A DNA stretch of 46,280 bases from Candidatus Binatota bacterium (GTDB lineage Bacteria > Desulfobacterota > Binatia > UBA1149 > CAITLU01), in NCBI GenBank assembly GCA_024276575.1, contig JAJRWY010000035.1, positions 1 through 46,280 of the forward strand. The letters are read 5' to 3'. The notes beneath the pieces are model-generated. The model saw only the letters and a list, made by a program, of their open reading frames with translations, did no database searches and was not told the origin of the DNA. How positions within the stretch are numbered: position 1 is the stretch's first letter; each line of letters starts with the position of its first letter. Made by a program: the position numbers and the translations under genes. Below are positions 1-46,280 of the stretch, piece after piece.

Positions 1-158
1 ACGGCCTGGGAGGGGATCAGGCCGCCTACGATCTCTCTATGAGTTGGCCCGCAGTGTCGCTGGCTGCTCTTGGCGAATTACATCCGGCATTACTCGGGAA
101 ATGGAGTGTGAAGTCTGGACTGGCGGATTTCTCTCTCGCGTAGAAGGGGCCTTTCGGC

Positions 159-2708
159 GTGATGGATGGCCGGGGAGTGCTCGAACTCGACCGGCTCGCA
201 CTGCGTGACGGGGCTCGGAGCGTTGCCGCAGACCTGGAGATTCCTTTCGAGGTGTCGCAAGGAAAGCTGGTGCTCGCACATCGCAAACCCTTACGTTTTG
301 CTATCAGCGGGGTGGTCGATGGCCTGGAGTTCGAACTCGGTGGGGGCAGAGCCGAGGGTTCTATCGACTTCGCTTTGGCGGCAGCTTCGCAGAATTCATC
401 CGCGCGTTCTGCGCGTCAGCTTGGTACGGCGGGCGGACGGCTGGACTTGGAGTTGGATCGGCTAGTGCTTCGCTCCGGAGCGCTTAGGACTGAAGCTTCT
501 TTCGAATCCCGCCTTCTGATCGAACTCGACACCATCGTACCGAATCGTCTGAGTTTCGTTGGCAGGAGCCGGGGCGGGTGGCTTGGTTACGGTGGCGACG
601 GCGGAGCACTCGACACCCAGCTTGCCTCTTTGGACCTGGGGGTACGTCCGCTACTGGTGAACGGGACGTTGGAGTCTCGAGCGGGATTTTGGGAACTCAA
701 TGCCTTGAAAGCGGAGTTGCAGGGACTTGCCGAAGTATCAATGGGATCGAGTGCCGGGAAAGCGCCCGGGGAGCCACAGCTGTGGCTGCTGGCGGTTCCG
801 GATCTCGGACTGCTACTGGCTGAACTGGGAACCGAGGGGCTTTCGCGCGAGGTGCCTTGGTTTCCGGCCGGCGGGTTGCGTGGCCGCTTGGATGGGACGC
901 TGCGCTTGCCCGATGCCGGCGGCACTGCCATGTCCGGCTTCGTGCACTTGAGCAACATCGGCCAGGAGCAAGTATCCTGGAGTGCCGCTAGCGTCGATAT
1001 CCCGTTCAGCTTGACCGCTACGAAGTTGGAACTGGCAGCCTCGGGGATGAAGATCGATAACCTGCAGGGCCGTCATGATGGTGGGGATTGGAAGATCAAG
1101 GAGTTGACGCTGGCCGGCGCTCTGGCGTGGCCGGAAGGCGGCGTTCCGGTTTTCGACGGCGAAGTGCGTATAGACCGGGCCTCGGCGATGGCAGCGGATT
1201 TTTCGCGCGCATTGGACGCCGTATCGCTGTCGACTGCGTTGAAGGTGGCCGTGCGAAGTGACGGTGCTTGGGAGTTGGAACTCGATGCCGCAGCTGCGGC
1301 AGGAGAGCTGCTTTGGTACGATGTCTATGCGGATCTCGCCCGGCAACCACTGCGTTTGAGGTCTTCCTTGCGTTTGGACGTCGGCGCTACGGCGGAGCTT
1401 CGCTTGCTTGAACTCACGGCGTCCAAGTTGGGCCGGCTCAGTGCGACAGGCTCTATTTCCCCGGATGGTGCCGGCTACGATTTGAGCTTGCGGGCGGAGT
1501 TTCCATCGATCGCGGAGGCGTTCAATATTTTCGTCGTGCAGGCCCTGGCCGCCAGCTATCCTTTGCTCGACGGTGCGCGTGCCCAGGGGGCCGCCACTCT
1601 CGATTTGCGCTTGCGAGCGGACGGTGACGGCGAGCTTGATGTTGACGGTGTCTTGGAAGTGCAAGATCTGAACTTTTCGAATTCCGAAGGTTCGCTCGAA
1701 CTGCAAGGGCTTTCGGCAAGGATTCCTTTGCTCTTGGGCCGTGGCTACCCACAGGATGGGGGTGCCGGTAGGGCGGAGTCTGCGCCTGTGGCCGAGCCCG
1801 GTGTAGAGCAGGGCTTTTTTGCTCTTTCGCGCGTGTCGATGGATCAACTCGAGCTTGGTCCGGTCGAGGTTTCGCTCGAGGCTGCTCCGGGGCGGATATC
1901 CGCCGGGCAGGCTTTCCAGACGGCCTTTTCTCGAGGGCTTTTGACGGTCGATGAGTTCTCGCTGCTGCTGCAGGGGGGCGAGTTGCGCCTGCAGTCTTCC
2001 CTGGAAATCAAGTCGGCGGCGATGGCCCCGATAGCTTCATCGTTCGGCTTCGCCGGCATTTCGGGTGAACTCAATGGAAGTTTCGACAAAGTGATCGCCG
2101 ACGCCTCAGGCCTGAGTAGCAGCGCGGACATCAGCGCGGAACTGTTCGGCGGGATACTGCATTTACGCAACCCGGGCATCAAGGACTGGCTTTCGCGCGC
2201 GCCGTCTTTTCACGCGGATCTTTCTTTCGACGGCATTGATCTGTCGCTGCTCAGTGCCGGCACCGGCTTGGGGCATGTCAGTGGCATTTTACGCGGTTCG
2301 GTTGAAAATCTGTCGCTGGTCAATGGCGAACCCATGTCGTTTACCGCGAAAGTTGAGACCGTCCCACGGCGGGGAGTGCCGCAGCGTGTGAGTTTTCATG
2401 CGATCAGACAGATTTCGGTTCTAGGGGGTTCGGGGCGGGATCCCTTCGTCTCGGGACTGTTGCAGTTCTTCGGTGACTATCGCTATGCGAAAATGGGTTT
2501 TTACTGCTCTTTGCACAACGATCATTTTCGACTTCAGGGCATAGAGAGCCACGATGGAAAGGATTTTCTGGTGGTGGGGACCTGGATCCCGCCGCGGGTC
2601 AACGTCGTGAGTTACAATCGCGACATTTCTTTCTCCCAGATGATGGATCGTTTCGAAACGGTGCTTGAAATCGGGCAGGATGTAGGCAGCGGAGGAAACG
2701 AACGATGA
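159..2708 (+). CDS. YdbH-like / AsmA-type intermembrane phospholipid transport protein (reading frame continues upstream across an in-frame TAG at 141-143)
   Basis: 849-aa ORF with repetitive beta-rich AsmA-like sequence and a YdbH-like C-terminus; overlaps (ATGA) a YdbL-like gene. Upstream codons 3-140 in the same frame also read as coding. Confidence 0.75.
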   Translation: MMDGRGVLELDRLALRDGARSVAADLEIPFEVSQGKLVLAHRKPLRFAISGVVDGLEFELGGGRAEGSIDFALAAASQNSSARSARQLGTAGGRLDLELDRLVLRSGALRTEASFESRLLIELDTIVPNRLSFVGRSRGGWLGYGGDGGALDTQLASLDLGVRPLLVNGTLESRAGFWELNALKAELQGLAEVSMGSSAGKAPGEPQLWLLAVPDLGLLLAELGTEGLSREVPWFPAGGLRGRLDGTLRLPDAGGTAMSGFVHLSNIGQEQVSWSAASVDIPFSLTATKLELAASGMKIDNLQGRHDGGDWKIKELTLAGALAWPEGGVPVFDGEVRIDRASAMAADFSRALDAVSLSTALKVAVRSDGAWELELDAAAAAGELLWYDVYADLARQPLRLRSSLRLDVGATAELRLLELTASKLGRLSATGSISPDGAGYDLSLRAEFPSIAEAFNIFVVQALAASYPLLDGARAQGAATLDLRLRADGDGELDVDGVLEVQDLNFSNSEGSLELQGLSARIPLLLGRGYPQDGGAGRAESAPVAEPGVEQGFFALSRVSMDQLELGPVEVSLEAAPGRISAGQAFQTAFSRGLLTVDEFSLLLQGGELRLQSSLEIKSAAMAPIASSFGFAGISGELNGSFDKVIADASGLSSSADISAELFGGILHLRNPGIKDWLSRAPSFHADLSFDGIDLSLLSAGTGLGHVSGILRGSVENLSLVNGEPMSFTAKVETVPRRGVPQRVSFHAIRQISVLGGSGRDPFVSGLLQFFGDYRYAKMGFYCSLHNDHFRLQGIESHDGKDFLVVGTWIPPRVNVVSYNRDISFSQMMDRFETVLEIGQDVGSGGNER

Positions 2709-3292
2709 CTTTACAACGTTTAGCAGCTTCGGCGGCTACGCTTTGCCTGGTGGCCATGGGTGCCTGCGTTACCGTGAACATCTATTTCCCGGCGCCGGAG
2801 ATTCGCGAAGCGGCCGAAGAGATCGTAGATGAGACTTGGGGCGCGGTGGATGACTTGGGAATGACGGAAGTCCCTTTCCGGAGTCTCCTGGCTTGGGTGG
2901 CCGCGCTGGCTTCTCCTGCCTCGGCCGAGGCGGCGGGACCTGACATCAACGTCTCGACTGCCAAGATCAGGGTGCTGAAGAATGCCATGCGTGAGCGGGC
3001 GCCGCATCTGAAGAAGCATCTGGCCTCCGGTGCTATCGGGCTTGGTTCCGACGGCATGCTCGAGATTCGAGACCTCTCGGATATGACGCTCAAGGAGCAG
3101 GTGTGGTTGCGGCGTGAGCTTGAAGCCGAAAACCGGGATCGTATGCAGTTGTATCGTGAGATCGCTGCCGCCAACGATCTCGGTGCCGAGCGGGTTGCGG
3201 ATATACAGGCAATATTTGCTGCAACGTGGATCGCCAAGGCCGAGAAAGGCTGGTGGGTCGAGGATGCAGACGGCACCTGGAAGAGGCGTTGA
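2705..3292 (+). CDS. YdbL-family (DUF1318) protein with lipobox-like N-terminus (AMGAC)
   Basis: C-terminus MQLYREIAAANDL...AKAEKGWWVEDADGTWKRR resembles YdbL; N-terminus CVTVNIYFPAPEIREAAEEIVDETWG; 4-nt overlap with the YdbH-like ORF. Confidence 0.75.
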   Translation: MTLQRLAASAATLCLVAMGACVTVNIYFPAPEIREAAEEIVDETWGAVDDLGMTEVPFRSLLAWVAALASPASAEAAGPDINVSTAKIRVLKNAMRERAPHLKKHLASGAIGLGSDGMLEIRDLSDMTLKEQVWLRRELEAENRDRMQLYREIAAANDLGAERVADIQAIFAATWIAKAEKGWWVEDADGTWKRR

Positions 3293-3312
3293 CGGCGCGG
3301 TCTTGGGCGAGG

Positions 3313-3867
3313 ATGCCTATGCAGGAGATAGATCCCAGCGTCTGGGTTGCACCCGGGGTGCAGGTTTATGGAAAGGTGAGCATCGGGGAAGGTTCGTCGC
3401 TGTGGCCGAACAGCGTGATCCGTTGTGAGTGCTGCGAAGTACGTATCGGCCGGATGTCGAACATACAAGATTTCGTGATGGTGCACGTTGGTTACGAGCA
3501 TCCGTCGATAATCGGCGACTTCTGTTCAATTGCCCATCACGCGACGATTCATGGCGCGACAGTCGGAGATGACTGCCTAATCGGGATAAACGCGACACTG
3601 ATGGACGGAGCGGTGATCGGTAGCGGATCTATCGTCGCCGGCAACGCCTTGGTACGTGAGGGGGCGTCGTTCCCCGCTGCTTCGATCATAGCGGGTGTTC
3701 CCGCCAAACTGATCGCCGAAAGGGATTCACGTCTGGACAACCGGATGAATGCTTGGCTCTACCACCGCAACGCTGAAGCCTACAAGAAGGGCGAGCACCG
3801 AGCCTGGGAAGGCCCTGAGTTCGAACAGTGGAAGCAGCGCAAGCTTGCGGAAATAGGGGGTGGATAA
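3313..3867 (+). CDS. gamma carbonic anhydrase family protein (left-handed beta-helix hexapeptide repeats)
   Basis: MPMQEIDPSVWVAPGVQVYGKVSIGEGSSLWPNSVIRCE...IGDFCSIAHHATIHGATVGDDCLIGINATLMDGAVIGSGSIVAGNALV; start placed at internal ATG 3313. Confidence 0.85.
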   Translation: MPMQEIDPSVWVAPGVQVYGKVSIGEGSSLWPNSVIRCECCEVRIGRMSNIQDFVMVHVGYEHPSIIGDFCSIAHHATIHGATVGDDCLIGINATLMDGAVIGSGSIVAGNALVREGASFPAASIIAGVPAKLIAERDSRLDNRMNAWLYHRNAEAYKKGEHRAWEGPEFEQWKQRKLAEIGGG

Positions 3868-3871
3868 AGAC

Positions 3872-3922
3872 GGGCAAATAAGGGGCGGGTAGCGATTAGT
3901 CGCTACCCGCCCCTTATTGCCT
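3872..3922. terminator. bidirectional hairpin terminator between convergent genes
   Basis: Perfect 19-bp inverted repeat AATAAGGGGCGGGTAGCGA-TTAG-TCGCTACCCGCCCCTTATT (3877-3895 / 3900-3918) with 4-nt loop, between convergent CDSs. Confidence 0.85.
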
Positions 3923-3957
3923 CGCGTCAGCTAGTCGGTACTTAGCGTCGATTGCCG

Positions 3958-4374
3958 TTATTCGAAGACTACTACGGCTTTGCCGGGAGTGGTTTTCTTG
4001 CCCTCTGCGTTTTGGGTCCAAAGCTCGAGTTCGACGATTTTCTCTCCGCTCTCTTCGCTTTTTCTCAACACTTTTCCGCCGCAGACGATGTCTTGGCCGG
4101 GGAAATCCATGCCTCGATACTGGCAGGATATCTTGCGGATGCGCCCCTTGTGGCCCAGCCAATTGGAGACCAACTCGCCCAGGGAAGCGTACTTGAAGCG
4201 CCCATGGACGATGATCGACTTCAGCTGTTTGGATTGCGGAAAGTCGTAGTCATGGTGGAGCGGATTGAAGTCGCCGGAACCAGCCGCATATTTTACTAGC
4301 TGGGTAAGGCTGGGTTTCTTATGCAGTTCGGGGAGTGAATCTCCCTCGTTTACGGACTCCCATGTAATCGCCAC
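3958..4374 (-). CDS. MaoC-like dehydratase domain protein
   Basis: 138 aa; YAAGSGDFNPLHHDYDFPQSKQLKSIIVHGRFKYASLGELVSNW: hotdog/MaoC hydratase motif (D-x4-H). Confidence 0.85.
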   Translation of the reverse strand: MAITWESVNEGDSLPELHKKPSLTQLVKYAAGSGDFNPLHHDYDFPQSKQLKSIIVHGRFKYASLGELVSNWLGHKGRIRKISCQYRGMDFPGQDIVCGGKVLRKSEESGEKIVELELWTQNAEGKKTTPGKAVVVFE

Positions 4375-4384
4375 GTTTCCTTCC

Positions 4385-4879
4385 TTAGTAGTAGATGACC
4401 TGGCCGCGCTGTATCGCTACCAGCTTGCCGCTTGCCGTGTTGGTGTAATGTGTCTCGACCGAGACAATGAGCATCTTGCCCAGTGCCTTGCTGCTACGAA
4501 CGTCCGCGCCGGCGAGAGTTTGCACTACCTCGAGGGTGTCTCCGGCGCAGATGCTGTCGAAGTATTCGGTCTCGGTGCCGCCGTCGAGGAGCCCCTGCAG
4601 GCCGTGGTTGATCTGCGGCAGTCCCTCGCTGGGGCTGCTGAAGGTGTCACTACAGCGTCCCGGAATGAACCGCGGAGTGCCGAGATAAGTGGGAGGTGCC
4701 GGCAGGCTGCGATAGCCGGCGGCCTTGGCCGCATCTTCGTCGAAATACACTAGGTCGGTGTAGCCCACCCCGCGCGCAAACGCGCGGACGCTGGTGGTCG
4801 TGACTTCGTAGAGCCAGGGGGGCGATTGCTTGCCTATCTGAGCCCGCATTTCATCGCTAAGTTCGAATTGTTCCGCCAT
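4385..4879 (-). CDS. FAS1-like/MaoC N-terminal dehydratase domain protein
   Basis: 164 aa; EVTTTSVRAFARGVGYTDLVYFDEDAAKAAGYRSLPAPPTYLGTPRF; adjacent to and colinear with the MaoC-like gene. Confidence 0.8.
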   Translation of the reverse strand: MAEQFELSDEMRAQIGKQSPPWLYEVTTTSVRAFARGVGYTDLVYFDEDAAKAAGYRSLPAPPTYLGTPRFIPGRCSDTFSSPSEGLPQINHGLQGLLDGGTETEYFDSICAGDTLEVVQTLAGADVRSSKALGKMLIVSVETHYTNTASGKLVAIQRGQVIYY

Positions 4880-5174
4880 CTGATCCTCTTTATTCGGCCA
4901 CGATCGGTCCCGCGGCGCGTATTCAAGCAGGCACCGGGATTTGTGGCAATTGCGAAGGGCCTCTTGGGGCCAGCGATGATTGCTGTTGCCGGCCTGTCGT
5001 CGAAGCTTTACCCGGCGGTCGGGAGGCTGCAGGGCAGCTCGCAGCGCCGCTAGTCTTAACTTCGCGCCTTGGTATTATTGCAAGATCGTGCACCGCGCGT
5101 TTGCGCTTGGCGGGCCTTGGGGGTTCGCGGCGGGCCGCGCCAGCAGAGCAACACTGACTAAGGAGACTTCAGGA

Positions 5175-6371
5175 ATGGGAAGGAAAGTTTTTGTGGTAGG
5201 CGTCGGCATGACCAAGTTCGAAAAGCCGGGATCCAAAGCCTGGGATTATCCCGATATGGCCAGAGAGGCCGGTACCAAGGCCCTTGAGGATGCCGGCATC
5301 AGTTACGATAAGGTCGAGCAGGCGGCGGTAGGTTATTGCTACGGCGATTCCACTTGCGGCGAACGCGCCATTTACGAATTGGGCCTGTCGGGCGTGCCCA
5401 TCTACAACGTCAACAACAACTGCTCCACCGGTTCGACGGCACTATTTCTAGCCAAGCAGTTGGTAGAAGGTGGCCTGGCGGAGTGCACCATGGCCTTGGG
5501 ATTCGAGAAGATGGAGAAGGGGTCGCTAGGTATAAAGTACGACGACCGCACGAATCCGCTCGACCGCCACTTCGGTGTTATGGTCGAGCTACGTGGTTTT
5601 GCCAATGCCCCAGGGGCTCCGCAGTTCTTCGGCAATGCCGGGCGTGAGCATATGGATAAATACGGCACGACTGCTGAGATGTTTGCGAAGATCGGCGAGA
5701 AGAACCATCGTCATTCAGTCAACAATCCCTACTCGCAGTTTCGCGATGAGTATTCGCTGGAGGACATCCTGGCCGCGCCGATGGTCTACGAGCCGCTTAC
5801 GAAGTTGCAGTGCTGCCCCACCTCCGACGGTGCGGGAGCTGCGATTCTCGCCAGTGAGGACTTTGTCAAGGCCAACGGTTTGCAGTCGAACGCGGTAGAA
5901 ATTGTCGGCATGTCGATGGCCACGGACTTCCCGAGTTCTTTTGAAGAGAAGAGCTGCATCAAACTGATCGGCGTGGACATGACCCGCAAGGCTGCGCAGG
6001 ATGTTTACGAACAATCGGGCCTCGGTCCCGAAGACGTCGATGTGGTTGAACTTCACGACTGCTTCTCCGCCAATGAGTTGATCACTTACGAGGGCCTCGG
6101 GCTTTGCGAGGAAGGTAAGGGCGGAGAGTTCGCGGCTTCCGGCGCCGCGACTTACGGGGGCAAGGTGGTGGTCAATCCTTCCGGTGGTTTGATTTCCAAG
6201 GGGCATCCCTTGGGAGCGACCGGCTTGGCCCAGTGTGCGGAACTCAACTGGCAGATTCGCGGGCTGTCGGAGAAGCGGCAAGTTGAAGGTGCCAAGGTGT
6301 GCTTGCAGCACAATCTCGGCCTCGGCGGCGCCGCCGTCGTTACCATGTATAGGGCCGCACAACTCAGCTAG
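5175..6371 (+). CDS. thiolase family / lipid-transfer protein (SCP-x-type thiolase)
   Basis: [19 protein letters not shown]...[21 protein letters not shown]...[20 protein letters not shown]...; start at ATG 5175 after a GGAG; the longer track ORF start is unlikely. Confidence 0.9.
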
Positions 6372-6393
6372 CATTCACTCTGGAGTTAATTCG

Positions 6394-6451
6394 GCCGCGG
6401 CTTCCGGCGCAGATCTCGCGTGAGGAAGCCGCGGCTATCGCGGATAGCCGC
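6394..6451. terminator. hairpin(s) at the convergent thiolase / HAD-PlsC junction
   Basis: GCCGCGGCTTCC (6394-6405) pairs perfectly with GGAAGCCGCGGC (6424-6435); overlapping second hairpin GCGGCTATC-GCG-GATAGCCGC (6431-6451). Confidence 0.6.
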
Positions 6452-7865
6452 ATTCGATGGCTGCGGCCATGCGCTTGCGAGTGTCCTCGATATGGTGGTC
6501 GAGCGTCTCCAGAGTCCAATCTCCGGTCTCTATCGGTTCCAGCACGGTTACGTTGACGGTGGTTGGCCGGACCGACCATGAATGTTTCGGTAACGCGTCG
6601 AGGGCATTGTGAAAGACGATGGGGACCACCGGCGCCTTGGCTGCCATCGCGATGCGAAACGCGCCTTTTTTGAAGGTCCCCAACGCCGGCGTCAGGCTGC
6701 GGGTTCCTTCCGGTGCAATTGCAATGGAAACGCCTTCGCGCAGTGTTTCCACCGCGGGCTGAAGGGCCTCGACGGCGGAACTGTGATTGAGGCGGTCGAT
6801 GAAAATCATGCCGGCGGCCTGGAAGATCGTCCCCAATACGGGGTAGCGGCGAAGCTCTTTCTTGCCAACTCCGACGAAATCCCTTCGCAGGAGCTTGCAA
6901 AGTAGCAGCACGTCGACTGCACTTTGATGGTTGAATATGAATACCGCCGGCCGGTGGGACCATAGGTGCTGTTCCCCACGCGTGCTCACATGAATGCCGG
7001 CTAGCGCGCTTCCGAGTTCTCCCCAGGTCGTTGCGGTAAGATTGACCGCGTCACGGAGCCTGCCGTCGAGCATTACTGCGGGAAGGCCGAGCAAGAACGA
7101 GGGCACGATGCTGCCGGTGGCCAGCGCGGTCCGTAAGAAATCAGAAAGCGCGGGGCGCCCGCGGCTGGAAAACGTCAGCACCGGCCACACGTGCTTGGCG
7201 GCGATGGCGGCCAAGCGGCGGTTGGGATTGACCGGCCGGGGGCGCCCGACGATTTCGAGCAAAGGCAGGTCTTCGTCGCTGTCGGTGTAAAAAAAACTGT
7301 GGCCGAGTTCTACGGAATGTTTCGCGGCAAAGTCCCTGGCCGCTACCGCCTTACCCTGCCCGTAGCAAGTCGGATGCACGACCTCTCCGGTAAAACGTCC
7401 GTTCTCTACCACCACTTGTGTGCACATCACATGTTCGATTCCGAGGTCTTCGGCTACCGGATCGATCTGATAGTGAGTGGCCGACGAGATTACCGCGATA
7501 GTGTGGCCCATGCGTTGGTGCGCTTTGACCAGTTCACGGGCCTCGGGATAGATGGACGTGGCGAGATCACGCTCGAAAATGGAACGGGCGATGTCGCGGT
7601 ATTGCTCCTCCTCGAGTCCCTTGACCATCACCATGGTTTGGGTGACGAAGTCCGAGAACCCGCCGCCGCCGAGTTGGAACTCCAGCGCTGCAGCGGCCGT
7701 GCGGGCGAGTTCGCTTGCTGAGGCGCGCCCGCTGCCTACCCACTCGCGCACGAAAGCGCTTGCCGAAAAGCCGGCGATCAGCGTACGGTCGAAATCAAAG
7801 AACGCGGCCACTTGTGGTCCGTGTGGAGCTTGTTCTATGTCTTTGCGGATGGCGCTACTGTTCAC
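6435..7865 (-). CDS. HAD-IB family phosphatase fused to 1-acyl-sn-glycerol-3-phosphate acyltransferase (PlsC)
   Basis: N-terminal FFDFDRTLIAGFSA HAD motif; C-terminal FNHQSAVDVLLL (NHxxxxD) and APEGTRS acyltransferase motifs. Confidence 0.9.
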   Translation of the reverse strand: MNSSAIRKDIEQAPHGPQVAAFFDFDRTLIAGFSASAFVREWVGSGRASASELARTAAAALEFQLGGGGFSDFVTQTMVMVKGLEEEQYRDIARSIFERDLATSIYPEARELVKAHQRMGHTIAVISSATHYQIDPVAEDLGIEHVMCTQVVVENGRFTGEVVHPTCYGQGKAVAARDFAAKHSVELGHSFFYTDSDEDLPLLEIVGRPRPVNPNRRLAAIAAKHVWPVLTFSSRGRPALSDFLRTALATGSIVPSFLLGLPAVMLDGRLRDAVNLTATTWGELGSALAGIHVSTRGEQHLWSHRPAVFIFNHQSAVDVLLLCKLLRRDFVGVGKKELRRYPVLGTIFQAAGMIFIDRLNHSSAVEALQPAVETLREGVSIAIAPEGTRSLTPALGTFKKGAFRIAMAAKAPVVPIVFHNALDALPKHSWSVRPTTVNVTVLEPIETGDWTLETLDHHIEDTRKRMAAAIECGYPR

Positions 7866-7934
7866 GGAAGTTTCCCTGTGAGGAAATCTATCACTCCAAG
7901 GGCCGCGGTAGTAGCATCAGATGCGGAGTGAAGT

Positions 7935-10370
7935 GTGAAGATTGGATCCGAGGCCGTTACGACCCCAAGTAAAGAGCCGGTCCGGCCCGTCATTGAGGGA
8001 CGCCGGACCGTGTATCTCATTGAAGCCGCGACCTCGCTCGAGGAACGCGTCATAAGGCAGTGGATAGGCCGGGATACCGTTTCATCCCGGTCTCAGGAAG
8101 GTGGACCGAACTCTATGGAGGACGGCGTGACGGCTGCCGGCGCTGTGCAGGAGTCGGTCCCGATTCCCTCGACGCGAGGGCGCAGGCGCGGCAGAGTCGA
8201 TCCTAGTCTGGAAGCGATTATAGCGGTTGACGACGATCCTTTGATGGCTCCGCTTCGGATAGCGTGGCTTGCCGAGGAAGTCGACGGGCAACGCCGCTCG
8301 CGCTGGACCGATTTCGTGACCTTGAGCGATCCTCGCGACCCCGGCTATTTGCGTCAGCGCTGGGTTCTTGCGCGCCGCCCCGAGCGTTGCCGGGTAGTCG
8401 TGGGAGAGCCGGCGCTTCTTTCCGAACTGCGCGAGCGTTGGCATGGTGCAGGGGGCCTAGGCGGCAGCGAAACCCAGGGCTTGGCCGAATTCGTGAGCCG
8501 CCAAGCCACGCTGGCGCTCGAGAGAGCCGAACGGCGGTTGCGGGGCGCACGTTACAAGGTCCCGCGGCTGGTACATGAGGAGATTCTCGGCCGGCCGGCT
8601 TTTCGCGGAGGCTTGGCTCGAATGGCTATGCGCTTGGGCCGTGACACTAACAAAGTGGCGGCCGAGGCAGCTTCCTATTTGAGAGAGATCTCCGCCACCC
8701 ACAGCCCTTTTGTCATCGACCTCGTGGCGGCGGCGATCAAACAGATCTACAAGCGTGGTTACGGAGAGTCGCTCTACTATGACCACGAGCGCCTGCGCGA
8801 AGTTTATAGCCTAGCGCAACGCTATCCGGTGGTGTTTCTCCCCAGCCACAAATCCAACCTCGACCACCTCGTATTGCAATATGCTCTGCATGAGCACGGC
8901 CACCCGCCCAACCATACGGCCGGCGGGATCAACATGAACTTCTTTCCGGTCGGCCCTTTGCTGAAGCGTGCCGGGGTGTTCTTCATACGGCGTAGTTTCA
9001 AGGACAACGAAGTCTACAAGTTCGTACTGCGGCATTATATCGACTACTTGGTAGAAAAACGTTTTTCGCTGGAATGGTACATAGAGGGAGGGCGGTCGCG
9101 TTCCGGTAAGATGTTGCCGCCGCGTTTCGGTTTGTTGGCCTATGTCGTCGATTCGTACCTCAGAGGCAAGAGCGAGGACGTGGCTCTAGTGCCGGTCTCG
9201 ATAGCCTACGATCAGATCCAGGATGTCGGCGACTATGTTGCGGAGCAGGGCGGTGCGGCCAAGCAGGCGGAAAGTTTTCGTTGGTTCATTCGTTTCGTGC
9301 GACGTTTGGGACGCCGCTACGGAAAGATACATATTCGCTTCGGCGATCCGGTGTCATTGCGGGAGTGCTTGGGGCCGCCGCCCAACGGCCCCGCGCCCGA
9401 TCCGCACGAACGCAGTCTCGAATTGCGCAAACTCGCCTTCGAAGTCTGTGTACGCATCAACGCCGTCACTCCGGTGACTCCTACCTCACTGGTCACTTTT
9501 GCCTTGCTGGGCGTCGGCGGCCGGGCGCTTCGACTCGATGAGGTCTGTGACCGGGTGGCGAGCTTGGTCGAGTACGGACAGCGGCGGGGTATTCCCATGA
9601 CGGAATCACTTAGCGGGGGTGACCCAGAACCGGTTAGGCGAGTTCTCGACCACCTCGCCGAGAACGGCGTGGTTTCATGCTTCGATGCGGGCGACGATGC
9701 CGTGTACAATATTTCCTCGGGCCAGTACCTTGCAGCGGCTTACTATCGAAACACCATCATCCACTTTTTCTTAAACGATGCGATTGCCGAACTGGCGCTG
9801 CTGGCGGCATCCGACGACGATGTCGAGGACTGCGAGCAGGTATTTTGGGACGAGGCCATGCGCCTGCGAGACTTGCTCAAATTCGAGTTTTTCTTTTCGG
9901 ACAAAGCGGGCTTCCGCCAAGAACTGGTGTGTGAGCTGGAGCTGTACGACGAAAACTGGCGTGAGAGACTCGCGGGCGGACCCCGCGGGACGCAGGAGTT
10001 GATAAGGTCTATCCGTCCGTTCAACGCGCATCGCGTGCTCCGGCCTTTTCTCGAGGCCTACCGGGTGGTCGCCGACGGCCTTGCGCGCTTGGATGGCGAA
10101 GTAGTTGTCGACGAGGCGAAGTTCCTTTCCAGGTGCCTGGCCATTGGCAAGCAGTACCGGCTGCAAAGGCGCATAACCCGCGACGAGTCGGTATCCAAGG
10201 AGTTGTTTTCAACGGCGCTGAAGTTGGCTCGCAACCGCGGCGTGGTTGACGGTGACGGCGACTTGGGAGAAAAGCGCAAGGCGTTTGCGGCCGAGATTCG
10301 CGCTGCGGTCAAGCGCGTCGAGGCCGTCAACGCGCTGGCGACGAGCCGCCGGGCCGGCTTGCTCGATTAG
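7935..10370 (+). CDS. glycerol-3-phosphate 1-O-acyltransferase (PlsB-like)
   Basis: LPSHKSNLDHLVLQY (HxxxxD), FFIRRSFKDNEVY, WYIEGGRSRSGKMLPPRFGLL, VALVPVSIAYDQI: PlsB blocks I-IV. GTG start at 7935 uncertain. Confidence 0.9.
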   Translation: MKIGSEAVTTPSKEPVRPVIEGRRTVYLIEAATSLEERVIRQWIGRDTVSSRSQEGGPNSMEDGVTAAGAVQESVPIPSTRGRRRGRVDPSLEAIIAVDDDPLMAPLRIAWLAEEVDGQRRSRWTDFVTLSDPRDPGYLRQRWVLARRPERCRVVVGEPALLSELRERWHGAGGLGGSETQGLAEFVSRQATLALERAERRLRGARYKVPRLVHEEILGRPAFRGGLARMAMRLGRDTNKVAAEAASYLREISATHSPFVIDLVAAAIKQIYKRGYGESLYYDHERLREVYSLAQRYPVVFLPSHKSNLDHLVLQYALHEHGHPPNHTAGGINMNFFPVGPLLKRAGVFFIRRSFKDNEVYKFVLRHYIDYLVEKRFSLEWYIEGGRSRSGKMLPPRFGLLAYVVDSYLRGKSEDVALVPVSIAYDQIQDVGDYVAEQGGAAKQAESFRWFIRFVRRLGRRYGKIHIRFGDPVSLRECLGPPPNGPAPDPHERSLELRKLAFEVCVRINAVTPVTPTSLVTFALLGVGGRALRLDEVCDRVASLVEYGQRRGIPMTESLSGGDPEPVRRVLDHLAENGVVSCFDAGDDAVYNISSGQYLAAAYYRNTIIHFFLNDAIAELALLAASDDDVEDCEQVFWDEAMRLRDLLKFEFFFSDKAGFRQELVCELELYDENWRERLAGGPRGTQELIRSIRPFNAHRVLRPFLEAYRVVADGLARLDGEVVVDEAKFLSRCLAIGKQYRLQRRITRDESVSKELFSTALKLARNRGVVDGDGDLGEKRKAFAAEIRAAVKRVEAVNALATSRRAGLLD

Positions 10371-10392
10371 CCGCGGCAGACAGCGCTCGATT

Positions 10393-10409
10393 GCCGGCTG
10401 CAGGCCGGC
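10393..10409. terminator. possible hairpin downstream of the PlsB-like gene
   Basis: GCCGGC-TGCAG-GCCGGC inverted repeat 20 nt after the stop; no clear T-tract. Confidence 0.35.
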
Positions 10410-10464
10410 GAGAGGCCTAAGATCGCATCGGGTCGAGTTTGCGGGGACCGCGCGTGGCCGGCTT

Positions 10465-10496
10465 GATAGGAACCGTTTCGGATAGGAACCGTTTCG
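10465..10496. repeat. 16-bp perfect tandem duplication (GATAGGAACCGTTTCG x2)
   Basis: 10465-10480 and 10481-10496 are identical. Confidence 0.95.
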
Positions 10497-10557
10497 GTTG
10501 ACTGGAGGCAGCCTATTGAGCTTTGCTTGGTCGCCAGCGGAGGCATGCATAATTAGT

Positions 10558-11973
10558 ATGGAGGCATATTATTATTCGCGATTGTCGGCGTCCGACAGCA
10601 CCTTTCTGGATCTTGAGAAGGCCAACACTCATATGCATGTGGCGGCGACCGCGGTGTTCGAAAGCGGCCCGCTGGCTTGCGAGGGAGGCGGCATCGACGT
10701 CGACCGGCTTCGCGACTATGTGGAATCCCGGCTCGAGTTGATTCCGCGCTACCGCCAGAAACTGGATTGGGTGCCGTTGGAAAAGCATCCAGTCTGGGTC
10801 GACGACCCGCATTTCAATATTTCGTATCACGTGCGCCACACCTGCCTTCCGAGCCCCGGTTCGATCGATCAACTGAAATGCCTAGCGGCTAGAGTGATGT
10901 CGCAGCAGCTAGATCGAGACAAGCCCTTGTGGGAATTCTGGGTGGTGGAAGGCCTCGACCAGGGCAAGCGTTTCGCGGTGATACAGAAGGCCCATCACTG
11001 CATGATCGACGGACTTTCGGGTGTCGATTTGATGTATGTGCTGATGAGCCCGGTTCCCGAACAGGAGTTCGAGAAAGCCGGCGATTGGACTCCGCGTCCG
11101 GCCCCGAGTCCGATTCAACTATTGCGTGACGAAATGATCGGCAAGATCAGCGCTCCGCTGCAAGCGGCAGCCGGACTGCCTGCGCTGCTGTCGTCGCCGC
11201 TAGACTCGGCCGCGGAATTCAAAGAGAAGCTCGGGGCGGTGGCCGAAGCGATGTCGGCCACCATGTACAGTAGCTCGCCGACGCCTTTTAACGCCAAGAT
11301 CGGCCCGCATCGCCGTTTTGATTGGCTGGCGATGGATCTCCGCCGCATCAAGGAGATAAAGAACCGGCTGGGGGGAACCGTCAATGATGTAGTCCTTGCT
11401 ATCGCAGCGGGCGCAGTGGGCCGTTTTCTGGAGGCCCGGGGAGTCGACCGCCGTGGTTTATTCATTCGCGCGAACGTTCCGGTCAGTATCAGAGAAGAGA
11501 ATCAGCGCGGGACCTTGGGCAATCAGATTGCGCTATGGATGGCGGATCTACCGGTAGGGGAAATAAGCCCTGTAGGCCGGCTCAACCGTGTGCGTGAGAC
11601 CACCCGGACGCTCAAGCAGTCCAAACAAGTCCTTGGTGCGCAGGTGCTCTCGAGTGTGAGTGACATGACGAGTTCTACGCTACTGTCGTTGGCAGTGCGC
11701 CTGTCTACGCGCTCGCGTCCCTTTAATCTGGTGGTCACCAATGTGCCTGGGCCCCAGGCCGATATGTATATGCTCGGCGCCCGTCTTGACGAGATCTATC
11801 CGATGGTGAATCTGCTCGAGAACCAGGGCCTTGGCGTTGCATTGTTCAGCTACGCCGGAACCCTGTTCTGGGGGGTACTCGGTGACTGGGATCTCTTGCC
11901 CGATCTATCGACCTTCGTGGGCGGCTTGGCGGAGTCGTTCGCCGAACTGGAGCAAGCGGCGCTTAGCTCCTGA
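10558..11973 (+). CDS. WS/DGAT family wax ester synthase/diacylglycerol O-acyltransferase
   Basis: HHCMIDGLSGVDL (HHxxxDG) active site; MEAYYYSRLSASDSTFLDLEKANTHMHVAATAVFE N-terminus; NLVVTNVPGP C-terminal motif. Track ORF starts at TTG 10498; ATG 10558 preferred. Confidence 0.92.
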   Translation: MEAYYYSRLSASDSTFLDLEKANTHMHVAATAVFESGPLACEGGGIDVDRLRDYVESRLELIPRYRQKLDWVPLEKHPVWVDDPHFNISYHVRHTCLPSPGSIDQLKCLAARVMSQQLDRDKPLWEFWVVEGLDQGKRFAVIQKAHHCMIDGLSGVDLMYVLMSPVPEQEFEKAGDWTPRPAPSPIQLLRDEMIGKISAPLQAAAGLPALLSSPLDSAAEFKEKLGAVAEAMSATMYSSSPTPFNAKIGPHRRFDWLAMDLRRIKEIKNRLGGTVNDVVLAIAAGAVGRFLEARGVDRRGLFIRANVPVSIREENQRGTLGNQIALWMADLPVGEISPVGRLNRVRETTRTLKQSKQVLGAQVLSSVSDMTSSTLLSLAVRLSTRSRPFNLVVTNVPGPQADMYMLGARLDEIYPMVNLLENQGLGVALFSYAGTLFWGVLGDWDLLPDLSTFVGGLAESFAELEQAALSS

Positions 11974-12090
11974 GACCTCTGCTACGAGCCTAAATGGTTC
12001 GCAATCCCGGCCCGTTTGTCGCTCGCTGGCTCGCGGCTCACCATTTTTCGGTCCTCAACGTAGGCGTAGTACGCCTGCGGGCTAAGCGCT
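11974..12090 (-). repeat. copy of dispersed intergenic repeat family (inverted orientation), copy C
   Basis: Reverse complement contains GCCCGCAGGCGTACTACGCCTACGTTGAGGACCGAAAAA...ACGGGCCGGGATTGCG...GGCTCGTAGC, matching copies at 39201-39297 and 46166-46280. Confidence 0.75.
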
Positions 12091-12714
12091 GGAGCTGCGG
12101 CTGTTCATCCCGGCGAGCAATAACGCTGTGCCGGTGTTCATGCGTTCGATGATCTCGCTTTGAGTAATGAGGCCGCCCGCCCAACCCACCAGGGTTGCGA
12201 ACCAGATGTGCTGAAGTAGCAAGGCGACGTCACTTTCCGACTGTGATGGTTCCGCCGCGGGTGTGCTCGCGGGGTTCTCTGCTCTGTTCCCGTCGCCGGC
12301 GGCAAGGCCGCCTTGGTCGCGCATCGTGGTGATAATCATGTCGGTCATGGTCGAGTGTAAGGCATGAACCTTTTCCGCGAGTTCGTGATCGCCTGAGGCG
12401 GCGGCACGCAGAATCGCTCGAGCAAGCCGCGGCCGGCGGCAAAGACCTTTGGTGGCGGCGTTGAAGAAGCCGTTGAGACGCTCGAGCGCCGTGCCGCCGC
12501 TGGGCGGGCGGTTGCGAATGCGCCTGACCAGTTGTTCCACTTCGAGCGTGAGCACCGCGATCAGCAGATCTTCCTTGCTGCGGAAGTAGCGGTAGAGAGT
12601 ACCCAAGGCTACGTCGGCGTCGGAGGCTACATCACGCAGGCGGACAGCCTCGAAGCCACCCTTTTCGGCGAGTTCTACGGCGGTTTCCACGATACGTTGA
12701 GCGCGCGGATTCAT
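12082..12714 (-). CDS. TetR/AcrR family transcriptional regulator
   Basis: RIVETAVELAEKGGFEAVRLRDVASDADVALGTLYRYFRSKEDLLIAV helix-turn-helix. Confidence 0.92.
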   Translation of the reverse strand: MNPRAQRIVETAVELAEKGGFEAVRLRDVASDADVALGTLYRYFRSKEDLLIAVLTLEVEQLVRRIRNRPPSGGTALERLNGFFNAATKGLCRRPRLARAILRAAASGDHELAEKVHALHSTMTDMIITTMRDQGGLAAGDGNRAENPASTPAAEPSQSESDVALLLQHIWFATLVGWAGGLITQSEIIERMNTGTALLLAGMNSRSSSA

Positions 12715-12742
12715 TCCTAATTAGAACATGTTACACTAAGCT
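12715..12742. promoter_or_regulatory. divergent promoter/candidate TetR operator
   Basis: 28-bp AT-rich gap between divergent tetR and MBL genes containing TTAGAACATGTTACACTAA with palindromic AACATGTT core (12724-12731). Confidence 0.4.
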
Positions 12743-13930
12743 ATGCCAGCAAGCGCCGCGGTATCGCTGCGGCTCAATGGTTCGCCTATGCACACCCCCA
12801 GCGCCGGATTGTTTCTTCACCGCGTCGCGGTATACGCTCTTGCGATGTGTCTGCTAGCCGCTACGGTCCAGGTTTCTCCGGCGGAACCGGGCAAGGCGGA
12901 GGATTTAGGCGAGGCCGCCCACGGTATTGCCGGCCCGCGCCCGAAGGTCGGCGCCCATCACGGCCCCAGGGGTTTCACCAATCCGGGCTACGCTTCAAAG
13001 CCGCCAACCCTTGGCCTCGGGGTCGGCGTTGAATTCTTGTGGCGCCGTGTACGCGCCGCACTTGATCCCCCTGTGGACAAAGCCCCGCCGAGCGTCAAGG
13101 TCGACCGTAGCTTTCTTATGGAGAATGCCGGGCATTCGCTCCCCACGGTTACGTGGATAGGGCATGCGACGTTACTCGTGCAAATGGGGCATAGCACATT
13201 CTTGGTCGACCCGATCTGGTCAGACCGGGCCAGCCCCTTGCCCTTTGGCACCAAACGTTTCGTTGCGCCCCCGATTGCTTTGGAGGAACTTCCATCCATA
13301 GATTTCGTGCTGGTTTCGCACAACCATTACGACCATATGGACACCGAAACCTTGGCGTGGCTTGCCCGCAGCGGTGCGCAGATACTGGTTCCCTTGGCCA
13401 ATGAGAAGATTCTCTATGATGCGGGTGTTAGCAGATCGCTCGATGGCCGTGCGACTGTCAGGGAACTCGACTGGTGGGATTCCGAAGTGCTGGGTGGTGT
13501 AGAGATCCATGCGGTACCGGCCCGGCACTGGAGCCGCCGTTCCTTGTTTGATCGCGACCGTTCTCTATGGTCCGGGTGGGTAGTGCGCAGTGCGGAACGG
13601 AGTTTCTACTACTCCGGCGATACCTCGATGTTTGACGGCTTCGCGGAAATTGAGCGCCGCTTGGGACCGATCGATTTGGCAGCGGTGCCGATCGGGGCTT
13701 ATGACCCGCCGGAGATAATGGCTCGGTCGCACATGAACCCCGAGGAAGCGGTGGCCGCGTTACAAGCGTTGAACGCACGCAACGGCCTGGCGCTGCACTT
13801 CGGGACGTTTGACTTGAGCGATGAACCCGTCGATGAACCGCCGCAGCGTTTCCGAGCGGCGTCGCAGAAAGCGGGACGGGGCGAACAGCGCGACTGGGTA
13901 CTGGATATTGGGGAGACACGACGCTGGTGA
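12743..13930 (+). CDS. MBL-fold hydrolase, NAPE-PLD/UlaG-like, with N-terminal hydrophobic/signal segment
   Basis: TVTWIGHATLLVQMGHSTFLVDPIWSDRASPLPFGTKRFVAPPIALEELPSIDFVLVSHNHYDHMD metal-binding motif HNHYDH. Confidence 0.88.
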   Translation: MPASAAVSLRLNGSPMHTPSAGLFLHRVAVYALAMCLLAATVQVSPAEPGKAEDLGEAAHGIAGPRPKVGAHHGPRGFTNPGYASKPPTLGLGVGVEFLWRRVRAALDPPVDKAPPSVKVDRSFLMENAGHSLPTVTWIGHATLLVQMGHSTFLVDPIWSDRASPLPFGTKRFVAPPIALEELPSIDFVLVSHNHYDHMDTETLAWLARSGAQILVPLANEKILYDAGVSRSLDGRATVRELDWWDSEVLGGVEIHAVPARHWSRRSLFDRDRSLWSGWVVRSAERSFYYSGDTSMFDGFAEIERRLGPIDLAAVPIGAYDPPEIMARSHMNPEEAVAALQALNARNGLALHFGTFDLSDEPVDEPPQRFRAASQKAGRGEQRDWVLDIGETRRW

Positions 13931-13980
13931 GGCTGGCGCGGAGCAAGATGAGATGGCGGACGATTTCGCATCATGCGTGG

Positions 13981-14004
13981 GTCTCATGAACAACGTCAGC
14001 TAGG
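13981..14004 (+). repeat. degenerate terminal-repeat relic of the dispersed element family, copy E
   Basis: GTCTCATGAACAACGTCAGCTAGG vs GTTTCATGAATAATGTGCGTTAGG at 31738-31761 (18/24 identical, mostly transitions). Confidence 0.4.
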
Positions 14005-14014
14005 GGTTCGAGCG

Positions 14015-14449
14015 GTGGCGGAGCAAGCACTAGAGCGAGATGAACTGTTTACCGGGTGTTTCGGTTGCGGCCGGGATAACCCGATCGGATTGAAACTCGA
14101 GTTCAGGGTAGAAGGAGATGCCGTGCGTGCGGATTTTTCCTTCGACCAGCGCTACGTCGGTTACGACAAGTTCATACACGGCGGGATCATCGCGACCGTC
14201 CTCGATGAAGCGATGGGCTGGGCCTTGGTGGAGTTGGCCGGCAGTTACGGCGTGACCCGTAAACTCAGTGTCGAGTATCGCAGGCCGGTTACCATGGGCC
14301 GTCCGATGACGGTTCGTGCGCGCATCGTGGAACGTGACAAAACCCGGATCACGATCGAGGCCTATGTGGAAGACCAACGCTCGCGATTGCTTGCTTCCGC
14401 GAGTGGGGAGTGGGTATTGGTCCGGCGCGAGCGAGCGCGGGCGAGTTGA
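14015..14449 (+). CDS. PaaI-family hotdog thioesterase
   Basis: LFTGCFGCGRDNPIGLKLEF...YDKFIHGGIIATVLDEAMGWAL (HGGxxxxxxDE). GTG 14015 preferred over ATG 13973, which would run through repeat relic sequence. Confidence 0.85.
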   Translation: MAEQALERDELFTGCFGCGRDNPIGLKLEFRVEGDAVRADFSFDQRYVGYDKFIHGGIIATVLDEAMGWALVELAGSYGVTRKLSVEYRRPVTMGRPMTVRARIVERDKTRITIEAYVEDQRSRLLASASGEWVLVRRERARAS

Positions 14450-14455
14450 GCGCGC

Positions 14456-15571
14456 GTGGTGGGCGACACCAAGCAACAGGATCGCTGCTGTCTTTATTTG
14501 GGCGAGGCCGCACTCGTAGACGTCGAGATTCGTTGTGCCATTGATTCCGTCATCGCGCCTGAGCAGCAATCGTTGAGCCTAGAGATCTTGCGGCCGCCGG
14601 AAAGTTCTTTGATGGACGCGGCGGCGGCTTTGTTGCAGGTTGGAATGTTTGGTGGCGGCCGCTGTATCTGGTTGCGCGGTTACCGCCCGGCGGCCAAGCG
14701 CAAGGCCGGCGGGATCGAAGCGGGCCCGGAGCAGGCCGCAGAGACCGCCAACGATGACAGCGGCGAATTTATTGCTTTTCTCGACAAATCTTTTCCGCCG
14801 GAGGGCTTCCTGTTCGTGTCGACCGAAGCTCTCGACAAGCGCAGCCGCTTATTCAAATGGTTCAATAGCAAGGGGCGTGTCTTCGACCGGCGTGTGGAGC
14901 CCAACAAAGGCCGTTTGAAAAGTGAGGATGTGTTTCCCGTGGTCGAGCAACGTCTGCGGGCCAATGGTATCGAGGAGCCGCCGCGCTCGGTCGTAGAGGA
15001 AATCGTCCGGCGGGCGGGCAACAGCATTGGTGAGTTGCTGATGGATGTGGATCGCTTGAGTCTTGCGGCGCAGAAGCCTGGGGCCATTTCTCTGGCGGTG
15101 GTGCGTTCGCAGATGCGCGACCAATCACAGGCTTGGGTTTTCGATTTTACCGACGCACTGAGCCGCAGGGATTTGGGCGCGGCGCAGACTTTATTGGCCG
15201 GATTGCTCCGGGCGGGAGAGCCGCCGATCAAACTCGTCGCTTTGGTGGCCTCGCACCTAGCCGGACTCCTTGCCGCGCATCGATATCTTGGATACTTGCC
15301 TCGCGGGGCACTTTCGGGCCAAGCAGGGGCTTTTGCCAAAGGCGCTTTCAAACGTTTGCCGGAGGAGTTCCGGAGCCGGCACAACCCGTGGCGCGCGTAT
15401 TTTCTGTTGCGTGGTGCGGCTGCGTTCTCACATGCCGAGTTGATCTCGCTTCACGTCGAGATACTGCAACTCGACAGCTTGTTGAAGAGTTCTCCCTTGA
15501 AAGCCGAGCACTGCTTCGAACGCTTCTTGCACCGCAGTTGTACACGTGGGCGTAGGCTCGCGGCGGCCTAG
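14456..15571 (+). CDS. holA: DNA polymerase III subunit delta
   Basis: 371 aa; FLFVSTEALDKRSRLFKWFNSKGRVFD..., RRAGNSIGELLMDVDRLSL..., FDFTDALSRRDLGAAQTLLAGLLRAGEPPIKLVALVASHL: HolA signature layout. Confidence 0.85.
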   Translation: MVGDTKQQDRCCLYLGEAALVDVEIRCAIDSVIAPEQQSLSLEILRPPESSLMDAAAALLQVGMFGGGRCIWLRGYRPAAKRKAGGIEAGPEQAAETANDDSGEFIAFLDKSFPPEGFLFVSTEALDKRSRLFKWFNSKGRVFDRRVEPNKGRLKSEDVFPVVEQRLRANGIEEPPRSVVEEIVRRAGNSIGELLMDVDRLSLAAQKPGAISLAVVRSQMRDQSQAWVFDFTDALSRRDLGAAQTLLAGLLRAGEPPIKLVALVASHLAGLLAAHRYLGYLPRGALSGQAGAFAKGAFKRLPEEFRSRHNPWRAYFLLRGAAAFSHAELISLHVEILQLDSLLKSSPLKAEHCFERFLHRSCTRGRRLAAA

Positions 15572-15784
15572 CAATAGTACGTTTACGGAAACTAGAAAAA
15601 GGCCGAATTCCAGCAGGGCCACATCCTAGAAAGACCCAAATCCCTGCAGAGGGAGAAGCGGGAAGAGAAGAGTCGGCTAGGAGTAGGAGGCCGGGAGCCG
15701 GAGCGCAAGGTATAGCATGCTTGCAGAAGTCCGGACGGACCCCGGCGTGAAGATTCAAAAACTCAGACTGCTATGATATTATAA

Positions 15785-16555
15785 ATGGTCGACTTAGGGT
15801 GGTGGCGCCCCGCGTCCCATGCGGACGGCTTGAAGCGGGCGGGGGTGGAGGAGCAGCGGATGGATGTCTCGGTTTTTGGGCTCGAGGGAGATCCCTTTGA
15901 AAGAGATATAGCAGTCGATCTCGCCTGTCTCCCTGAACTACAATCTTCCTTGATCAGTGATCTGTGTGCCGCGTTGGGTGAAGGCCACGGCGTTAACGCG
16001 ATTGTCGGTGAAGCCGGTTCGGGCAAGTCGATGCTTGCGGTGTTGCTTGCCGACTCTCTGCGTAGGCAGGCTGCGACCGCGGAACTAAGTGCGCGAGGTT
16101 TGGGCGGCGGTGAGTTCTTGGTCCGTGTGCTGGCCCAACTCGGAGCCGACCAAAGCAGTATCGAGGCGGCTAGTTTCGAGGGCGAAGATGCCTTGTTGGA
16201 GCTGTTGCAGTCGGTGTTGGCCTTGCCTGGTAGTGGAAAGGCTGCTAGCGCCGTCGTCGTGGACGATGCCGAGGAGATCCCGGCATGGGTGCTGGACGGG
16301 CTTGCCGGAGTGCTTGACTCCTGCGTGGATGAAGAGCCGGCGTTCCAAGTTTACCTCTTCGGCGAGCCGCGCTTGCTCGACAGTTTGAACGCCGCGGGTA
16401 GTGGACACTTGCTCGACCACGTACTCGAAATATCCCGCATCGATGCTCTTACCCCCGCCGAGTCACGCGACTATCTGTCGGCGAGAATTCGGGCAGCCGG
16501 ATCAAGCTTGGAAGAGGTGTTCGACGAACATGCGTTGAGTGCAGTTGTCGAGTAA
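15785..16555 (+). pseudogene. AAA ATPase (ExeA/DamX-like) N-terminal part; interrupted by in-frame TAA at 16553-16555
   Basis: FGLEGDPFE...NAIVGEAGSGKSMLAVLLADSLRRQ (Walker A), AVVVDDAEEIP (Walker B). ATG 15860 is a plausible true start. Reading through the TAA continues the AAA C-terminal helix bundle. Confidence 0.7.
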
Positions 16556-16600
16556 TCTGCTGGTTTCACCGGACGAATCGAGGATATCGCCGGGGCCTCC

Positions 16601-18040
16601 ATGGAAGTGTGCGTGGCGGCGGGCCGTAGCCGGGTCGGTCGTGAGGACGTGGATCGAGTGTTGGATCTGGCGAGCACGGAATCTTTGGATTGGGGGAGCG
16701 AGTCAGAGCCTGCTACTGCGTCGCTCGAGGGCGGCAGCCTTGCTTTTGAATCTTCAGCCGATCTTGCTCAACAGGCTTCCGCTGCCTCGCAGGAGGTTCG
16801 GCCGGCGGTCACTACAGAGACGCCGGCGGCCGCTCGGCCACAGTCGCGGCCATCCGTGGCGCAGAGTTCGCCGGAAAAAGAGCGGCGTATCAAGGCGCGT
16901 GACTTTTTCGAAGAAGGCGAGGAGGAAGACAACGCGGAGGGATCACTGACGGCCGGCCGGCTTGGCGATGGAAGTGAAAGGCAGTGCGTGGAGCGTGCGG
17001 AGAATCCGGACGACGGCGAAGAAGGGGGAGTGAGCGAAGGGCAGACCAAGCGAATGTTGCTGCTTGGTGCCGCTGTTGCCGTAACCGCGTTGGCGCTGTT
17101 GTGGGCGGGTCGCCCGGGCCGCCGCCTAGATAGTCTGGATAGTGACGTTGCGTCGCTTGCCAAGGAGCAGTCGCCGGCCGCCCGGACGGCTTCTGGCCCT
17201 GCGCCGGTGGGCGCGCCGGCGGCCTCGGTGGCAGATGCTGCTGAGGCGCCGTCGCCGGCTGCTACGTCTTTGGAACACGCCATAGCTTCTACGAAAAGAG
17301 GGCCCGGGGAGGCCGTAACGACATCTTCGTCCAAGCAGCAGGACCGGCAGTCCCAGGGCGGCAGCGCGAATGGCGTCGAGGCAGCTTCGGCCGCGGCCGG
17401 CGCCGGTGTTATGCAACCCGGTTCCGCCGGAGTTTCCAAGGCCGGCCGGCCTCCTGTTGCGCAAGCCCGGACGGCGGCGGCTGGCGGCGCAACTGCAACG
17501 GCGGGGCAAAACTCAGCCGGAGTGATCGTCAAAGCTGTAGGGCCGGCCAAGACAGAACAAGTGCGCTCCGGTCCGCAGCGAGCGGCCGGCAACTCCGGCA
17601 ATTCGGAATCGGCCAAGCAGGCAGCGCTTCCCGGGAAGGCCGTGGCGGCACCCGCCCTCGAGGCCGGGGAAGTGGTGCATGGCGTTGGGGGGAGCGGTCG
17701 CAACGAAGGGAAGGCGGTGCCGGGTGTTGGTGGGAGCAGCCGGAGCGCGGTGCAGGGCGGGCCGGACGCTAGGGGGAGCACTAAGAGCGAGGCGCAGCCG
17801 GCGCCGGACAGTAATTCGTTTACGGTGCAGGTCGGAGCGTTCAAGAGTAAGAAGAACGCTGACTCACTGCTCGAGGATTTGAAGAAGGCCTGCTCTACCG
17901 CATCGATGATACGTGTGAAGGGGCTATACCACGTGGCGTGCGGCCGTTTCGGCGATGCCAAAGAGGCTTCTTCGCGAGCCAAAGATTTGTCCAAGCGTGG
18001 ATTCTCCACCTACGTGCGTCCGACGCCCAATCCGGACTGA
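16601..18040 (+). CDS. SPOR-domain protein with TM segment and low-complexity linker (C-terminal part of DamX-like protein, same frame as upstream AAA ORF)
   Basis: TKRMLLLGAAVAVTALALLWAG TM; C-terminal NSFTVQVGAFKSKKNADSLLEDLKK...YHVACGRFGDAKEASSRAKDLSKRGFSTYVRP SPOR domain. Confidence 0.8.
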   Translation: MEVCVAAGRSRVGREDVDRVLDLASTESLDWGSESEPATASLEGGSLAFESSADLAQQASAASQEVRPAVTTETPAAARPQSRPSVAQSSPEKERRIKARDFFEEGEEEDNAEGSLTAGRLGDGSERQCVERAENPDDGEEGGVSEGQTKRMLLLGAAVAVTALALLWAGRPGRRLDSLDSDVASLAKEQSPAARTASGPAPVGAPAASVADAAEAPSPAATSLEHAIASTKRGPGEAVTTSSSKQQDRQSQGGSANGVEAASAAAGAGVMQPGSAGVSKAGRPPVAQARTAAAGGATATAGQNSAGVIVKAVGPAKTEQVRSGPQRAAGNSGNSESAKQAALPGKAVAAPALEAGEVVHGVGGSGRNEGKAVPGVGGSSRSAVQGGPDARGSTKSEAQPAPDSNSFTVQVGAFKSKKNADSLLEDLKKACSTASMIRVKGLYHVACGRFGDAKEASSRAKDLSKRGFSTYVRPTPNPD

Positions 18041-18377
18041 AGCGGCCGCGCTTTACCGCTGTCGTGGCGGGGCTGTAGCAAGCAGTTAGCGATACCGCAG
18101 TTTGCAACACCAGTTGCACGAAAGCCGGCGATTGCGTGCATAATTGTAAGCCCACGCTTGACGTGCGCGACTCTCGTGCACATCAAGCGGCGAATCGAGT
18201 CTTGCCCGCGTCCGCCGGCCACCCCACATCAGCAACGAATCCGGCTACTTCGCTACCGCGTACAGCGCTAAGATCGAAGCCGGCAGTGGTGTTTGCGGCG
18301 GCCGCACCGATGGCACGTGGATTGCGTAGTTGCGGCTCTGACCCGCTAGGCACAGCCGGACAAAGGAAAAGCATCCC

Positions 18378-18623
18378 ATGATCATCGACGAACAGACCTT
18401 CACTGAGATTACCCTGCATTTGCGTCGAGCCTCGGACGATCTGTTGGGCGCTGCGCGGCGTCTGGCCTTGTACTGTGACCCTGACCGCAATCTCGATGAT
18501 CGTGGTGAACTGCTCGAAGCTCTGGAGTCGCTGGTGGCGATGAATAGGCAGTTTTCCTCGATAGAAGAAATGCTTCGAGTGATCTGGGAAACTAATCGCA
18601 GCGCAGCCCGGCATAGCTGCTGA
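18378..18623 (+). CDS. small hypothetical protein (81 aa)
   Basis: ATG preceded by AAGGAAAAG; acidic/helical sequence MIIDEQTFTEITLHLRRASDDLLGAARRLALYCDPDRNLDDRGELLEALESLVAMN; fits the gene gap. Confidence 0.6.
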   Translation: MIIDEQTFTEITLHLRRASDDLLGAARRLALYCDPDRNLDDRGELLEALESLVAMNRQFSSIEEMLRVIWETNRSAARHSC

Positions 18624-18697
18624 GTCTCCGGCTGCTGTGCAACGCCGCGATTGCGCTTCTCGGCGCTCACGTTACAGTACGCCCGGCGGCTGGCGGA

Positions 18698-19879
18698 ATG
18701 GACGGGAGGAAAGGCAAAGCAAGCGCGTTGGCAGCATCGCTGGCGTTGATGGCGCAGTGGGTACTGCTACACGCCGGGGGGCTGCACGATCCCGTCTATG
18801 TCGCCTTGTCGTCCGGTGCCGCAATCTTCGGCGCAGCGTTCTCCTTGTCATGGGCAGCCGAGGCTGCCCAACACGACGTTCCTCCGTCGGTTGCGGTGGT
18901 GCTAGTTGCTCTGCTCGCCGTGCTGCCCGAGTACGCGGTCGATATGTACTTCGCGTGGGAGGCAGGCAAGGATCCAATTTATACGCATTACGCGACTGCG
19001 AACATTACCGGCGCAAACCGGATCTTGATCGGGCTTGGATGGCCGGTAGTAGCCTTCGTGGCCTGGCGCAAGAGCGGCAGCCGCCACGTACGAGTCGCGA
19101 AAGGGGATAGTGTAGAGGTCTTCTACCTGTTGGCGGCGACGCTCTATTCGTTCGTCATTCCGCTGAAAGGTACCCTGAGTTGGATAGACGCGGTCTTTCT
19201 GGTCGGACTGTTCGTTTCCTACATAGTGTCTGCCTCGCGTGAGGCCGTAGTTGAGCCGTCGCTCGACGGCACTGCTGAAATGATCGGGTCTTTGCCGCAG
19301 TTTCGGCGTAGGTTGGCGGTAGCGGCTCTGTTTGCGGCTGCCGGAGGGGCGATCTTCCTGGCTGCCGAACCTTTCGCAGAGTCACTGCTCGAAATCGGCA
19401 AGACCTTTGGTGTCGAGGAGTTTCTGCTGGTCCAGTGGGTAGCTCCGCTGGCTTCAGAAACACCGGAATTCGTGGTGGCGGTGATATTCGCGCTCAAACT
19501 CAAGGCAGAACTTGGGTTTGCGGCGTTGCTATCTTCGAAGGTAAACCAATGGACCTTGCTGGTCGGTATGCTTCCGCTGGTCTTCATGATGTCGGCCGGA
19601 TCCATGGCCCCCATGATGCTCGACGAGCGCCAAGCTCACGAAATACTACTGACTTCTGCTCAATCGCTGTTCGCGGTGATCTTGATCGCTGATTTGAGAT
19701 TCGGAATAGGGGAAGCGCTGGCGCTGTTGGTGCTTTTCTTGATCCAGCTCTCTTTTCCCGATCCCCATATCCGGATGGCCTTCGTTTTCATCTATCTGGG
19801 TTTGTTCGTAGCCGTATTTGTGTTCAATCGTGACGCGAGACAGAACCTCATGCACATTGCGACGCGCGGCAGACTGTAA
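18698..19879 (+). CDS. sodium/calcium exchanger (CaCA superfamily) membrane protein
   Basis: Two inverted repeats with VVLVALLAVLPEYAVDM...ATANITGANRILIGLGWP and PLASETPEFVVAVIFAL...ALLSSKVNQWTLLVGMLPL. Confidence 0.8.
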   Translation: MDGRKGKASALAASLALMAQWVLLHAGGLHDPVYVALSSGAAIFGAAFSLSWAAEAAQHDVPPSVAVVLVALLAVLPEYAVDMYFAWEAGKDPIYTHYATANITGANRILIGLGWPVVAFVAWRKSGSRHVRVAKGDSVEVFYLLAATLYSFVIPLKGTLSWIDAVFLVGLFVSYIVSASREAVVEPSLDGTAEMIGSLPQFRRRLAVAALFAAAGGAIFLAAEPFAESLLEIGKTFGVEEFLLVQWVAPLASETPEFVVAVIFALKLKAELGFAALLSSKVNQWTLLVGMLPLVFMMSAGSMAPMMLDERQAHEILLTSAQSLFAVILIADLRFGIGEALALLVLFLIQLSFPDPHIRMAFVFIYLGLFVAVFVFNRDARQNLMHIATRGRL

Positions 19880-19897
19880 GCGGCCCCAAGGCCCGGG

Positions 19898-20905
19898 CTA
19901 GATTTGGCGGTCAACGAGATCGGAAATCAGTTCGATCATGCCCCGGCGATAAGGCGAGGACGGAAGGCTGCGCAGGGTATCGGCCGCGCTCAGTGCGTGA
20001 GCAACGGCGTCTTCACGTACCTGCTCCGGCAATCCCGAAGCGCGCAACGCGGCCAGCGCCTCTTCTATCTCTGCGGAGCCGAGTTGTTCCTGGGTAAAGG
20101 CTTTGCGCACTGCGGGTAGTTCGAGACCGCGCACGATCGGTAGCGAAGGATTGCCGTCGAGCAAGTCGGTACCGACCCGCTTTCCCATCTTGCGCGGGTC
20201 GCCCAAGACGTCGAGCGCGTCGTCGATCATCTGAAAGGCGATACCGATTTCACGTCCGCAACGCTCGAGATTCTCGATGCGATCCGGTTGGCAGCCGGCC
20301 AGGTAAGATGCGATGCGGGCGCCGACAGCAAAAAGCGAAGCCGTCTTGCGGTCGATGATCTCGAAATAGTCAGCTTCGGACACGTTGGTGTTACGGCGAA
20401 AGCGGCCTTGCATGATCTCGCCTTCCGTGAGCTTTACGCAGGCATCGGCCGCCCAGGCCACGATCTTCTCTTCGAAACGCCCGCAGACTTCGAATGCCCT
20501 GGAGAACAAAAAGTCTCCGGTGACCAAGGTGTCGGCGATTCCGAATTTCAAGGGAGCGGCGTCCAAACCACGGCGCACATCGTTGGAATCGATGATGTCG
20601 TCGTGCAGAAGCGTGGCGGTATGGATCAATTCTAGGGCCACCGACAAGTCGACCATGTCGGTGACGTCGCTGCCGCCACAAGCCCGGAAAATCAGCAGGG
20701 AGACGGCGGGGCGGACTCTCTTACCGCCGGCGTTGATGATGTAGTCGGCGATCTCCGTAAGCCTGGGCTCCCGGGCCGAAAGAACCTCGCCGATGCGCTT
20801 TTCAACGAGAAGCAAGTCGGCTTGAACGAGGTCGACGGATCGGGCCGCCGCGTTCGAGTTTTGCTCGGATGGCGCGTTCACGGAGTAACTCAAGCCGCGG
20901 TTCAA
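19898..20905 (-). CDS. polyprenyl synthetase family protein (octaprenyl/heptaprenyl diphosphate synthase-like)
   Basis: GGKRVRPAVSLL, LLHDDIIDSNDVRRG (FARM-type DDxxD), FQMIDDALD (SARM). Confidence 0.92.
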   Translation of the reverse strand: MNRGLSYSVNAPSEQNSNAAARSVDLVQADLLLVEKRIGEVLSAREPRLTEIADYIINAGGKRVRPAVSLLIFRACGGSDVTDMVDLSVALELIHTATLLHDDIIDSNDVRRGLDAAPLKFGIADTLVTGDFLFSRAFEVCGRFEEKIVAWAADACVKLTEGEIMQGRFRRNTNVSEADYFEIIDRKTASLFAVGARIASYLAGCQPDRIENLERCGREIGIAFQMIDDALDVLGDPRKMGKRVGTDLLDGNPSLPIVRGLELPAVRKAFTQEQLGSAEIEEALAALRASGLPEQVREDAVAHALSAADTLRSLPSSPYRRGMIELISDLVDRQI

Positions 20906-21054
20906 TCACATACCGGGGGCAAAGGGAATCAGGCTCCGGTGTTGCATGGCCGCTAGCCACTCCGTTAGCTTTACTAGCAATTGTGCCTATGCCAAAGTCG
21001 CGCGTCCGCATTCGCATTCCTGTATGATTGTTCGCAAGTGAGGAGAGGCGTGGT

Positions 21055-21390
21055 ATGGCCACGGTAATTACCGAAGAATGTATCAATTGTGGGGCTTGCG
21101 AGCCCGAGTGTCCCAATACCGCTATCTATGAAGGCGATGTGCAGTGGGAGGATCTCGACGGCAACCTGCAAGACCCGATTGCCGAAGACATCTACTACAT
21201 AGCTCCGCAGAAATGCACGGAGTGCGTAGGTTTCTTCGACCAGGAGCAGTGCGCCGCGGTTTGCCCGGTGGATTGCTGCATACCGGATCCGGATAACGCG
21301 GAAACTGAAGAGGTGCTCCTTGAACGAGCGAAGCTCATTCATCCGGATGCTGATATCCCGGATCCGCCTCCATCGCGGTTTCGGTCCTGA
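21055..21390 (+). CDS. 4Fe-4S ferredoxin (YfhL-like)
   Basis: CINCGACEPECPNTAIYEGD...CTECVGFFDQEQCAAVCPVDCC; ATG 21055 with AGGAGAG SD. Confidence 0.9.
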   Translation: MATVITEECINCGACEPECPNTAIYEGDVQWEDLDGNLQDPIAEDIYYIAPQKCTECVGFFDQEQCAAVCPVDCCIPDPDNAETEEVLLERAKLIHPDADIPDPPPSRFRS

Positions 21391-21401
21391 GTTCGGCTCT
21401 T

Positions 21402-21420
21402 GATCGCGCGAAGCGCGGTC
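21402..21420 (+). terminator. hairpin downstream of ferredoxin gene
   Basis: GATCGCGC-GAA-GCGCGGTC 8-bp stem (one G-U), 12 nt after the stop; weak T-tract. Confidence 0.45.
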
Positions 21421-21500
21421 GGAGGATCGACGCGGGTCTTTCAATTCAATGTTTTAGCGAGGCCGTGAAGTTCCTACGCTTCATGGCTGACTGACCGACT

Positions 21501-22517
21501 ATGCGCGAGCGCGCCGGCCGTACACTGAACCTCGTCCTGGGTCTGGGCCTGTCCTGTGTGTTTCTCTACCTCGCTTTTAGAGGTGAAGATTGGGGGACGA
21601 TCACAGAGCAGTTGAACCTTGCGCGCTACGAGTACTTCCTGCCCATAGCGGTGCTCGGAGTCTACGTACTCTACGTGCGCTCTCAGCGCTGGCGCCTGCT
21701 TCTGGCATCAGTCTCCGCTGACAGGCCGCCGATGATGCCGATCTTCTCCGCTTCGGCGGTCGGCTTTATGGCTAACATGCTGCTTCCTTTTCGCGTCGGG
21801 GAGATTGCGAGGCCGGTTCTCGTGAGCAGGCATACGGGAATCCCCCTGAGTGCGGCGTTGGCGACAGTCCTGGTGGAAAGGGTGCTGGATCTTGGAACCT
21901 TGTTCACCTTTGCGTTGTGGCTGGTGCTGAGTTCTCCGGTGCCGGAGACGGTACGCCAGCTTACCTGGGCGGCCGGCGTGGCCGCCGTCGTGCTGGCCGT
22001 GGGTATAAGTGTGGTAGCGGCCAACCGGAGGCGCTACCAGCCGCTTCTGGACCGGCTATGGTCGGCATTACCGGGTGCATTGGGACCGCAGGTCAAGCAC
22101 TTGGCGGACGAGTTTTTCGATGCCCTGTCGGGAATTTCCGATCCGTGGGTCATGGCGCAGGCGGTAGCCTGGTCTTTCTACGTTTGGTTCTTGATAGCGA
22201 TCGGGTTTGCCTTGGGTTTCCCTGCCACGTCGCTCGACGTACCATTTATATCAGGCGGGGTTACAGTGGCGACGTTGGTTGCCCTGGCGGTGTCGATTCC
22301 TTCGGCTCCGGCTTTCGTCGGGCAGTTCGAATGGGGCTGCAAACTGGCTCTGAGTGAGATTCTTGGGGTGGACGGTGCCAAGGCCGCCGGATACGCGATA
22401 TTGGTGCATAGCGCCCAGTTCATCACTCAAGTTGCCTTAGGGCTTGTTTTCGTGGTGCGTGAGGGCCTAAGCTTCTCGGAATTGGGGGCCATGGCCAAGC
22501 GTTCCGGGAGCGACTGA
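21501..22517 (+). CDS. lysylphosphatidylglycerol synthase TM region / flippase-like integral membrane protein (LPG_synthase_TM)
   Basis: ~8 TM segments; GFMANMLLPFRVGEIARPVLVSRHTGIPLSAALATVLVERVLDLGTL motif typical of the family. Confidence 0.85.
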   Translation: MRERAGRTLNLVLGLGLSCVFLYLAFRGEDWGTITEQLNLARYEYFLPIAVLGVYVLYVRSQRWRLLLASVSADRPPMMPIFSASAVGFMANMLLPFRVGEIARPVLVSRHTGIPLSAALATVLVERVLDLGTLFTFALWLVLSSPVPETVRQLTWAAGVAAVVLAVGISVVAANRRRYQPLLDRLWSALPGALGPQVKHLADEFFDALSGISDPWVMAQAVAWSFYVWFLIAIGFALGFPATSLDVPFISGGVTVATLVALAVSIPSAPAFVGQFEWGCKLALSEILGVDGAKAAGYAILVHSAQFITQVALGLVFVVREGLSFSELGAMAKRSGSD

Positions 22518-22535
22518 GCTATCATAGCGAGCGAC

Positions 22536-23759
22536 GTGTACCTACTTAAAGGAAAGCGAATCCTATTGTGCGTGAGCGGGGGTATTGCGGCTTACAAGAG
22601 TGCTGAACTCGTGCGCCGCTTGCAGGACTGCGGCGCCGAGGTGCGGGTGGCCATGACGGAGGCCGCCACCAAGTCCATTTCCCCGTTGACACTGCAAGCC
22701 TTGTCTCGCCACCCGGTGGCCAGCAGCCTGCTAGACCCTGGTGAAGATGCATCTATAGGGCATATAGCTTTGGCTGAAGAGGCCGATGCGGTTTTGATCG
22801 CGCCGGCGACTGCCGACTTGCTGGCGCGCTTGGCTGCGGGTATGGCCGGCGACATGGTCACGGCAGTGGCTCTGGTCACACGCGCGCCGCTGATCGTCGC
22901 TCCTTCGATGAACGGTAACATGCTCTCGCACCCCGCGGTTCGGGCCAATATCCACAAACTTGCGGGTTGGGGCTATCGCATCGTGGAGAGCGACAGCGGC
23001 GAACTCGCCTGCGGCTACGAAGGTGCGGGACGCTTGCCTGATGCGGAAGTATTGATCGCGGAGGTGGCTGCGGCTTTGAGTAAACAGGATTTTGCCGGTG
23101 TCCGTTTCGCGATATCGGCGGGTCCGACGCGGGAGGCATTGGATCCGGTACGCTATATAAGCAACCGCAGCAGCGGCCGCATGGGCTACGAGGTGGCCGC
23201 GGCGGCGCTGCGGCGCGGGGGGAGAGTGACCTTGGTAAGTGGACCCACGGCTCTGCTTCCGCCGCGTGATGCAGAATTAGTCCGGGTCGAGAGTGCTGCT
23301 GAGATGTCGGAGGCGATGCTCGTCGCGGCATCTAACGCTGAAGTCGTGGTGATGGTCGCGGCAGTCGCGGACTATAGCCCCCGGCAGGCTTGCACGGAGA
23401 AAATCAAGAAGAACGACGAATCCCTGTCTCTCGAGCTGTTGCGGACAGAGGACATTCTTACGCAGATCACGCGACTGGGTGGAGACCGAATCGTCGTGGG
23501 TTTTGCCGCCGAAACCGGAGATTTGTTGGCCAACGCGGCTGAGAAGCTCGAGCGTAAGGGCCTGGACCTCATTGTTGCCAATGATGTAGGCGCCGAAGGC
23601 AGCGGTTTTGAGGTTGCGACCAACTCGGCGCTGCTTATAGATGCATCCGGAGGATGTGAAGAAAGTGGATTGCTGGGTAAAGACGAACTCAGCGATCGAA
23701 TTCTCGATAGGATTGCCGCGTTGCGTGCCGGACGCGGAAAGGTGCAGCACGAAGAGTGA
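22536..23759 (+). CDS. coaBC: bifunctional phosphopantothenoylcysteine decarboxylase/phosphopantothenate-cysteine ligase
   Basis: KRILLCVSGGIAAYKSAELVRRL...PSMNGNML...ISAGPTREALDPVRYISNRSSGRMGYEVA...DLIVANDV. Confidence 0.95.
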   Translation: MYLLKGKRILLCVSGGIAAYKSAELVRRLQDCGAEVRVAMTEAATKSISPLTLQALSRHPVASSLLDPGEDASIGHIALAEEADAVLIAPATADLLARLAAGMAGDMVTAVALVTRAPLIVAPSMNGNMLSHPAVRANIHKLAGWGYRIVESDSGELACGYEGAGRLPDAEVLIAEVAAALSKQDFAGVRFAISAGPTREALDPVRYISNRSSGRMGYEVAAAALRRGGRVTLVSGPTALLPPRDAELVRVESAAEMSEAMLVAASNAEVVVMVAAVADYSPRQACTEKIKKNDESLSLELLRTEDILTQITRLGGDRIVVGFAAETGDLLANAAEKLERKGLDLIVANDVGAEGSGFEVATNSALLIDASGGCEESGLLGKDELSDRILDRIAALRAGRGKVQHEE

Positions 23760-24475
23760 TGGCGGGACTTCCGCGCGCAGCACTGAATTATCTCGAGCGT
23801 GAATTGGAACTCGGCTTGGAAGCGATTCCGCTCCGTGCTCCAGGCATGCGGGAACAGGGGAGACCGGGCGTGGACAGTTCCCTAGTTGAACCGGCAATAA
23901 GGCAGGCTGCGGATCTCGACGTTTTGCGCGAGGTGCTCGGCGATTGCCGGCGCTGCAAACTCTGCTCGGACCGGTCGAACATAGTCTTTGGGGTCGGGAA
24001 TCCGGACGCCGGGTTGATGTTTGTCGGCGAGGGGCCGGGAGAGGAAGAAGACAAGCAGGGCGTCCCTTTCGTCGGGCGCGCGGGGGCCTTGCTCACCGAT
24101 ATCATCACCAAAGGTATGGGCTTGCGGCGAGAAGACGTATACATCGCCAATGTCGTCAAATGCCGTCCGCCGGGCAACCGTAATCCACAACCCGACGAGA
24201 TCGTTGCCTGTGAGCCATTTCTGGCGCGGCAGATCGAAATCATCGAGCCGAAAGTGCTGGTCAGCCTCGGAACCTTCGCAACGCAGGCCTTGCTCAAGAA
24301 CCGTATCGCCATCTCCAAGCAGCGTGGAGTCTGGAGCGATTATAACGGTGTTCCCCTGATGCCGACTTTTCATCCGGCCTACTTACTCCGCAATCCCTCA
24401 GGCAAGAGAATCGTGTGGGGGGATATCAAGCTAGTCATGCAGAAGATGGGCATCTCGCCGTTGGCTAGACGGTGA
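23756..24475 (+). CDS. type-4 uracil-DNA glycosylase
   Basis: CRRCKLCSDRSNIVFGVGNPDAGLMFVGEGPGEEEDKQGVPFVGRAGALLTDI...NVVKCRPPGNRNPQPDEI...TFHPAYLLRNP. Confidence 0.93.
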   Translation: MMAGLPRAALNYLERELELGLEAIPLRAPGMREQGRPGVDSSLVEPAIRQAADLDVLREVLGDCRRCKLCSDRSNIVFGVGNPDAGLMFVGEGPGEEEDKQGVPFVGRAGALLTDIITKGMGLRREDVYIANVVKCRPPGNRNPQPDEIVACEPFLARQIEIIEPKVLVSLGTFATQALLKNRIAISKQRGVWSDYNGVPLMPTFHPAYLLRNPSGKRIVWGDIKLVMQKMGISPLARR

Positions 24476-24513
24476 CTTCATGCGGCGTGCGGCGCATAGT
24501 CGAGGGTATCACA

Positions 24514-25833
24514 ATGGTGTTTAAATCCGGAAAGTTGCTTGCCGTCGTGATGCTCTCAATGTGTCTGCTTGCACCGTGGCAGGCCCATGCGGCACCGTCG
24601 AGTATTTACCGTATCGTCGTCGACGGTCCGATCACGCCCTCGACACAGGACTTCATAGGGACAGCGATCGACCGGGCCGAAGAAGCTGGGGCCGCTGCGC
24701 TACTGATTGAACTCGATACGCCCGGTGGGCATCTGTTTGCCACCAAGGCTATCGTCAAACGGCTACTGTCGGCTCCACTGCCAGTTTTGGTCTATGTGAG
24801 CCCCGCCGGAGCCGGTGCGATTTCAGCCGGTGTGTTTCTGACCATGGCCGGCCACATCGCTGCGATGGCGCCGGGAACTACCATCGGAGCGGCGCATCCG
24901 GTGGGTGGGCAAGGCGAAGACATTGCGGGCGACATGCGTGAAAAAGTGGAAAACTTCACTGCCTCGTTCGGGGAATCGATCGCCGAGCAGCGTGGCCGCA
25001 ACGTCGAATGGGCCGAGAAAGCCGTGCGTGAGAGCGTTGCCGTTACCGAAGGCGAAGCGGTCGAGTTGAATATCGTTGATTTCGTTGCTGAAGACATTTC
25101 GGAACTGCTCGAGAAATCCGGGGGCCGTGAGGTTAGAGTCGCCGGCAAGACTGTGGCCTTGGACTTTTCGGACGTGTTCGACACTGCGGGTCGCCCGCGT
25201 GTGATCGATTTTGATAAAACTCTGCGGCACCGTGTGCTCGACGTCATCACCCATCCCAACATTGCTTACTTGCTGATGATGGCGGGTATGCTCGGACTCT
25301 ACATCGAGTTTTCCAACCCCGGTGCTATTTTCCCCGGGGTGGCGGGTGCCATCTGCCTGCTACTGGCTCTGCTTGCCGCCCAGGTTCTACCGATCTCTTC
25401 GACCGGTGTTGTGTTGCTGGTCTTGGGCATGGCCTTCTTGCTTGGTGAACTGTTCATGCCGAGTTTTGGAGTACTCGGTTTCGGCGGGTTGGTGGCGATA
25501 ACTTTGGGGTCGCTGTTTCTCTACACCAAGGAATCGGCTTTGGCTGTGGATCGCTCGCTGGTCACCGCTACGGTAGCTATGTTTGCCGCTATCGTGGCTG
25601 CGATTGTGATACTTTTGCTAAAAGATCGCAGGAAGCGTCCATCGTTGGGCATCGAGGGCTTAGTGGGGGAAGTGGGAAAAAGTGTCAGCACGGTGCATGA
25701 GAGCGGTAAAGTTAAACTGCATGGAGAACTGTGGAACGCCTGTAGTGACGAGTCCATAGAGAGTGGGCGCAGGGTTAAGGTGCTTTCCGTGGACGGCCTG
25801 CGGGTAAAGGTCAAAGAAGAAGACAGGGAGTAG
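24514..25833 (+). CDS. NfeD-family membrane-bound serine protease (ClpP-class)
   Basis: Signal peptide; LLIELDTPGGHLFATKAIVKRLL, VYVSPAGAGAISAGVFLTMA (Ser nucleophile region), C-terminal NfeD OB domain. Confidence 0.9.
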   Translation: MVFKSGKLLAVVMLSMCLLAPWQAHAAPSSIYRIVVDGPITPSTQDFIGTAIDRAEEAGAAALLIELDTPGGHLFATKAIVKRLLSAPLPVLVYVSPAGAGAISAGVFLTMAGHIAAMAPGTTIGAAHPVGGQGEDIAGDMREKVENFTASFGESIAEQRGRNVEWAEKAVRESVAVTEGEAVELNIVDFVAEDISELLEKSGGREVRVAGKTVALDFSDVFDTAGRPRVIDFDKTLRHRVLDVITHPNIAYLLMMAGMLGLYIEFSNPGAIFPGVAGAICLLLALLAAQVLPISSTGVVLLVLGMAFLLGELFMPSFGVLGFGGLVAITLGSLFLYTKESALAVDRSLVTATVAMFAAIVAAIVILLLKDRRKRPSLGIEGLVGEVGKSVSTVHESGKVKLHGELWNACSDESIESGRRVKVLSVDGLRVKVKEEDRE

Positions 25834-25837
25834 GACA

Positions 25838-26662
25838 ATGGTCGGAATCTATGTGATCGCTACAATCATCGCTTTGGTCGCAAGCGGGCTCAAAATCATG
25901 AAAGAGTACGAGCGTGCCGTCGTCTTCCGCTTGGGACGGCTGGTCGCGTACCGTGGACCGGGCATCGCCTACGTGATCCCGGGTATCGAGAAGATGATCC
26001 GTATTGATCTTCGCACCATCACCATGGACGTACCCACCCAGGACGTGATCACGCGCGACAACGTCTCGGTGAAAGTCAATGCGGGGTTGTATTTCCGTGT
26101 CCTTGATCCCAGCAAAGCGGTGGTGGAGGTCGAGAACTACCTCTATGCGACTTCACAGCTTGCGCAGACCACCTTGCGAAGCGTTTGCGGGCAAGCCGAA
26201 CTCGACGAGTTACTCGCCGACCGTGATCGGATAAACCATAAAATTCAAAACATTCTTGACGAGCAGACAGATCCTTGGGGTATCAAGGTGGTGTCCGTGG
26301 AGGTCAAACACATCGACCTTCCGCAAGAGATGCAGCGCGCCATGGCACGCCAGGCTGAAGCGGAACGTGATCGTCGTGCCAAGGTCATAAACGCGGAGGG
26401 CGAGTTCCAGGCCTCGGCCCGCCTTTCGGATGCGGCCAGGACCATGGCTGACCACCCGATAGCGGTACAGTTGCGCTTCTTGCAGACCCTGGGCGAACTG
26501 GCCTCGGAGCACAGTTCCACGGTTATTATTCCGGTTCCCATCGATTTGATCTCTCCGCTGATCAGGGCGAACGAGAGGCAGCGCGACTCAGCGACGGATG
26601 AAGCGACGCAAGCAGCGGTGCAGGCGGCGGTACAGGCGGCGACCGAAGATACGGATTCCTGA
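25838..26662 (+). CDS. slipin family (stomatin/prohibitin-like) SPFH protein
   Basis: IMKEYERAVVFRLGRLVAYRGPGIAYVIPGIEKMIRIDLRT...IVPVP; partner of upstream nfeD. Confidence 0.93.
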   Translation: MVGIYVIATIIALVASGLKIMKEYERAVVFRLGRLVAYRGPGIAYVIPGIEKMIRIDLRTITMDVPTQDVITRDNVSVKVNAGLYFRVLDPSKAVVEVENYLYATSQLAQTTLRSVCGQAELDELLADRDRINHKIQNILDEQTDPWGIKVVSVEVKHIDLPQEMQRAMARQAEAERDRRAKVINAEGEFQASARLSDAARTMADHPIAVQLRFLQTLGELASEHSSTVIIPVPIDLISPLIRANERQRDSATDEATQAAVQAAVQAATEDTDS

Positions 26663-26668
26663 GCAGCG

Positions 26669-27730
26669 TTGACTGTTACGGATACGGAGAACCCACCCGG
26701 TGCAGGGTGGGGCGGGGCGCTGGACTTCGAGCTTCCCGCCGAGTTGATTGCGCAGGAACCGGCCGCCCGCCGTGAAGGGTCGCGCTTGATGGTGGTCGAT
26801 CGCGCCACAGCTACCATCGAACACGCGGCGTTCTCCGACCTATGCTCATGGCTTGGCGGGGAGAGCCTGCTGGTCGCCAACGATAGCCGGGTGTTCGCCG
26901 GCAGGTTGAAGGGCCGCAAGGACAGCGGCGGGCGAATAGAGTTTCTGGTTCTCTCACTCGATGAACGAGACGGTGTTCCAGTCATGTTCAAGGCCGGAAA
27001 GCCGCCTCAGGACGGTTGCGAGGTCCGTTTCAGTTCCGAGGTAAATGCGGTTGTCCGCGGCCCGGTACGGCAAGGCCGTTGCCGGCTCGATTTCGGCAGC
27101 CGTAAACTGCGCGAGGTCTTGGATGAACTCGGCGAAATTCCGTTACCGCCCTACATAAGACGCCCGAAAGGCGCAACGGAACAGGACCGCCAACGCTATC
27201 AGACCGTTTATGCGAAGCAGGAAGGCTCGGTAGCCGCACCCACGGCTGGGTTGCACTTCAGCGCTGCGCTGATGGAGAGTCTCCGGGCCCGTGGAGCAGA
27301 GTTCCGGACTCTGACTCTGCATGTGGGCCCCGGAACCTTTGTCCCGGTCAGGAACGGCATCGATGATCACATAATGGAAGCCGAAAGCTTTTCAGTGCCC
27401 ATCGAGACCGCTCAGGCTGTGGCCGCGGCGCGCAGGCAGGGGCGCCGGGTGGTAGCTGTCGGAACTACCACGGTGCGTGCAATGGAGAGTGCGGTGAAGG
27501 AAGACGGGGGCTTGAGAAGCGGGCCGGGTCTCGCCTCTTTGTTCATAAGGCCGGGTTATCGCTTCCGCATGGTCGATGCGTTGCTCACCAATTTTCACTT
27601 ACCTGGGTCCACATTACTTGCCCTGGTCATGGCTTTCGCGGGCGAGGACTTGCTGCGAGCTGCTTACGACGCAGCCGTGGACCGGCGATATCGTTTCTAT
27701 AGCTACGGCGACGCCATGCTGCTGCTCTGA
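26669..27730 (+). CDS. queA: S-adenosylmethionine:tRNA ribosyltransferase-isomerase
   Basis: FELPAELIAQEPAARREGSRLMVVDR...LVANDSRVFAGRLKG...VAAPTAGLHFSAAL...LLTNFHLPGSTLLALVMAF; TTG start in track. Confidence 0.95.
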   Translation: MTVTDTENPPGAGWGGALDFELPAELIAQEPAARREGSRLMVVDRATATIEHAAFSDLCSWLGGESLLVANDSRVFAGRLKGRKDSGGRIEFLVLSLDERDGVPVMFKAGKPPQDGCEVRFSSEVNAVVRGPVRQGRCRLDFGSRKLREVLDELGEIPLPPYIRRPKGATEQDRQRYQTVYAKQEGSVAAPTAGLHFSAALMESLRARGAEFRTLTLHVGPGTFVPVRNGIDDHIMEAESFSVPIETAQAVAAARRQGRRVVAVGTTTVRAMESAVKEDGGLRSGPGLASLFIRPGYRFRMVDALLTNFHLPGSTLLALVMAFAGEDLLRAAYDAAVDRRYRFYSYGDAMLLL

Positions 27731-27747
27731 ACTTTCGGATAGCACCG

Positions 27748-28884
27748 ATGATTGAAATGGAAGTCCTGAGTCAGTGTGCCGGTGGCGGCCGCCGCGGCCG
27801 TCTGCAGACCCTTCACGGGCCGGTAGAAACCCCCGCATTCATGCCTGTGGGCACTTACGGCAGCGTCCGTGGGCTGACCCCGGCGCAACTGCGCGAGGCT
27901 GGAGTCGAGATGCTGCTGGCCAACTCCTACCACCTCGCTTTGCGACCGGGCGCTGAAAATATTAGTAAACTCGGTGGCCTCCACAGCTTCATGGGGTGGG
28001 ACGGGCCTATCTTGACAGACAGCGGCGGCTATCAGCTCTTCAGCCTGGCTTCCAGTGTCAAGATCGCGGAAGAAGGTGCGGTGTTCCGGTCGCATATCGA
28101 CGGAGCGCGTTTTGAGCTTTCGCCGGAATCGTGTGTGCGCGTGCAGCAGTTGCTCGGTGTTGATGTCGGGATGGTTTTCGACGCGGTCAGCGCTGAGCCT
28201 GGAGACCGGGACTCGGCGGCCTCTGCAGCGGCCCGGACCTTGCGCTGGGCGTGTCGTAGCAAAGCCGAGTTCGATCGGAGCGAAACCGAGGCTGCGCAAG
28301 CTTCGAAAACGGCGTTTTTCGCGATAATGCAAGGTGGGCTGTTCGAGGACCTGAGGCGCGAGAATGCCGCTGCGATCGTCGAGTTGGACTTTCCCGGCTA
28401 CGCGGTGGGTGGCTTGTCGGTGGGCGAAGCGCGAGAAGAAACTATGGAAACTGCGGAATTCAGCGTAGCCCTGCTACCCGAGGCAAAAGTCCGCTACATG
28501 ATGGGTATGGGTACACCCACCGATCTCGTGTGTCTGTCCGGCTGGGGTTACGATCTTTTCGATTGCGTCATACCGACTCGCAATGCTCGAAACGGCAGTT
28601 TGTTTACCGCCGCCGGGGCGATTTCGATTCGCAACTCCAGATACGCCGGCGACGATACCGCGGTGGAGGAATCCTGCGGCTGCTATTGCTGCGCGAATTT
28701 TTCCCGGGCCTATCTTCATCATCTGGCCAAGCGCAAGGAGATGCTCGGCGCGACGCTCGCGAGCATCCATAACGTGTATTTTTACCAATCCCTTATGGGA
28801 CGGATTCGCGCAGCGCTCGAGTCGGGCCGTTACGCTGACTTCCGCGCGGAATTTCTCGATCGTTATCAAGGAGTGGAACAGTGA
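27748..28884 (+). CDS. tgt: queuine tRNA-ribosyltransferase
   Basis: ANSYHLALRPGAENI...LTDSGGYQLFSLAS...VMGMGTPTDLV type region; CGCYCCANFSRAYLHHLAK Zn site. Confidence 0.95.
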   Translation: MIEMEVLSQCAGGGRRGRLQTLHGPVETPAFMPVGTYGSVRGLTPAQLREAGVEMLLANSYHLALRPGAENISKLGGLHSFMGWDGPILTDSGGYQLFSLASSVKIAEEGAVFRSHIDGARFELSPESCVRVQQLLGVDVGMVFDAVSAEPGDRDSAASAAARTLRWACRSKAEFDRSETEAAQASKTAFFAIMQGGLFEDLRRENAAAIVELDFPGYAVGGLSVGEAREETMETAEFSVALLPEAKVRYMMGMGTPTDLVCLSGWGYDLFDCVIPTRNARNGSLFTAAGAISIRNSRYAGDDTAVEESCGCYCCANFSRAYLHHLAKRKEMLGATLASIHNVYFYQSLMGRIRAALESGRYADFRAEFLDRYQGVEQ

Positions 28885-29210
28885 GTAGTGAGAACTGGGG
28901 AGAGATCCTCTTTGCGCAGGCTGGGGGAGCGGCGGGTCCGGGTGGCATGACGCAGTTCATACCGCTGTTGATGATACTGGCGGTGTTCTATTTCCTTTTG
29001 ATCAGGCCTCAGCAGAAGCGCGCCAAGGAACATGAGGATTTCGTCAAGGGCCTGAAGCGTAACGACAAAGTCGTTACCAACAGCGGCCTGTTCGGCAAGA
29101 TCGTCGAGGTGCGTGAAAAGGACGTCATGCTGGAAGTGGCTCCAAATGTGAAAGTTCGCTACGAGCGCTCCAAGATCAGCGCTAAGCAAAGCGAGAGCAA
29201 GGAGGGTTGA
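28881..29210 (+). CDS. yajC: preprotein translocase subunit YajC
   Basis: FIPLLMILAVFYFLLIRPQQKRAKEHEDFVKGLKRNDKVVTNSGLFGKI. Confidence 0.95.
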   Translation: MSSENWGEILFAQAGGAAGPGGMTQFIPLLMILAVFYFLLIRPQQKRAKEHEDFVKGLKRNDKVVTNSGLFGKIVEVREKDVMLEVAPNVKVRYERSKISAKQSESKEG

Positions 29211-29212
29211 GC

Positions 29213-30775
29213 GTGGATCGTGGACTTCTGTGGCGGGGAGTAGCGGTTTTGGCGAGTGTTGTGATCTCGCTGATAGTGCTGGTCCCCAGTGTGGTTGGAG
29301 AACTTCCGAGTTGGTGGAAGGGCGTGCTGCCTTCGGAAGCCATACATCTGGGTTTGGATCTTCGTGGTGGCATCCACATGGTGCTCGAGGTGCAGGTCGA
29401 TCGCGCAGTCGAGAACTCCGTGGACTTGTTGATGGAGCAGATTCGCAGCGAGGCGCGTGAAGAAGAGATCGCGACCAAGGACTGGCGCCGGGAGGGGATG
29501 GACGAGTTCTCTTTCTTGCTGGTCAGCCGCTCGCGGGCCGACAAACTCAAAGACATGCTGATCGATGGATACGGTAACATCGAGCAACTCCCCTCCGACG
29601 ACGGCCGTTGGCACTACCGGTTGCTCGATACCGAGGTGGAGGGCATCCGGGCTTTCGCAGTTGATCAAGCGCTCGAGACCATCCGCAATCGCGTAGACGA
29701 GTTCGGGGTGTCGGAACCGACCATACAACGGACCGGTGCGCACAGTATCCTGGTGCAGCTTCCGGGAGTGCAGGATCCGGAAAGAGCCAAGCGCCTGATC
29801 GGACGGACCGCCCAACTCGAGTTTCGCCTAGTCGCCGACGACCCCAGCGCTCCCGGCGTGAAGATTTTCACCGGAACCGAGGTGGATGGGCTGACCAAGA
29901 TGGAGCGCCAAGTCACCTACCCCCTTGAAAAGACCGTCATCATGACCGGCGAGGTGATCTCGGATGCCCGGCACCGGCCGGGTCAGTTCGGGGATCCACC
30001 TTACGTGTCACTGACGCTCAACGGCCGCGGTGCACGGCTGTTCGAGCGGATCACTGCCGAGAATGTCGGCCGACGCCTTGCCATCATTCTCGACGGTAAG
30101 GTTCAGAGCGCGCCCGTAATACGCGAGCGCATAGGCGGCGGCCGGGCCGTCATTACCGGCAGTTTCAGTCTTGATGAGGCGCGCGACCTCGCCATCGTGC
30201 TGAGGGCAGGGGCACTTCCGGCGCCGGTAGTGATTGCTGAGGAGCGTACAGTCGGCCCTTCGTTAGGCCGTGATTCGATTCAAAGTGGTACGCGTTCCTT
30301 TGTCATCGGCGGCGTGCTCGTTATCGTGTTTATGCTGGCTTACTACCGCTTCGCCGGACTGATCGCCGACTTCGCCCTGGTTTTGAATATCCTGCTGTTG
30401 CTGGCGGTACTGGCCGGCTTTCAGGCTACCCTGACGCTGCCCGGTATCGCGGGTATCGTGCTTACCTTGGGCATGGCCGTGGACGCGAATGTGCTGATAA
30501 ACGAGCGAATTCGTGAGGAACTGAGATCCGGGCAGACAGTGCATGCGGCCATCGACGCCGGCTACAGCCGGGCCTTGCCGGCCATTCTCGACTCGAACGC
30601 CACCACGTTCTTGGCCGGGCTGATCTTGTTTCAGTTCGGCGCAGGGCCGATCAAAGGTTTCGCCTTGACCCTGTGCATCGGCATCGCCAGCACAATCTAT
30701 TCTGCGGTGTTTTGTTCCCGAGTGCTTCACGACCTCACCACGCGGGGCTCGGTGGGAAGCAAGATGAGCATCTAG
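29213..30775 (+). CDS. secD: protein translocase subunit SecD
   Basis: LGLDLRGGIHMVLEV...; C-terminal 6-TM RND-like domain ...TLGMAVDANVLINERIREEL. GTG 29213 chosen. Confidence 0.95.
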   Translation: MDRGLLWRGVAVLASVVISLIVLVPSVVGELPSWWKGVLPSEAIHLGLDLRGGIHMVLEVQVDRAVENSVDLLMEQIRSEAREEEIATKDWRREGMDEFSFLLVSRSRADKLKDMLIDGYGNIEQLPSDDGRWHYRLLDTEVEGIRAFAVDQALETIRNRVDEFGVSEPTIQRTGAHSILVQLPGVQDPERAKRLIGRTAQLEFRLVADDPSAPGVKIFTGTEVDGLTKMERQVTYPLEKTVIMTGEVISDARHRPGQFGDPPYVSLTLNGRGARLFERITAENVGRRLAIILDGKVQSAPVIRERIGGGRAVITGSFSLDEARDLAIVLRAGALPAPVVIAEERTVGPSLGRDSIQSGTRSFVIGGVLVIVFMLAYYRFAGLIADFALVLNILLLLAVLAGFQATLTLPGIAGIVLTLGMAVDANVLINERIREELRSGQTVHAAIDAGYSRALPAILDSNATTFLAGLILFQFGAGPIKGFALTLCIGIASTIYSAVFCSRVLHDLTTRGSVGSKMSI

Positions 30776-30784
30776 AGATTACTA

Positions 30785-31723
30785 ATGTTTGAGATAGTTA
30801 AACACGACATAAACATCGATTTTATCAGGATTCGCAAAGCTGCGTTTGCCTTGTCGGCCTCGGTTATACTGATCGGAATGGTCTCGCTGTTGCTGCACGG
30901 AGGCCCGAACTACGGCATCGATTTCACCGGCGGTATCATGGTGCATGTGGGCTTTGCCGACGACCCGGGTATCGGCCAGGTACGCAAGGCTGTCGAGTCC
31001 ATGGACATTGGAGAGGTCTCTGTCCAGGAGTTCGGTTCGGACCCCGGAGATTATCTCTTGCGCGTGCCTGCCGGCGAGGAGGAAGTGTCGGGAGGACGGT
31101 CGGCCATGATCAAGACTGCCTTGAGGGAGAGCTTCGGCGACGGTTCATTCGAGGAGAAGCGGACCGAAATCGTAGGGCCCAGGGTGGGTAAGGAGTTGCG
31201 CGAAAGGGGAATCTTGTCGGTACTTTTCGCCACGTTGATGATGGGGTCCTATATCGCCATCCGTTTCGAATTGCGTTTCGGCGTCGGTGCCGGTGTTGCG
31301 CTGTTGCATGATGTATTGATTACCATCGGCGCTTTATCCCTCTACAATGTGGAGGTTAATCTGAGCGTGGTCGCGGCTTTACTGACGGTTGTCGGGTATT
31401 CGGTCAACGATACGGTGGTGGTCTCGGACAGGATCCGCGAAAATCTCAGGCGTTTCCGTAAGGACGACTTGGTTCCTCTTATAAACCGGAGCATTAACGA
31501 AACCTTATCACGTACGGTACTGACCACCGGCACTTCGCTGCTGGTGTTGTTTGCGCTGTTCTTTTTCGGCGGTGGGGTTATTCACAGTTTCGCCTTTACG
31601 CTGATTGTCGGGCTGACCGCGGGGACCTACTCTTCGGTCTTCATTGCCAGCCCCATCGTTGAATCTTGGGACCATTGGATGAAAGAGCGTCACACGAAAA
31701 AGGCGGGAGCCGCAGCGGCATGA
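30785..31723 (+). CDS. secF: protein translocase subunit SecF
   Basis: GPNYGIDFTGGIMVHVGF...VGYSVNDTVVVSDRIRENLR...SINETLSRTVLTT. Confidence 0.95.
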   Translation: MFEIVKHDINIDFIRIRKAAFALSASVILIGMVSLLLHGGPNYGIDFTGGIMVHVGFADDPGIGQVRKAVESMDIGEVSVQEFGSDPGDYLLRVPAGEEEVSGGRSAMIKTALRESFGDGSFEEKRTEIVGPRVGKELRERGILSVLFATLMMGSYIAIRFELRFGVGAGVALLHDVLITIGALSLYNVEVNLSVVAALLTVVGYSVNDTVVVSDRIRENLRRFRKDDLVPLINRSINETLSRTVLTTGTSLLVLFALFFFGGGVIHSFAFTLIVGLTAGTYSSVFIASPIVESWDHWMKERHTKKAGAAAA

Positions 31724-31761
31724 GGCTCGTAGCAGCAGTTTCATGAATAATGTGCGTTAGG
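31724..31761 (+). repeat. right-end relic of dispersed element: GGCTCGTAGCAGCAGTTTCATGAATAATGTGCGTTAGG, copy D
   Basis: 24-nt terminus 31738-31761 is 22/24 identical to the reverse complement of 46139-46162; starts directly after the secF stop. Confidence 0.75.
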
Positions 31762-31855
31762 AGGCGACAGGCGGCGGTTTGCGAAGCGCGGCTATATCGT
31801 CGTATGCTTTGTGTAGCGGAAGGTCGGCCGGAGCTGGAGATTTGTTAGGACTGCG

Positions 31856-32545
31856 ATGGCACACAAGGGGATAACACGCACCAACGGCAATGGTAACGGC
31901 AACGGTAAAGGCAAGGTCCCGCACCGTAGCCGGATATATTCGGACTTGTCCGGGCTTTACGACCATGTATTCACGCGCGTGTTTTCGCGTCGTATCGAGT
32001 ATGTGTTGAGAAACCTGGGGATCCGGCCTGGGGATCGCGGGCTCGAGGTCGGTATCGGCACCGGGCTTTCCCTGGATGCTTACCCGAGCCACTGCCGGGT
32101 TACCGGCATCGACCTATCGGCAGAAATGCTCGAACACGCCGCCAAAAAATACGACCCCCTGCGGCACTCGCATATCGAACTGCGGCAGATGGATGGCATG
32201 AACCTCGAATACGAAGACGCGACCTTCGATTTCGTGACTGCCTTTCACGTGGTCACGGTAGTTCCCGACCCCAAGCGCTTGGTCGACGAAATGACGAGGG
32301 TCTGCAAACCCGATGGCAAGCTGGTGATAATAAACCACTTCAGTAGCCCGCGTCCGGCGGTGCGGACCGTGGTCAATCTGATGGATCCGGTAACGCGAGT
32401 GCTCGGTTGGAGCACTCGCTTGAGTTTGGAAGAGGTGCTCGACGACGAAACGTTGTCTCTGGAGCAGCGCTACAAGACTTCGCCCTGGTCTCTGTTTACC
32501 GTCGTGGAGGCACGCAAAGCGCAGCCGTCCACCGCCGATATCTAG
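31856..32545 (+). CDS. class I SAM-dependent methyltransferase (phosphatidylethanolamine N-methyltransferase/UbiE-like)
   Basis: GLEVGIGTGLSLDAYPSHCRVTGIDLSAEMLEHAAKK motif I; low-complexity NGNGNGNGKGK N-terminus. Confidence 0.85.
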   Translation: MAHKGITRTNGNGNGNGKGKVPHRSRIYSDLSGLYDHVFTRVFSRRIEYVLRNLGIRPGDRGLEVGIGTGLSLDAYPSHCRVTGIDLSAEMLEHAAKKYDPLRHSHIELRQMDGMNLEYEDATFDFVTAFHVVTVVPDPKRLVDEMTRVCKPDGKLVIINHFSSPRPAVRTVVNLMDPVTRVLGWSTRLSLEEVLDDETLSLEQRYKTSPWSLFTVVEARKAQPSTADI

Positions 32546-32550
32546 CCCGG

Positions 32551-33771
32551 CTATTGTCCGGCCATTTCTCCGCCGAGTTCCCTGGTCGATTGACTGGCAG
32601 TGATCCCTGTCCCGCCTTTGGAATCGCCGCGCGGCTTCTCGTCATGCATGCCGGGGATCGGCGCTGCCTGCAGAGGGTCTGTTGCCGCGGGAGCCGGGGG
32701 TTCGGAGGCACCTTCCGGAGGCGTTTCCTGTGAAGGGAACGGCCACAAGAACTTGAGCGGACGTAACAGCAACTTCCAAAAGCCGGCGGTGGCGCCACCG
32801 AAGAAGCCTTCAGTTTGCTTGTAGAGTTCGTCGTCGTAGACGAGTTTGCCTAGCGTGCCTTCGCCCGAGCGGATCTGTTCACTCACATCGGCTGCGTTGG
32901 CCGAGGCGCGTGCCAAGTCACCCACCGCATTCTCGACTTCGCGAGCGAGTTCCTGATCAGTCGCCAGAGTGCGTAAAAGGCCTTGGCCGTGCCGCAATTC
33001 CTCGGCTAGCGCAGCCGCATCCGCACTAGCCGATCGTACTGCGCCGAGGACCTCACGCATGGATTCCTCGTCGGTCAAGAGCACACCGAGAGCCCCGTGT
33101 CCGGCTTGCGCGCTGGCCAGAATATCGTCCAGGCGGCCTGAGGCCGAACGCATGCGCTCGGCCGCTGCTTCAAGGCTCGCCACCGCCCCATGGGTGCGCG
33201 AGAGGAACTCTTTGCCAAACTGTTCATCCTTGACTAGGCGGCCGATCAATCCATCGCCTCTGTTAATGGCGATCAGCAATTCTTTGAGCAGCGCGGTTAC
33301 TTCGATAACATTGGAGACAATGTCTCCGCTGCGATTGAGTATGGCCTCGTAGTCCACCGGTTCGATGGATTTGAGCAAGCCTCCGGGCTCGAGGATCGGC
33401 GAGTCCACGGTTCCGCCGATCAGTTCCACGTACTTGTTTCCGAGCAAGCCATAAGTCTGCAGCCTCCCGACGGTGTCTTCGCGAATGCGTGAAGCGATAG
33501 CCGAAGAAATGCTCAGCGTGACGTCAACATAAGTCGTGTCCGGGTCATCTGGGAAGCGCATTCGTTTGACGGTGCCCACATTGAGCCCGTGCAGGGTTAC
33601 CGGCGCGCTTTCCTGCAATCCGTCGGTTCGTGAGAAACGGATGAGATAAAGGTTGTGGCCTTCCCAAAGCTTCTGTTCCGCGCCGATAACGAGGATCCCG
33701 GCCGCTGCGACCGAAATGGCGATCAGCGCTACGACGCCGACCCAGAAAGACTTTGCCGCGGTGCTTTTCAC
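32551..33771 (-). CDS. MlaD/MCE family lipid-transport protein
   Basis: N-terminal TM then APVTLHGLNVGTVKRMRFPDDPDTTYVDVTLSISSAIASRIREDTVGRLQTYGLLGNKYVELIGG MCE domain. Confidence 0.9.
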   Translation of the reverse strand: MKSTAAKSFWVGVVALIAISVAAAGILVIGAEQKLWEGHNLYLIRFSRTDGLQESAPVTLHGLNVGTVKRMRFPDDPDTTYVDVTLSISSAIASRIREDTVGRLQTYGLLGNKYVELIGGTVDSPILEPGGLLKSIEPVDYEAILNRSGDIVSNVIEVTALLKELLIAINRGDGLIGRLVKDEQFGKEFLSRTHGAVASLEAAAERMRSASGRLDDILASAQAGHGALGVLLTDEESMREVLGAVRSASADAAALAEELRHGQGLLRTLATDQELAREVENAVGDLARASANAADVSEQIRSGEGTLGKLVYDDELYKQTEGFFGGATAGFWKLLLRPLKFLWPFPSQETPPEGASEPPAPAATDPLQAAPIPGMHDEKPRGDSKGGTGITASQSTRELGGEMAGQ

Positions 33772-34541
33772 GCTCGTTTCACGTTGCCCAAGGTCAAGAA
33801 CTCGTTGACCACCGGATCCCCGCTGGCAATCATTTCATCGACACTTCCCACGCAACGTATGACGCCATCATACAGGAAGGCCATACGGTCCGCGACAAAG
33901 GTAGCGCTGGCTAGGTCGTGAGTAACGACTACGGAACTCAGCCCAAACTTCGATTGCAGGCTGCGGATCAGCCGGTTGATTTGTGCGCCGGTGACCGGAT
34001 CGAGACCCGTGGTGGGTTCGTCGTAGAGCATGACCTGGGGGTTGATGGCCAGCGAGCGAGCGAGCGCCGCGCGCTTGCGCATGCCGCCGCTCAACTCGGA
34101 AGGCATCTTTGACTGTGTCCCCTCTAGGCCGACCAACTCGAGAAGCTCGGCGACACGATCGCCGTGTTCCGAAGGTGGGCACAGGCGGTGCTGTTTCAGT
34201 GCAAACGCGACGTTCTCTTCAACGCTAAGGGAGTCGAACAGTGCTCCGCCCTGGAACAACATGGCGACCTTCAGGCGCAGCGGAACCAAGCGCCGTTCGC
34301 TCAGGCCGCAAATGTCGTTTCCTTCGAACAACAAAGACCCCTCGTCGGGGCGCAACAGTCCGTTCATATGTTTGATGAGCACGCTCTTGCCACCGCCGGA
34401 GTGGCCCAAGATAACCAGAGTTTCCCCGTGCCGCAGTTCAAGGTCCACACCCTTGAGCACCTCTACGCCATCGAAGCTCTTGCGCAGTCCGCGGCACTCG
34501 ATCGCCGGCGGCTTAGGACCCGTTGTGCCCGGTTTTTTCAT
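33768..34541 (-). CDS. ABC transporter ATP-binding protein (MlaF-like)
   Basis: LGHSGGGKSVLIKHMNGLL Walker A; LSGGMRKRAALARSLAINPQVMLYDEPTTGLDP signature/Walker B. Confidence 0.93.
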   Translation of the reverse strand: MKKPGTTGPKPPAIECRGLRKSFDGVEVLKGVDLELRHGETLVILGHSGGGKSVLIKHMNGLLRPDEGSLLFEGNDICGLSERRLVPLRLKVAMLFQGGALFDSLSVEENVAFALKQHRLCPPSEHGDRVAELLELVGLEGTQSKMPSELSGGMRKRAALARSLAINPQVMLYDEPTTGLDPVTGAQINRLIRSLQSKFGLSSVVVTHDLASATFVADRMAFLYDGVIRCVGSVDEMIASGDPVVNEFLTLGNVKRA

Positions 34542-35290
34542 AAGGCCAACATCAACTTGGTCAGGAAGAAATCGACGATCAATACGCTGATACTTGCTCC
34601 GACCACCGTCTTCGTAGTTGCACGGCCGACGCCATCGGCCCCGCCTTTGGCCGCTAGTCCGTTGCGGCAGGCGATGACGGCGATGATAACTCCGAAGACC
34701 AAGCCTTTGACCAGGCTACGCACGAGATCGTCAACCGTGAGGAATTGGATCAACGAACGCATGTAGAAGGACGGATCGACGCCGAGTTCGCCGTAAGCGA
34801 CGATCATTCCGCCGATGACGCCGATCAAATCCGCCAACGCGGTCATCAGCGGAAGCATCACCGATACCGCCAGCACCCGGGGAACCACGAGGTGGGCTAT
34901 GGGATCGGTGCCTAGTGCGCGCACAGCATCGACTTGTTCGGTCACCGCCATGGTGCCGAGTTCTGCTGCCATCCCGGCGCCGACCCGTCCGCCGATCATC
35001 AGCGCTGTCAGTACCGGTCCGAGTTCGGTGATTATCGCCAGGCCTACTATTTGCCCTACGAACATGCGGGCACCGAACTTGGTCAGGAAATAACCGAGCT
35101 GCAGGCCCATCACCATGCCGGTGAATATGGCGGTAAGGTTTACGATCGACAGCGAGCGCACCCCGACTTCGTATAACTGCTCGGCCAAGCTGCGAAATCC
35201 GGGAGGCGAACGGAAGGTCGCGACAGCGCCCTGGAAAAGAAGCAGGAAGAAGTCACCCAGCGCAAATATCCAGCCCATTGTGAACTCCAC
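34538..35290 (-). CDS. MlaE family ABC transporter permease
   Basis: TAIFTGMVMGLQLGYFLTKFGA...ELGPVLTALMIGGRVGAGMAAELGTMAVTEQVDAVRALGTDP. Confidence 0.93.
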   Translation of the reverse strand: MEFTMGWIFALGDFFLLLFQGAVATFRSPPGFRSLAEQLYEVGVRSLSIVNLTAIFTGMVMGLQLGYFLTKFGARMFVGQIVGLAIITELGPVLTALMIGGRVGAGMAAELGTMAVTEQVDAVRALGTDPIAHLVVPRVLAVSVMLPLMTALADLIGVIGGMIVAYGELGVDPSFYMRSLIQFLTVDDLVRSLVKGLVFGVIIAVIACRNGLAAKGGADGVGRATTKTVVGASISVLIVDFFLTKLMLAL

Positions 35291-35411
35291 CCACCTCTAA
35301 GCAGTCTAACACGAGGCGGGCCACAGGGTCCATGTCAACTCATACCGTGAGTGTTTAGCGCTGCTTGCTCGAGTATCAGTGGCCGAGGCGAGGTCCATGC
35401 CCCAGTGCAAC

Positions 35412-36977
35412 CTACTCCAGAGTCACTTGCGGTTTTTTTGGCGGATAGCGCATCAGCGTTGCTTTGTGCCGGGCCATCTCTCCCTGAAGAATCGGTGCCA
35501 ACCAGAGCTTTCTTATGGTAACGGCTTGTCGCTCTTTAGGGTCGACGTAGAGGTTGTAGAAGATCGACTTCGCCGCTTGCTGTATGGTGGCGTTTTGCAT
35601 GCTCCCCATCGCCTCGTACTGGCCGTTTCCTACTTCCACGATATAGCGGTGGGCTTTGTACTCATTCCAGCGTACGGCGGCGAGTTTGTCGTTGAGATAA
35701 TAGAATATGGATCTGCGGTTCGATATACCGTCGCCGGCAAGCAGGAACGAGGTTTGGTCCACACCGTCTATATATCGATCGGCCGGGATCGCATCTCGCA
35801 CACCGGCCAGTGCCAGCGAGGTGTTGAACATGTCGGCCAAATCAAACAGACCATCCGATTCACGGCCGGCTTTAATGACGCCCGGCCAAGAAAAGATGCC
35901 AGGTACCCGCACCCCCCCTTCCCAGGTGGAGCCTTTACCACCCCGGAACGGTGTATAGCCGGTGTCGGGATACATGTCCTCCTCCGGACCGTTGTCCGAG
36001 GTGAAGAAGACCAGCGTGTTTTCGGCCAAGCCGTTGTCGTGCAGTGCCTTGACGATGCGTCCGACAATGTCGTCGACTTCGACGACTCCGTCCTTGTAGG
36101 GATACTTCCCGGGAGACTTCCCGTGATAACCCTTGGCCGGATAGTTATCGAAGTGAACCTTCGAAAACGCGTGAATCAAGTAGAAGGGCTGCTTGTCCTT
36201 GGCCATTCTCTGGAGGAATTCGACCGTGTAGTCGGCAAACTGCTGGTCGACATTGGCTAGGACCGGAATGGTAATCTCCTCTAGTTGTTCTAGTTTACCG
36301 CCACGTTTGGCCTTGACCAGGTGTTTACTATAGGGCGCGGCTTTGATCATCGCGGTGCGTTCGGGGCTGTATACGACTTCTGGGTTGAAGTAAGGGTCGC
36401 GCCACTCGGTGTAGATGTCGCACACTCCGAGAAAGCCGAAGTATTCGTCGTAGCCCACGTTTTGCGGTTGCTGGGCTTCGCTTTCTCCTAGGTGCCACTT
36501 GCCGACAAGGGCCGTGTGGTAACCGGCCTTGTGAAGAAGCTCTGCAGCCGTGATCTCGCCAACCAGCCCGCCCTTCTCACTGTACATTGGGGGGCGGTAG
36601 ATTCCGTGTCTGATCGGCAGGCGACCGGTCATCAAAGTGGCACGAGTAGGTGAACAGGTCGGTTGGGCATAGGCTGATGTCAGCATCAAGCCGCCTTCGG
36701 CTAGGCTGTCGATGTTGGGCGTCGGTGCACCCGACATGACGCCGCCACCGTAGATACCGGGATCACCCCAGCCGAGATCGTCGACGAGCATGATGAGGAT
36801 GTTCGGCGTCTTCCCGAACTTCGTTTCCAGTGCTTCGAGTTTGGCGCGGGCCTGCGCCTGCTGATCCGGGTGTTGAAGCGCTGGTTCAGTTTCGGCGGTC
36901 GCCGGTGGGGCCGACCAGGAGACAGACAAAATCGCCGCTGCAAGTGCCGCAAGGAAAGTCGTGGGTCGCCACATCAT
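35412..36977 (-). CDS. arylsulfatase (Cys-type) with signal peptide
   Basis: PNILIMLVDDLGWGDPGIYGGG; CSPTRATLMTGR (C-x-P-x-R sulfatase motif); FFTSDNGPE. Confidence 0.93.
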   Translation of the reverse strand: MMWRPTTFLAALAAAILSVSWSAPPATAETEPALQHPDQQAQARAKLEALETKFGKTPNILIMLVDDLGWGDPGIYGGGVMSGAPTPNIDSLAEGGLMLTSAYAQPTCSPTRATLMTGRLPIRHGIYRPPMYSEKGGLVGEITAAELLHKAGYHTALVGKWHLGESEAQQPQNVGYDEYFGFLGVCDIYTEWRDPYFNPEVVYSPERTAMIKAAPYSKHLVKAKRGGKLEQLEEITIPVLANVDQQFADYTVEFLQRMAKDKQPFYLIHAFSKVHFDNYPAKGYHGKSPGKYPYKDGVVEVDDIVGRIVKALHDNGLAENTLVFFTSDNGPEEDMYPDTGYTPFRGGKGSTWEGGVRVPGIFSWPGVIKAGRESDGLFDLADMFNTSLALAGVRDAIPADRYIDGVDQTSFLLAGDGISNRRSIFYYLNDKLAAVRWNEYKAHRYIVEVGNGQYEAMGSMQNATIQQAAKSIFYNLYVDPKERQAVTIRKLWLAPILQGEMARHKATLMRYPPKKPQVTLE

Positions 36978-37331
36978 AGATTCTCCGTTCTTATGCCTCT
37001 ACGCAACGGTAGATAAGTGCCTTCCGCCGTACGCCTAGATCTACGGGTCCGCCGTTTCGACCATCCTCTCATCAGTGGAGTCATACGTCGCTGTTTCTTT
37101 CGATGCCGGCGGAACCTCGATTTGTTGTCTTATAGGATGCCGCCCGGCCTGAGGCCACAGGATTCTGGCCGGCAGTATTGAGGAAAGCCCGTAGCAAAAC
37201 TTTCACTAATTCGGCGGGCCGGGATTCTGCGCGACAAAACCCCGGCGCGCCAGTTCTCCGCTACGGTGTGCCGGCAACGTTGCGCCTGCTAGGAATATTT
37301 ACGATTCTCCACCACCGCTACGGTGTAGCAT

Positions 37332-37355
37332 CGCACCACATCGCAAATTGGTGCG
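37332..37355 (-). terminator. possible hairpin downstream of histidine kinase gene
   Basis: CGCACCA...TGGTGCG 7-bp stem, 10 nt beyond the stop of the minus-strand gene. Confidence 0.35.
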
Positions 37356-37364
37356 CCGGAATGT

Positions 37365-38954
37365 CTACCGCGCAGACTCCTGCTTACGCCCTAAGGTGAA
37401 AAAGAATGTTGCCCCTTGGCCAGGGCGGCTTTCGGCCCAGATACGGCCGCCGTGACGCGATACGATACGTTGCGCGCTGGCCAAGCCGACACCAGCACCC
37501 GGATAGCGGCGGTTGTTGTGGAGGCGCTCGAACGGTTTGAAGAGTTTCGTCTTGTAAGCCATGTCGAATCCGACTCCGTTGTCCTTGACGAAGTAGACCG
37601 CTGTTTCACCGCTACCGTCGAAGCCCACTTCGATGTTGGGGCTTGCGCAGTCCGCACTGAACTTCCAGGCGTTACCGATCAGGTTCTCGAGCAGGCTCTG
37701 CAGTAGTGCGGGGTCGCCGAAAGCGGTCATTCCCGCCGCGATGCGGACCTGGTGCCGGGTGGCCGCGGAACTCTGTTGCAAGGCCGACACGATGAGTTCA
37801 CAAACTTCGCTGAGATCCACGACCTCATGATTCAGTTCCCGGCGGCTCAGACGAGACAATGACAGCAAATCGTCGATCAAGCGGCCCATGTGTTCGCTCG
37901 ACTCCCGAACCGTCGCCATGTGTTCCACGGATTCGGGGCTCAGCGTGGAGTCCGGGTCTTCGAGCACCAGTTGGCTGAAGCCGTCGATGCTTCGCAACGG
38001 GCCGCGCAGGTCATGGGACACCGAGTAGCAGAAGGCTTCCATCTCCGCGTTGGCGGCCTCTAGCTCCGCGGTGCGTTCCTGCACTTTCTTTTCGAGTTGC
38101 GAGTGGAGGGCGGTTATTTCCTCCGTCACCGCTTTCATCTGGGTTACGTCGGTCAGCGTACCCAGGAAGCCGCGGATATGCCCATCCGCGCTTCGCTCGG
38201 GTATGCAGCGGTCCAACACCCAGACCACGCGGCCGTCTTCGTGGAGAAAACGATACTCGATTTCCAAGAAACGGGGGCTCTCTTTACTGCCGGGGGAGGG
38301 AAAAGCCTGCCGGTCGCTGCGCAAAAACATCCGGCCGAGACTGAGGAGTTGCTCACGGTCGTCCGGATGGATCGCATCCAGGTTCTTTTGTCCCGGCAGC
38401 AGGGGTTGTTCGACCCCGCTGAGTTCGAACCATCGTGCGTTACAGAATAGCAGCACGCCGTCGACGTCGCAGCGATAGATACCCACAGGGGCGATTCTCG
38501 CCAGGGTGCGGAAACGGGTCTCTAACTCTTTTAGCTCTTCGTTCAGGCGCTGGCGTTCAGCCATGTCCAGCACTACCCCGAGATAGCCGATGACCTCGCC
38601 CTTGGAGTTTTTCTCCGGAACATTATTGACGTGGACGCGGATGCTCTCACCGTCGTAACGGAGCATGCTGTACTCCGCCACAATGGAGGCGTCGCCGCCG
38701 CCGGCTGCACGCGCCATCGCACGTGCGACGCGTTGGCGTTCCTGCTCGTGGACCGTCTGCAACCAACCTGTGTTTCTGGCTTGTTCCAGGGTCAGCCCGG
38801 TGAATTCGAGCAGGCCTTCGCTCGCCCAGGTCACGTTCCAGTCGGGTTCGGCGCGAAACACGCCGATCATCGAGTCCAACAGGCTTTTCTCGTAACGCAG
38901 TTGGGCGCTGGATTGAACGGACGCCGACGATGGAGCTTTCTTTTCCGTAGTCAT
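37365..38954 (-). CDS. PAS-domain sensor histidine kinase
   Basis: Two PAS/PAC regions; FCYSVSHDLRGPLRSIDGFSQLVLED H-box; NLIGNAWKFS N-box; DNGVGFDM; GAGVGLASAQRIVSRHGG. Confidence 0.93.
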   Translation of the reverse strand: MTTEKKAPSSASVQSSAQLRYEKSLLDSMIGVFRAEPDWNVTWASEGLLEFTGLTLEQARNTGWLQTVHEQERQRVARAMARAAGGGDASIVAEYSMLRYDGESIRVHVNNVPEKNSKGEVIGYLGVVLDMAERQRLNEELKELETRFRTLARIAPVGIYRCDVDGVLLFCNARWFELSGVEQPLLPGQKNLDAIHPDDREQLLSLGRMFLRSDRQAFPSPGSKESPRFLEIEYRFLHEDGRVVWVLDRCIPERSADGHIRGFLGTLTDVTQMKAVTEEITALHSQLEKKVQERTAELEAANAEMEAFCYSVSHDLRGPLRSIDGFSQLVLEDPDSTLSPESVEHMATVRESSEHMGRLIDDLLSLSRLSRRELNHEVVDLSEVCELIVSALQQSSAATRHQVRIAAGMTAFGDPALLQSLLENLIGNAWKFSADCASPNIEVGFDGSGETAVYFVKDNGVGFDMAYKTKLFKPFERLHNNRRYPGAGVGLASAQRIVSRHGGRIWAESRPGQGATFFFTLGRKQESAR

Positions 38955-39057
38955 GACCCGGGCTACTTAGAGCATTGGCACCGCTCGGCGGTCAAGGCTG
39001 GAGCAGGCGAACTCGTCGTGGAACGCCTTCATGCGCAATACCGATTAGCCTGCATTA

Positions 39058-39190
39058 ATGGCCGTGGGCATTTCCCACACAATCCACCAGCTCCTGGTGA
39101 AAACGGCGCTGTTCCTGTTTGCCGGTGTAGTGGAGAAATCCCGCGACACCGCCAACTTACGCCGCTTCGGTGGCGTCATCGAGTCCGCAG
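39058..39190 (+). pseudogene. inverted, decayed fragment of mrpD-like gene
   Basis: GISHTIHQLLVKTALFLFAGVVEKSRDTANLRRFGGVIE vs intact MrpD GIFYIIHHILVKTALFLIAGAVEKSRGTTNLRRLGGVIE; ~100/117 nt identical by hand alignment to reverse complement of the mrpD region near 40817-40935. Confidence 0.9.
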
Positions 39191-39200
39191 CTTCGACAGA

Positions 39201-39297
39201 CCTCGTCGTGAGAGTTGCAAGTACCCATGAGAGCGGCTCGAGCGCAGCGGGCGAACCTACACGGGCCGGGATTGCGGGCGATTGGGGCTCGTAGCCG
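39201..39297 (+). repeat. copy of dispersed intergenic repeat family, copy B (adjoining the mrpD fragment)
   Basis: CCTCGTCGTGAGAGTTGCAAG...ACGGGCCGGGATTGCGGGCGATTGGGGCTCGTAGCC matches 46163-46280 and the reverse complement of 11981-12022. Confidence 0.8.
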
Positions 39298-39318
39298 GAT
39301 GTTCCCAAAGAATGCCGG

Positions 39319-39699
39319 TTAGTCGGTGTCATGATCCACCGACCCGTGCTCCCCGGCACGCTTCATCTCGTCCAGAATCGACATTTCGGTCATCGGGATG
39401 CCGTTGAGATAAGCGCTGCGAGCGATCATGTGTGCACCGACCGGATTGGTAAGAACCACGAAAAGCATTACCAGAAGCTCAGCTCCCGGAGACCCGAAAA
39501 CCGCGATCGATGCGCTGAGAACCCCGGCCATGCCCAAGGTGGTGGCCTTGGTCACCGCATGTGCCCGGCTGTAGATATCCGGCATCCGCGCGAGTCCGAG
39601 TGCGGCGATGGCGATGAAGAAAGTCCCGGTCAAAAGGGCCAGGCAAGCGATGATCTCAATCAATGGGCCGCCCCTGTAGGATATATTTGGCAACCGCAA
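39319..39699 (-). CDS. mrpG: Na+/H+ antiporter subunit G
   Basis: IEIIACLALLTGTFFIAIAALGLARMPDIYSRAHAVTKATTLG...VLTNPVGAHMIARSAY. Confidence 0.92.
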   Translation of the reverse strand: MRLPNISYRGGPLIEIIACLALLTGTFFIAIAALGLARMPDIYSRAHAVTKATTLGMAGVLSASIAVFGSPGAELLVMLFVVLTNPVGAHMIARSAYLNGIPMTEMSILDEMKRAGEHGSVDHDTD

Positions 39700-39925
39700 C
39701 GGTGCCGAAAAAGCCTAGTATAGCCATGGCCATGACTGCATCGAAATAGTCACGCGTGTGCAGTACGATACTACTGACCACTACGATCGCCATGATTCCG
39801 GTGGTAAGAGCATCGGCGGCGACCACGCGGTCGGCGATGCTGGGGCCGCGCACGATGCGATAGAGAGCCGGGATCAACGACAGTGCAATGACCAGCAGGC
39901 AGAAATGGGCCACGGTTGTTATCAT
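39656..39925 (-). CDS. mrpF: Na+/H+ antiporter subunit F
   Basis: RIVRGPSIADRVVAADALTTGIMAIVVVSSI...AMAILGFFGTVAVAKYI. Confidence 0.93.
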   Translation of the reverse strand: MITTVAHFCLLVIALSLIPALYRIVRGPSIADRVVAADALTTGIMAIVVVSSIVLHTRDYFDAVMAMAILGFFGTVAVAKYILQGRPID

Positions 39926-40329
39926 CGTTCCAACTCCAGCAGCGATGTTTCAAAAGCGGAGCGTATGCCTTCTGCAACTTCCGCCGCATCCGAGATATTG
40001 AGGGTGTGAATGAAAAGAGTAGACCGGTCCTCGGAGATATCCAGAGTCAGCGTTCCGGGCGTAAGCGTGATTAGATTCGCCAGCGTCGCCAAGGCGAGGT
40101 CGTTGGTCAGTTCGGTCTTATAGGCGATTATGCCAGGACGGATCGCAAGCCGGGGCATCAACACGATACGCATGACCGCAAAGTTCGATAGCAGCAACTC
40201 CCAGGCAAAACTCAGGGTGAGGCGTAGTGCGTGATAAAGCTTCAGAAGCACGGTTCGAACTCCTTCGCGGAGAGGTTCTGTCCGGCCTTGCATAGCCTCG
40301 AGAAGAACAGCGGGAAGCGATGGACCCAA
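39922..40329 (-). CDS. mrpE: Na+/H+ antiporter subunit E (apparently N-terminally short)
   Basis: SFAWELLLSNFAVMRIVLMPRLAIRPGIIAYKTELTNDLALATLANLITLTPGTLTLDISEDRSTLFIH; TTG start in track; usual N-terminal TM segment not evident. Confidence 0.85.
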   Translation of the reverse strand: MGPSLPAVLLEAMQGRTEPLREGVRTVLLKLYHALRLTLSFAWELLLSNFAVMRIVLMPRLAIRPGIIAYKTELTNDLALATLANLITLTPGTLTLDISEDRSTLFIHTLNISDAAEVAEGIRSAFETSLLELER

Positions 40330-40424
40330 TGCTTGATCGCCGTCGCGTCTGGAATGGGGCAGCGGCTAGGCTTGGGCCGGGCTTGGAAGCAGTGAGCCTC
40401 GGTTTTGTAGATAAGCGCTTCCAC

Positions 40425-41903
40425 TCAGGGTTCTCCGAGAACAGCGGCGACATACAATTGCGGATTCAAGATCTGCTCGGCTGCAGTCTCTGCATAGGGC
40501 ATTACCACACTCGCGCCCAGTCCCATCGCGACACCCAACAATACCAAGACCGCGATCGAGAGCAGGCGCGCCCGGTTGCCTCCTTCCTCGATGCGCGGCA
40601 GGCCCTCTTCACGCCAGAACACGTAACGAAATATCTTCATCATCGAAAATAAGGTCAGGAAGCTAACCAGCAGGCTCACGGCGACGATGCCGTAGGAGCC
40701 TTGCTGCAAGCCGGCTTGGATCAAGAGCAACTTTGCGATGAATCCGCTCAGCGGCGGAACGCCGGCAAGACCGAGTCCGGCTACCATGAAAAGGCCTGCC
40801 AGCAGGGCTTCGGTCTCGATGACGCCGCCAAGGCGGCGCAAGTTAGTGGTGCCGCGGGATTTCTCCACTGCGCCCGCAATCAGGAACAGCGCCGTTTTCA
40901 CCAGGATATGGTGGATTATGTAGAAGATGCCCCCGGCCAGGGCGACCTGGCTGAACAGTCCGAGCCCCATGATCATATAGCCGATCTGGCTGACGATGTG
41001 GTAGGAGAGTACGCGCTTCATGTCCCACTGCGACAAGGCTCCGATCACGCCGAAGAACATGGTGGCACCGGCTACGAAGACCAACAGCGGCAAGACGAAA
41101 GGTAGATCGGCGAAAAGCAGGCTGACCACCCTGAACAGGGCGTAGACTCCGACCTTGGTCAGCAATCCTCCAAAAAGTCCGCTTATGACCGTAGGCGGAG
41201 CGAAATACGCCCGCGGCAGCCACATGTAGAGCGGAAACAACGCCGCTTTGATCGAAAAGACCAGCATGAAGATGACCGCAACCACTGCTTTGAGGGCGGG
41301 GTCCGGCACTTCCGCCATGCGCACGCTCAACTGCGCGAAATTCAAAGTCCCGGTGAGGCTATAGATGATGGCCACGCCGATCAGAAAAAGGCACGAAGAC
41401 AGTGCGTTGACTACCAGGTACTTGAACGTTTCTTGAAGCTGGTAAGCGCCGCCGCCTAGTGACATCAAGGCGTAAGAGCTTATCAGGAGGACCTCGAACC
41501 ACACGAAGAGGTTGAACAGGTCTCCGGTCAGGAAAGAGCCGTTGACGCCGACCAGTAGGAACTGAAAAAGCGGATAGAAGAACATCCGCTCGCGCGGTTC
41601 GTCCAGAGAGAAACATGCAAAGAGCAGGGTGGCGGTGGAAACCACCATGGTGACCATCACCATCAAGGCTCCGAGCATGTCCACGGTGAATACGATTCCA
41701 AACGGGGCCGGCCAGTTGCCGAACTGCAAGACTTGGATGCCCTGGTCGCGAACGGTGAGCAACAGCTTTGCCGCGGCGGCGAAGGTGACGAGGTTGGCTG
41801 CCATTGCCACGGTGCGTGAAAGCGCGGGCCGGTCTCGCAAGAAAAGCAGGACCACCGCGGATGCCAGCGGGAGTGCTACCGGCAGGATCGGGAGGTTACT
41901 CAT
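40425..41903 (-). CDS. mrpD: Na+/H+ antiporter subunit D
   Basis: 14-TM NuoN/MrpD-like protein; HHILVKTALFLIAGAVEKSRGTTNLRRLGG. Confidence 0.93.
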   Translation of the reverse strand: MSNLPILPVALPLASAVVLLFLRDRPALSRTVAMAANLVTFAAAAKLLLTVRDQGIQVLQFGNWPAPFGIVFTVDMLGALMVMVTMVVSTATLLFACFSLDEPRERMFFYPLFQFLLVGVNGSFLTGDLFNLFVWFEVLLISSYALMSLGGGAYQLQETFKYLVVNALSSCLFLIGVAIIYSLTGTLNFAQLSVRMAEVPDPALKAVVAVIFMLVFSIKAALFPLYMWLPRAYFAPPTVISGLFGGLLTKVGVYALFRVVSLLFADLPFVLPLLVFVAGATMFFGVIGALSQWDMKRVLSYHIVSQIGYMIMGLGLFSQVALAGGIFYIIHHILVKTALFLIAGAVEKSRGTTNLRRLGGVIETEALLAGLFMVAGLGLAGVPPLSGFIAKLLLIQAGLQQGSYGIVAVSLLVSFLTLFSMMKIFRYVFWREEGLPRIEEGGNRARLLSIAVLVLLGVAMGLGASVVMPYAETAAEQILNPQLYVAAVLGEP

Positions 41904-42249
41904 CCGCGAGTCTCCCGTGCAGTTCCCCCAAATCTTCGGAGCCCTGGCTCTGGTAGGTGCGGTAAGCGAGTGTGAGCAGCAGCGCCGTAACGCCGAAGCC
42001 GATGACGATGGCGGTCAGGATCAGAGCCTGGGGTAGAGGATCGACGATTGCCGTTTCCCCGTGGCCGGCGGCCGCTAGTATAGGAGCCCCACCCGGAGTC
42101 AGGCCGCTCGTGGACAGGAGCAGGAGATTGGTTCCGTTGGAGAGCAACCCGATGCCGATTACTACCCGGAGTAAAGTGCGATCGAGCATCAGGTAGAGCC
42201 CCCCGCTCAAGAACGCGGCGCTAACGGCCAGTACCAGCAGTTCCATCAC
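41896..42249 (-). CDS. mrpC: Na+/H+ antiporter subunit C (NuoK-like)
   Basis: GLYLMLDRTLLRVVIGIGLLSNGTNLLLL...DPLPQALILTAIVIGFGVTALLL. Confidence 0.93.
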   Translation of the reverse strand: MMELLVLAVSAAFLSGGLYLMLDRTLLRVVIGIGLLSNGTNLLLLSTSGLTPGGAPILAAAGHGETAIVDPLPQALILTAIVIGFGVTALLLTLAYRTYQSQGSEDLGELHGRLADE

Positions 42250-42659
42250 TACTGCCCCGTCATCGCCCGGATTACCGTTACGACGTTCCCCACCACGACC
42301 ATGTAAACTCCGAGGTCGAAGAGCGAGGCGCTGGCCAGTTCCACCTTGCCGAGCAAGGGGACGTCAACGAAGCCGAAAGTGTGAGTGAAAAAGGGATATC
42401 CGAGAAAAACCGGAACCGCCGCAGTCGTCAGGGCGACGCACAATCCGAATCCGATCAAGTTTACGAAAAAGCGATCCGGACCGTCGCCCGGTGAACGCTT
42501 GGAAGCGATATAGGAAAGCACGATAGCCGCGGCAGTGAGCAATCCAGCGATGAAACCGCCGCCCGGAGAGTTGTGCCCCTTGAGAAACAGAAATGCCGCG
42601 AACAGGAGCAACAAGGGATAAGTGTAGCGGACCGCGACCGCCAGTATCAGCGAATACAC
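42249..42659 (-). CDS. mrpB: Na+/H+ antiporter subunit B
   Basis: [44 protein letters not shown]. Confidence 0.93.
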
Positions 42660-42662
42660 CGG

Positions 42663-44987
42663 TCAGCTCCTTTGCGGCGCCATCTTGATGGCCGCGTAAC
42701 AGGCCAGCGCCGCGATGCCGAGCACGCTGATCTCGCCAAGGGTGTCGAGGCCCCTGAAGTCCACGAGTATTACGTTGACGATGTTGTGCCACCCGGCCAG
42801 TTTAGCGCTGTTTTCGATAAAGAATTCGGCAATCGAGGTCGCAGTACGATGGCCTCTAGCGAGAGCGACCAGATAGCAGGCACCGCAACCGGCAGTAATG
42901 CTCAGGGCAAGATGCCCTGGGCGCAGTGGCCGTGTTTCGGGAGGGCGCCAAGAGGGCAGGAAGACGAACACCGCGAGGAACAGGGCCACGGAGATGGTCT
43001 CGACCATAATCTGCGTCAGCGCCAAGTCGGGTGCCCCCAGCAGTGCGAACATCAACGCCAGTGTGTAGCCGCTGGCTCCCAGTGAAAGTATGGCAGCGAG
43101 CCGGGTTTTGGCGATACAGGTGCCGATCACCGCGGCGATAGCCGTCAGTGCGACTGCCACTTCGAATACCAGCGGGCTGCGGGCGGGCCAGGCTTGCAAC
43201 TGCGGCACGGGGAAGCATAGAAATACCGCGCTTATCGCCGCTACGCCGACGCACAGGATGATGGTGTTGTAACGCCATACCAAGCCGCTCATGTAGGAGA
43301 CCGTTACTGCCTTGGACCAAGACTCGAGTTTTTCGAGCTTGAAATCGTAGATGCGGTCGGTAACGAGTAAGGGGTTGTCGGGAGTCCGCGTTTGCCACCA
43401 GCGGCTATAGAGGATGTAGCCGCTGCCCAAGGCTACGGCACTGGCTGCCAGGGTTGGAGAGAAGCCGTGCCATAGCGACAGATGGAGATGCAGTGACGAT
43501 CCCGGCACCGCGGCTTCGACTGCTCCGGCAACCAACGCTCCGGCCAGCGACTGGGGGAAAAGGCCGAAGAGTAGCGCGACCGTGATCAGCAGCCCGGGGC
43601 CCCAGAGTAACGAAAAATGAGGGTCGTGTGGTGCTTCCGCCCCGCTCGTAGCGGTAGCGGAAGCACCCTCGGTCTTGCGGCCGCGGCCCACGCCGAAGGC
43701 CAGTGCAAAACAGTAGGCCGCCGTCAATACAGCCCCGGCGACTGAGAGCATGGCCAGCAGGGGGCCGAGATGCAAAGCTTGCTCGAGGAACATCTCCTTG
43801 GATATGAAACCCCCGAGCGGTGGCATCCCCGCCATCGACAAGGCTCCGAGCGCGAGCAGTAGGTGGGTTTTCGGCATCTGCTTGCGAAGCGGGCCCAGCT
43901 CGCAAACATCACGTGTATGAGCCTCGTGTTCTATCACTCCCACCAGCAAGAACAGCGCGCCCTTGAACGCGGCGTGATTGAGCAGGTGGAAGAGTCCGGC
44001 TGCCGCCGCTTCCGGGCGGGCCGCTGCCAGCATCGACATGATGAGGCCGAGTTGGCTGACCGTGGAGAAAGCCAGCAAACCCTTGAGGTCGGACTGGCGG
44101 AGGGCCAGGTAGCTGCACCAGACCATGGTTGCTATGCCGATTACGGTCAGTAGGGGAGTCCACAAGGGAAGCGGCGACATGATCGGTCCAAGTCTGGCCA
44201 CCAAGTACAGGCCCGCCTTGACCATGGTTGCGGCGTGAAGGTAGGCGCTGACCGGAGTAGGTGCCTCCATGGCGGTGGGGAGCCATAAGTGGAACGGGAA
44301 CTGAGCAGACTTGGTTATAGCGCCGGCTATCACCAGCAGCACCGCGGGCAGGGCCCAGGGGCTGGCCGCCAACAAATCGCCCCTGCCGAGCAGCTCGGGG
44401 ATTTCGAAGGTGCCGCAGACCAGTCCGATCATTATGAAGCCGAGCAGCATGGCCAGCCCACCGGTGGCGGTGATCACCAATGCCTTGAGTGCGCCATAAC
44501 GCGATCGTTCCTTGTGGTGCCAGAAACCGATCAGGAGGAATGAGGAAATACTGGTTAATTCCCAGAACACGAACAGAGCCAATAGATTCGAGGAGAAGAC
44601 GACGCCCAGCATCGCCCCCATGAACAGCAGCAGGTAGCAGAAAAAGCGCCGGCGTTGCTCGTGCGGTTCCAGGTAAGCAGCGGCGAAAGTGAAGACCACG
44701 ACACCGACTGCGCTGATGACCAGAGCGAAAAGCAAGGATAACCCGTCTGCGAGCAGCGAGAGACTCAGATCCAGGGCGGGGGCCCAGGGCAGGTACAGGG
44801 TGGGCGGTTGTTCTATACCGCCCAGCGCAGCGCTGGCGACGGCGAGGAAAGATGCGCCGGCAAATAGCGAAGCCACCCAGCCGGCACGGGCGCTACGGGG
44901 GGCTGAGAACAAGTTCAGCAGTATGGCTCCCGCAAACGGGAGCAGAAGTGCTATCAACACCGCGCCCATCGTCAATCCCCTTCCCAC
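42663..44987 (-). CDS. mrpA: Na+/H+ antiporter subunit A
   Basis: 774-aa NuoL-like protein with SAQFPFHLWLPTAMEAPTPVSAYLHAATMVKAGLYLVARL and C-terminal MbhD/E-like domain. Confidence 0.93.
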   Translation of the reverse strand: MGRGLTMGAVLIALLLPFAGAILLNLFSAPRSARAGWVASLFAGASFLAVASAALGGIEQPPTLYLPWAPALDLSLSLLADGLSLLFALVISAVGVVVFTFAAAYLEPHEQRRRFFCYLLLFMGAMLGVVFSSNLLALFVFWELTSISSFLLIGFWHHKERSRYGALKALVITATGGLAMLLGFIMIGLVCGTFEIPELLGRGDLLAASPWALPAVLLVIAGAITKSAQFPFHLWLPTAMEAPTPVSAYLHAATMVKAGLYLVARLGPIMSPLPLWTPLLTVIGIATMVWCSYLALRQSDLKGLLAFSTVSQLGLIMSMLAAARPEAAAAGLFHLLNHAAFKGALFLLVGVIEHEAHTRDVCELGPLRKQMPKTHLLLALGALSMAGMPPLGGFISKEMFLEQALHLGPLLAMLSVAGAVLTAAYCFALAFGVGRGRKTEGASATATSGAEAPHDPHFSLLWGPGLLITVALLFGLFPQSLAGALVAGAVEAAVPGSSLHLHLSLWHGFSPTLAASAVALGSGYILYSRWWQTRTPDNPLLVTDRIYDFKLEKLESWSKAVTVSYMSGLVWRYNTIILCVGVAAISAVFLCFPVPQLQAWPARSPLVFEVAVALTAIAAVIGTCIAKTRLAAILSLGASGYTLALMFALLGAPDLALTQIMVETISVALFLAVFVFLPSWRPPETRPLRPGHLALSITAGCGACYLVALARGHRTATSIAEFFIENSAKLAGWHNIVNVILVDFRGLDTLGEISVLGIAALACYAAIKMAPQRS

Positions 44988-45000
44988 GGCGGACGCGGGT

Positions 45001-46005
45001 TCAACTCAGTTCGAACATCCTTTCAATGGATCCGCGGGCGGCTTCACACAGTTGCGGAGAAAGCAGCACCTCGTCCCTGCCGTTCACAAGAGCATCGCGA
45101 GTTTTCTCGAGAGTAATCATCTTCATGTACTTGCAAAGTTGGCAGGCTTTGAAGAATCGTTTGTCGGGCAGCTCCATCAGCAAACGGTCGGAGAGGCCGC
45201 ACTCGGTGACGACCAGGAAATCGGTGGCATCTTCACGCCGTGCGTATTCGATCATGCCGCTGGTGCTGAGCACGGCGTCGGCCTCAGCCAGAACGTCGTC
45301 ACGGCATTCCGGGTGGGCGATGACGCGGATCTCCGGTCTGGCCTTACGTACGCGCTGCAAGGCTTCGGGGCGGATCTGCTGGTGCACGTAGCAGTTACCC
45401 TTCCAGGGGATGATGTTCTTGTCGCTTTGCGAGGCGACGTACGCAGCGAGATTCTCATCCGGGCAGAACAAGATGTTGTCCGAGTCGAGGCTTTCGACCA
45501 CGCGCAGGGCGTTTGAAGAAGTACAGCAGACGTCGGTTACCGCTTTTACCGCCGCGGTGGTGTTGACGTAGGAGACGACCTTGAGGTCCGGATAGCGAAG
45601 CTTGAGTTCGTCGCGCATGGCTGTGAGGTCGTCGGCATCGACGCTCTCGGCCAAAGAACATCCGGCCATGGCATCGGGGATCAGAACACGCTTTTCCGGC
45701 GAGAGTATCTTGGCGGTCTCGGCCATGAAGTGAACTCCACAAAGCACGATGGTTCCTTGCCGGAAGTCCTTGCCACGCTTGGCGAGTTCGAGAGAGTCTC
45801 CGACGAGATCCGCGACCTCGAAGATCTCCGGACGCTGGTAATTGTGAGCGAGTATCACCGCATCCTCACTGCGTTTGAGATCCTGTATCTCTTCGACCAG
45901 AAGGCGGATGCTCTCGCAGTGGCTGGGAGTGTAGGCGTCCTCCTGGCCTAAGACCTTGAAGTGCTCGTAAAGTTCGGCTGCATCTTTCGCGCTTGCGGTC
46001 GTCAT
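45001..46005 (-). CDS. nadA: quinolinate synthase
   Basis: AVILAHNYQRPEIFEVADLVGDSLELAK; CGVHFMAETAKILSPEKRVLIPD; CSLAESV; VVTECGLSDRL; CKYMKMITLEK. Confidence 0.95.
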   Translation of the reverse strand: MTTASAKDAAELYEHFKVLGQEDAYTPSHCESIRLLVEEIQDLKRSEDAVILAHNYQRPEIFEVADLVGDSLELAKRGKDFRQGTIVLCGVHFMAETAKILSPEKRVLIPDAMAGCSLAESVDADDLTAMRDELKLRYPDLKVVSYVNTTAAVKAVTDVCCTSSNALRVVESLDSDNILFCPDENLAAYVASQSDKNIIPWKGNCYVHQQIRPEALQRVRKARPEIRVIAHPECRDDVLAEADAVLSTSGMIEYARREDATDFLVVTECGLSDRLLMELPDKRFFKACQLCKYMKMITLEKTRDALVNGRDEVLLSPQLCEAARGSIERMFELS

Positions 46006-46106
46006 AATGGCCTTGCGTCGTTTTGGCGGCTAAGCAGCATGCTGAGGCCGCAAGACACAGACTTTGCCCCTGTTCCGCGCAGGGTCAAACCGGCACCCGG
46101 CGCGGC

Positions 46107-46280
46107 GTTGCGAGAGTCGCAAGCGCCAGTGAGATCGGCCTAACCCGCATTATTCATGAAACCTCGTCGCGAGAGTCGCAAGCGCCCGTGAGATCGGCCC
46201 AAGCGCAGCGATGAGGCCCGCAGGCGTACTAACAGTACGTCGAGGGCCGAAAAGCGAGCACGGGCCGAGATTGCGGGCGA
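46107..46280 (+). repeat. dispersed intergenic element, copy A: tandem 38-nt units, 24-nt terminus, internal hairpin (runs off the window end)
   Basis: GTTGCGAGAGTCGCAAGCGCCAGTGAGATCGGCCTAAC (46107-46144) and GTCGCGAGAGTCGCAAGCGCCCGTGAGATCGGCCCAAG (46166-46203); CCTAACCCGCATTATTCATGAAAC 46139-46162; hairpin CGTACT-AAC-AGTACG. Confidence 0.85.

Follow-up and report, generated by a model that had tools for sequence, protein, structure and literature searches.

A gene-less repeat with a conserved hairpin in a Candidatus Binatota genome is very probably an IS1380-type MITE

The window, a stretch of 46280 bases that makes up one whole contig (G000:C281) of a Candidatus Binatota assembly, ends at an assembly break that falls inside a repetitive element. 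Its last 137 nt are the start of a repeat that runs past the end of the assembly, and this copy (46144-46280) matches 39 other places in the genome at 94-100% identity by blastn. An earlier note on this DNA had described a set of sequence modules, all of which are present in the window, and had arranged them as two tandem units, given as ~38-nt direct repeats with a period of ~59 nt, and a separate CGTACT/AGTACG hairpin. The direct repeats are real, but they are not tandem units. The upstream one (46106-46139) is a fragment of an older copy, and the apparent tandem with its 59-nt period is therefore a nested insertion, a younger copy lying inside the remnant of an older one. The CGTACT/AGTACG stem likewise exists, not as a hairpin of its own but as the apex of a single hairpin that covers the whole element. 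The CTAA at 46140-46143 is target DNA, and the element itself starts with CCCGC at 46144. Table 1 collects the features of this copy together with those of the other sites in the window.

Table 1. Copies, remnants and parts of the element in the 46280-base window. R1 is the covariance model described in the text.
Feature	Position	Strand	Evidence
MITE copy, first 137 of ~174 nt	46144..46280	+	R1 E 9.6e-24, model positions 1-138 of 175; cut off 3' by the contig end
Left terminal inverted repeat (TIR), CCCGCATTATTCATGAAACCTC	46144..46165	+	Same 22 bp as in the TIRs of intact copies
CTAA, left target-site duplication, YTAR type	46140..46143	.	Sequence; YTAR duplications at intact copies
Older-copy fragment, about element positions 22-55	46106..46139	+	D1 repeat family, 92% identical to 46165-46202; no TIR upstream
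Apical portion of the whole-element hairpin, GAGGCCCGCAGGCGTACT-loop-AGTACGTCGAGGGCC	46214..46254	+	Complete-copy fold of -114 kcal/mol, z -14; covarying pairs
Decayed full copy	39184..39318	+	R1 E 9e-7
Decayed copy	11974..12090	-	Inverted-repeat pairs I2 and I3, 84-86% over two segments; not reached by R1
Right-end remnant, AGGCTCGTAGCAGCAGTTTCATGAATAATGTGCG and TTAG kept	31724..31761	+	31737-31761 a 21/25 match to right TIR and target; I6, 92% over 24 nt
Probable right-end remnant with CTAG	13980..14004	+	19/25 match

Recurrences of the modules had also been proposed at 39201-39297, 11974-12090 and 31724-31761, and each of these places holds a decayed copy or a remnant of the element. A further recurrence, suggested with less assurance at 13981-14004, is likely a remnant as well, only 0.02 matches of that quality being expected by chance in the shuffled window. 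Adjoining the decayed copy at 39184 is one half of an inverted duplication from an antiporter gene region, 133 nt long and 85% identical (39059-39191 and 40807-40939).

Across the 4.36-Mb genome, the 16-nt end motif GCATTATTCATGAAAC occurs at 328 sites when up to two mismatches are allowed, 172 of them forward and 156 reverse, whereas the reversed-pattern control found 0 matches in the same sequence. The end is thus present in both orientations, as the earlier note had observed within the window. The covariance model R1 recognises 147 copies among the 150 candidate sites that it scored, which makes 147 a minimum. Of these matches, 44 start within the first two bases of a contig; the element therefore breaks the assembly, and it is a main reason why the assembly is in 321 pieces. 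Intact copies inside contigs consist of CCCGCATTATTCATGAAACCTC, about 130 bp of interior, and then the same 22 bp inverted. Most complete copies fall within 174-206 bp, the commonest type being 174 bp long and others 196-206 bp, and the two 22-bp TIRs of young copies are identical or differ at one position. Intact copies are flanked by 4-bp duplications, namely TTAA/TTAA, CTAG/CTAG, TTAG/TTAG and TTAC/TTAC. The non-palindromic ones (TTAG and TTAC here, CTAA and TTAG in other genomes) match as direct, not inverted, repeats. About half of the scanned TIR pairs show mismatched duplications, which are due partly to decay and partly to mis-pairing by the scanning script.

The repeat is short and multicopy, leaves no room for a transposase gene, and has both 22-bp TIRs and 4-bp direct YTAR target-site duplications. 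Its high copy number, fixed boundaries, target-site duplications and occurrence in both orientations bear out its description as a MITE-like non-autonomous element. Copies are not few, their boundaries are not inconsistent and they are not part of a coding gene, any of which would have spoken against that description; the remaining proviso, that the repeat might be a structured RNA, is partly true in that the element has a conserved, strand-biased fold.

A link to the IS1380 family had been guessed at from a CCTA start. The family holds up, on the evidence of transposase identity (NF033539) and of a TIR and duplication search in plasmid IS1380 elements, but the reason does not, those bases belonging to the target. 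When 98 genomes of that class were scanned with the end motif, a 1710-bp element came to light in the genome G048. It has the same first 17 bp at its end and carries, between its ends, a gene for a 457-aa protein that is an IS1380 transposase (Pfam DDE_Tnp_1_4, 2e-116; NCBIfam IS1380, NF033539, 4.5e-102). Searching the class with this protein found further IS1380 genes. Both ends were readable in G015, G053, G056 and G127, where they were of the CCCG(C/G)ATTATTCA or CCCGCATTTCTCAC type and had YTAR flanks; around several more distant IS1380 genes in the class no such ends were found. One Planctomycetota genome and one Syntrophobacterales genome each have an IS1380 gene with one matching end at a contig edge. 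A test of the family that makes no use of the motif was run on the flanks of four plasmid transposases, two annotated as ISPosp7-like and ISBdi2-like and two annotated only as IS1380 family, which were scanned for inverted repeats of whatever sequence that had a 4-bp direct repeat, likewise unspecified, on their outer sides. In each of the four plasmid elements a CC-starting end of the MITE type adjoins CTAG/CTAG. End type and YTAR duplication are thus common to the MITE and to IS1380 elements, the longest identity between the MITE end and an insertion sequence end that was found being about 17 bp, below the full 22.

The expected transposase gene between matching ends therefore exists in other genomes, but not in the host assembly: Pfam model and protein searches found no IS1380 gene in this 94%-complete assembly. 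An autonomous element with matching TIRs in the host genome, one mark of a MITE, is accordingly missing here, the partner with the same end lying in G048, of the same class. A same-genome autonomous partner is not strictly required of a MITE. Among 25 genomes with the same end motif, just 6 have IS1380 genes, several of these being fragments. Either the IS1380 helper has been lost from the host, leaving its copies stranded, or it lies in a part of the genome left unassembled or unbinned. An IS1380 insertion sequence proper is ruled out, the 174-bp element having no gene, and we file it as a non-autonomous relative. The element was absent from the phages and plasmids searched.

Folding of a complete 174-bp copy gives one hairpin of -114 kcal/mol, an energy 14 standard deviations lower than that of shuffled sequences (z -14). 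Other families of the class have this interior too, at about 70-77% identity and a length of 174-177 bp, and we aligned 14 copies from seven genomes over 62 stem pairs. Two-sided changes occur in 28 of the 62 pairs, while 96.9% of pair cells remain paired; none of 500 shuffles scored as high on any measure, and sliding the partner structures lowers pairing to 29-39%. Internal loops such as the G-A/A-G at alignment columns 71-72 and 108-109 are invariant. R1 was built from this 14-copy alignment; of 143 class genomes searched with it, 17 contain the element. Beyond the class the fold extends to several phyla, R1 matching loci in Nitrospira and in MAGs from the Gammaproteobacteria (L122), Deltaproteobacteria (L140) and Krumholzibacteriia (L196), and more weakly in a Planctomycetota MAG (L148), all of these loci having been left out of the building of R1. 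The interior was also considered as an insertion sequence remnant, and this was rejected, R1 finding nothing inside the autonomous elements (L224-L227, L232, L260 and L261) at E 0.1. There was no Rfam match, either at the gathering score for eight loci or at E <= 1 for the element itself.

Within those stem pairs that are mostly Watson-Crick, G-U occupies 43 cells and A-C 8. Deriving the structure from the opposite strand and disallowing G-U, a procedure biased against the G-U excess, still left G-U ahead of A-C by 27 to 8. The plus strand has the more stable fold in 16 of 16 copies from the class and in 42 of 44 others. A second family of about 161 nt, with the same TIRs, a different interior and a full-length hairpin, was seen at L127, L132, L135, L168 and relatives, in Mariprofundaceae and Wenzhouxiangella. 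This second interior shows the same strand tendency in 10 of 11 copies, orientation being set there by a short motif. All these strand counts are non-independent, copies sharing ancestry, and the bias could come in part from that ancestry or from strand-biased mutation. The G-U excess and the fold stability together speak for selection that acts on one strand of the element itself, as RNA or ssDNA. Relative to genes, the copies are oriented nearly at random (21:16 and 18:15, in a small sample with ORFs called by a simple codon model), and a role as read-through host RNA is therefore unlikely. Relative to replication, judged by GC skew, 22 copies are lagging and 12 leading, which is not significant.

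In some genomes the interior has CCCG(C/G)ATTATTCATGA ends and in others CCCGCATTTCTCACCAG ends, and end types similar to both also bound IS1380 genes. One interior with two TIR types, each of a kind that bounds IS1380 genes, suggests that two or more IS1380 lineages have carried the hairpin. Several variants were noted in the course of this survey. Recent activity is suggested by one genome of the class (G041; L325, L338 and others), which has at least 19 near-identical copies of 178 bp with CCTGCATTTCTCACCAG ends. At L276 (G003:C43, around 1505-1620) a hairpin core lacking TIRs sits between apparent icd and mdh genes and stops about 20 nt upstream of the start codon of mdh; it has possibly been co-opted as a leader. 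At L208:2614-2647, and also at L118, L127 and L179, a perfect 26-bp palindrome, CCCGCATTATTCATGAATAATGCGGG, sits between two CTAG copies and consists of two TIRs overlapped at the self-complementary TTCATGAA. It is either a minimal element or a deletion scar.

We conclude that the repeat is very probably a gene-less IS1380-type MITE of about 174 bp with a conserved hairpin, moved in trans by an IS1380-family transposase. YTAR-like 4-bp targets are duplicated by some IS5 and IS701 elements too, and similar insertions might come from a MITE of a different DDE family, such as the IS5 group or IS701. All transposases found between matching CCCGnATTATTCA ends are nevertheless IS1380 (in a search made by IS1380 similarity only), and both the end type and the CTAG duplication recur in the independent plasmid IS1380 elements, making this origin very unlikely. 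We give equally little weight to a cellular structured RNA or REP-like repeat whose TIR-like ends arose by chance. The cores without TIRs in G003, one of them directly upstream of mdh, would suit such a repeat, as would conservation of the core over class-level divergence; it is at odds with the clean 22-bp ends and direct duplications, the at least 147 copies, the near-random gene orientation, the lack of an Rfam match and the finding of one interior with two different TIR types. That a contig-end repeat should be chimeric or adapter-like is a natural suspicion where many copies lie exactly at contig ends, but complete copies with unique flanks occur inside contigs, which excludes an assembly artefact for practical purposes, and diverged versions are found in relatives from other assemblies.

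The rival that weighs most accepts an IS1380-type MITE and denies that its fold is under selection, the hairpin being a by-product of inverted duplication of an end and of template switching from arm to arm. Whole-element hairpins are known in other MITEs, QMITE2 among them at about -113 (PMC10969869), and arm-to-arm copying would also yield two-sided changes. Such copying should, however, erase internal loops, yet loops such as the G-A/A-G are invariant; and it should treat the two strands alike, yet G-U exceeds A-C on a structure derived against it. We therefore consider a by-product hairpin rather unlikely, though well ahead of the other rivals. In the preferred reading, the IS1380 transposase would bind the CCCGCATTATTCATGA ends of the MITE, excise it and insert it at YTAR sites, duplicating 4 bp; we infer both the mobilisation in trans and the cut-and-paste chemistry. 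Because compensatory changes keep the pairing and wobble pairs favour one strand, the folded single strand, as RNA or as ssDNA during mobility, probably contributes to the spread of the element, a proposal less certain than the rest. A bolder version is tentative and, in our judgement, somewhat more doubtful than not: these may be structured-nucleic-acid transposons, whose conserved plus-strand fold (RNA or ssDNA), maintained by covariation and found in several phyla, is needed for mobility or maintenance and, having moved between two or more TIR types, travels as a module tied to no single IS1380 transposase.

Among known systems, the closest are the IS1380 insertion sequences of the ISPosp7 and ISBdi2 types, which share with the MITE the 4-bp YTAR/CTAG duplication and CCCG..TATTTCA or CCCG..TTATTCRTGA ends. 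They differ in carrying a transposase gene, which the MITE lacks, and its hairpin interior is absent from the insertion sequences searched. ISEcp1 and ISPme1 are better-known members of the family. QMITE2 of Coxiella, ERIC, Correia and Chunjie of Geobacter are likewise short, mostly intergenic and present in tens to hundreds of copies. By their descriptions rather than by their sequences, they are set apart from the present element, which has an identified mobilising family and a fold shown by covariation to be conserved across genomes of the class and beyond. In QMITE2 the whole transcript folds into one structure (PMC10969869). The piggyBac superfamily of eukaryotes similarly has CCC-starting ends and a TTAA-type 4-bp duplication, and IS1380 transposases serve as its outgroup in a published study (PMC10813416). 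By virtue of these resemblances in ends, targets and outgroup status, piggyBac-like chemistry is plausible for an IS1380-type MITE. The two differ in that piggyBac is eukaryotic and strict for TTAA, whereas the MITE targets YTAR in a prokaryotic host.

In the open literature, to which the search extended, the TIR and core sequences had no relevant match and no description of an IS1380-type MITE was found. Provisionally, then, we take a MITE of IS1380 type whose conserved fold is strand-biased to be unreported. MITEs, hairpin MITEs and IS1380 elements are all known, and their combination here is an uncommon variant. The family assignment, by IS1380 ends and YTAR target, covers a gene-less repeat that saturates a genome and fragments its assembly, together with similar repeats of environmental bacteria, Nitrospira included. 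The finding also bears on the old question of whether hairpins, which are common in bacterial MITEs, are by-products or needed; from the covariation and the bias of wobble pairs to one strand, we predict that MITE hairpins matter.
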